25,223 nt of DNA from a virus. Numbering within the stretch: the first letter of the stretch is position 1; each line of letters begins with the position of its first letter. The notes under the pieces are model-generated. The model was not told the DNA's origin and made no database searches. It worked only from the letters and a program-made list of their open reading frames with translations. The stretch covers positions 1 to 25,223 of the IMG/VR virus record IMGVR_UViG_3300027971_000204; one strand, 5' to 3'. A program made the position numbers and the translations under genes. This document shows positions 1 through 25,223 of this stretch, one piece after another.

Positions 1-84
1 AACTGGTGCGGTCACTGGTGCTACGGGTGCTGTTACAGGAGCAACTGGTGCGGTCACTGGTGCTACGGGTGCTGTTATTGGTGC
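1..84 (-). repeat. 42-base in-frame tandem repeat coding for PVAP/VTAP stalk
   Basis: Two adjacent copies (1-42 and 43-84, the second diverging near its end) followed by degenerate partial copies to about 125. The unit codes 14 residues of alternating VAP and TAP. The array continues past the left edge, so total copy number is unknown. Repeats of this kind change length by slippage or recombination and could vary fibre stalk length. Confidence 0.8.
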
Positions 85-846
85 TACGGGTGATGCTACA
101 GGAGCAACTGATGATGCTACATTTTCATAAATATCTCCATATGCAACCCAACTATTAGTGTCAACTTTTACAAGTGTTGCTTTACCATATTGAGAGTCAA
201 TCCACATTTGACCATTTTTACTATTTATTGTTACACCAAGTTCTGGAGTAAAGATTGTTCTTCCATAATTTAATTGAATCAAGTTATACTGATAACCTAT
301 TGGAATTGCTATACCTGCATTTACTGGAACTGTTAATGTCATTGTAATTGGTGGGTTTGAGTCACCAGGAATTGGTGAACCTGCTACAGAAGATGCAAGT
401 AATATAGTTTTGCCAGCATCTTCAGGAATTAAAGTAAAATTATTTGTTTTTGTTGTAACTGTTGTTTGAACTCCAACTGTTGCAGATAAATTTGTAATTT
501 GTGTTTGAAGACTTATATCTGCTGTATCAACATATAACTTAGTTGCTGCATGAAGATTTGAAGTTGGTGCACCAGAAAGTGTAAGAATACCAGACATGGT
601 ATCTCCAGATTTTGAAACTTTTGACGAATTAAGGGCTGTATCTGCATCTACAAGTGCTTGTAAGTGTTTTGCTATTGATGGGTTTACAAGGTTTGCTGTG
701 TTTGTATTAGATCCATCATATGTATAAGATCCATAATGATATAGTCTTAGGGCTGCTTGGATATCTGCGGCATCTGAAAGTGATGGAACCTTAGTATTAA
801 AAAGTCCAGAACCAGAAACGGTATTATCAATATTTTCTGCTGCCAC
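1..846 (-). CDS. Tail fibre-type protein, 3' end cut by window edge
   Basis: Runs leftward off the window; 282 codons are visible. The start is GTG at 846, with AAGGGTG about 10 bases upstream and an in-frame TGA three codons before it, so no longer start is possible. Residues 80-107 carry the motif SGDTMSGILTLSGAP followed by LHAATKLYVD, which is classic for phage tail fibres near the trimerising shaft. From about residue 240 the protein becomes a low-complexity run of PVAP and VTAP units encoded by a 42-base repeat, probably a flexible stalk. It is the last visible gene of the leftward structural block. The receptor-binding end, if there is one, lies outside the window. Confidence 0.8.
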   Translation of the reverse strand, partial: MAAENIDNTVSGSGLFNTKVPSLSDAADIQAALRLYHYGSYTYDGSNTNTANLVNPSIAKHLQALVDADTALNSSKVSKSGDTMSGILTLSGAPTSNLHAATKLYVDTADISLQTQITNLSATVGVQTTVTTKTNNFTLIPEDAGKTILLASSVAGSPIPGDSNPPITMTLTVPVNAGIAIPIGYQYNLIQLNYGRTIFTPELGVTINSKNGQMWIDSQYGKATLVKVDTNSWVAYGDIYENVASSVAPVASPVAPITAPVAPVTAPVAPVTAPVAPVTAPV

Positions 847-865
847 TACAAATCACCCTTTTTCA

Positions 866-1462
866 TTATACCACCGTAATAAATAAATGGACATACTTTG
901 GCCCAGTCATACTTGACCATGTGCCATCTATATATTCTACTCCCTTTATTTCAAGTGGTAGAGCAAGGAACCCTTGAGAAGTTATAAGGTCTTTTACTAT
1001 TAGCGTTGTTGCCAGGGGACCAGAAGTTTCTGATGATGAAACAGAGTACTGAATGCTAAACCTTGAAGAAGAAACATTGCTTTCAGATAAATCGTAAATT
1101 TCTGCTACGTTAATTGGAGCAAGTGTTATTTTTCCATTTGCTGGAGTGTATGGTCCTTTAATTGCAGAATAAAAATTTGTTTTTAGGCTAACCATTGGGG
1201 TCCATTGCAATGAACCGCCAGTAGAAACTTTTTGAAATACGGTTTTATAGGTTGATGAGTTAGGACTATAGTCAATTGCAATATCTAGAGACTGTGTATC
1301 TTGAGTAATACTATTTGCAACGTTTGTATCTCTTGGATCACCTTGAACTCCAATAATAATACTTCCACGATCTCCTTGTGGGCCTGTATCCAAATCAAGG
1401 CTAATACTTTCTGGTCCACCAAATATTGTTAAATCATCATTAGATAAAAGTATGTCTGCCAT
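866..1462 (-). CDS. Putative tail-associated structural protein
   Basis: 198 residues. The start codon at 1462 overlaps the stop of the upstream gene (TAATG), indicating translational coupling. Near residues 27-43 it has a short collagen-like stretch (GPQGDRG and GVQGDP); the rest is Ser/Thr/Val-rich and looks beta-structured, as in fibre or baseplate-peripheral proteins. It sits between a tail fibre and other collagen-bearing proteins, which supports a virion-surface role. I recognise no catalytic motif. Its last codons and stop (GTG GTA TAA) contain a GGTATAAT promoter-like word just upstream of the next gene. Confidence 0.6.
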   Translation of the reverse strand: MADILLSNDDLTIFGGPESISLDLDTGPQGDRGSIIIGVQGDPRDTNVANSITQDTQSLDIAIDYSPNSSTYKTVFQKVSTGGSLQWTPMVSLKTNFYSAIKGPYTPANGKITLAPINVAEIYDLSESNVSSSRFSIQYSVSSSETSGPLATTLIVKDLITSQGFLALPLEIKGVEYIDGTWSSMTGPKYVHLFITVV

Positions 1463-1914
1463 TAGGCACCCGATGTTGCAGACGTAGCGCCTGTAACCTG
1501 ATCTGTAATTGTAATTTTACCTGTAACTAATGTATGGACTAGTTCATAAGATCCAGTTCCAGGTGCTCCTGCTGGTTTCTTGACTTCAACATCATAAACA
1601 TATTCTGTTCCAGCAACAAGTGATGAGGCATCTCCTGGTCTAATTGCACATTGAACAAATGTCCAATCATCTGAAACTCTAGCAAAACATTTTATTGGTG
1701 TGCCTGCTGAGCCACGAACTGTAGATATTGTAAATTGTGCACTATCGTACGGTGCTGATGAATCTGTTACATCATCTGGAGTATTTGCATAGTTTGTTGG
1801 TAAATAAAATGAACTTAAATCAAAAACAGTCCCATCGTTCTTTTTCGGGTAGATACGAAACTCAAAGGTATCACCCTTATAGTAATTAAAGTCATAGGTT
1901 GCTGGAAATGCCAT
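1462..1914 (-). CDS. Putative tail/baseplate accessory protein
   Basis: 150 residues from the ATG at 1914. I chose this start over one 24 bases upstream because a GGTATAAT -10 element (TATAAT at 1926-1921) lies exactly 6 bases before it, as at many other genes here. The N-terminus has the pattern YYKGDTFEFRIYPKKNDGT, resembling the first beta-strands of BppU-like baseplate proteins; the protein at 4498-4878 has a similar RGDTSPLRVEFLEDDE pattern. The C-terminal tail is Thr/Ala/Ser/Gly-rich. It lies in the leftward structural block and its stop overlaps the next start. The exact role is not determinable. Confidence 0.6.
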   Translation of the reverse strand: MAFPATYDFNYYKGDTFEFRIYPKKNDGTVFDLSSFYLPTNYANTPDDVTDSSAPYDSAQFTISTVRGSAGTPIKCFARVSDDWTFVQCAIRPGDASSLVAGTEYVYDVEVKKPAGAPGTGSYELVHTLVTGKITITDQVTGATSATSGA

Positions 1915-1930
1915 GATTTTATTATACCAC
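1915..1930 (-). promoter_or_regulatory. Leaderless extended -10 promoter inside the upstream gene's stop codon
   Basis: Minus strand reads GTGGTATAAT, then 6 bases, then ATG at 1914. The GTG GTA TAA of the preceding gene's final codons and stop (ending at 1922) forms most of the element, so the promoter and the end of the coding sequence share bases. Confidence 0.65.
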
Positions 1931-2650
1931 GCTGACATAGATAGAATTAAGAATTACAGAAGAGTCATAATCTGTTCTTATCTGTGGGATTGCACCATTT
2001 CCCCAAATTTTTTGGTTTTCTATAAATACTTGCTGTGTTACTGTTATTGGATAAGTATGTTGATATTTCATAGATCCTATAAATTGTGAAATTTCTAATT
2101 CGCTGTTTGGAGAATATGTTCTAATCCATGCCTCTGTGTTTGTATTATAGGTTGTTAACTCAAAACTATATGTTATAAATAACTGAGCGCCTTCTTTTAA
2201 CCCTTTAAAATTAAATGATTTTGAGTGATTATTCCATAAAGAAGTACAACCTTCTGGCAAGTATGTTTCACGTGAAACGCTATCTGATCCCAAAAATACT
2301 GAAACCCATCCATCATCGCCTTCTGATATTCCTAATTTAAAAAAATGAGTTGATTTGTTATGATAAGAGGCCCATCCTGATTGTTGTCCTGAAGAAGAAA
2401 GTGAACTTTTTCCATCCTGTCCATTTTGTCCTTTTTGTCCCCTTTCACCAGTTTCACCAGTATCGCCTTTGGGTCCTTGAGGTCCTTGTAATCCATCTTT
2501 TCCACTTGGTCCTTGAGGTCCTACTGGTCCAGGAACTGGAAGAAAAGAAAGTCCAGAATCTGGGTTTGTATTAAGTTGACTTTGTTCTACTTGTTCAGCA
2601 TAAGAAGATTTTTTTGCACCTGGGAAATCCATAGATTTAGAAACAGCCAT
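1922..2650 (-). CDS. Collagen-like fibre protein with C-terminal beta domain
   Basis: 242 residues. Residues 41-80 form about 13 continuous Gly-X-Y triplets (for example GPQGPSGKDGLQGPQGPKGD), enough for a collagen-like triple-helical stalk. The segment before it is a short hydrophilic N-terminus, probably the virion anchor. The C-terminal 160 residues, rich in Ser, Tyr, Thr and aromatic residues, probably form a trimeric head that contacts the host surface. The start at 2650 is set by a GATAAT element 6 bases upstream. Neighbouring genes also carry Gly-X-Y stretches, so this is a fibre cluster. Confidence 0.75.
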   Translation of the reverse strand: MAVSKSMDFPGAKKSSYAEQVEQSQLNTNPDSGLSFLPVPGPVGPQGPSGKDGLQGPQGPKGDTGETGERGQKGQNGQDGKSSLSSSGQQSGWASYHNKSTHFFKLGISEGDDGWVSVFLGSDSVSRETYLPEGCTSLWNNHSKSFNFKGLKEGAQLFITYSFELTTYNTNTEAWIRTYSPNSELEISQFIGSMKYQHTYPITVTQQVFIENQKIWGNGAIPQIRTDYDSSVILNSIYVSVV

Positions 2651-2665
2651 AAGTAGATTATCTCA
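2651..2665 (-). promoter_or_regulatory. Leaderless extended -10 promoter
   Basis: Minus strand TGAGATAAT (GATAAT at 2662-2657), then exactly 6 bases to the ATG at 2650. The extended TG at the expected place compensates for no clear -35. Confidence 0.6.
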
Positions 2666-2671
2666 CGACTT

Positions 2672-4123
2672 TTAAACTATACTTGTAATAATTCCGTTAG
2701 TTACTGTTATTGTTTTGTTATCTTGAGAAGTAAATGTTCCTGTTGCTCCCGTTGGTAAATCTCCAAGAGTTGCTATTTGGTTTTCTGGAGCAGAAGAACC
2801 ATTTAAAAATTCTCCATCGTTTCCACCTATAAAAACTCCAGCAGAAGCAGACACGAGAAGGTTAGAGCCAAGACCAGTAACAATACCATCAACAATTAAA
2901 AAACCGTCTTTTGCTGGGTCCTGTGGTGGATCTATGCCGTCCCAATAGTTTAGTTGACCTTCTACGTCTTCAATAGTTGCAATCTGGTTTGCTGGAACAT
3001 TAGAATCAAATAAAAATTCTCCACCAGATCCAGCAAGAACAATTTTTCCACCAGTTGTTGCATGTATAGTTACATTTCCTCCTGATCTAGCAGAAAGACC
3101 ATCTGTTACTATTGCTCCATCTGTAGTTGGAACTCCTGGATCTCCAGTAAAATCCCAAAAATTCAATGATGTGCTATCTGCACCCTTTGCTGCGAGTAAA
3201 TTCCAAAGTCCTGGTGAAGGAGTGTCTCCAACATTTCCACCATTAGCGTTGTATCGATACCAAAGTTGTCCGTCAAATGTTACAACATCTCCAACGGCAT
3301 ACGATGCACCTCCACTATATTCTCCAACATAATTCCAAAGTGCATCTGCACCATTTGTTCCTGGTGCTCCGTCTTGTCCTTTAGGAATCCAAACTTCCCA
3401 TTGTGCAGTATTTCCAACTGGATCACCAAGTTGTCCACTTGCTTTAGCAAGATATAGTTGTCCATCTGATCCTCGTACCACTGCAATGTTTGGAACATAA
3501 CCAGAAGATGGATTATAGTTTCCTAAATAATAAATTCCAAAATCAGCACCTGGGACACCGTCTGCACCATCAGCACCTGGGGCACCGTCTGCACCATCAG
3601 CACCTGGGGCACCGTCTGCACCATCAGCACCTGGGGCACCTTGTGGTCCAAGAATCTGACCCGCATTAGTCCATCCTGTTCCATTCCATGTCCAAAGGTT
3701 TCCAGCAAGGCTTTCTGCACTTGCAAGTAAAACTAAATATGTATCGCCAATGTTTGCATTTGTGATTGTAACATCTAGGTCTCCAAAATAATTAAAAGAA
3801 CCTTTGAGTAGTGTAGAAGAACCATCTGCTCCGTCTTCACCTGCTGGTAATGTAAAACTTTCGTTATCATCAATTACCCAACCAGTTGCAGAATTAGGAT
3901 CTTCACGAACTACATAAATTTTATTTGGATCAGTGTTATCTTTTACAAAAGCCCACCAATCACCATCTGCTAAACCTACTGGACCACCTTGGTAAATTGC
4001 AAGAAAAGCAGTTACGCTATTCCATGTACCAAGAAATAATGAGTCTTTACCGTCTGAACCATTTGATCCTGGTGCTCCTGGTGTTCCGTCTCCGCTACCA
4101 CCTGCTGTAGTAAAACGTGCCAT
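2672..4123 (-). CDS. Large collagen-like fibre with possible carbohydrate-binding modules
   Basis: 483 residues, the largest complete gene in the window. Gly-X-Y segments lie near residues 14-26, 160-193 and 248-258; the middle one is built from a 9-residue tandem unit (GADGADGAP). Between and after them are domains of about 50 residues. The one at 264-310 (SYAVGDVVTFDGQLWYRYNA, then SPGLWNLL) resembles CBM5/12-type chitin-binding modules; 196-247 is a weaker version. This suggests a modular adhesin binding host surface glycans. It starts 2 bases after the preceding stop without its own -10, so it is probably co-transcribed with it. The carbohydrate-binding assignment is by eye. Confidence 0.72.
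   Translation of the reverse strand: MARFTTAGGSGDGTPGAPGSNGSDGKDSLFLGTWNSVTAFLAIYQGGPVGLADGDWWAFVKDNTDPNKIYVVREDPNSATGWVIDDNESFTLPAGEDGADGSSTLLKGSFNYFGDLDVTITNANIGDTYLVLLASAESLAGNLWTWNGTGWTNAGQILGPQGAPGADGADGAPGADGADGAPGADGADGVPGADFGIYYLGNYNPSSGYVPNIAVVRGSDGQLYLAKASGQLGDPVGNTAQWEVWIPKGQDGAPGTNGADALWNYVGEYSGGASYAVGDVVTFDGQLWYRYNANGGNVGDTPSPGLWNLLAAKGADSTSLNFWDFTGDPGVPTTDGAIVTDGLSARSGGNVTIHATTGGKIVLAGSGGEFLFDSNVPANQIATIEDVEGQLNYWDGIDPPQDPAKDGFLIVDGIVTGLGSNLLVSASAGVFIGGNDGEFLNGSSAPENQIATLGDLPTGATGTFTSQDNKTITVTNGIITSIV
3546..3640 (-). repeat. 27-base in-frame tandem repeat (GADGADGAP)
   Basis: Three complete 27-base units (3546-3572, 3573-3599, 3600-3626) plus a partial fourth. Units 2 and 3 are identical at DNA level; the first differs by one base. 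They encode the collagen-like stalk of the surrounding fibre gene. Near-perfect identity in an AT-rich genome indicates recent slippage. Confidence 0.9.
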
Positions 4124-4125
4124 TA

Positions 4126-4398
4126 TTATTCAAGACCTGTCTTGAGAACTGCAATTGCTGAACCATTTACATTTGTTATTGCATATAGCGCATTTGTTCC
4201 AGGTAGTTCAACAGAAAATGCTGATCCTGGAGCAATACGATATCCGTAATCAGATGCTGTTACTCCTTCTCCGCCAACATATACATATGCTGATGCGTGA
4301 ATATTTTGAATTGTAATGTCCATTCCAGAATGCATTCCGTTTGGAGTTAATCGGGTAGCAGTTGTGCTATCAAGGGTTACGAGGGCATGTAGTGTCAT
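4126..4398 (-). CDS. Small putative virion-surface protein
   Basis: 90 residues, no membrane segment. It is a small beta-rich protein with a segment like IQNIHASAYVYVGGEGVTAS and then GYRIAPGSAFSVELPG, a pattern I associate with small proteins coded next to phage fibre genes; no enzyme motif is seen. The start at 4398 has a GTGGTACAAT element with exactly 6 bases between the -10 and ATG, so it is probably leaderless. The large fibre gene follows 2 bases after its stop. Function beyond virion association is unknown. Confidence 0.6.
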   Translation of the reverse strand: MTLHALVTLDSTTATRLTPNGMHSGMDITIQNIHASAYVYVGGEGVTASDYGYRIAPGSAFSVELPGTNALYAITNVNGSAIAVLKTGLE

Positions 4399-4414
4399 AC
4401 TTAGATTGTACCAC
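4399..4414 (-). promoter_or_regulatory. Leaderless extended -10 promoter
   Basis: Minus strand GTGGTACAAT with TACAAT at 4410-4405, six bases before the ATG at 4398. It probably drives this gene and the fibre gene behind it. Confidence 0.65.
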
Positions 4415-4498
4415 TTATTTTACTTTAAAGGTTTTGTTTTTAATTTTAATTACTGAAGGCAACTCAGGTCTTGGAGTTGTAACTTTTACTATAGCCAT
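4415..4498 (-). CDS. 27-residue basic peptide, coupled gene
   Basis: ATG at 4498 overlaps the stop of the upstream gene (TAATG), so translation is likely coupled. The product is Lys-rich: MAIVKVTTPRPELP, then VIKIKNKTFKVK. It fills the gap between two structural genes exactly, and the stop lies just before the next promoter. Nothing else is known about it. Its reality rests on the overlap and the lack of other content in the gap. Confidence 0.55.
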   Translation of the reverse strand: MAIVKVTTPRPELPSVIKIKNKTFKVK

Positions 4499-4878
4499 TA
4501 TAGACTACCTGTAATATCCCCAAGGACTGATATAGTTCCAATCAAAGGTGTCCAAATTGTTTCTCCGTCAATAGTTACTTGAAGGTCAAAAGTTAATTCT
4601 GTTACAACTGATTTATAACCAGTACCCCATAATTCAGTAATAGATGCTGGAGCCATAATGTCTACATATCCACTTCCTGCCGTAACTTCCAGGGAATCAA
4701 GAGCATCAGACTGAGGATCATAAGTAGTAGCCTCAAAGGTCCAATCAGAAGTATCAAAATATGTTACTTCGTCATCTTCTAAAAATTCAACACGAAGGGG
4801 TGAGGTGTCTCCTCTAACGATTTGCCATTTAATTCTGGCTGGATCTGCTCCAAATACTTCTGGTCCACAAAGAGTCAT
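4498..4878 (-). CDS. Putative tail/baseplate accessory protein
   Basis: 126 residues from ATG 4878. The N-terminal part contains IKWQIVRGDTSPLRVEFLED, a beta-strand pattern seen at the start of BppU-like and related baseplate or fibre-attachment proteins, and similar to the start of the protein at 1462-1914. A TATAAT box on the minus strand (4893-4888) lies 9 bases before this ATG. An in-frame upstream extension to 5007 would run through the promoter and was rejected. It is the first structural gene after a regulatory gap. Confidence 0.6.
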   Translation of the reverse strand: MTLCGPEVFGADPARIKWQIVRGDTSPLRVEFLEDDEVTYFDTSDWTFEATTYDPQSDALDSLEVTAGSGYVDIMAPASITELWGTGYKSVVTELTFDLQVTIDGETIWTPLIGTISVLGDITGSL

Positions 4879-4887
4879 AGTAATAAG

Positions 4888-4949
4888 ATTATACCATAAA
4901 TAAAGACTAATACCTTGATTGGTGGGTATAGGACAAACCAAGGTATTAG
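4888..4949 (-). promoter_or_regulatory. Promoter with an 11-bp inverted repeat (candidate operator)
   Basis: TATAAT (4893-4888) precedes the structural gene at 4878. Just upstream is a perfect 11-base inverted repeat, CTAATACCTTG at 4907-4917 and CAAGGTATTAG at 4939-4949, separated by 21 bases. Its left arm covers the expected -35 position, so a dimeric regulator bound there could block or loop this promoter. As RNA it could form a long-loop hairpin instead. Confidence 0.5.
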
Positions 4950-5098
4950 CCAGTAATAAAAGTATACCATAATAGGACAATCTGGACATGATATTTAAAG
5001 TTATCAAATTGTTATAATAGACAATGTCCGTTTTGTTACCATAAGTCTATTTTGACCATGTATGCGATAGTGTATACTAAATATATATAAGAGAAAAG

Positions 5099-5129
5099 AA
5101 CTATCTTTATAGTTTTAAAAGATATCTTT
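5099..5129. terminator. AT-rich hairpins after the holin-like gene
   Basis: AACTAT-CTTT-ATAGTT (5099-5114) forms a 6-bp stem with a 4-base loop, followed on the minus strand by CTTTTCTCTT. Next to it lies a perfect 12-base palindrome AAAGATATCTTT (5118-5129). On the minus strand these come after the stop of the gene at 5149 and may act as a weak terminator. The rest of 4950-5148 holds AT-rich sequence with no convincing gene. Confidence 0.4.
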
Positions 5130-5148
5130 ATATATAGTATATAGCAAA

Positions 5149-5415
5149 TTATTTTTTAGTATTAGCGATATGATCAAGCAACATTTTATACATGTCGTCA
5201 AGTTTCTTTTCTTGGCGATCTCTAGATTTTACAGAATCAATTCTTTGGTCGTCCAAAGCGCTTTCTAATCTATTAATTTGATCTTTCATTGATGATCCAG
5301 AATTCGGCTTAAGTTCGCTGAGATAATGTTTAACCATCCACTTGATTCCAAGAGCGATTGATGATACAATTGTAAGAATGGCTACTAATAGTGAAGCCCA
5401 GTCTTGTATTGTCAT
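5149..5415 (-). CDS. Putative holin (one membrane span plus coiled coil)
   Basis: 88 residues. Residues about 8-30 (WASLLVAILTIVSSIALGIK) form one strongly hydrophobic span; the rest is a charged, probably coiled-coil tail with many Lys, Asp and Arg. This layout matches small actinophage holins of the DUF2746 type, which permeabilise the cytoplasmic membrane to let the endolysin out, but single-span phage membrane proteins have other roles too. No endolysin is visible next to it. The start at 5415 has TATAAT 9 bases upstream (AATAAT at 6), within a promoter shared back to back with the rightward gene at 5448. Confidence 0.55.
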   Translation of the reverse strand: MTIQDWASLLVAILTIVSSIALGIKWMVKHYLSELKPNSGSSMKDQINRLESALDDQRIDSVKSRDRQEKKLDDMYKMLLDHIANTKK

Positions 5416-5447
5416 AGTAACATTATTATAAGGGGTATATTACAAAA
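5416..5447. promoter_or_regulatory. Compact divergent promoter joining the two transcription arms
   Basis: Leftward TATAAT occupies 5430-5425 and rightward TATATT occupies 5436-5441, only 5 bases apart. The rightward start codon at 5448 lies exactly 6 bases after its -10, so that gene should be leaderless. The two core promoters fully overlap, so one RNA polymerase should exclude the other. This is the boundary between the leftward structural block and the rightward accessory and early-type genes. Confidence 0.6.
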
Positions 5448-6218
5448 ATGAAAACAGAGATACTCAATACGTTAGAGTATTCTAAGAATTTAATTATATC
5501 CCCTGACATGGATGGTTTTATGACCGCAAAATTATTAGAGCGTTTTAACGGTTCGCAAATAGTAGGTTCTTACGACAAAAATATTTTATGTCTCGCCGAT
5601 GATATAGATCCGTCGGAATGTTTGTTCGTCGACTGCGATATGAATAGACAAGAGTTTGTATCTCTCGGCAATCATATGCGACTATTAGAAGACGGTATGT
5701 CAGTCGAGTCGTTTAATCCAAATGTTCACTTTGGCGTCACGACATATAGCGACAAGTTTCCTTTCGCAACCGCTTTTTTGATAAGTTTCGCAACAGAGGT
5801 TCAAACCTCACCTGCAGACCTTATACGCATGGCATTTGCTGATTCAACTCTCAAGAACATGGAGAAGTATGAGCCTAACATGCGAAACTGGTCTGATAGG
5901 ATGGATCATCCTGCAGTTCAGTACATAATGGACAATTCGGACATTGCAAGAAAAGATGATGCACAAGCAAGGTTTGATTATGTTGATCAATCATTTACTT
6001 CTAAAAGATATAGCAAGGGACGTTATTTGACTACCCTTAATAGGGCCCTAGAAGACCACGGGATGAAGTTTAAACCATTTACCAAGGGTAATAAGTACAT
6101 ATGCGACAAAGTTGGCATAGAAACCCTTATAAGGTATAATAGAGATATCATATCTTACGCAGAGATATTTACAGGAGAGTATTCTGTAACATACGACCAG
6201 GAAAAGGAATGGAAATAA
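5448..6218 (+). CDS. DHH-like phosphoesterase-type protein
   Basis: 256 residues. The N-terminus has IISPDMDGFMTA (D20, D22), like the D-x-D-G-x-x-x-A metal-binding motif I of DHH/RecJ-type phosphoesterases, followed by LFVDCDMNR (D62, D64), like motif II. A canonical DHH triad is not obvious, so activity is uncertain; it could be a nuclease or a nucleotide phosphodiesterase. Start set by the leaderless promoter 6 bases upstream. It is followed 1 base later by a small gene, so the pair is an operon. Confidence 0.55.
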   Translation: MKTEILNTLEYSKNLIISPDMDGFMTAKLLERFNGSQIVGSYDKNILCLADDIDPSECLFVDCDMNRQEFVSLGNHMRLLEDGMSVESFNPNVHFGVTTYSDKFPFATAFLISFATEVQTSPADLIRMAFADSTLKNMEKYEPNMRNWSDRMDHPAVQYIMDNSDIARKDDAQARFDYVDQSFTSKRYSKGRYLTTLNRALEDHGMKFKPFTKGNKYICDKVGIETLIRYNRDIISYAEIFTGEYSVTYDQEKEWK

Positions 6219-6219
6219 A

Positions 6220-6420
6220 ATGTCACTAAGTAAAGAAGAAGCAGTCCAGTTAATGTGTGAAACTGTGAATAATTTTAATAGACAAATAGCAGCATCGCAA
6301 AATATGGACATAAAGAAAATTGAAGAACATATTGTTACTCAGGCAGAACAATTAAAGTATATGAATGGTTTGCTATATGATACTTTGTTGCAAGCCGATG
6401 TTATAACTGAGAGTTATTAA
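6220..6420 (+). CDS. Hypothetical small helical protein
   Basis: 66 residues, mostly alpha-helical by composition (EEAVQLMCETVNNFNRQI, then KKIEEHIVTQAEQLKYM), soluble and acidic. It starts 1 base after the DHH-like gene, with an AAAAGGAA ribosome site inside the end of that gene, so it is co-transcribed. No known family recognised. Confidence 0.65.
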   Translation: MSLSKEEAVQLMCETVNNFNRQIAASQNMDIKKIEEHIVTQAEQLKYMNGLLYDTLLQADVITESY

Positions 6421-6422
6421 TA

Positions 6423-6569
6423 ATGGAAATAAAACAATATCTAATGAATTGTGATTTAGAAGATCTTTCTGAGTCTACCCAGGAAAAATACGAAAACCTT
6501 GCAAACCTTCGTATGTCAACTGAGAAGTATTGGAGAGATAGAATCTCTGCCGAAAATCAATCTAATTGA
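6423..6569 (+). CDS. Hypothetical 48-residue protein
   Basis: ATG at 6423 is two bases after the upstream stop. The product is MEIKQYLMNCDLEDLS and onward to ENQSN: acidic N-terminal half, helical, with Trp and Arg near the end. No motif recognised. Its end overlaps the end of the convergent minus-strand gene by 13 bases. It completes the three-gene operon from 5448. Confidence 0.55.
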   Translation: MEIKQYLMNCDLEDLSESTQEKYENLANLRMSTEKYWRDRISAENQSN

Positions 6570-6772
6570 TGATGAGATTCTGTTTTACAAGAACATCCGT
6601 TGCAACAAGTATCTGAAAATAATTTGACAGCCAGGTTAGGCTCTTCTTGCCAAAACTGATCTCTTCCCATGTTGTCTGTTACTGGGAAAGGACTTGATTC
6701 AAATTGTGGATTACTTGGCTCTGTTCTAACTTCTAAGTCCCAGGAATTTTCTAGATTATCTAATATGCCCAT
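6557..6772 (-). CDS. Hypothetical protein with Cys cluster
   Basis: 71 residues. The C-terminal end carries C-C-x-x-C-x-C (CCNGCSC), which could bind zinc or an Fe-S cluster, followed by TESHHQLD. The remainder is acidic and Pro/Asn-rich. Start at 6772 is supported by TATAAT exactly 6 bases upstream on the minus strand. It is a lone minus-strand gene converging on the operon from 5448. Confidence 0.6.
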   Translation of the reverse strand: MGILDNLENSWDLEVRTEPSNPQFESSPFPVTDNMGRDQFWQEEPNLAVKLFSDTCCNGCSCKTESHHQLD

Positions 6773-7001
6773 AAGAATATTATACTCTATTCCGTCGAAA
6801 TCTGAAAAATTTTGTAAAACCTAAATACCCTAAAATCTGAATATTTTGTCTAGATGTATGATACATACTATACAAAAAATACACACAAAAAAATAGTGCG
6901 CCCATAATAGGCACACCATTCTCTTTAGTATCTTGGTAGATCTAGTTTAGCACCACTACCCGCAAAAGGTTTAGCATTTTGCAAGTGACTAGTGGGTGGT
7001 T
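6773..7001. other. Intergenic region with palindrome, no gene seen
   Basis: Contains the minus-strand leaderless promoter (TATAAT at 6784-6779) for the gene at 6772, a perfect ATGTAT-G-ATACAT palindrome at 6854-6866, and a possible GCAAAA/TTTTGC stem at 6962-6982 that could end transcription of the minus-strand genes coming from 7325. No convincing open frame. Confidence 0.45.
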
Positions 7002-7151
7002 TTACTGTGTTACTTTTCTCATGTGTGCCACCACATTGGTAGAAACCTTTTGTAGGTCTGCTACTACCTTATTCATTTCATCTGCGCTAGTAGCGGTAAA
7101 GTCAACGCCTAGTAATTGTGCGCCGTCCCATAGTGAGTATGTGATTGTCAT
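7002..7151 (-). CDS. Hypothetical 49-residue protein
   Basis: Begins at the ATG on 7151, directly after the stop of the upstream gene (TAA then ATG with no gap). Product starts MTITYSLWDGAQLLGVDFTA and ends HMRKVTQ; it is a soluble, mixed alpha/beta small protein with no motif I know. Co-transcribed with the gene at 7152-7325. Confidence 0.6.
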   Translation of the reverse strand: MTITYSLWDGAQLLGVDFTATSADEMNKVVADLQKVSTNVVAHMRKVTQ

Positions 7152-7325
7152 TTATTTTCCTGCTCTCTTAGCAATTAGTGCTTCTACTTGAGCGATTTGC
7201 TCAGGGGTAGCGTTGCGATACGCATTGACGCTTTCTCTAATCCATGGGGATTTAGCCATAGCCTTTTCATGGGCTTCGTGACGAGCAATAGTCTGCTCTG
7301 CTAGTATTCTGTTTAGTGTATTCAT
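7152..7325 (-). CDS. Hypothetical small helical protein
   Basis: 57 residues, Ala/Glu/Arg-rich and helical (RILAEQTIARHEAHEKAMAK, then TPEQIAQVEALIAKRAGK). The ATG at 7325 has GAAAGG 8 bases upstream; a GTG three codons earlier lies inside the ribosome site and was rejected. It is driven by a good sigma70-type promoter with an overlapping palindrome, and is first of a two-gene minus-strand operon. Confidence 0.65.
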   Translation of the reverse strand: MNTLNRILAEQTIARHEAHEKAMAKSPWIRESVNAYRNATPEQIAQVEALIAKRAGK

Positions 7326-7348
7326 CTTGAACACCTTTCTTTATTTTG

Positions 7349-7386
7349 TATACTGCAAGTATAACAGAGAAATGTCAAAAAGTCAA
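7349..7386 (-). promoter_or_regulatory. Sigma70-type promoter with TATACT-N3-AGTATA operator-like palindrome
   Basis: Minus strand: TTGACT (7386-7381), 17-base spacer, TATACT (7363-7358). The -10 is half of a perfect palindrome TATACT-GCA-AGTATA (7349-7363). The whole 38-base block is repeated with 32 of 38 identical bases in the other orientation at 8416-8453. Confidence 0.75.
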
Positions 7387-7391
7387 GTCCT

Positions 7392-7433
7392 GACACGGCG
7401 TGTCGTATGTGATGTCCGTCACACGGCACGTGT
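7392..7433. promoter_or_regulatory. Cluster of palindromes incl. GlxR/CRP-type site
   Basis: Three inverted repeats in 42 bases: GACACG-G-CGTGTC (7392-7404), TGTGA-TGTCCG-TCACA (7408-7423, a perfect CRP/GlxR consensus) and ACACG-GCA-CGTGT (7421-7433). They lie upstream of the minus-strand promoter (site centre about 65 bases from its predicted start). Confidence 0.65.
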
Positions 7434-7509
7434 CAAATCGACACACCGATAACCTCACTATTGTTACGCAATCGTTATAATTCTCCCTAATAATGTGACC
7501 TACCTCTCA

Positions 7510-7589
7510 TGTGATACACCTCACAATGTCCTTAATGTCCGTTTTGCACCCCTCAATTTGTCAGACCCCCCTGCTATACTTACAGTATC
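7510..7589 (+). promoter_or_regulatory. CRP/GlxR-type site plus TTTGTCAG promoter
   Basis: TGTGA-TACACC-TCACA at 7510-7525, then TTTGTCAGACCCCCCTGC at 7557-7574 joined to TATACT (7575-7580). The -10 is followed by TAC and AGTATC, a near-perfect palindrome like those at 7349 and 8439. The leader of about 50 bases ends in GAAAGG before the ATG at 7636. Confidence 0.7.
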
Positions 7590-7635
7590 AAGAAAAAATG
7601 AGGTAAAGAAATCCTCTAAAGAAAGGTGGTCTCAA

Positions 7636-7809
7636 ATGACTACACTAACAAAAATCCATGAGCATAACCCTATGCTTTCCGCTATCTCTAATGTAGGAGA
7701 TGAGCAATTTACTTTCTGCGTAGATTGCGAACAAAACATTGAGCGTTGGTATAACGATACCGACCCTGAGCGACTACCTGAGTGGTCAGATTGGAAGGTG
7801 TCACTATGA
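7636..7809 (+). CDS. Hypothetical small protein with single CxxC
   Basis: 57 residues. ATG at 7636 follows GAAAGG by 9 bases; an open frame extending upstream to 7495 crosses the promoter and was rejected. The product has a CVDC pair in FTFCVDCEQNIERWYND and a Trp-rich acidic end (PEWSDWKVSL). A zinc ribbon would need a second pair, so dimerisation or a partial site is possible. Its stop overlaps the next start (ATGA). First gene of a four- or five-gene operon. Confidence 0.65.
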   Translation: MTTLTKIHEHNPMLSAISNVGDEQFTFCVDCEQNIERWYNDTDPERLPEWSDWKVSL

Positions 7810-7988
7810 ATAACACTATGCAATTCATAGATGAGCAAGGCTTATGCGCTATGGATAACATCTGCGCTTTTTGCATAACACTATTTGACGGGTGGAATAG
7901 ATTTTGCCCAGCATGTAAGGACTACAAGGGCGTTATGGCTCTCCCTGATTTTATCAACACTTATGGAAAGGAAGGACTCAAGAGATGA
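7806..7988 (+). CDS. Zinc-ribbon microprotein
   Basis: 60 residues. ATG at 7806 overlaps the upstream stop by 4 bases (ATGA) and has GGAAGG upstream. Two CxxC pairs, CAFC and CPAC, about 14 residues apart (ICAFCITLFDGWNRFCPACK), are the pattern of a zinc ribbon. Role unknown: such microproteins in phages may bind nucleic acid or host proteins. Confidence 0.7.
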   Translation: MNNTMQFIDEQGLCAMDNICAFCITLFDGWNRFCPACKDYKGVMALPDFINTYGKEGLKR

Positions 7989-8149
7989 GTACCTATGTAC
8001 CAATTAAATCCGTGTGTGGTGCGGTATCTACCACAATCGACCAGTATGACTATGACCTCAACCCTCATGGTGTTATCTGTTGCGATAATTGCCAATCTAT
8101 CGTGCTATGCCGTAAGGCATGGGACTACCTATACAAGGAGGCTAAGTAA
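7985..8149 (+). CDS. Small Cys-rich protein, probable zinc binder
   Basis: 54 residues, ATG overlapping the previous stop by 4 bases. Cysteines: one near residue 11, then ICCDNC and LC about 8 residues later, in an arrangement likely to bind one zinc. Ends WDYLYKEAK; the codons for its last residues carry an AGGAGG ribosome site for the next gene. No family recognised. Confidence 0.65.
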   Translation: MSTYVPIKSVCGAVSTTIDQYDYDLNPHGVICCDNCQSIVLCRKAWDYLYKEAK

Positions 8150-8238
8150 TGAAAACACTTCAAGAAAAACTTGACGCAGTAGCGTTAGAGTTAGAGCCAA
8201 CACTTTGGGATTTACTAAATGAAATTGAGGAAAAATAA
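8149..8238 (+). CDS. 29-residue acidic helical peptide
   Basis: ATG at 8149 overlaps the stop before it (TAATG), with AGGAGG about 7 bases upstream, one of the strongest ribosome sites in the window. Product MKTLQEKLDAVALELEPT then LWDLLNEIEEK, a likely amphipathic helix. The ribosome site and coupling make a real gene likely despite its size. Confidence 0.6.
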   Translation: MKTLQEKLDAVALELEPTLWDLLNEIEEK

Positions 8239-8239
8239 A

Positions 8240-8293
8240 TTGTTGGTAATTTTAATTGCAATGATTGTGTTTGGCTTTTTGTATTCACTCTAA
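8240..8293 (+). CDS. 17-residue hydrophobic peptide (tentative)
   Basis: A TTG start directly after the upstream stop, with GAGGAAAA as ribosome site, would give MLVILIAMIVFGFLYSL, a single membrane-spanning peptide. Two other tiny hydrophobic peptides occur at similar operon ends (11892 and 24818), which makes this one more credible, but the rare start keeps confidence low. Confidence 0.3.
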   Translation: MLVILIAMIVFGFLYSL

Positions 8294-8593
8294 TAGTAAA
8301 GATCGCATGGATAAATTCCCTGCGATTTTTGCACGTGGCGGTTATCCACAGGGGGTGTGTATAACTAATGTGTTTAAGGTCACACTTTTATTTCCCCAAT
8401 TTACGGCGTGTCGATTTGCTTTTTTGACATTTCTTTGCTATACTTCTAGTATAACAATTAAATAAAGATAAATAAGCAATGAGCCTTAGCAAATAAATGT
8501 GACTAGTATCACAGTGAGCCTAAGCAAATAAGTGCCCAATTTGTCAGACCCCCCTGCTAGACTTACTATAACAACAAACGAAAGGTAGTCAAA
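8294..8593 (+). promoter_or_regulatory. 300-base regulatory region with two promoters
   Basis: In order: CACGTG (8332-8337), TTATCCACA (8342-8350), TGTGT-TTAAGG-TCACA (8369-8384, one mismatch to the CRP/GlxR palindrome), promoter TTGCTT-N17-TATACT with palindrome TATACT-TCT-AGTATA (8416-8453), two 17-base direct repeats TGAGCCTTAGCAAATAA and TGAGCCTAAGCAAATAA (8480-8496 and 8515-8531) that flank a perfect TGTGA-CTAGTA-TCACA (8498-8513), then TTTGTCAGACCCCCCTGC joined to TAGACT (8540-8563). GAAAGG precedes the ATG at 8594. No gene except a possible 5-codon frame at 8479. Confidence 0.65.
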
Positions 8594-8779
8594 ATGACTT
8601 ACACTATAACACTCGAAACCTTTAGCGGTTCGACTAAAAAAATCAACCTTGCCTCTAAAGGTGCGGTTGCTCAATTCATCTCAACTTATCCAACTCAACT
8701 ACCCGTTGGCGTTGCGGTTAAAGTATCCTGCGACCAATTAGGCGTTAGCGGAACACTAAGAGGAAAGGCGGTTCTCTAA
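8594..8779 (+). CDS. Hypothetical small beta-rich protein
   Basis: 61 residues starting MTYTITLETFSGSTKKINLA. Soluble, beta-strand-like, with many Thr, Val and Gly and no motif I recognise. ATG follows GAAAGG by 8 bases and the leader begins ACAACAAACGAAAGG, the same leader style as other genes here. The stop overlaps the next start (TAATG). First gene of the 8594-9341 operon. Confidence 0.65.
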   Translation: MTYTITLETFSGSTKKINLASKGAVAQFISTYPTQLPVGVAVKVSCDQLGVSGTLRGKAVL

Positions 8780-8934
8780 TGATAAACTCAGTAATGACAA
8801 TTCCTTGCGAGGAATGCCACTCAACAGGTTTAATCTTTTTTGGTGATAATGATAATTTCGATGTCGAAACTTGCGTATGCGATTTTGGTATGGAACAAGA
8901 CTTAAACTTATTTAACACCCCCGAAGCAAACTAA
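8779..8934 (+). CDS. Small Cys-containing protein, possible zinc binder
   Basis: 51 residues with CEEC-H near residue 10-14 (IPCEECHSTGLIFFGD) and CVC near residue 32-34. C-x-x-C plus C-x-C resembles a DnaJ-like or rubredoxin-like metal knuckle (the CxxCxSTG part recalls DnaJ repeats). Coupled to the upstream gene by TAATG. Confidence 0.6.
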   Translation: MINSVMTIPCEECHSTGLIFFGDNDNFDVETCVCDFGMEQDLNLFNTPEAN

Positions 8935-8952
8935 AGAATAGGAAATAGAACA

Positions 8953-9159
8953 ATGGTACAAATCGAACACAACTTAAAGTTTATCACCGAGGTAAACGAA
9001 AATCACCCAATCGGAAAATCACTTGTTGCACTAGAAAAAGAAATGCAAATTGTAATGCTTGAGTCAATGCTTAAGGATTTAATCGCTCCAAAGTTAGGAC
9101 CTATTCTTGATGAAATTAACGCAGGCGGTTCCTATGCAATTCTAAAGGTGGCCGAATAA
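8953..9159 (+). CDS. Hypothetical small helical protein
   Basis: 68 residues; the middle and C-terminal parts look like two amphipathic helices (SLVALEKEMQIVMLESMLKD and APKLGPILDEI). No motif recognised. ATG at 8953 has AGGAAA upstream. The stop and the next ATG overlap (TAATG). Confidence 0.6.
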   Translation: MVQIEHNLKFITEVNENHPIGKSLVALEKEMQIVMLESMLKDLIAPKLGPILDEINAGGSYAILKVAE

Positions 9160-9341
9160 TGATGACACGAAAAGACTATGTAGAAACTGCAAGCATTCTA
9201 AATAAATTTGCAGATACAATTGACTCACACACTTTTCAAGATTTAATTTTTGAATTTAGTGAATGGTTTAGCGCAGACAATCCAAGATTTGATGAAAATA
9301 GATTTTGGGACGCTTGCGTTAAAGAATTAGCAAACGCATAA
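9159..9341 (+). CDS. Hypothetical acidic small protein
   Basis: 60 residues, helical, rich in Phe, Asp and Glu, with WFSADNPRFDENRFWDACVK near the end. Two adjacent ATG codons exist (9159 and 9162) and AAGGTGG lies upstream; the second has the better spacing, the first the stop overlap. Function unknown. Last gene of its operon, followed by the GAGCA/TGCTC element. Confidence 0.6.
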   Translation: MMTRKDYVETASILNKFADTIDSHTFQDLIFEFSEWFSADNPRFDENRFWDACVKELANA

Positions 9342-9349
9342 ATAAAAAT

Positions 9350-9374
9350 CCTGAGCAAGATCTAAAACTGCTCA
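9350..9374 (+). repeat. Intergenic element CCTGAGCA...TAAAACTGCTCA (copy 1)
   Basis: GAGCA (9353-9357) can pair with TGCTC (9369-9373) around a loop ending in TAAAAC. The same layout appears at 12597, 13197 (imperfect), 13782 and 15018, always in the gap after a gene. It could be an RNA stem, a protein-binding site or a recombination seed. It lacks the T-run of a standard terminator. Confidence 0.65.
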
Positions 9375-9392
9375 ACACATCAAGAAAAAATG

Positions 9393-9456
9393 CACGTGCA
9401 GTTATCCACAGGTCAGACCAAGTTATCCACAGGCTTAAGATGTGAGATTTATCACA
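9393..9456. promoter_or_regulatory. CACGTG / two DnaA-type boxes / CRP-type palindrome cluster
   Basis: CACGTG at 9393-9398, TTATCCACA at 9402-9410 and 9423-9431 (same orientation, 21 bases apart), TGTGA-GATTTA-TCACA at 9441-9456. GTCAGACC also occurs between the boxes. Same order of parts as at 8332-8384 and 13829-13887. Confidence 0.65.
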
Positions 9457-9556
9457 CCCTCTGAGCGTCTCATTATTTAAGACTACTCGCTAGTAGGTTG
9501 ATAATTTATGAGTAATAGGCTAGACTTACATAGTAAGAAAAAATAAATAACCGAGA

Positions 9557-9580
9557 TTTGTCAGACCCTCATGGTAGGAT
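9557..9580 (+). promoter_or_regulatory. TTTGTCAG-type promoter (copy 3)
   Basis: TTTGTCAGACCCTCATGG followed by TAGGAT at the same 18-base distance as in the copies at 7557 and 8540. The -10 is weaker. The leader contains ACAAAAAGAAAGAGG before the ATG at 9613. Confidence 0.55.
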
Positions 9581-9612
9581 AGATTTAATAACAAAAAGAA
9601 AGAGGTCGCCCA

Positions 9613-9819
9613 ATGGCTACTAAACTATACACAATACAAGATTTACTAATTGGTAAAACTTATCGTTCACGAAATCGTCACTTTGAGGGAGAAATTGTAT
9701 CTGCCTCTCCACGCCCTGCAATTTGGTATGGAGAAAATACCGAAGCGTATGTCGTTGAAGTCTATGACCGCACTTTGCGAAATAAGTTTGCAACAGTAGC
9801 AGTAAAGGTTGGTGAGTAA
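9613..9819 (+). CDS. Hypothetical small beta-rich protein
   Basis: 68 residues: MATKLYTIQDLLIGKTYRSR then HFEGEIVSASPRPAIWYG, with strands typical of small SH3-like barrels. No family recognised. GAAAGAGG lies upstream of the ATG; the stop overlaps the next start (TAATG). First gene of an operon reaching 10730. Confidence 0.65.
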   Translation: MATKLYTIQDLLIGKTYRSRNRHFEGEIVSASPRPAIWYGENTEAYVVEVYDRTLRNKFATVAVKVGE

Positions 9820-10040
9820 TGAATAACGAATACCTATACGCAGTAACAGTATCGTATGATAGTAATCCTGTTCATTGGACAGGTCGCTATGCAGATGCAC
9901 TAAGTGCCGTTGATGAGTTTAATAAACACATTGATTGGGGATTTGCAGATGAGTATGCAACAGTTAATTTATCTGAGCCAAGTGGAAAGATGCACACCCG
10001 CACTTTCTATCGTGAAGGCAGAAGGGTTGTGACTAAGTAA
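9819..10040 (+). CDS. Hypothetical small protein
   Basis: 73 residues: VTVSYDSNPVHWTGRYADAL, then SAVDEFNKHIDWGFADEYAT; an alpha/beta protein with Trp and His, ending in basic REGRRVVTK. The pattern VTVSYDSNPV...DAL/EF is like small phage proteins that add a strand-helix-strand unit. No function known. TAATG overlaps on both sides. Confidence 0.6.
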   Translation: MNNEYLYAVTVSYDSNPVHWTGRYADALSAVDEFNKHIDWGFADEYATVNLSEPSGKMHTRTFYREGRRVVTK

Positions 10041-10204
10041 TGGAAATTTTTGAGTTTAATACTTTCATAAATGTCGAGGCAGAGTCGTATGATGAAGCCA
10101 TAGATGTCTTTCAATTCCAATTAAAGTATGGAATAAATAAAGATAATGTCTATGTCGCAGACATAAATCAATTAACTAACAACAACGAAAGTGTAGAGGT
10201 ATAA
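10040..10204 (+). CDS. Hypothetical 54-residue protein
   Basis: ATG at 10040 overlaps the upstream stop. The product MEIFEFNTFINVEAESYDEA, then IDVFQFQLKYGI, has the beta-helix pattern VEAxSYDEAI common to small phage proteins that carry a 'strand, AES-like loop, helix' unit; the protein at 13294 ends with a similar segment (VTVNARDEESAQ). Acidic; no catalytic motif. Confidence 0.6.
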   Translation: MEIFEFNTFINVEAESYDEAIDVFQFQLKYGINKDNVYVADINQLTNNNESVEV

Positions 10205-10207
10205 ATA

Positions 10208-10495
10208 ATGGGAAGCGTAACAGCAATTGGATTAGCAGATAGCGTCCTTGATTTAGAAACACAATTAGCGTATCACTTACAGGGTAATCACTATCCACCT
10301 GTTCCGCTTTCTATGGTGCAACCTTGCATAGATGCAATAGATGCATACTATGATGAGGACTATGACCGATTTATTGCTATGCCTGAAGGCGTATTCTATA
10401 AGGGCATGAGTCATGCACCTGCACACGCTATTGTTGACCAACACCACCTATCTTGGTTTATTGACCCAGTAGATAACTATGAAGATGAGGAATAA
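10208..10495 (+). CDS. Hypothetical acidic protein
   Basis: 95 residues, rich in Asp, Tyr and His (DAIDAYYDEDYDRFIAMPEG, then GMSHAPAHAIVDQHHLSWFI). The His/Asp content allows metal binding but no known motif fits. ATG 4 bases after the previous stop with AGAGGTATAA as a weak ribosome site. Confidence 0.6.
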   Translation: MGSVTAIGLADSVLDLETQLAYHLQGNHYPPVPLSMVQPCIDAIDAYYDEDYDRFIAMPEGVFYKGMSHAPAHAIVDQHHLSWFIDPVDNYEDEE

Positions 10496-10496
10496 A

Positions 10497-10730
10497 ATGT
10501 CTGCTACAATAAACAGTATGGAACTTAGATTTGCTGATAACTTATTGCCGTCTCAACTTATGGAAGGCGATCTAATCAAGGTTGATAATGAGTATGTAAC
10601 TATTGAAACCATTACAGAAAATGAAGATGGATTTAATATTTACACTAGAAATGATTTCAATGAAGAAGGTCACATTTATTTATTTGATGATGAAACTATT
10701 GAATGGTATGTATTCTTTCAAGAGGAATAA
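10497..10730 (+). CDS. Hypothetical acidic beta-rich protein
   Basis: 77 residues from the ATG at 10497, which follows GAGGAATAAA; an in-frame start 18 bases upstream would overlap the previous gene and lacks a site. The sequence LMEGDLIKVDNEYVTIETIT and then GFNIYTRNDFNEEGHIYLF looks like a small beta-barrel. No family recognised. Last gene of its operon. Confidence 0.6.
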   Translation: MSATINSMELRFADNLLPSQLMEGDLIKVDNEYVTIETITENEDGFNIYTRNDFNEEGHIYLFDDETIEWYVFFQEE

Positions 10731-10769
10731 TTTCTAAAGTATTTTTATGTGCTTCCCTGCATAAAAATG

Positions 10770-10842
10770 CACGTGTGGCGTTTGTGATATTGATCACATT
10801 TAAGATGTTGACATTTTTTCCCATGTATGCTAAGATTAATTT
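10770..10842 (+). promoter_or_regulatory. CACGTG, CRP-type site and leaderless promoter
   Basis: CACGTG (10770-10775), TGTGA-TATTGA-TCACA (10783-10798, perfect palindrome), TTGACA (10808-10813), 17-base spacer, TAAGAT (10831-10836), 6 bases, ATG at 10843. The palindrome centre is about 52 bases before the predicted transcript start. This gap joins the two promoter styles of the window: CRP-type site and leaderless start. Confidence 0.7.
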
Positions 10843-10989
10843 ATGAAGAAAAGTCCAGAGGAATTACGCAGGCTTATGGAATTACGCCGTAGCAATGCTG
10901 CCTCTGCCGTACCCTCTAAAAAATCCTACAACCGTAGAAAATGTCAGTCCGAAATGCTACAATTAAAGAACAACGAACAAGGAGAATAG
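10843..10989 (+). CDS. Small basic protein, possible nucleic-acid binder
   Basis: 48 residues, strongly basic in its first 35 (MKKSPEELRRLMELRRSNAA, then KKSYNRRKCQ). Charge and helical pattern suggest DNA or RNA binding, but no defined fold is visible. It begins exactly 6 bases after the -10, so it should be leaderless. The last codons (GGAGAATAG) supply the ribosome site of the next gene. Confidence 0.6.
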   Translation: MKKSPEELRRLMELRRSNAASAVPSKKSYNRRKCQSEMLQLKNNEQGE

Positions 10990-10993
10990 CCCC

Positions 10994-11170
10994 ATGGGAA
11001 ATATAATCGAAGAACTACCTGAATACGATGAATATTATTCTACAGTTTGCCCTAACTGTAATGAAAATAATGTAGAAGATGAAGAGCCTATTTGTGGTTC
11101 ATGCGCCCTTGATGAATTAGCAACCTCTTATGAAGACGCTGGTTTTGAAATGTGGCTTGGTCTTGAATAA
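10994..11170 (+). CDS. Acidic zinc-ribbon microprotein
   Basis: 58 residues with CPNC and CGSC pairs 12 residues apart, a zinc ribbon, in a strongly acidic context (many Glu, Asp). Ribosome site GGAGAATAG is 5 bases before the ATG. Its 3' end overlaps the next gene by up to 41 bases, depending on the start chosen there. Confidence 0.7.
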   Translation: MGNIIEELPEYDEYYSTVCPNCNENNVEDEEPICGSCALDELATSYEDAGFEMWLGLE

Positions 11171-11885
11171 ACTAAAACGCTCTAACGATAGAAAGGTCGC
11201 TAATCTTGTCACTAAAAATGGAAAGCAAGCCGCAATTGCCAACACCTTTGGATTACCTGCTGGAAAGGCTTACTCGTGCCCTGGTGCTACCAGTGTATGT
11301 GAGTCAGTCTGCTATGCGGGAAAACTCGAAAAGATCTTCCCTGGAGTAAGGACTAACTTACTACACAATTGGGCCCTGCTAAAAGACGCAGACTATTTAA
11401 CTATGCTTAATCTCATTGCTGAGATGATTGCTGATTTTAAGGCTGATTGTATAAAGAAAGACGCCCCTATGCTATTCCGCATTCATTGGGACGGTGATTT
11501 CTTTAATGATACTTATACCACTGCCTGGTCCGATGTAATTAAACTTAATCCTGATATTCAATTCTGGGTATACACTCGTGTGAAGAGTGCTGCTCTAATC
11601 CTTAAGGACATTGATAACCTATCTCTTTACTTTAGTACTGATAGTGAGAATGTAAAAATTGGTGTTGACCTAAAAATAAGTAGCGGTGTGCGTCTTGCAT
11701 ACCTTGCTAAAAATTTTGCTATTGGCCAGGCAGACATGAAAGAAATGATTGGTAAGCCTGGTGCTAAGTGCCCTGAAAATCTAAAAGCAATTCCACTTAT
11801 CTCATCCGCTGGCTCGGCTTGCGTTTCTTGCGGATTGTGTGTATACTCTAAAGCAGACATAGTTTTTTCTGCTACTAAGAAATGA
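11130..11885 (+). CDS. GP88-like protein (Cys-rich, possible Fe-S/radical-type enzyme)
   Basis: Up to 251 residues. The region SYSCPGATSVCESVCYAGKL (cysteines at 50, 57, 61), then LFRIHWDGDFFNDTYTTAW and FWVYTR, and a C-terminal CVSCGLC after a lone Cys-Pro, match my memory of the mycobacteriophage gp88 family (GP88). The Cys groups suggest one or two metal or Fe-S sites on a TIM-barrel-like fold; activity is unknown. The start is uncertain: ATG 11130 overlaps the upstream gene by 41 bases, while TTG at 11163 would overlap its stop by 8 and begins closer to the conserved part. Confidence 0.65.
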   Translation: MKTLVLKCGLVLNKLKRSNDRKVANLVTKNGKQAAIANTFGLPAGKAYSCPGATSVCESVCYAGKLEKIFPGVRTNLLHNWALLKDADYLTMLNLIAEMIADFKADCIKKDAPMLFRIHWDGDFFNDTYTTAWSDVIKLNPDIQFWVYTRVKSAALILKDIDNLSLYFSTDSENVKIGVDLKISSGVRLAYLAKNFAIGQADMKEMIGKPGAKCPENLKAIPLISSAGSACVSCGLCVYSKADIVFSATKK

Positions 11886-11891
11886 GATAAC

Positions 11892-11954
11892 ATGCGTATT
11901 ACTCAAGTTATACTTTTGTTTTGGTTGTTGCTTCTTTTATTTTTCCATCAATAA
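11892..11954 (+). CDS. 20-residue membrane peptide (tentative)
   Basis: MRITQVILLFWLLLLLFFHQ, one hydrophobic span with a basic N-terminus, beginning 6 bases after the GP88-like stop. A GAGATAAC ribosome-like site precedes it. Similar tiny hydrophobic peptides end operons at 8240 and precede the CDGSH gene at 24818. Such peptides could act on membrane proteins or lysis. Confidence 0.45.
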   Translation: MRITQVILLFWLLLLLFFHQ

Positions 11955-12124
11955 AATAAAAGAGGCCACGTCGCAAAGATCCAAGTTTGTCAAGTTTATG
12001 ATAGGCTTTTAAGATGTGATTAAGGACACACCGCAAATCCCCCGCTGGATTGGTATTTATGACATTTTTATGCTAAAATTATACTATAAGCAATTAACCC
12101 CCACAACAGAAAGGCAAGACCCAA
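11955..12124 (+). promoter_or_regulatory. Promoter region with CRP-like half-matched site
   Basis: TGTGA-TTAAGG-ACACA at 12015-12030 (one mismatch to TGTGA-N6-TCACA), TTATGA (12057-12062), 17-base spacer, TATACT (12080-12085). ATGACATTTTT in the spacer resembles the TTGACATTTCT block at 8424. The leader carries CACAACAGAAAGG before the ATG at 12125. Confidence 0.55.
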
Positions 12125-12295
12125 ATGACACTATCAGGATACACTTACCAAATCGGTGATTTATTCACAACAAGCAAGACAGGCGTTACAGGTCGTATCG
12201 CTGGTTTCGAGCCAATGTCTAATAAGGTTACTAGAGTTTCACTTGTCCTAGCAAACGGCTCTCGTCGCTTGGCTATGGTCAAGACCTCTAAGTAA
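12125..12295 (+). CDS. Small SH3-like protein, paralog A
   Basis: 56 residues: YQIGDLFTTSKTGVTGRIAG and onward to MVKTSK. It aligns along its length with the next gene product (YKVGDTFTTQKSKVTGTIVE, ending TTWTAK), so the two are tandem paralogs. The strand-turn-strand pattern suggests a small SH3-like barrel. GAAAGG precedes the ATG by 10 bases, and a perfect inverted repeat follows the stop immediately, as in the paralog. Confidence 0.7.
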   Translation: MTLSGYTYQIGDLFTTSKTGVTGRIAGFEPMSNKVTRVSLVLANGSRRLAMVKTSK

Positions 12296-12310
12296 TCTCA
12301 CAATGTGAGA
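12296..12310 (+). repeat. Inverted repeat right after stop
   Basis: TCTCACA-A-TGTGAGA begins at the first base after the stop codon. The paralog at 12402 has a different inverted repeat in the same place (12567). The centre is too short for a simple RNA loop unless the stem opens, so it may be a binding site. Confidence 0.55.
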
Positions 12311-12326
12311 AATGTCAGGTTTCGAT

Positions 12327-12365
12327 TTGACATTTTTACAACCAAAATGTTACACTTAGGTGTAA
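12327..12365 (+). promoter_or_regulatory. Promoter with TTACAC-N4-GTGTAA palindrome
   Basis: TTGACA at 12327-12332 and TACACT at 12351-12356 (18-base spacer); the -10 lies in a perfect palindrome TTACAC-TTAG-GTGTAA (12350-12365), a likely operator. The leader then has TAAACAGAAAAGAG before the ATG at 12402. Confidence 0.5.
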
Positions 12366-12401
12366 GCAAATAACAACCCCTAAACAGAAAAGAGAAAAAC
12401 A

Positions 12402-12566
12402 ATGTCAGTAGCAACAGCAACATACAAGGTCGGCGATACTTTCACGACACAGAAGTCAAAGGTTACAGGAACTATCGTGGAAATCAACCCACAAGCAAAT
12501 GGTAATGTTCGTGTAAAGTTAGATGTCAATGGACAGGCTCGTTACACAACTTGGACGGCTAAGTAA
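12402..12566 (+). CDS. Small SH3-like protein, paralog B
   Basis: 54 residues: MSVATATYKVGDTFTTQKSK, then VTGTIVEINPQ, NVRVKLDVNGQARYTTW. Clear relative of the product at 12125 over the whole length, so a tandem duplication. The pair differs most near the loop after the central strand, so their targets may differ. AAAAGAGAAAA is a weak ribosome site; promoter as described at 12327. Confidence 0.7.
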   Translation: MSVATATYKVGDTFTTQKSKVTGTIVEINPQANGNVRVKLDVNGQARYTTWTAK

Positions 12567-12623
12567 TCTAACAAGCCAGTTAGATAGTAACTTAGTCCTG
12601 AGCATGACTACTAAAACTGCTCA
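12567..12623 (+). repeat. Post-stop inverted repeat plus GAGCA/TGCTC element (copy 2)
   Basis: TCTAAC-AAGCCA-GTTAGA (12567-12584) starts directly after the stop, a 6-bp stem with a 6-base loop. It is followed at 12597-12623 by CCTGAGCATGACTACTAAAA joined to CTGCTCA, a copy of the recurring element with GAGCA/TGCTC ends. Confidence 0.6.
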
Positions 12624-12665
12624 ACACCCCCTAACAAATAACCCACAAAAGAAAAGAGAAAACAG

Positions 12666-13088
12666 ATGGCACGACAAAAAGCAATCTCAGTAAAGATACC
12701 TACACAGCGAGTTATTGACGCACTCACACAATCACTAGCAAAGTTAGAACTTGATTACACATCACAAGAAGCCAACGAAGCACGATACGAATTGCTACGC
12801 AAGGCATGGCAGAAGGAAGTGCAGGACTATGCTATTGCTAACATCAGTAAGGCAGAAAACTTCCGCACTAACTATCGCTCATGGAACAATAGTCTTAACA
12901 TTGACTTTGACCTAACAGTTACAGAAAAGGAAATGCCTAAAGAGCCTGAAAAGGATTTCGAGTCAGTATCTCTGTATAACTATCGTGAGCAGAAAGAGGA
13001 AATCTCTAACGCTATTCGTATTCTAAAGATGACAGATGAGGAAGTAGTTTCTACATCAACTTATCAAGCGGTATCTCGTTATCTATAA
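12666..13088 (+). CDS. Hypothetical phage protein
   Basis: 140 residues, soluble, largely helical, with near-balanced charge (PTQRVIDALTQSLAKLELDY, then NEARYELLRKAWQKEVQDYA). I believe related proteins occur in actinophage genomes, but I know no function. AAAAGAGAAAACAG before the ATG is the same leader style as the gene before. A GGGTGGGG/CCCCACTC hairpin follows the stop. Confidence 0.65.
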   Translation: MARQKAISVKIPTQRVIDALTQSLAKLELDYTSQEANEARYELLRKAWQKEVQDYAIANISKAENFRTNYRSWNNSLNIDFDLTVTEKEMPKEPEKDFESVSLYNYREQKEEISNAIRILKMTDEEVVSTSTYQAVSRYL

Positions 13089-13096
13089 ATGAGGTT

Positions 13097-13120
13097 GGGT
13101 GGGGTGTAAAAGCCCCACTC
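13097..13120 (+). terminator. GC-rich hairpin after gene
   Basis: GGGTGGGG (13097-13104), loop TGTAAAAG, CCCCACTC (13113-13120): an 8-bp stem with one G-T pair. No T-run follows, so it may be a Rho-independent terminator of the actinobacterial type or an RNA-stabilising stem. Confidence 0.5.
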
Positions 13121-13196
13121 CAATTCGCCAGGCTGATTAGGGCGATCATAGAAATACTATAGAGCCAGTTCACACCAACTGCAAGAAGTGTAACTA

Positions 13197-13263
13197 CCTG
13201 AGTAAGTATCAAAACTGCTCCCCACAAGGGTCCTTGACAAATGTCAGTGGTACCCAGTACAAT
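13197..13263 (+). promoter_or_regulatory. GAGCA-like element (copy 3, imperfect) and promoter
   Basis: CCTGAGTAAGTATCAAAACTG then CTC at 13197-13220 is a degenerate copy of the recurring element. TTGACA (13234-13239), 18-base spacer holding ATGTCAG, TACAAT (13258-13263). The leader has ACAGAAAGAGG before the ATG at 13294. Confidence 0.6.
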
Positions 13264-13293
13264 TGAATTAACCAACTACAGAAAGAGGCCCCC

Positions 13294-13722
13294 ATGGACC
13301 AAACAGAAACATCAGTAACAGTAATACCAAACACAACGCAAGAATTCCTTCAGTCTCAAATTAAAATCAAAGATGAGCGCATTGCTCAACTTGAGGAGCA
13401 CATCCAAAAAGTAACTCAGCGCTCATATGCAGATTCTGCAGACCGTAACCGAATTACAGAAGACATGCAAGAGTGGACCCTTAAGGCTTTAGAGGAAGGG
13501 ACTATCAACGAATCAGAAGCAGAAGAGATTGCGGAAATCGTTGGATTCGAATTAACAAAAGAATTTGAATTAGAAGTTACAGTTCTTTATTCGGTAACCG
13601 TTAATGCTCGTGATGAAGAGTCTGCACAGAATTTAATTCACGATATTGATTTTGATACCGTTCAATATAACTCAGATAATATTTCTTGGTTATCATCCAG
13701 TATTGACAGAATAGATATTTAG
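13294..13722 (+). CDS. Hypothetical coiled-coil acidic protein
   Basis: 142 residues. Residues about 20-45 form a coiled coil (QSQIKIKDERIAQLEEHIQK). The C-terminal 50 residues (ELEVTVLYSVTVNARDEESA then QNLIHDIDF) form a strand-helix unit seen in other small phage proteins, and resemble the protein at 10040. Strongly acidic overall. GAAAGAGG precedes the ATG. No enzymatic motif. Confidence 0.65.
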   Translation: MDQTETSVTVIPNTTQEFLQSQIKIKDERIAQLEEHIQKVTQRSYADSADRNRITEDMQEWTLKALEEGTINESEAEEIAEIVGFELTKEFELEVTVLYSVTVNARDEESAQNLIHDIDFDTVQYNSDNISWLSSSIDRIDI

Positions 13723-13781
13723 TAGGGGGCTACTAATACAACTGGCCACCGTACAGCCAGTATAAATAAGTGGCGAAACAT

Positions 13782-13806
13782 CCTGAGCACGATGTAAAAC
13801 GGCTCA
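13782..13806 (+). repeat. GAGCA/GGCTC intergenic element (copy 4)
   Basis: CCTGAGCACGATGTAAAACG followed by GCTCA. GAGC pairs with GCTC around a loop ending TAAAAC, as in the other copies. It begins the regulatory cassette before the DUF932 gene. Confidence 0.6.
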
Positions 13807-13828
13807 CTTTTAAATTCCCAAAAATTTA

Positions 13829-13956
13829 CACGTGGGGTTATCCACAGGTTATCCACATGATTAAGGTCACATGTGTTTAAGATCACCTTACGATATGTCC
13901 TAATTGCCCCATGTTTACTTATACGATTTGACTTTGTCAGTCCCGCCATGTATACT
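13829..13956 (+). promoter_or_regulatory. CACGTG / two DnaA-type boxes / CRP-like site / TTTGTCAG promoter
   Basis: CACGTG (13829-13834), TTATCCACA at 13838-13846 and 13849-13857 (11 bases apart, about one helical turn), TGTGT-TTAAGA-TCACC (13872-13887, degenerate palindrome), TTGACT (13928-13933), spacer of 17 made of TTGTCAGTCCCGCCATG, TATACT (13951-13956). The leader AACAACAACAGAAAAGG ends before the ATG at 13990. It is the fullest version of the intergenic cassette. Confidence 0.7.
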
Positions 13957-13989
13957 TAGATTAACAACAACAGAAAAGGAAATAAACTC

Positions 13990-15006
13990 ATGGCACATGA
14001 AATCGAAACACAAAATGGTAAGGCTTCATTCGCATCATTTCGTGAACCCGCTTGGCATGGATTGGGTACCGTATTTACAGAAGAAAAAACAACCGCAGAA
14101 ATGCTACAGGCTGCAAGCCTTAATGGTTGGAATGTTCGTCTGGAAGATTTGGAAACCCCTACACATCTAACAAGCGACAAAAACTATCAGTATGTTTTGC
14201 GTACTAACCCAACAGATAACTCTCAGACCGACATTCTTGGTGTCGTTGGTGAGCGTTACCATGTAATGCAGAATGAAGATTTATTCTCATTCGGTGACAA
14301 CATTCTTGATGGTGGTGGTCGTTGGGAGACGGCTGGTTCAATCAAGGGTGGTCGTGTCGTATTCGGTGCGTTAGCACTAGAGCGTGAAACAATTCTTGAC
14401 CCTAACGGTGTTGCAGATAAGGTAAAGACTTATTTACTTATCAACACATCACATGATGGTTCAATCGCTATTCAAGCAAGCATCACACCTGTTCGTGTTG
14501 TGTGCGCTAACACTCTTAATCTTGCACTTAACACAACCAAAAAGAAAAACGGCGTTAAGCAATCATTCAAGATTCGTCACACACAGACAGCAAGCGGTAA
14601 GGTAGCCGTTGCTCGTGAGACTCTTGGCATGGCTCATAAGTACATGGACTCTTTTGACCTCATGGCTAAGGCTATGATTGAAAAAGAAATCACCGCCATT
14701 GACTTTAACAAAATCATTCTTGCTGCTTATCCTAAGCCAGAGGCAGATGCTAAGGGTGCTTTCAAGAAATGGGAAAACAAGGTAGATACAATTAACGACA
14801 TCTATACAGGCGAGTTTAATGGTATGATTGCTGGTAATGCGTGGGGTGCTTTCAATGCACTTACTGAACGCCTTGACTGGCACCGTTCTGCTCGTGGTGG
14901 TTCTAACGAATCCATTCTAGCATCAGCATCAGGATTTGACCCTGCTATCAACGCAGAAAAAAATCGTTTGCTAAAAGTTGTGCAAAATGTTTTGCAGATT
15001 GCATAA
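13990..15006 (+). CDS. DUF932 phage/plasmid-like protein
   Basis: 338 residues. The N-terminus MAHEIETQNGKASFASFREP followed by AWHGLGTVF is diagnostic of the DUF932 (phage/plasmid-like, TIGR03299) family. The middle (VRVVCANTLNLAL) and the region before the C-terminus also fit, and length is typical. These proteins are common in phages and plasmids of actinobacteria; the role is not settled, with DNA replication or recombination often proposed. It has the most elaborate promoter cassette in the window and an AAAAGGAA ribosome site, suggesting high or tightly controlled expression. Confidence 0.85.
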   Translation: MAHEIETQNGKASFASFREPAWHGLGTVFTEEKTTAEMLQAASLNGWNVRLEDLETPTHLTSDKNYQYVLRTNPTDNSQTDILGVVGERYHVMQNEDLFSFGDNILDGGGRWETAGSIKGGRVVFGALALERETILDPNGVADKVKTYLLINTSHDGSIAIQASITPVRVVCANTLNLALNTTKKKNGVKQSFKIRHTQTASGKVAVARETLGMAHKYMDSFDLMAKAMIEKEITAIDFNKIILAAYPKPEADAKGAFKKWENKVDTINDIYTGEFNGMIAGNAWGAFNALTERLDWHRSARGGSNESILASASGFDPAINAEKNRLLKVVQNVLQIA

Positions 15007-15017
15007 CTAAAAAAGTT

Positions 15018-15041
15018 CCTGAGCAAGAATTAAAACTGCTC
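15018..15041 (+). repeat. GAGCA/TGCTC intergenic element (copy 5)
   Basis: CCTGAGCAAGAATTAAAACT followed by GCTC. Nearly identical to copy 1 at 9350. It ends 4 bases before the tRNA-Asp gene, so it may also help process the transcript. Confidence 0.65.
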
Positions 15042-15045
15042 GCAT

Positions 15046-15119
15046 GGAGTGTTAGCATAGTTGGTTAATGCGCTACCCTGTCACGGTAGAGATCACGGGT
15101 TCAAGTCCCGTACACTTCG
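15046..15119 (+). tRNA. tRNA-Asp (anticodon GTC)
   Basis: Complete cloverleaf of 74 bases: acceptor GGAGTGT/ACACTTC (one G-T pair), anticodon stem CTACC/GGTAG around CTGTCAC with anticodon GTC, T-arm CGGG-TTCAAGT-CCCG, discriminator G. CCA is not encoded. It supplements the host pool for Asp codons. It lies between the GAGCA element and a CACGTG site, as if inserted into an intergenic cassette. Confidence 0.93.
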
Positions 15120-15274
15120 CAAAATTGCCACGTGTGAAAATTAGTACAAATCGGACATAAAAATGTCAAATAAAAAAATCTTTACGAAGACTATAAAAGA
15201 TCCCCCAAAATGTCAAACCATAAAATCTTTACGATAGAGTTGACATTTCCCCTAGATTGTGCGATAATTAATAC
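15120..15274 (+). promoter_or_regulatory. CACGTG, imperfect direct repeat and leaderless promoter
   Basis: CACGTG at 15129-15134. Two imperfect copies (15160-15192 and 15207-15240) share AAAATGTCAAA and AAATCTTTACGA, spaced about 47 bases. Then TTGACA (15240-15245), 17-base spacer, GATAAT (15263-15268), 6 bases, ATG at 15275. Confidence 0.6.
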
Positions 15275-15439
15275 ATGACCCAAACAATGAGAACGATTGA
15301 CGAATTAGTCAATGAGATGTATATGGACAATGAGCCACATCTCGAATACATGGAGAATATGAACGGTGGGGATTGTGATTGTAACATCCACACTACCTTG
15401 AATACAATAGTCAAATACTGGTGGGATGAGGAGAACTGA
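15275..15439 (+). CDS. Small acidic protein with CDC motif
   Basis: 54 residues: MTQTMRTIDELVNEMYMDNE, then GGDCDCNIHTTL and a Trp-rich acidic end WWDEEN. The C-x-C-x-x-H group could bind metal. Leaderless start (GATAAT 6 bases upstream). It leads a series of overlapping genes to 15826. Confidence 0.6.
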   Translation: MTQTMRTIDELVNEMYMDNEPHLEYMENMNGGDCDCNIHTTLNTIVKYWWDEEN

Positions 15440-15606
15440 TGTTAGGTTATACATATAAGGATATACAAGCCTTTGGTAATAGTTTGACTTGGGCTATTGA
15501 TACCGCCAAATCTCAGGGTAATGAGCAACAATGGAAACAATTATTAATAGTATGGGATTTCTTTGAAGGATTATTAGCAGAGGGGTATGTAGAAGATGTG
15601 GAGTAA
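15439..15606 (+). CDS. Hypothetical 55-residue protein
   Basis: ATG shares a base with the upstream stop (TGATG), with GAGGAG about 6 bases before it, a strong ribosome site. Product MLGYTYKDIQAFGNSLTWAI continues to LLAEGYVEDVE; helical, Trp-containing, no motif known. Confidence 0.6.
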   Translation: MLGYTYKDIQAFGNSLTWAIDTAKSQGNEQQWKQLLIVWDFFEGLLAEGYVEDVE

Positions 15607-15826
15607 GTATACATTTGTTTGTGACCCTGATGAGTGTGATGCTCTTCTTGAGTTTACCGCCAGGGATGGCTTTGGCTTTCCTTTGGGATCTGTAAAGATG
15701 ACCTGCCCCTGTGGACGCAAGATGGCCTATATTGGTTATGAAGATGCTTGGGAGCCTATCCTTGCAGATGTGACGAAGGTCACACCCCGTACAGTTGTCA
15801 AAATCAACACCAACCCGTATAATTAA
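15596..15826 (+). CDS. Cys-containing small protein, probable zinc binder
   Basis: 76 residues. Cysteines: FVCDPDECDALLE and later MTCPCGRKM, giving C-x4-C plus C-x-C, a zinc-binding arrangement. ATG overlaps the preceding gene by 11 bases. Its 3' end contains a perfect TGTGA-N6-TCACA palindrome and the -35 and -10 of the next gene, so this coding sequence doubles as a regulatory region. Confidence 0.65.
   Translation: MWSKYTFVCDPDECDALLEFTARDGFGFPLGSVKMTCPCGRKMAYIGYEDAWEPILADVTKVTPRTVVKINTNPYN
15769..15823 (+). promoter_or_regulatory. CRP-type site and promoter inside coding sequence
   Basis: TGTGA-CGAAGG-TCACA at 15769-15784, TTGTCA (15795-15800), 17-base spacer, TATAAT (15818-15823), 7 bases to the ATG at 15831. 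Palindrome centre about 54 bases upstream of the predicted start of transcription. All but the end of the -10 region lies within the preceding gene. Confidence 0.6.
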
Positions 15827-15830
15827 TACT

Positions 15831-15986
15831 ATGAACCCAAACACACTGATAGAGTATATAAAGATAAACATCATCTCTCTAGAGCAAGACCTAGAAAACG
15901 AGGACGGTGCTGATAGCATTGTTCCTTACCTTGAAGGTGCCATTGATGTATCCCGCCATTATTTGGAGGCAGTCAATGGAGAATAA
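15831..15986 (+). CDS. Hypothetical acidic small protein
   Basis: 51 residues from ATG 15831, chosen because TATAAT lies 7 bases upstream; an in-frame GTG-type extension back to 15795 would overlap the promoter. Product MNPNTLIEYIKINIISLEQD, then EGAIDVSRHYLEAVNGE. Helical, acidic. Unknown role. The stop overlaps the next gene by 11 bases. Confidence 0.6.
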   Translation: MNPNTLIEYIKINIISLEQDLENEDGADSIVPYLEGAIDVSRHYLEAVNGE

Positions 15987-16236
15987 CACAACGCTTGACC
16001 CATATCTACGCAAACAAGTTGATTTAGGTATGGACGGTGCAGACATAATGCATGGCCACTTAAAGACTATGATGTATGAGGCTGAAAAGCAATTGGCTGA
16101 GTATGTTGACAACGATGATGAACAGTATGACCAAACAGTTAATCGTTTACACCTTGAAGGATACCTTGACGGTTTGTCAGAACTATATGGTTTGACATAT
16201 GCTATTGCTTTTGCCAAAGGAGAAGTTAATGGATAA
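15976..16236 (+). CDS. Hypothetical acidic helical protein
   Basis: 86 residues from ATG 15976, preceded by GGAGGC. It is acidic, helical, with MHGHLKTMMYEAEKQLAEYV and a Leu/Tyr-rich C-terminus. It resembles the previous protein in style (an acidic helix pair), but I cannot confirm homology. Ends with a ribosome site (GGAGAAG) for the next gene and overlaps it by 8 bases. Confidence 0.6.
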   Translation: MENNTTLDPYLRKQVDLGMDGADIMHGHLKTMMYEAEKQLAEYVDNDDEQYDQTVNRLHLEGYLDGLSELYGLTYAIAFAKGEVNG

Positions 16237-16663
16237 CTTTATTGAAATGACTGAAGAAGAATGGTTTAACACTTATAAGCCTATTAAGAATCATCTTGAA
16301 ACCACATCTTCATTTGACGGACACATGTTTGAGACATATGGCTCAGAGGTAGAGTTTGTTAAGACCCAAGACACTGATAAGATATGGATGCTTGGCGACG
16401 GTGACGACGGTGGCATGTATATCTGGAACGGCTGGGGATTTGTAAATAGAATAGGATACTTTGTCACTGAGGTACCCTGCCCACCTGACACGACTATTCA
16501 GGTCCAAGTTGGTATCCCATGGTACTACTGTGAGGCCTGCGACTCAGAATTGGAAGACCCTGATAATCTTATCAGAGATGCCTTCCAAGAGCATGATTTG
16601 GAAAAATGCCCTAATTGTGCTACACTTGAAGAAATGACCCTAGTAGGATTGGATAACAAATGA
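16229..16663 (+). CDS. Hypothetical protein with C-terminal zinc ribbon
   Basis: 144 residues. N-terminal 90 residues are acidic and aromatic (MLGDGDDGGMYIWNGWGFVN, a possible glycine-rich beta domain). The C-terminal part has CEAC and, about 28 residues later, CPNC, a long-loop zinc ribbon. ATG at 16229 follows AAAGGAGAAG. Stop overlaps the next ATG by 4 bases. Confidence 0.65.
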   Translation: MDNFIEMTEEEWFNTYKPIKNHLETTSSFDGHMFETYGSEVEFVKTQDTDKIWMLGDGDDGGMYIWNGWGFVNRIGYFVTEVPCPPDTTIQVQVGIPWYYCEACDSELEDPDNLIRDAFQEHDLEKCPNCATLEEMTLVGLDNK

Positions 16664-16989
16664 AAACACAAGTAAGAGATTTAGTATTGGTAGGAAGTTT
16701 TGCTGTTGACTCAGGCCAAGCAATGGTAGGCGACCCATGCTACCTTGACGGCTGGAAAACAAATAAAGGTGAAGAATGGAACTTAGAGGGTAAGGCTGGA
16801 GATTACTCTTATCATGGTGCTAGTGCTATGACCCTTGCGGCAGACGCAGGAGTTTTAGGTGACGGTAGTGCAGTAGTATTTAATACTGGATATGGTGACG
16901 GTTACTATCCTGTCTATGTGCAATATAACGAAGACGGACGAATTGTCAAAGTAGTAATTGATTTTGCCGATGATGTGGAGTCAGAGTAA
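16660..16989 (+). CDS. DUF4241-like phage protein
   Basis: 109 residues: GSFAVDSGQAMVGDPCYLDG in the N-terminal third and VVFNTGYGDGYYPVYVQYNE near the C-terminus. The pattern 'VDSGQ-x-x-x-GDPCY' followed by 'GYGDG-Y-PVY' recalls the DUF4241 family. Function unknown; cysteine and aromatic pattern suggest a small beta domain. Translationally coupled with both neighbours. Confidence 0.6.
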   Translation: MKTQVRDLVLVGSFAVDSGQAMVGDPCYLDGWKTNKGEEWNLEGKAGDYSYHGASAMTLAADAGVLGDGSAVVFNTGYGDGYYPVYVQYNEDGRIVKVVIDFADDVESE

Positions 16990-17354
16990 TGGGTGCACGG
17001 ATCAACTATGTATTTAAAGACTCATTAACTAAGCCTTCAGTTGTACTTTACAGTCACTGGGGTGAGACCGAATGGCAGCGGGACCTAGCAATGGCCCTGC
17101 AGCATTCAAAGCCTAGGTGGATAGACGCCTCATATGGTACCCGTATGATGATTAGTTATCTTACGCAAGACTCAGTCTTAGATGAGACAGGGTTTGGTAT
17201 CTATGCTATTAATAACGATGAGTATGAATTTTGGGACACCACTGTAATCATCGACTTCAATACTAAGACTATCTATGAACTGGGCTCAGACATCCAAGTC
17301 AATTGGGACTTATTCGTAGCAGCCTATCGTCCAGTTTTAATGGAGCAAATCTAG
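16989..17354 (+). CDS. Hypothetical phage protein
   Basis: 121 residues: SVVLYSHWGETEWQRDLAMA, then RWIDASYGTRMMISYLTQDS, and a C-terminal strand-helix part. It resembles small actinophage proteins that accompany the previous one, but I know no function. Start shares a base with the upstream stop (TAATG). Last gene before a terminator-promoter overlap. Confidence 0.6.
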   Translation: MGARINYVFKDSLTKPSVVLYSHWGETEWQRDLAMALQHSKPRWIDASYGTRMMISYLTQDSVLDETGFGIYAINNDEYEFWDTTVIIDFNTKTIYELGSDIQVNWDLFVAAYRPVLMEQI

Positions 17355-17385
17355 GGAGTGGGTCCTCTAGATTATAGGGTGGAAG

Positions 17386-17429
17386 GGGCAGGCGTGGGGC
17401 TTGCTCTTTCCCCCATTTTTTGGTACAAT
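17386..17429 (+). terminator. Hairpin overlapping the next promoter
   Basis: GGGCAGGC (17386-17393), loop GTGGG, GCTTGCTC (17399-17406), an 8-bp stem with two G-T pairs, then TTTCCCCCATTTTTT. The right arm also contains TTGCTC (17401-17406), a -35 with 17-base spacing to TACAAT (17424-17429). Termination and re-initiation share sequence. GGGAG precedes the ATG at 17447. Confidence 0.55.
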
Positions 17430-17446
17430 GGATACAAGGGAGAACT

Positions 17447-17653
17447 ATGCGTATAAGCAGACGAGTCACAGAGGAAGAAAAGGTTGCCAATAAACTAGGC
17501 AATACTATTTCTGACCTGCGAGTTGATTTGGAATTGGTCGGGGAATACATAGCAAAATCTCAGCCCTATGTAGTGTATAATCGTTTACAGGTAATAGCAG
17601 AATCAGCCAAAGAAACTAAGGAAGGTACAAATTATGCCAGCAACAACTTTTGA
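17447..17653 (+). CDS. Hypothetical basic small protein
   Basis: 68 residues: MRISRRVTEEEKVANKLGNT, then a helical middle and a C-terminus of KETKEGTNYASNNF. The start follows GGGAG by 5 bases, not a leaderless pattern, although TACAAT is close. No motif recognised. Overlaps the next gene by 20 bases. Confidence 0.6.
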   Translation: MRISRRVTEEEKVANKLGNTISDLRVDLELVGEYIAKSQPYVVYNRLQVIAESAKETKEGTNYASNNF

Positions 17654-17894
17654 AAAGAAAGCGTTAATCCTTGGACAGTTATGGATTAATTTTAAAGCAG
17701 AGGATGAGTGGGTAGACTTCTTTGTTTACAATGATTTAGGTTTGCCACTTGCTTTTGCATTTGCCGAGGGAATAATTAATCAAACTCCAACACTAGAGCA
17801 ATACATAAACGAGACATGGGATTTATTTATTGAAGGTCTTGGCGTTGAGGATACAGGGTTTGAACACATTGAAGAGTTAGTCGATAACGACTGA
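17634..17894 (+). CDS. Hypothetical acidic protein
   Basis: 86 residues, aromatic and acidic (ILGQLWINFKAEDEWVDFFV, then LPLAFAFAEGIINQTPTLEQ). GAAGGTAC is 8 bases before the ATG. The pattern LGLPLAFA...GII resembles small phage proteins of unknown role. A GTGCCC-GAAA-GGGCAC hairpin follows its stop. Confidence 0.6.
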   Translation: MPATTFEKKALILGQLWINFKAEDEWVDFFVYNDLGLPLAFAFAEGIINQTPTLEQYINETWDLFIEGLGVEDTGFEHIEELVDND

Positions 17895-17900
17895 CCTTCT

Positions 17901-17916
17901 GTGCCCGAAAGGGCAC
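17901..17916 (+). terminator. Hairpin with GAAA tetraloop
   Basis: GTGCCC-GAAA-GGGCAC, a perfect 6-bp stem closed by a GNRA loop, starting 6 bases after the stop at 17894. A similar stem (TGCCC/GGGCA) follows the gene at 19868. No T-run, so either an actinobacterial-style terminator or an RNA end-protecting stem. Confidence 0.6.
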
Positions 17917-18041
17917 GTGCATTATCATTCAACAAACCATCAAACCTTATATCTAAAAGACATTACGAACCTCCAAACCTTTCCCCCTCCAAAACATTAC
18001 GATCCAAACCTTTATTTCCCCAATGGTGGTATAATTTGTAT
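17917..18041 (+). promoter_or_regulatory. Repeat-rich gap with leaderless promoter
   Basis: Contains CAAACCTT (17941) and two CCAAACCTTT words plus ACATTACGA at 17960-17968 and 17994-18002. Ends in GTGGTATAAT (TATAAT 18030-18035) exactly 6 bases before the ATG at 18042. Confidence 0.6.
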
Positions 18042-18293
18042 ATGAGTCCTAGACACTTTGCTAAATATGCTAAACAAGATCCTAAACAATATAAGGCATT
18101 CTCTGATTCTATGTGGAATGGTTTTGTATCTGCTACTAAGCATGTTCCCTTTATGGGTAAGTTCTTTTCTTTCACTCCCGCCCCAGAAATCCTTAATAAT
18201 CCTATTAGTAATGGCGAAGCCATTGGTGTTGCGCTTGGAGATCTCTACGATTTATCGCAGGGGATAGACAAGCAAGAACCACCAGTAGAATAA
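18042..18293 (+). CDS. Hypothetical basic-aromatic protein
   Basis: 83 residues: MSPRHFAKYAKQDPKQYKAF, then SDSMWNGFVSATKHVPFMGK. The N-terminal half is basic and aromatic. The leaderless promoter sets the start; an open frame extending upstream to 17901 crosses it. Ends in a Pro/Glu-rich tail. No known family. Flanked on both sides by the ACATTACGA and AAGGTTTG repeats and followed by a strong terminator. Confidence 0.6.
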   Translation: MSPRHFAKYAKQDPKQYKAFSDSMWNGFVSATKHVPFMGKFFSFTPAPEILNNPISNGEAIGVALGDLYDLSQGIDKQEPPVE

Positions 18294-18365
18294 CAAACCA
18301 TTATCTCCTGGTTTCTTTAAATAACATAAAGGTTTGTTTAAAAAACATTACGATTATCGACAATT

Positions 18366-18391
18366 TCTCCCTGGTTTTGGGAGATTTTTTT
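18366..18391 (+). terminator. Rho-independent terminator
   Basis: TCTCCC (18366-18371), loop TGGTTTT, GGGAGA (18379-18384), then seven T (18385-18391). It is the clearest standard terminator in the window and ends transcription from the gene at 18042. Confidence 0.8.
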
Positions 18392-18416
18392 ATGTGGTTT
18401 TAAGGTTTGAAAGGAC

Positions 18417-18445
18417 TTGACAAACCATTATATCTGTGATATCAT
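18417..18445 (+). promoter_or_regulatory. Orphan sigma70-type promoter, possible ncRNA or primer
   Basis: TTGACA (18417-18422), 17-base spacer, TATCAT (18440-18445). Downstream, 18446-18700 contains no coding frame of useful size but does contain the palindrome, the CTCCACT repeats and the DnaA-type boxes. It could make a small RNA or a replication primer. Confidence 0.5.
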
Positions 18446-18588
18446 CCGCTGCGAGGATATAAGGTTTGAAGGTTTGACAATATGAAGGTTTTGTGATAGG
18501 AGGTTTGGGGCCCCAAGACATTACGAACGCCTCTATAAAAGCGCTCCATCCTCCACTAGTCTCCACTTCACTCCACTTCTACCCTATC

Positions 18589-18841
18589 TAATAATATTAT
18601 CAGTAAGATTATTATGTGGATAAACCTGTGGATAACTTCTTAAGTAAAGGCTAAGAAACCTTAAGTAAAGGCTAAGAACCTGTGGATAACTCTCTGATAT
18701 ACTTAGTATATGACAGAACAAACCGAAGAAAAGATCCCAGGATATAAGCAAAACCCTCCTGATTGGTGTGATGATTGTACTATCCAAGATAGTGTTTGTA
18801 CAATATGTGGCTGTAGCCATAACTGCTAAACCTGTGGATAA
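18589..18841. other. Candidate replication origin: DnaA-type boxes, 21-bp repeats, AT-rich inverted repeat
   Basis: TAATAAT...ATTATTA inverted repeat (18589-18595 and 18608-18614), then TGTGGATAA at 18615-18623, 18627-18635, 18681-18689 and 18833-18841, all in one orientation. Two direct repeats of TTAAGTAAAGGCTAAGAA (18640-18657 and 18661-18678, 21-base period) lie between boxes 2 and 3. TGTGGATAA is the complement of the DnaA consensus TTATCCACA. A gene (18710) lies inside. Confidence 0.5.
18710..18829 (+). CDS. Cys-rich microprotein, likely zinc or Fe-S binder
   Basis: 39 residues: MTEQTEEKIPGYKQNPPDWC, then DDCTIQDSVCTICGCSHNC. Seven... in detail CDDC, CTIC, GC and a final C make six cysteines after the Trp plus the final one, packed in 20 residues, typical of a compact metal knuckle. 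Leaderless: TATACT (18698-18703) lies 6 bases before the ATG. A DnaA-type box occupies the place of a -35 element, so DnaA or its target may control it. Confidence 0.65.
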   Translation: MTEQTEEKIPGYKQNPPDWCDDCTIQDSVCTICGCSHNC

Positions 18842-18858
18842 CCGACGGTAAATAAAGA

Positions 18859-19173
18859 TTACGATACACCCTTTATAGCCCTATTGACCATACGGATCAA
18901 ACCTTTTCGAGTTATCTTCGACGCATCAAATGTCTCAGTATATCCCCCTTGTGGCATATCTGCCTTATCCAGGAAATGTCCATACTTGGAAGTAAGGGTT
19001 TGTACTACTAGGGATTCTATGGCTCTCGCTTCATCCCGTTCGGGAAATGCCCAATATTTTATGAGTATCCAACCCTTGGTCCTATGGCTCGCAAACCTTC
19101 TACCTGAGACATCAGATATACCTATCTTGATAGCCTTATGCATTGGGCTGTATAGTATATATAGCAGGGTCAT
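18859..19173 (-). CDS. GIY-YIG / T5orf172-type nuclease-like protein
   Basis: 104 residues from ATG 19173. N-terminus LLYILYSPMHKAIKIGISDV then GRRFASHRTKGW has the Y-I-L and K-I-G-I-S core of the T5orf172/MUG113 branch of the GIY-YIG family, with an Arg at about 25-26 and a Glu at 53 in place for catalysis. Probably a DNA endonuclease or a mobile intruder. Start set by TATAAT 6 bases upstream; a longer frame to 19272 would cross the shared promoter. Divergent from an HNH gene, with overlapping promoters. Confidence 0.65.
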   Translation of the reverse strand: MTLLYILYSPMHKAIKIGISDVSGRRFASHRTKGWILIKYWAFPERDEARAIESLVVQTLTSKYGHFLDKADMPQGGYTETFDASKITRKGLIRMVNRAIKGVS

Positions 19174-19221
19174 ATGTACATTATACTTGACATCCCCTGC
19201 CAAATCTGAGATAATGGTTGT
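19174..19221. promoter_or_regulatory. Overlapping divergent leaderless promoters of two nucleases
   Basis: Leftward TATAAT at 19185-19180 (6 bases to the ATG at 19173). Rightward TTGACA at 19187-19192, 17-base spacer, GATAAT at 19210-19215, 6 bases to the ATG at 19222. The leftward -10 abuts the rightward -35, so both cannot be used at once. Confidence 0.7.
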
Positions 19222-19665
19222 ATGTATCCTAACTGTGGAACCTATGCTGGCTATCGCAAACACCATAACCACAAGACTAAACCATGTATTGAGTGTTTGG
19301 CTGCATCAGGTGTCTACAATAGATTACGATATGCCAAGAATAATCGTGCACATGTAACTGCTAAGTATCGTGCCTCAAACCTTGATAAAGTAAGAGATAG
19401 GGAAAGATCTAAGAATAGGCGACGCAGAGCAAAGATTACGAACGACTATAATGAACTCCAGGTTATATCTGTCTATGGGATTGATTGCTACTTATGTGGG
19501 TTAGAGATTGACTTTATGGCTCCCCGAAAATGTGGGGTCAAGGGCTGGGAGCAGGGTTTGCATATCGATCATCTTGTTCCTATTGCAAAGGGTGGCTCAG
19601 ATACATTGGAAAATGTCAGACCAGCACATGGTTTATGCAATTTAAGAAAGTGGGCAAATATATGA
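19222..19665 (+). CDS. HNH endonuclease
   Basis: 147 residues. N-terminal zinc-knuckle part: MYPNCGTYAGYRKHHNHKTK then PCIECLAASG (Cys 5, 22, 25). A basic linker (RERSKNRRRRAK) follows. C-terminal HNH nuclease: CYLC (89-92), HIDHLVPIAKGGSDTLENV (His114, Asp116, His117, Asn131), then HGLCNLRKW (Cys139). All catalytic and zinc ligands appear present. Free-standing HNH genes in phages are often homing endonucleases; others are part of packaging. Leaderless start; stop overlaps the next gene by 4 bases. Confidence 0.88.
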   Translation: MYPNCGTYAGYRKHHNHKTKPCIECLAASGVYNRLRYAKNNRAHVTAKYRASNLDKVRDRERSKNRRRRAKITNDYNELQVISVYGIDCYLCGLEIDFMAPRKCGVKGWEQGLHIDHLVPIAKGGSDTLENVRPAHGLCNLRKWANI

Positions 19666-19868
19666 TTAACATGGAAATACCTGATCCATTTCAAACCTTT
19701 GTAGCCAATAAATACGCCAATGCCAAAGGGTATGTTCATGACTGGTTTAGTGGTGAATGGTCTTATAGATGTTTAACTTGTAAGGATGATCTATCTGCTC
19801 CGTCCCGCAAAATTATGACAAAGATTCGTCTCTATCATACAAGGAATGAGTGCTTAGGGGGATACTAA
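19662..19868 (+). CDS. Small protein with CxxC, unknown
   Basis: 68 residues: MINMEIPDPFQTFVANKYAN, then WSYRCLTCKDDLSAPSRKIM, ending in HTRNECLGGY. CLTC plus His and a later Cys may form a zinc finger. The ATG overlaps the HNH stop (ATGA), so it is coupled; it might aid the nuclease. A TGCCC/GGGCA stem follows. Confidence 0.65.
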   Translation: MINMEIPDPFQTFVANKYANAKGYVHDWFSGEWSYRCLTCKDDLSAPSRKIMTKIRLYHTRNECLGGY

Positions 19869-19874
19869 CCACTA

Positions 19875-19891
19875 GTGCCCGTGTAGGGCAT
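19875..19891 (+). terminator. Hairpin between convergent genes
   Basis: TGCCC (19876-19880), loop GTGTA, GGGCA (19886-19890), with a flanking G-T pair. Lies in the 40-base gap between the end of the gene at 19868 and the end of the minus-strand oxygenase. Looks like the stem at 17901. Confidence 0.5.
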
Positions 19892-19908
19892 AGGAAGGTT
19901 TATTACCT

Positions 19909-20487
19909 CTATTTTTCGCCGAACTTTAATTCATAATTTTTATCCTTAGTAAACCACAAAAGGACCGAGTACCTGTCTTCATTTATAAATTTTACTTCAT
20001 GAAAAGATGTATTTTCCGCCGACTTAAATATAACTAAATCTCCAGACATGGGCATAATTTCCAGACTAAGGTACGGGAACTCCAATGGGCCAGAGTTGTT
20101 AGGAGTATTTAAGTACAATATAGCGCTGTATTCGTAATGATCATTAAACCCAGAGTCTGTGTCTAAGTGTCCACTAACTTGAGCGCCAGGTAATTGTTTT
20201 GCTAACCAAAACGATGAAAGATATAATTGTTGATTATCCTTAAATTCATCTGATATAGATTTTACTGAAAGATTAATAATTGTTTCTATTTTGTTTTGTA
20301 TTTCGTCTATACCAGTAATAATTTTTGCTGATTGTTGTTTGTGAAATTTGTCATCTCCAAACATTTTTTGGAATCTTAGTCTTTTTGGTCCAGTAATAAA
20401 AGAATCTTGATTTTTGTTTATATAATTAATTATAAATTCAGCATCTTCACTGTTTATAGAATTTTTTAATACTCTTACTGGCTCCAT
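19909..20487 (-). CDS. 2-oxoglutarate/Fe(II)-dependent oxygenase-like (prolyl-4-hydroxylase-like)
   Basis: 192 residues from ATG 20487. Jelly-roll signature: GHLDTDSG (His107, Asp109, the H-x-D iron ligands), SGDLVIF (about 148-154), His163 in SFHEVKF and Arg172 in DRYSVLLWF for 2-oxoglutarate binding. It should hydroxylate a protein, nucleic acid or small molecule using iron, oxygen and 2-oxoglutarate. Start set by TATACT 7 bases upstream; the extension to 20556 crosses a divergent promoter. Its own neighbour across the promoter is a zinc-ribbon gene. Confidence 0.75.
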   Translation of the reverse strand: MEPVRVLKNSINSEDAEFIINYINKNQDSFITGPKRLRFQKMFGDDKFHKQQSAKIITGIDEIQNKIETIINLSVKSISDEFKDNQQLYLSSFWLAKQLPGAQVSGHLDTDSGFNDHYEYSAILYLNTPNNSGPLEFPYLSLEIMPMSGDLVIFKSAENTSFHEVKFINEDRYSVLLWFTKDKNYELKFGEK

Positions 20488-20523
20488 ATTGACAAGTATA
20501 CCATGAAGTGGTATGATGTATAT
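20488..20523. promoter_or_regulatory. Divergent -10 promoters
   Basis: Leftward TATACT (20500-20495) with 7 bases to the ATG at 20487; rightward GTGGTATGAT (TATGAT 20512-20517) with 6 bases to the ATG at 20524. The two share their upstream bases. Confidence 0.6.
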
Positions 20524-20664
20524 ATGACATGTACAAAGTATGGGTGCGACTACCAATTAGACCTTGATGGCCAGGTAACCTGTGCTGTTTGTGGGGCTAT
20601 GGATGATGACGCATCAACTCCAATAACATTAGATATGTTTGAGGCTCAGGTTGATTTTGAGTGA
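20524..20664 (+). CDS. Zinc-ribbon microprotein
   Basis: 46 residues: MTCTKYGCDYQLDLDGQVTC, then AVCGAMDDDAS and an acidic tail. C-x4-C and C-x-x-C spaced 11 residues, a zinc ribbon. Leaderless (TATGAT 6 bases upstream). Short gap to the next gene. Confidence 0.65.
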   Translation: MTCTKYGCDYQLDLDGQVTCAVCGAMDDDASTPITLDMFEAQVDFE

Positions 20665-20685
20665 TGGCTCTGATATAATAGTATG

Positions 20686-20877
20686 ATGCTAACATTAACT
20701 CTAATACTACTTACTTGGTATGCCACAAAGGTATACTATACAAAAACCTTAACTATCCAAACACCAGAAAAAGAAGAAGGCCCTATGGTTCATGCAAAAT
20801 GCTATAAGTGTGCTCAAACCGTAGTAACCCATAAAGACAATCTCCGTGCTCCATTCTACTGTTTGGCATGCAAGTAA
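20686..20877 (+). CDS. Membrane-anchored zinc-ribbon protein
   Basis: 63 residues. An N-terminal hydrophobic segment (LTLTLILLTWYATKVYY) gives one membrane span; the C-terminal part has CYKC and, 17 residues later, CLAC, a zinc ribbon. The ribbon should face the cytoplasm or outside depending on topology. ATG 20686 is 6 bases after TATAAT; ATG 20683 is also possible (3 bases). Similar design to a sensor or anchor protein. Confidence 0.65.
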   Translation: MLTLTLILLTWYATKVYYTKTLTIQTPEKEEGPMVHAKCYKCAQTVVTHKDNLRAPFYCLACK

Positions 20878-20880
20878 GTC

Positions 20881-21018
20881 ATGGACAAGTTTGAGTCGTC
20901 TTGGAGTCTATATGCTAAGAAGATTGATTCTTACAAGGTAGCCTGTAGCCAATGTGATCAACTATATTTTAAACAAAACGATGAGCCTTTTGTATGTCTT
21001 ACTTGCTTATCGGATTAA
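20881..21018 (+). CDS. Zinc-ribbon microprotein
   Basis: 45 residues: MDKFESSWSLYAKKIDSYKV, then ACSQCDQLYFKQNDEPFVCL, TCLSD. CSQC and CLTC 13 residues apart form a zinc ribbon. It begins 3 bases after the previous stop; the end overlaps the convergent oxygenase by 12 bases. Confidence 0.65.
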   Translation: MDKFESSWSLYAKKIDSYKVACSQCDQLYFKQNDEPFVCLTCLSD

Positions 21019-21531
21019 CATTTCTAAAAATAACATTCGAACATACTCTCCGTCTTTAAAAACTTTCTCTGGTCTTCCATGCATATGTTTGTTAGGACAA
21101 AAAGCAATAGCCTCGTTATCTTTAAGATTATACACATTACCATCAATAACTAATCCCCAATTTGTATTTGAACTTAATTGATAGTCAACCATAAATAATT
21201 CTGTTGAATCCATATGGTCTACTAATCTTGGAGCACCCCATTCTGCCGAATACTCTGCGTACCCTGCACGATGGCAAATAGCCGAATGACCAAGAGGCGT
21301 TGAAATATCTTTAAGTTTGTCTCTTAAACTATCTGGAATTTCAATATTAAACATAATCTTACCAAGAGTTTTGTTTTGAACAATTTTATGAGTTTCAGTT
21401 AATTCTGGAAATTGCTCACCACCTTGCTCATCCCAAGTCAATATTCCAGAGGATTCTTTTATTTTATTAATCTCAGAGTTTATAAAATCTATCTCTTCTT
21501 GTGACATCAAAGAGATTATGTGCTTTTCCAT
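21007..21531 (-). CDS. Second 2-oxoglutarate/Fe(II) oxygenase-like protein
   Basis: 174 residues. A possible iron triad is His106-x-Asp108 (in LVDHMDST) with His149 or His151 (KHMHGRP), and Arg165 (VRMLFLE) could hold 2-oxoglutarate. The order fits a small jelly-roll oxygenase and the general organisation of the protein at 19909-20487, though direct similarity is low. Start set by TATAAT 6 bases upstream on the minus strand, in a divergent promoter with the luciferase-like gene. Confidence 0.6.
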   Translation of the reverse strand: MEKHIISLMSQEEIDFINSEINKIKESSGILTWDEQGGEQFPELTETHKIVQNKTLGKIMFNIEIPDSLRDKLKDISTPLGHSAICHRAGYAEYSAEWGAPRLVDHMDSTELFMVDYQLSSNTNWGLVIDGNVYNLKDNEAIAFCPNKHMHGRPEKVFKDGEYVRMLFLEMLIR

Positions 21532-21576
21532 TTAACCATTATACACCAATAACTTTGTATAGTGTATACTATAGAT
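21532..21576. promoter_or_regulatory. Divergent leaderless promoters
   Basis: Leftward TATAAT (21543-21538), 6 bases to the ATG at 21531; rightward TATACT (21565-21570), 6 bases to the ATG at 21577. The oxygenase and the flavin monooxygenase are thus controlled together from one 45-base gap. Confidence 0.65.
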
Positions 21577-22383
21577 ATGTTAAATTTTCACTGGATGCAA
21601 AGAATTCATTGGCCAAATACCACCGAAGGCCTGGTAGAAATGGCAAAACAGTTAGAGGATGCAAACATAGAATCAGTTTTGATGCCTTATGGTCCAGGAG
21701 GTAATGATTTTTCCATGTTTCTTCCAGATATTTTTAGGTCAACTAAAAAAATTAGAATTATACTCGCTGCTGGGGCTTATGCAGTTACACCAGAATATGT
21801 TGCAAAAACATTTTTTACAGCACAAAAATTTGGAGATAATAGGGTAGACCTAAACCTTGTTGCTGGAAGATACAGCGACGAGTTTGAGCAAACAGTTATT
21901 GATAAATATCCTGGAGACTCTTCTTTAGTTGATACACATACAAAGAGAGTTGAAATGACTGAAAAATGGATGGAAAAGTTTGTTAGTATTATAAAAGATG
22001 AAGAATACACAACAAAATTAATGGTTGTTGGATCATCTGAAATAACTATAAGAATAGCAAATAACTATACTGATTATATGATTATCAATGGTGATATTTT
22101 AATAGATGGTAAAAGGGGTCAACTTACAAATACAAAGCCAATCCTGTGTATTGATCCCTTAATCCTTGAAGATGGTATGAGTGAAGACGATATTGAGTAT
22201 CACGATTATAAATTTACAAAAAAACCTAACCATTTCCCCAAGGGCACATATGATCATGTTAAGGAAATAATCAAAGAAATATCAATTGGCAATAACATTA
22301 ATGATTTTATGATACATACAGATCAAAAAAATATTGATCAAATATTTAGATTAGTAAAAGATTTATCTCAAGAAGTTGACTGA
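21577..22383 (+). CDS. Luciferase-like flavin-dependent monooxygenase
   Basis: 268 residues from ATG 21577 (leaderless). It has the TIM-barrel pattern of the bacterial luciferase-like family: an early NFHWMQRIHWPNTTEG and LVEMAKQLEDANIESVL, then IILAAGAYAVTPEYVAKTFF and RVDLNLVAGRYSDEF, and a later DTHTKRVEMTEKWMEKF. These match the family's strand 4-5 and FMN-phosphate side. It is shorter than usual alkanesulfonate monooxygenases, so the insertion region is reduced. Likely uses reduced flavin and oxygen on an unknown substrate; sulfonate cleavage is one option. Confidence 0.7.
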   Translation: MLNFHWMQRIHWPNTTEGLVEMAKQLEDANIESVLMPYGPGGNDFSMFLPDIFRSTKKIRIILAAGAYAVTPEYVAKTFFTAQKFGDNRVDLNLVAGRYSDEFEQTVIDKYPGDSSLVDTHTKRVEMTEKWMEKFVSIIKDEEYTTKLMVVGSSEITIRIANNYTDYMIINGDILIDGKRGQLTNTKPILCIDPLILEDGMSEDDIEYHDYKFTKKPNHFPKGTYDHVKEIIKEISIGNNINDFMIHTDQKNIDQIFRLVKDLSQEVD

Positions 22384-22410
22384 TCTAACTTTTTCTGCTA
22401 TACTTGAAGT
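22376..22410 (+). promoter_or_regulatory. Promoter overlapping the monooxygenase stop codon
   Basis: TTGACT (22376-22381) shares bases with the last codons and stop of the flavin monooxygenase; 17-base spacer; TATACT (22399-22404); 6 bases to the ATG at 22411. The -10 forms TATACT-TGA-AGTATG, related to the palindrome at 7349 and 8439. Confidence 0.65.
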
Positions 22411-22536
22411 ATGAAAAACACCTATAAATGCCCTGAATGTGCTACATCTATTGTAATCACAACTAAAGTACATGAACTACCTGAGTCAATTATATGTCCT
22501 TGTGACTCTGTTATGCCATTGGCTAATTCTAAGTAA
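22411..22536 (+). CDS. Zinc-ribbon microprotein
   Basis: 41 residues: MKNTYKCPECATSIVITTKV, then CPCDS. CPEC and C-P-C give a short zinc ribbon. Leaderless. The next gene starts 3 bases after its stop. Confidence 0.65.
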   Translation: MKNTYKCPECATSIVITTKVHELPESIICPCDSVMPLANSK

Positions 22537-22539
22537 ATT

Positions 22540-22830
22540 ATGAACCAGTTTATGAACAACTATGCCTCATGGGTGCTTGCTGTAATAGGGGTCTCAGGTA
22601 TATTTTTTGTTGGTCGTAAAAATTTTCTTGGTTGGTATATTCTTCTATTTAATGAGACCTTGTGGATAGTTTATGCTGTTGCTACAAAACAGTACGGATT
22701 TATATTCTCTGCCCTTGCATATGCAGCAGTATATATTCAATCACATAGACACTGGAAGGCTTTAGATTCAGAAAGGTTGTCTTGGAGGAGTTTTGCTAAA
22801 TTAGTTTGGAATCGCAATGAAAGAGCCTAA
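22540..22830 (+). CDS. Small integral membrane protein, three spans
   Basis: 96 residues. Hydrophobic segments at about 9-26 (ASWVLAVIGVSGIFFVG), 31-46 and 52-67 (YGFIFSALAYAAVYI), then a basic C-terminal tail (HRHWKALDSERLSWR). The second half of the fold recalls PnuC-like transporters or small phage membrane proteins; too short for a full transporter. Role unknown, possibly superinfection exclusion. Confidence 0.6.
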   Translation: MNQFMNNYASWVLAVIGVSGIFFVGRKNFLGWYILLFNETLWIVYAVATKQYGFIFSALAYAAVYIQSHRHWKALDSERLSWRSFAKLVWNRNERA

Positions 22831-22933
22831 GATAACTCAAATGGACTGGCGTAGCCTTGGCTATTGGCCAGTGTACAAAAATGAAAAGAAAATATGGGTA
22901 CCTAAAGATGATAAATCATTTGACAAAGATTGA
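22817..22933 (+). CDS. Hypothetical 38-residue basic peptide
   Basis: MKEPKITQMDWRSLGYWPVY, then KNEKKIWVPKDDKSFDKD. Trp-rich and charged. ATG overlaps the end of the upstream gene by 14 bases. It also overlaps the next gene by 26 bases. Weak evidence. Confidence 0.45.
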   Translation: MKEPKITQMDWRSLGYWPVYKNEKKIWVPKDDKSFDKD

Positions 22934-23228
22934 AAGAACCAAGGTCTGGCCATTACGATGGATAGGAAATTTCCTTGGTGGCTATGCTGGTAATCATTTA
23001 GTTAAGGCTATTGACTTAGATGAGTCTTTAGATAGCGATTTAGGATTTCGTTATAAATATCACGCAAGAATGTGGAAGTATCTTAATAAGCCTTACGAAT
23101 GGTGGGGCACATATTATTTAGTAGATACCAGTGCTTGGCTAGATCAAATTAGAACAGATGTCTCAGGTCAGAACTGGGATGATTATGATGAAGATGGTAT
23201 AGCATATTGGGAAAAGGATGAAGAATGA
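22908..23228 (+). CDS. Hypothetical protein
   Basis: 106 residues from ATG 22908. A basic N-terminus (INHLTKIERTKVWPLRWIGN) is followed by a glycine-rich hydrophobic turn (LGGYAGNHLVKAIDLD) and an aromatic, acidic C-terminal half with WWGTYYLVDTSAWL. A start further upstream at 22857 is open but lacks a ribosome site. No family recognised. Confidence 0.55.
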   Translation: MINHLTKIERTKVWPLRWIGNFLGGYAGNHLVKAIDLDESLDSDLGFRYKYHARMWKYLNKPYEWWGTYYLVDTSAWLDQIRTDVSGQNWDDYDEDGIAYWEKDEE

Positions 23229-23389
23229 GTATAGATGACATGACTTTAAGAGAAGAGATAGCAAGGGCTATTGAGGCTTTGCCAATTGAAGATTCTGTAA
23301 CAAATGCCCTTGGAATGCGTATGCTTGCTGCTGCAACTGCTAGAGGTTTAGATAATTATATGACAGAGTTTTTTGAAAGACAGGACTAG
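23225..23389 (+). CDS. Hypothetical 54-residue helical protein
   Basis: ATG overlaps the previous stop by 4 bases (ATGA). Product MSIDDMTLREEIARAIEALP, then ALGMRMLAAATARGLDNYMT. Helical, acidic; no motif known. Confidence 0.55.
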   Translation: MSIDDMTLREEIARAIEALPIEDSVTNALGMRMLAAATARGLDNYMTEFFERQD

Positions 23390-23390
23390 T

Positions 23391-23840
23391 TTGAAGCCTT
23401 CAGCATACATATTTGATGTAGATGGTACCTTAGCCAATGTAGACCCATACCTACACCATGTTCGTGGCTCTAATAGGGATTACGATGCCTTTCATGAGGC
23501 TTCTATTGGTGCCCTGCCAAATATAGAAGTACTTTTAATGCTTAATAATGCTGTTTCTGATAAACATGCAATTCTTGTTGTCACCTCAAGAAAAGAGAAG
23601 TGGCGTGGATTAACATCTATGTGGATGGCTTTTAATAATATTACATCACATGCTTTGTTTATGAGAGCAGATGATGATCATAGGCCAGACTACGAAGTTA
23701 AAAAGGATATACTTGAAAAGATTAATAAGCATTGGCATGTGATTCATGCTGTAGATGATAACCCAAATGTTATTAGGCTTTGGGAAGAAAACAATATACC
23801 TACTACAAAAATTGGTTTTTGGGATGGAAATAAGTCTTGA
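23391..23840 (+). CDS. HAD-type phosphatase (polynucleotide kinase 3'-phosphatase-like)
   Basis: 149 residues from TTG 23391, which has AAAGACAGG upstream; a TTG 18 bases earlier is also open. HAD motifs: FDVDGT (D9, D11), VVTSR (T65), Lys105 region, VDDNP (D122, D123). The spacing and the DVDGT core match phosphatase modules that finish repair of RNA or DNA 3' phosphates in phage polynucleotide kinases; no kinase domain is attached. It could protect tRNA or DNA ends, or act on nucleotides. Confidence 0.75.
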   Translation: MKPSAYIFDVDGTLANVDPYLHHVRGSNRDYDAFHEASIGALPNIEVLLMLNNAVSDKHAILVVTSRKEKWRGLTSMWMAFNNITSHALFMRADDDHRPDYEVKKDILEKINKHWHVIHAVDDNPNVIRLWEENNIPTTKIGFWDGNKS

Positions 23841-23864
23841 AACTTAGTGTGGTATGATAGTTAT
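23841..23864 (+). promoter_or_regulatory. Leaderless extended -10 promoter
   Basis: GTGGTATGAT (TATGAT 23853-23858), then 6 bases to the ATG at 23865. Same word as at 20510 and 24035. Confidence 0.65.
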
Positions 23865-24020
23865 ATGTGGGAAAATATTAATAATGCTGGCAAAAATCAT
23901 TTAGATGATAAAAAAGAAAAATGTTATTTCTGTAATGAGACAGCAACATACAACGACATAGTGGAGTATGCTGTTGTCGGGGTATGTAAAAAACATTTAA
24001 AAAACTACCATACTGGATAA
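23865..24020 (+). CDS. Small Cys/His protein, probable zinc binder
   Basis: 51 residues. CYFC about residue 20-23 and CKKH near residue 41-44 give a C-x-x-C...C-x-x-H zinc finger. Basic C-terminus (KKHLKNYHTG). Leaderless start. Confidence 0.65.
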   Translation: MWENINNAGKNHLDDKKEKCYFCNETATYNDIVEYAVVGVCKKHLKNYHTG

Positions 24021-24048
24021 ATTATGCTGGATGTGGTATGATTAGTGT
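24021..24048 (+). promoter_or_regulatory. Leaderless extended -10 promoter
   Basis: GTGGTATGAT (TATGAT 24037-24042), exactly 6 bases before the ATG at 24049. Confidence 0.65.
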
Positions 24049-24198
24049 ATGAGAAAATCAAATAACAAATCTTCACAAAATAAAATAAGAAGATCAGAAA
24101 AAAATTCTAAAAGACTAAAAAATAAAACACATCTCTCTAAATTTGAAAGAAAACAGTTGAGAATAAGAGACTCTCTTACTTCTGCTTTTAAATTATAG
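24049..24198 (+). CDS. Highly basic 49-residue protein
   Basis: MRKSNNKSSQNKIRRSEKNS, then KRLKNKTHLSKFERKQLRIR. About a third of the residues are Lys or Arg with few acidic ones. Suggests nucleic-acid binding or a charge-neutralising role; possibly a ribosomal-like or coating peptide. Leaderless start; the next gene begins 7 bases after its stop. Confidence 0.6.
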   Translation: MRKSNNKSSQNKIRRSEKNSKRLKNKTHLSKFERKQLRIRDSLTSAFKL

Positions 24199-24205
24199 GA
24201 TTAAT

Positions 24206-24775
24206 ATGAATGCTTTGCTTACAACATACCCAAGAACTGGTCGACACATACTTACTGCAAACCTAGAACATAGTTTAGACATGCAACTAGAATCAGGACA
24301 TGATTTACTTATTACAAAAAATCATGATATAAAAATTACAATACTTAGAGATCCATTAGAGTCTATAACTTCTTGGGTTTGTATGGAGTTACACTTTGAA
24401 GATATATCGCCAACAAGGAAATCTCAACCTGTTGATTTTTATATAAAAGCAGCAATAACAGAATTTATAATATTTCACAGTTATGCGTTAAAAAATATTG
24501 ATATTTTTATAAAATACGAAGATGTTGTTGACAATATGTATAAGATTATAAACTATTTAAGTAAAACTTATGACATTAAAAAAACTAATGAATTAATGGA
24601 TCATGAGATAATCTCTAAGCCTTCTGAACGTCATTTAGTAACTTCAAAATCTTATGTAAACTACGATGATGTATTTAAAAAAGTTTTACATTCAAAGGAA
24701 CATGGAGAATTGGGATCTTCCAAAGTCATGGAATATTACAATCTGTGTCTTGAAAAATGTATAGTATTGACATAG
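24206..24775 (+). CDS. Sulfotransferase-like protein
   Basis: 189 residues. N-terminus LLTTYPRTGRHILTANLEHS fits the 5'-phosphosulfate-binding loop (YPR-S/T-G-T-H-type), and TILRDPLESITSWVCM (47-60) fits the 3'-phosphate motif (R-x-P...S). IFIKYEDVVDN (100-110) follows the usual order. It may transfer sulfate from PAPS to a sugar, lipid or protein. It is shorter than many cellular enzymes, near the small phage forms. GGATTAAT is a weak ribosome site. Its final codons contain the TTGACA of the next promoter. Confidence 0.68.
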   Translation: MNALLTTYPRTGRHILTANLEHSLDMQLESGHDLLITKNHDIKITILRDPLESITSWVCMELHFEDISPTRKSQPVDFYIKAAITEFIIFHSYALKNIDIFIKYEDVVDNMYKIINYLSKTYDIKKTNELMDHEIISKPSERHLVTSKSYVNYDDVFKKVLHSKEHGELGSSKVMEYYNLCLEKCIVLT

Positions 24776-24817
24776 TCTTATGTAGGCTGTATACTTAATA
24801 TAGATAAAGGAGATAAT
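24767..24817 (+). promoter_or_regulatory. Promoter overlapping the sulfotransferase end
   Basis: TTGACA (24767-24772) lies in the last two codons (TTG ACA) and abuts the stop of the sulfotransferase gene; 17-base spacer; TATACT (24790-24795). A leader with AAAGGAG precedes the ATG at 24818, so this gene is not leaderless. Confidence 0.65.
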
Positions 24818-24904
24818 ATGATTAGTTTACTGTTTTTAATTCCCGCTTTTATTTTGGGATATGTTGTTTGTTACATAGTTATGACGCATGGAGTTGAACA
24901 ATAA
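24818..24904 (+). CDS. 28-residue membrane peptide
   Basis: MISLLFLIPAFILGYVVCYI, then VMTHGVEQ. One hydrophobic span with no charged core. Strong ribosome site AAAGGAG. The stop overlaps the ATG of the CDGSH gene (TAATG), so the pair is coupled; the peptide may anchor or recruit it to the membrane. Confidence 0.55.
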   Translation: MISLLFLIPAFILGYVVCYIVMTHGVEQ

Positions 24905-25095
24905 TGTCATGTTCTTGTGGATTCTCTAGAAACTATCCAGAATGCGACGGTACTCATAAAATTGTTAAATTAGTAAAGAATAAAATATTAATAGAAATAG
25001 AAAAAATTGATATTGGTGATGAAAATAATAACCTAAATGCATTAGGTATGAAACTTCTTGTAATAGATGCCATAAAAAAGGTTAACGGAGTTTAA
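24904..25095 (+). CDS. CDGSH-type iron-sulfur protein
   Basis: 63 residues. CSCGFSRNYPECDGTH fits C-x-C-x2-(S/T)-x3-P-x-C-D-G-(S/A/T)-H exactly: Cys3, Cys5, Cys14 and His18 should bind a 2Fe-2S cluster as in mitoNEET-type proteins. The rest is a single short alpha/beta domain of unknown partner. It may carry electrons to a nearby enzyme, such as the flavin or 2-oxoglutarate oxygenases. Coupled with the membrane peptide. Unusual in phages, as far as I know. Confidence 0.78.
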   Translation: MSCSCGFSRNYPECDGTHKIVKLVKNKILIEIEKIDIGDENNNLNALGMKLLVIDAIKKVNGV

Positions 25096-25101
25096 CATTA
25101 A

Positions 25102-25178
25102 GCACCAGTAGCCAAGTTGGTTAAGGCACCGAACTCATAATTCGGCTATCGTAGGTTCAAGTCCTACCTGGTGTACCA
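25102..25178 (+). tRNA. tRNA-Met or tRNA-Ile2 (anticodon CAT)
   Basis: Acceptor GCACCAG/CTGGTGT, anticodon stem CCGAA/TTCGG with loop CTCATAA (CAT), T-arm GTAGG-TTCAAGT-CCTAC, discriminator A and an encoded CCA (25176-25178). CAT can be Met or, with lysidine, Ile; the lack of initiator-type GGG-CCC in the anticodon stem argues against an initiator. Encoded CCA contrasts with tRNA-Asp at 15046. Confidence 0.88.
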
Positions 25179-25179
25179 G

Positions 25180-25223
25180 ATCTCTGTAACTCAGCGGAAG
25201 AGTGACACCCTTCTAAGGTGTAG
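25180..25223 (+). tRNA. tRNA-Arg (anticodon TCT), 3' end cut by window edge
   Basis: Acceptor 5' strand ATCTCTG, D-arm with ACTC/GAGT, anticodon stem ACACC/GGTGT around CTTCTAA (anticodon TCT). The T-arm and acceptor 3' strand lie outside the window. TCT reads AGA codons, which are frequent in the AT-rich genes nearby. Confidence 0.8.

Follow-up and report, generated by a model that had tools for sequence, protein, structure and literature searches.

What do the gaps between genes do in this probable actinophage, and how did they come to resemble one another? The window (the whole 25-kb fragment analysed) carries short sequence parts that recur from gap to gap, and the original prediction took these as modular cassettes in which the same parts stand in a fixed order, as copies of one regulatory unit. 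We compared the window with 81 related contigs, in which genes were called with a codon model. Our main reading, to which we assign a probability of roughly 0.6, is that the gaps serve as composite boundaries between operons in an early-type region, where the upstream message is closed and the next operon is then started from a host-regulated promoter. The promoters, individual DnaA boxes, gene-end structures and tRNA located below lie on the plus strand, and the CRP-type and inverted-repeat sites are given without strand.

Parts and order of the intergenic cassettes

Several parts are far more frequent in the window than expected, including the DnaA box consensus TTATCCACA (9 exact copies against 0.46 expected), TGTGA-N6-TCACA (6 against 0.03), AAAACTGCTC (4 against 0.07), TTGTCAGNCC (4 against 0.22) and TTGACATTT (7 against 0.72). 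Across the 81 contigs the parts are concentrated outside genes rather than spread equally: noncoding and coding occurrences stand at 270:10 for DnaA boxes (33-fold denser outside genes), 264:16 for TGTGA-N6-TCACA (21-fold for CRP-type sites) and 259:1 for the GAGCA/TGCTC element (222-fold). CACGTG, also named as a part, lies in gaps in 7 of its 8 window copies, but its ratio of 42:33 among the relatives (1.6-fold) rules it out as a core, family-wide part. Other GC palindromes (GACGTC, GGCGCC) are also enriched outside genes.

The order of parts was scored at 403 distinct promoters. The GAGCA/TGCTC element precedes the DnaA box in 79:0 cases and the CRP-type site in 81:1, and the DnaA box precedes the CRP-type site in 129:26. 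Cassette parts are found ahead of the first genes of operons and seldom ahead of internal ones. Modular regulatory gaps at operon boundaries, their coordinates and the fixed order of their parts are thus borne out, in the window and in its relatives. The idea of copies of one unit found no support: exact intragenomic repeats of at least 24 nt number only 3 in the 81 contigs, which excludes recent intragenomic duplication and indicates that cassettes within a genome share parts rather than recent descent. When the same site is compared between relatives, the ends of the cassette are conserved (median identity 83% for the GAGCA/TGCTC element and 79% for the promoter block) and the middle is largely replaced (60%, against 52% in shuffled sequence), with a few clear block swaps.

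A compact RNA structure at gene ends

The GAGCA/TGCTC stem had been counted as a promoter part. The element is real and intergenic, but it belongs to the upstream gene and, judged by covariation, is an H-type RNA pseudoknot of two interleaved helices (4 + 5 bp), the second of which (S1) had been missed. Among 156 distinct copies, S1 pairs 2-4 are Watson-Crick in 99, 97 and 70%, against 51, 32 and 35% in shuffled copies; an independent count put pairing at 96.7% against 78.7% and covariation at 0.497 against 0.154, with slid registers reaching at most 0.121. S1 covaries in 42 distinct triplets, and the outer pair of S2 varies between GC, AU and GU; a simple stem-loop reading was dropped given the S1 covariation. 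The pattern, NNNC-CU-GAGYA-N-GNNN-(N)nAAAC-UGCUC, spans 27-32 nt, and L1 (CU), S2 (GAGYA/UGCUC) and L3 (AAAC) are nearly invariant while S1 is free.

The pseudoknot lies on the strand of the upstream gene, usually 3-20 nt past the stop codon, and the nearest upstream gene is on the same strand in all 367 of 367 scored matches. In the window it follows gene 9159-9341 (at 9346-9373), gene 12402-12566 (12593-12622, where the next gene, 12666, has no promoter), gene 12666-13088 (13193-13220) and, as an S2 GGCTC variant, gene 13294-13722 (13778-13805). It also occupies the gap between the DUF932 gene and tRNA-Asp(GTC) (15046-15120), where it lies at 15014-15041, 4 nt before the tRNA. This arrangement is conserved in 57 loci with a spacing of 3-9 nt, which leaves no room for a promoter, and at 44 loci the pseudoknot lies in a short promoterless gap. 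Elsewhere in the window, fold and sequence place other hairpins in the same slot: a terminator-like hairpin followed by a T-tract (8297-8332), a terminator-like hairpin with A/T tracts (10739-10770) and an AT-rich hairpin (11930-11967). The first of these replaces GAGCA/TGCTC at 8332-8593, which had been listed among the fullest cassettes and lacks that element.

Beyond this group, the pseudoknot occurs in phages without the other cassette parts and, in a few bacterial genomes, adjoins a mini-ORF. Rfam 15 covariance models, which are poorly suited to pseudoknots this short, gave no family at the window's pseudoknots, and at the bacterial loci only a chance-level overlap with Leu_leader (24.9 bits, cut-off 50). 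A literature search that covered few subscription journals found no described case. The pseudoknot appears to be an undescribed, widespread RNA element.

As to its role, an intrinsic terminator (hairpin plus U-run) does not fit, as a T-run follows only 21% of copies and transcripts would read through into tRNA-Asp. A stop-codon readthrough or frameshift signal was rejected by inference, as promoter DNA rather than coding sequence lies downstream. We favour protection of the 3' end: from its position, the pseudoknot may block 3'-to-5' exonucleases and set a stable mRNA 3' end, and it would protect in the same way an end made by RNase P at the adjoining tRNA-Asp. Protein binding by the pseudoknot would give the same picture as an exonuclease block. 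We tentatively propose, at somewhat less than even odds, a new and widespread family of compact 3'-UTR RNAs that stabilise or define mRNA 3' ends in phages and some bacteria, and that are here interchangeable with terminators and linked to RNase P processing at the abutting tRNA. A possible though doubtful alternative is that the pseudoknot serves as an RNA operator bound by a protein, as in the T4 gene 32 leader, or as a factor-dependent terminator. The near-invariant L1, S2 and L3 beside a free S1 are what a protein ligand would need, although tertiary contacts explain the same bases equally well. The T-tract hairpins that fill the slot in the window where the pseudoknot is missing also suit a terminator; yet read-through before tRNA-Asp in the 57 loci means that the pseudoknot is not a strong one, and the promoterless gaps and the rarity of T-runs count against this reading too, as does bacterial locus L358, where the pseudoknot comes after a stop codon and ahead of a separate hairpin that resembles an intrinsic terminator.

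Promoters and probable sites for host regulators

Downstream of the gene-end structure, TTTGTCAG had been read as a -35 box, which it usually is not: TGTCAG sits 16 nt upstream of the -10 box (about -28 to -23), within the spacer. Such promoter cores precede gene 7636 (TGTCAG-N10-TATACT, 7559-7580), gene 8594 (TGTCAG-N10-TAGACT, 8542-8563) and gene 9613 (TGTCAG-N10-TAGGAT, 9559-9580). Predicted promoters with -35 boxes are TTGACA-N17-TAGTAT (8424-8452, overlapping the extended -10 TGCTATACT at 8436-8444), TTGATA-N17-TAGACT (9498-9526), TTGACA-N17-TAAGAT (10808-10836, whose inferred start is the ATG at 10843), TTGGTA-N18-TAAAAT (12050-12079, gene 12125) and TTGACA-N18-TACACT (12327-12356, gene 12402). 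Two more carry TGTCAG in the spacer, namely TTGACA/TACAAT (13234-13263, gene 13294) and TTGACT-N17-TATACT (13928-13956, with TGTCAG at 13935-13940, DUF932 gene 13990). The proposed 'ACAACAGAAAGG' leader is A-rich, loosely defined and includes a ribosome-binding site, and the exact 10-mer AACAGAAAGG was found once.

With start sites inferred from -10 boxes, the centres of CRP-type sites in 37 promoter families cluster at about -64.5, -74.5 and -84.5, one helical turn apart (R = 0.67 for a 10.5-bp period), and the shifts seen in single families amount to whole turns. Strict sites give R = 0.76 and an AAATTT decoy R = 0.19; a second decoy, ATGTCC, also clusters by position (R = 0.50), owing to the conservation of promoter regions. 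A minor CRP class, at -69.5/-70.5, falls outside this phase. Window sites with a nearby promoter match the same series, with centres at -64.5 (8498-8513), at -74.5 relative to the 8439 -10 box (the CRP-like TGTGTTTAAGGTCACA, 8369-8384), at -84.5 relative to promoter 9498-9526 (9441-9456) and at -63.5 (the CRP-like TGTGATTAAGGACACA, 12015-12030); one lies at -69.5 (7510-7525). Two stand upstream of probably leaderless promoters, at -52.5 (10783-10798) and at -53.5 (15769-15784, promoter 15795-15823, ATG 15831). For the site TGTGATGTCCGTCACA (7408-7423) no in-phase promoter was found. Helically phased TGTGA-N6-TCACA upstream of promoters is the placement of class I activation, as far as sequence can tell. 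In the window's cassettes, DnaA boxes lie at 8342-8350, 9402-9410, 9423-9431, 13838-13846 and 13849-13857. As a class, DnaA boxes are not helically phased (R = 0.21). The inverted-repeat site TGTCAAATCGACA (7431-7443, the S part) is recognised by sequence and by enrichment outside genes.

The regulators are probably the host's. DUF932 matches fall mostly on actinophages, and 11 of the relatives' 12 large contigs encode WhiB, whereas CRP, DnaA and sigma70 region 4 were each found in 0 of 12, which implies host CRP and DnaA; no phage sigma factor was found in these contigs. The group probably consists of freshwater, WhiB-encoding actinophages. Searching 257 Gb of genomes for TTTGTCAAGTCGACACGCC turned up a single match, inside the start of scpA in a MAG, against about 1.9 expected, a chance result that has no bearing on the host.

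We thus envisage a boundary in which a pseudoknot or T-tract hairpin would close the upstream message just past the last stop codon, and the next operon would start from a host-sigma promoter with an extended -10 and/or TTGACA and with TGTCAG in the spacer. A host CRP/GlxR-type protein would most likely activate this promoter from about -64, -74 or -84 in class I geometry, host DnaA may bind the boxes further upstream and modulate transcription, and TGTC-N5-GACA is a predicted site for a further factor. It is unlikely that the DnaA boxes and TGTGA palindromes are instead decoys titrating host DnaA or CRP, or parts of replication origins. Each genome has several perfect DnaA boxes, unphased, and three cluster at 18615-18690, away from the cassettes; against this stand the phasing of CRP-type sites to promoters across the 37 families and the preferred order of DnaA boxes relative to other cassette parts. 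Least probable is that the cassettes are PeSL-like mobile units whose chief role is homology for gene shuffling between phages: gene h (9613) has kept a promoter cassette in all the rearranged relatives examined, and the pattern of conserved ends, replaced middles and occasional block swaps would suit it, but with repeats so scarce there is little homology for recombination, the order of genes is mostly preserved, and the parts are spaced to suit the promoter, a fit not expected from recombination alone.

If composite boundaries work as proposed, the cassettes would need two regulator types, CRP- and DnaA-type, borrowed from the host rather than phage-encoded. The prediction is that phages of abundant, hard-to-culture actinobacteria time their early operons via host cAMP-CRP and DnaA, and such timing would tie infection to the nutrition and replication state of the host. 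The hundreds of natural gene-end copies of a 27-32-nt pseudoknot can be tested in any bacterium, and the gene-pseudoknot-tRNA arrangement offers a natural control.

Comparison with known systems

Minimal H-type pseudoknots with an A-rich loop 3 include the T4 gene 32 leader, luteovirus frameshift signals and preQ1-I, which share with the phage element two short interleaved helices, a 2-nt L1, a 1-nt L2 and an A-rich L3. Unlike them, the phage element lies 3' of genes past the stop codon, in many copies per genome, and its conserved bases differ, with no Rfam match. The CRP-type sites resemble class I sites of CRP (E. coli) and GlxR (Corynebacterium) in the TGTGA-N6-TCACA motif and in their ~10-bp steps from -64 outwards; they differ in being phage-borne and in having centres ~2 bp beyond the canonical -61.5 series, as measured from inferred start sites.

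Among actinophages, the SAS/ESAS of cluster K mycobacteriophages are likewise repeated short elements adjoining non-structural genes; SAS, 13 bp long and located 3-7 bp ahead of start codons, has a proposed translational role (PMC3203893). SAS GGGATAGGAGCCC next to start codons gave 2 matches at 3 mismatches against 2.4 expected, which is not above chance. The best-scoring cultured relative found by DUF932 is Streptomyces phage Riptide (PV654398, 53%). Its first 20 kb are without the pseudoknot, the DnaA box and TGTGA-N6-TCACA, with GC hairpins instead, whereas its early gaps share a repeated hairpin, a GC block, CGGACAT, a TAGACT-type -10 and a GAAAGG leader, and Riptide CAAAACGGACAT is the reverse complement of the window's ATGTCCGTTTTG.

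The closest known kind is the PeSL (promoter early stem-loop) promoter-terminator cassettes of T4. In T4-type phages, PeSLs are mobile cassettes with a regulatory role (Arbiol et al. 2010 and Comeau et al. 2014, as cited in PMC4503421), and a part in gene shuffling has been proposed for them. Compared with PeSLs as described there, the present cassettes occur in a probable actinophage, replace the stem-loop with a pseudoknot, add CRP, DnaA and TGTC-GACA sites, and are not near-identical within a genome. Both systems place a 3'-end structure and a promoter between the genes of a variable region.

Distribution of the cassette parts

The fragment has a GC content of 37.7% over its 25,223 bases, and its DUF932 protein (gene at 13990-15006) is approximately 53% identical to Streptomyces phage proteins, with most matches falling in actinophage records. 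WhiB, an actinophage marker in the freshwater literature (PMC6802176, PMC10202952), is encoded in 11 of 12 related contigs (68-115 kb), and the host is likely a freshwater actinobacterium. Since the 80 contigs compared with the window were collected through homology to the DUF932 protein, the sample is free of selection for motifs. Genes were called with a simple, purpose-built codon model, and the evidence throughout is sequence-based. Copies among related contigs are not independent, a problem lessened by grouping CRP promoters into families and by a separate pseudoknot count.

The cassettes are composite gaps between operons, combining a pseudoknot or T-tract hairpin, DnaA boxes, CRP-type sites and a promoter. 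The motifs originally predicted to recur between operons (TTATCCACA, TGTGA-N6-TCACA, the AAAACTGCTC arm and the TTGTCAG block) all lie far above second-order Markov expectation in the window. Counted as distinct contexts in the relatives, the density outside genes is 20- to 220-fold that inside them for DnaA boxes, CRP-type sites and the pseudoknot, and 3- to 4-fold for the promoter blocks TGTCAG and TTGACA. CACGTG, also proposed as a shared part, is enriched merely 1.6-fold there and was dropped. Other GC six-base palindromes are enriched outside genes across the 81 contigs (noncoding:coding, GACGTC 44:4, GGCGCC 43:2, CCTAGG 91:53), and several occupy the position held by CACGTG in the window, behind the pseudoknot and ahead of the DnaA box.

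The predicted conservation of part order was borne out at 403 distinct promoters of the TGTCAG type, over 260 nt upstream of each: the pseudoknot almost always leads, CRP sites usually stand closest to the promoter, and DnaA boxes and TGTC-GACA sites are mixed relative to one another. Mapped by orthologous gene, the parts are found ahead of a, d, h, p, q, s and t; few precede the internal genes c, g, k, l and x. For one site, the gap ahead of DUF932, relatives share conserved ends and differ by replacement of the middle. In three large contigs (109-115 kb), the parts are concentrated in a single region of about 15-25 kb. A second repeat family at 17961-18526, CATTACGA with TCAAACCTT/AAGGTTTG filling gaps, is among the top enriched noncoding 9-mers in the relatives (ACATTACGA, 105 noncoding to 6 coding). 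At a distance from the cassettes, four minus-strand DnaA boxes at 18615-18841, three of them inside 75 bp, are possibly a replication origin.

A pseudoknot behind stop codons

The GAGCA...TGCTC pairing of the original prediction stands, as helix S2 of an H-type pseudoknot whose second helix, S1, had been missed. In the relatives, the bases before CCT are complementary to those after GAGCA-N-G. Among 156 distinct copies selected with S1 unconstrained, S1 positions 2-4 are Watson-Crick in 99%, 97% and 70%; shuffling gives 51%, 32% and 35%, and sliding the register gives 24-36%. The pairing was reproduced in a separate count of 41 sequences including unrelated contigs. Loop L1 is invariably CU, L2 a single base, and L3 usually ends in AAAC. 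Rfam gave no match at the window's pseudoknot elements.

The nearest upstream gene is on the same strand in all 367 scored copies, mostly with the pseudoknot 3-20 nt past the stop codon. Window slots lacking the pseudoknot hold hairpins with T-tracts; a T-run follows the pseudoknot itself in only 21%. At 57 distinct loci tRNA-Asp begins 3-9 nt after the pseudoknot, so transcription must traverse the latter, and another 44 pseudoknots occupy gaps of <70 nt without promoter-like sequence. Judging from RNase P biology, cleavage at tRNA-Asp would place the pseudoknot at the extreme 3' end of the DUF932 mRNA. A role in defining or protecting 3' ends would fit these placements better than termination; the pseudoknot may also be a protein-binding site. 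A separate hairpin, TTTAGTAGGGGGCTACTAATA, at 13720-13741 in the window, overlaps or comes straight after the stop codon that ends the gene preceding DUF932, as it does in many relatives.

An IMG/VR motif scan with S1 left free yielded the full pseudoknot in 104 of 118 loci, and 202 of 204 copies have CCT. The contigs involved include some that lack every other cassette part, and their GC ranges from 0.30 to 0.64. In the phylum of MAG G013 (titled as an Actinomycetota MAG), 8 of 397 genomes carry it and none carries the reversed pattern. Most bacterial copies follow a conserved mini-ORF of 18-20 codons, for example VKRFMIPRTAHCSEGCMVWS, whose stop codon overlaps the pseudoknot, and MPRFTIPRVAHCDKGCIV. 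Its pattern is RF-x-IPR-x-AHC-x-x-GC with the pseudoknot immediately after (bacterial loci L358, 6420-6501, and L360, 6559-6638; also L348 and L351-L354), and in some genomes the pair follows serS or cysK (names read from translations). Pfam gave no match to the mini-ORF peptide.

Helical phasing of CRP-type sites

The promoter core is wwTGTCAG-N10-TAnaaT, in some cases with an upstream TTGACA and in others with an extended -10. Measured from inferred start sites in 37 promoter families set by downstream proteins, CRP-type sites are centred at -64.5, -74.5 and -84.5/-85.5 (R=0.67 at 10.5 bp), a series matching the class I geometry established for CRP. R is 0.76 for strict CRP sites, as against 0.19 for an AAATTT decoy and 0.21 for DnaA boxes; it reaches 0.50 for a decoy with ATGTCC, because this motif, too, has fixed positions. 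At the same promoter, the site is shifted by whole turns across relatives. Centres near window promoters are at -52.5, -53.5, -63.5, -64.5, -69.5, -74.5 and -84.5. At two of these promoters (10808-10845 and 15795-15833), each with a CRP-type site at about -53, the inferred start coincides with the ATG, which suggests leaderless mRNAs. CRP, DnaA and sigma70 region 4 were not found in 12 large contigs from relatives, which may be incomplete; this absence implies that host proteins serve the CRP- and DnaA-type sites.

Comparison with known cassettes

In the first 20 kb of Riptide, a Streptomyces phage and cultured relative, the gaps have a hairpin-promoter arrangement of their own, without the pseudoknot, DnaA or CRP parts. 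Its early gaps (L362, 1-20000) repeat a GGGCCCTTCGGGGCCC-type hairpin, GGCCGCCCCGGCC, CGGACAT, a TAGACT -10 and a GAAAGG leader; judged by sequence, this gives a cultured phage its own analogue of the cassettes. PeSLs, as cited in PMC4503421, are promoter-terminator cassettes of T4-type phages proposed to mediate shuffling; as far as that account describes them, the layout is like that of the present cassettes but copy identity is not. The cassettes thus look like a variant of a known promoter-terminator layout, in which the pseudoknot appears to be a part new in itself.

Follow-up and report, generated by a model that had tools for sequence, protein, structure and literature searches.

We lean toward reading the block at ~18400-18690 of the window, a 25,223-base IMG/VR virus record (IMGVR_UViG_3300027971_000204) analysed over its whole length, as a phage replication origin opened by host DnaA. 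Upstream lie an AGGTTTG array and CTCCACT repeats, followed by ATCAGTAAnAT, a 5-bp spacer and two DnaA boxes 2-3 bp apart, an order shared by related phages. In the proposed model, host DnaA would bind the tandem box pair and extend onto the AT-rich strand, as in the basal unwinding system (BUS) of bacterial oriC; this strand would melt, and the phage DnaB-like helicase, primase and polymerase would then be loaded. The AGGTTTG or CTCCACT repeats may be the target of a phage protein, and DnaA on box 3 would repress the first downstream gene. Given the presence of UvsX-like recombinase and resolvase genes, later copying is probably recombination-dependent. More tentatively, and with doubt prevailing, widespread freshwater phages with their own replisome might carry a stripped-down version of the unwinding module of bacterial chromosomes, in which host DnaA melts the origin and hands it to the phage helicase while a third box, once occupied by DnaA, silences the first gene. 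How large phages with a replisome but without a recognisable initiator choose their origin is poorly understood. If the model is true, the timing of phage replication would be tied to the host cell-cycle regulator DnaA; the tandem boxes also occur in culturable Streptomyces phages, which opens the question to laboratory strains.

Source, Relatives and Probable Host

The window covers part of the genome of a ~110-kb freshwater phage, distant kin of Streptomyces phages in Stanwilliamsviridae. Its DUF932 protein (gene at 13990-15006) is 89-98% identical to those of 80 further viral contigs, several longer than 100 kb, and ~52% identical to proteins of ~130-kb Streptomyces phages. In a 105-kb relative the genes run helicase, primase, SSB, DNA polymerase, UvsX-like recombinase, Cas4-like exonuclease, RuvC-like resolvase and terminase, and this replication gene order matches that of Streptomyces phage Annadreamy (Stanwilliamsviridae). 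Because of the gene order and the DUF932 kin in Streptomyces phages, the host is likely an actinobacterium. When the 1.6 kb surrounding the site were compared with cultured phages at the DNA level, nothing matched. A scan of genome contigs with the core pattern, made for comparison with host oriC, matched a single contig (L137), which carries the phage block in full; although assigned to a Chitinophagaceae MAG, it probably derives from a phage and was misbinned. The window also carries metabolic genes, at 19909-20556 and 21562-22383, predicted to encode a 2OG-Fe(II) oxygenase and a luciferase-like monooxygenase.

DnaA Boxes and Repeats in the Window

Four exact TGTGGATAA boxes, all in the same orientation, lie within 227 bp (0.0036 expected; probability of at least four ~7e-12 before correction for ~111 segments). 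The 25.2-kb window as a whole holds nine exact TTATCCACA boxes against 0.4 expected, the usual extended form being GTTATCCACAGG. These four boxes, an AT-rich palindrome (CTAATAATATTATCAG, 18588-18603), a direct repeat, a terminator and a Cys-rich ORF are all where the preliminary description had placed them (table 1). Most relatives retain neither the palindrome nor the 19-bp repeat; they share instead the box pair, the 5-bp spacer and ATCAGTAAnAT, along with the CTCCACT and AGGTTTG repeats upstream, which were absent from the preliminary description. The AGGTTTG repeats (17941-19700) cluster at the block in mixed orientation, where they overlap the -35 and the spacer of promoters lying upstream; between this array and the CTCCACT repeats sits the strongly conserved CATTACGA..CGCC..TATAAAAGnGCTC. 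The CTCCACT repeats themselves have the DnaA-box core TCCAC in the opposite orientation.

Table 1. Features of the block and its surroundings (window coordinates)
Feature	Position	Strand	Remark
Iteron-like AGGTTTG repeats	17941..18507		17941-, 17974-, 18005-, 18330+, 18403+, 18462+, 18470+, 18501+
Intrinsic-terminator-like hairpin	18366..18392	+	Upstream of block; TCTCCCTGGTTTTGGGAGA-T7 at 18366-18384
Sigma-70-like promoter TTGACA-17-TATCAT	18417..18445	+	Reads into block
Conserved element CATTACGA..CGCC..TATAAAAGnGCTC	18515..18547	+	Alignment of relatives
Three CTCCACT repeats	18551..18577	+	At 18551, 18561, 18571; 10-bp period
AT-rich unwinding candidate	18588..18614	+	Conserved ATCAGTAAGAT + 5-bp spacer
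DnaA box 1 (TTATCCACA on - strand)	18615..18623	-	Exact match
DnaA box 2	18627..18635	-	Exact match; 3 bp from box 1
Two identical direct 19-nt copies of CTTAAGTAAAGGCTAAGAA	18639..18678	+	Starts 18639 and 18660, 21 bp apart; lineage-specific, outside conserved core
DnaA box 3	18681..18689	-	Exact match; in -35/-10 spacer of leaderless promoter
Extended -10 (TGATATACT)	18698..18703	+	6 nt before ATG; similar arrangement in relatives
39-aa Cys-rich ORF (6 Cys), leaderless	18710..18829	+	Downstream gene differs among relatives
DnaA box 4	18833..18841	-	Exact match; directly after Cys-rich ORF

Two other candidates were rejected. As for RNA structure, a consensus fold computed from 28 relatives contains 10 pairs, none with a compensatory change; in these, CTCCAC is matched with the GTGGA within the boxes, an arrangement of inverted DNA repeats, and an Rfam search returned two tRNAs only. 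A second promoter at CATTACGA..TATAAAAG, an element also conserved upstream of the core, has the wrong spacing in the window.

Conservation of the Block

Among the 65 relatives whose locus reaches far enough past the DUF932 gene to be evaluated, 60 have TCAGTAAnAT and a box following that gene at a distance of 3.2-5.4 kb, and a full-core scan of the viral collection matched at least 120 contigs. The geometry was compared in 64 relatives chosen for carrying the core. Although the search pattern had allowed 3-8 bp between AT-rich element and box, 63 of the 64 have a 5-bp spacer, which comes in 12 sequence variants; the gap between the paired boxes is 2-3 bp in 60, and a P1-like promoter lies upstream in 62. 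CTCCA[CT] occurs in two to four copies in 59 relatives, and the five with none still have the boxes. In the four 105-119-kb relatives the block is present once per genome, and 11-13 of the 41-52 genomic AGGTTTG copies are no more than 1 kb away from the box cluster, an array of such density occurring once per genome.

What follows the block varies. At 150-750 bp downstream, the sequences of 60 relatives sort into 33 groups, whereas the block, which was the selection criterion, is common to all; therefore the block is an independent cis site and not a leader belonging to a single gene. An origin should be present as a single conserved cis block whatever genes flank it, and this is the pattern observed. 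Three relatives (L058, L071, L076) keep ATCAGTAAGAT and the CTCCAC repeats but have lost the DnaA boxes, so that the boxes are not indispensable. These three amount to a natural experiment on which part of the block matters.

Nucleotide skew had been set as a test of the origin, with a minimum expected at the site. No GC-skew minimum is found at the block: the cumulative minimum of the window lies near 5 kb, where the gene strand switches, and in the four 105-119-kb relatives the block is likewise away from the minimum. In addition, for minus-strand genes the skew at third codon positions reverses its sign at the block, but in the sense opposite to divergent forks. Skew is weak evidence here, since phage skew follows gene strand. 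The origin first proposed from the window is partly supported: the conserved gene-independent cis block, the oriC-like geometry and the lack of a phage DnaA lift this reading well above chance, while the expectation on skew failed.

Candidate Binder and Unwinding Element

DnaA domains (PF00308, PF08299) were found in none of 10 long records, all of which encode a DnaB-like helicase; primase, SSB, polymerase, UvsX and RuvC are also phage-encoded. Of the ~30 larger proteins of one relative that were scanned, none was recognised as an initiator. For the boxes, the obvious candidate binder is host DnaA.

In the published unwinding module of bacterial oriC, tandem boxes separated by at most 3 bp are followed by a short spacer and by trinucleotides whose central base is A (PMC8287927). 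The window pair, two exact boxes with a 3-bp gap, falls within that limit. Read 3'->5' from the box, the adjoining strand of the window gives eight consecutive NAN trinucleotides, resembling DnaA-trios, a run with ~1% chance in equally A-rich random sequence. This run exceeds the minimum for such a module, three NAN trinucleotides on the correct strand at a distance of 0-16 bp from the box, a loose requirement that chance often produces. In trios 2-6 from the box, the central A is found in at least 94% of relatives and the phase is common to them, this phase signal stemming mostly from the invariant ATCAGTAAnAT itself. From the 5-bp spacer the trinucleotides read TAG-AAT-GAC-TAN, a partial match to the 3'-GAT-5' consensus. 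We infer DnaA-trios in the AT-rich element only weakly.

Box 3 and the Leaderless Gene

The 39-aa Cys-rich ORF has no Pfam match, and its leaderless expression is plausible given the extended -10. Box 3 had been proposed to stand in place of the -35; in fact, the -35 position (18675-18680) is a weak AGAACC, and the box, directly downstream, fills the 17-nt spacer before the -10. In 10 relatives the box lies exactly between a perfect TTGACA, which abuts it, and the -10. Because the spacer is filled in this way, DnaA at box 3 would block the promoter, which implies that bound DnaA should repress the first downstream gene. The earlier suggestion that expression may follow replication is best recast in these terms, on the arrangement in the 10 relatives.

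Boxes Elsewhere in the Genomes

Across 1.78 Mb, TGTGGATAA-type boxes number 557 against ~25 for permuted 9-mers, a count inflated by overlapping loci. At the other window sites (8342, 9402/9423 and 13838/13849), CRP/GlxR-like palindromes and then promoters come after the boxes. TGTG-N8-CACA lies within 60 nt of a box in 74 of 212 such sites, against 2% expected. Since box sites accompany palindromes and promoters, these genomes evidently put DnaA boxes to another use besides that at the block. At 8342-8380, 9402-9456 and 13838-13885, the boxes mostly come after CACGTG, and are succeeded by TGTG-N8-CACA-like palindromes and TGTCAG..TAGACTTA-type promoters; this arrangement recurs in many relatives.

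Alternative Readings

That promoter-associated boxes exist in the same genomes, some of them paired, bears directly on a reading of the block as DnaA-responsive transcription control, where host DnaA and a phage repressor, with AGGTTTG operators over the -35 and spacer, would regulate promoters into the variable genes without any start of replication. The box within the TTGACA/-10 spacer of 10 relatives, the upstream P1-like promoters in 62 of 64 and the three relatives that keep the rest of the block without boxes all agree with it. Yet the block is shared and the downstream genes are not; the box pair and AT-rich element lie ~60 bp from the leaderless promoter, where a fixed 5-bp geometry would be superfluous, and so dense an AGGTTTG array occurs once per genome. 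We regard transcription control alone as rather unlikely, although it is the strongest competitor of the origin reading. The same three relatives, together with iteron-like arrays beside the AT-rich element, would fit an origin with a phage-encoded initiator acting on the CTCCACT/AGGTTTG repeats, DnaA being accessory as in iteron plasmids. Against this, the scan of ~30 larger proteins in one relative recognised no initiator, and the five relatives without CTCCAC repeats keep their boxes; we consider such an initiator improbable and rank this reading third.

The genome-wide excess of boxes (557 versus ~25, the former inflated by overlapping loci) could instead reflect titration, many phage copies with up to nine boxes each soaking up host DnaA and so stopping host initiation. 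A decoy, however, needs neither a fixed box-to-AT spacing nor an invariant ATCAGTAAnAT, and most of its boxes would be expected to be scattered; we give this reading little credence. Least credible of all is a DNA-entry pause or packaging signal, a role proposed for T5-type phages, whose injection stop signal contains DnaA boxes (PMC13250531): in the four long relatives the block is mid-genome, away from ends and terminal repeats, although record ends may be arbitrary. Of all these readings, an origin opened by host DnaA is the one that we favour.

Comparison with Known Systems

The block resembles the BUS of bacterial oriC (B. subtilis incC; PMC6669920, PMC8287927) in its tandem boxes with a gap of 2-3 bp, in its short spacer and in the AT-rich strand beside the boxes, which can be read as NAN trinucleotides. 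As at R1 of E. coli oriC, the AT-rich side is on the same side of TGTGGATAA. Unlike the BUS, the phage block has no dnaA nearby, few boxes, and trinucleotides that match 3'-GAT-5' poorly. Among phages, Pseudomonas phage PseuGes_254 has a large genome and an origin predicted from DnaA boxes and an AT-rich region (PMC11512268); that prediction concerns one genome and was made by software, whereas the present architecture is conserved in dozens of relatives. T5-type phages also combine DnaA boxes, repeats and palindromes in noncoding DNA, but their boxes lie near the end of the terminal repeat and a role in DNA entry was proposed (PMC13250531). Blast matches to the boxes were obtained in Synechococcus, Pseudoalteromonas and Salmonella phages, as pairs in H101 and single boxes in Sepoy, and no trio-like runs longer than chance were found at the boxes of these two. 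In the unrelated 132-kb Pseudoalteromonas phage H101, a noncoding stretch (~1935-2030) contains four DnaA boxes, of which two form a tandem. The openly licensed papers searched contained no description of an unwinding module of this kind in phages, and a conserved oriC-like, gene-independent block across a whole phage lineage appears undescribed there.

Annadreamy offers a culturable counterpart. Besides the similar replication gene order, it has 24-bp tandem boxes identical to those of the block; they lie past its DUF932 homologue on the downstream side, within 1.5 kb of noncoding DNA. A third box lies 255 bp beyond the pair, and three of its four exact boxes are in the noncoding region. It differs in the length of this region, in having other repeats and in the absence of an AT-rich trio-like element, and the site is unannotated. 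The boxes of Annadreamy argue that the pair is old and under selection. DnaA also assists the iteron-plasmid origins of P1, F, R6K and pSC101. Like these, the block gathers iteron-like repeats, an AT-rich region and DnaA boxes within one short stretch, differing in that it has no adjacent Rep gene or recognised initiator. DnaA-assisted origins are thus a known kind, of which the block would be a variant.
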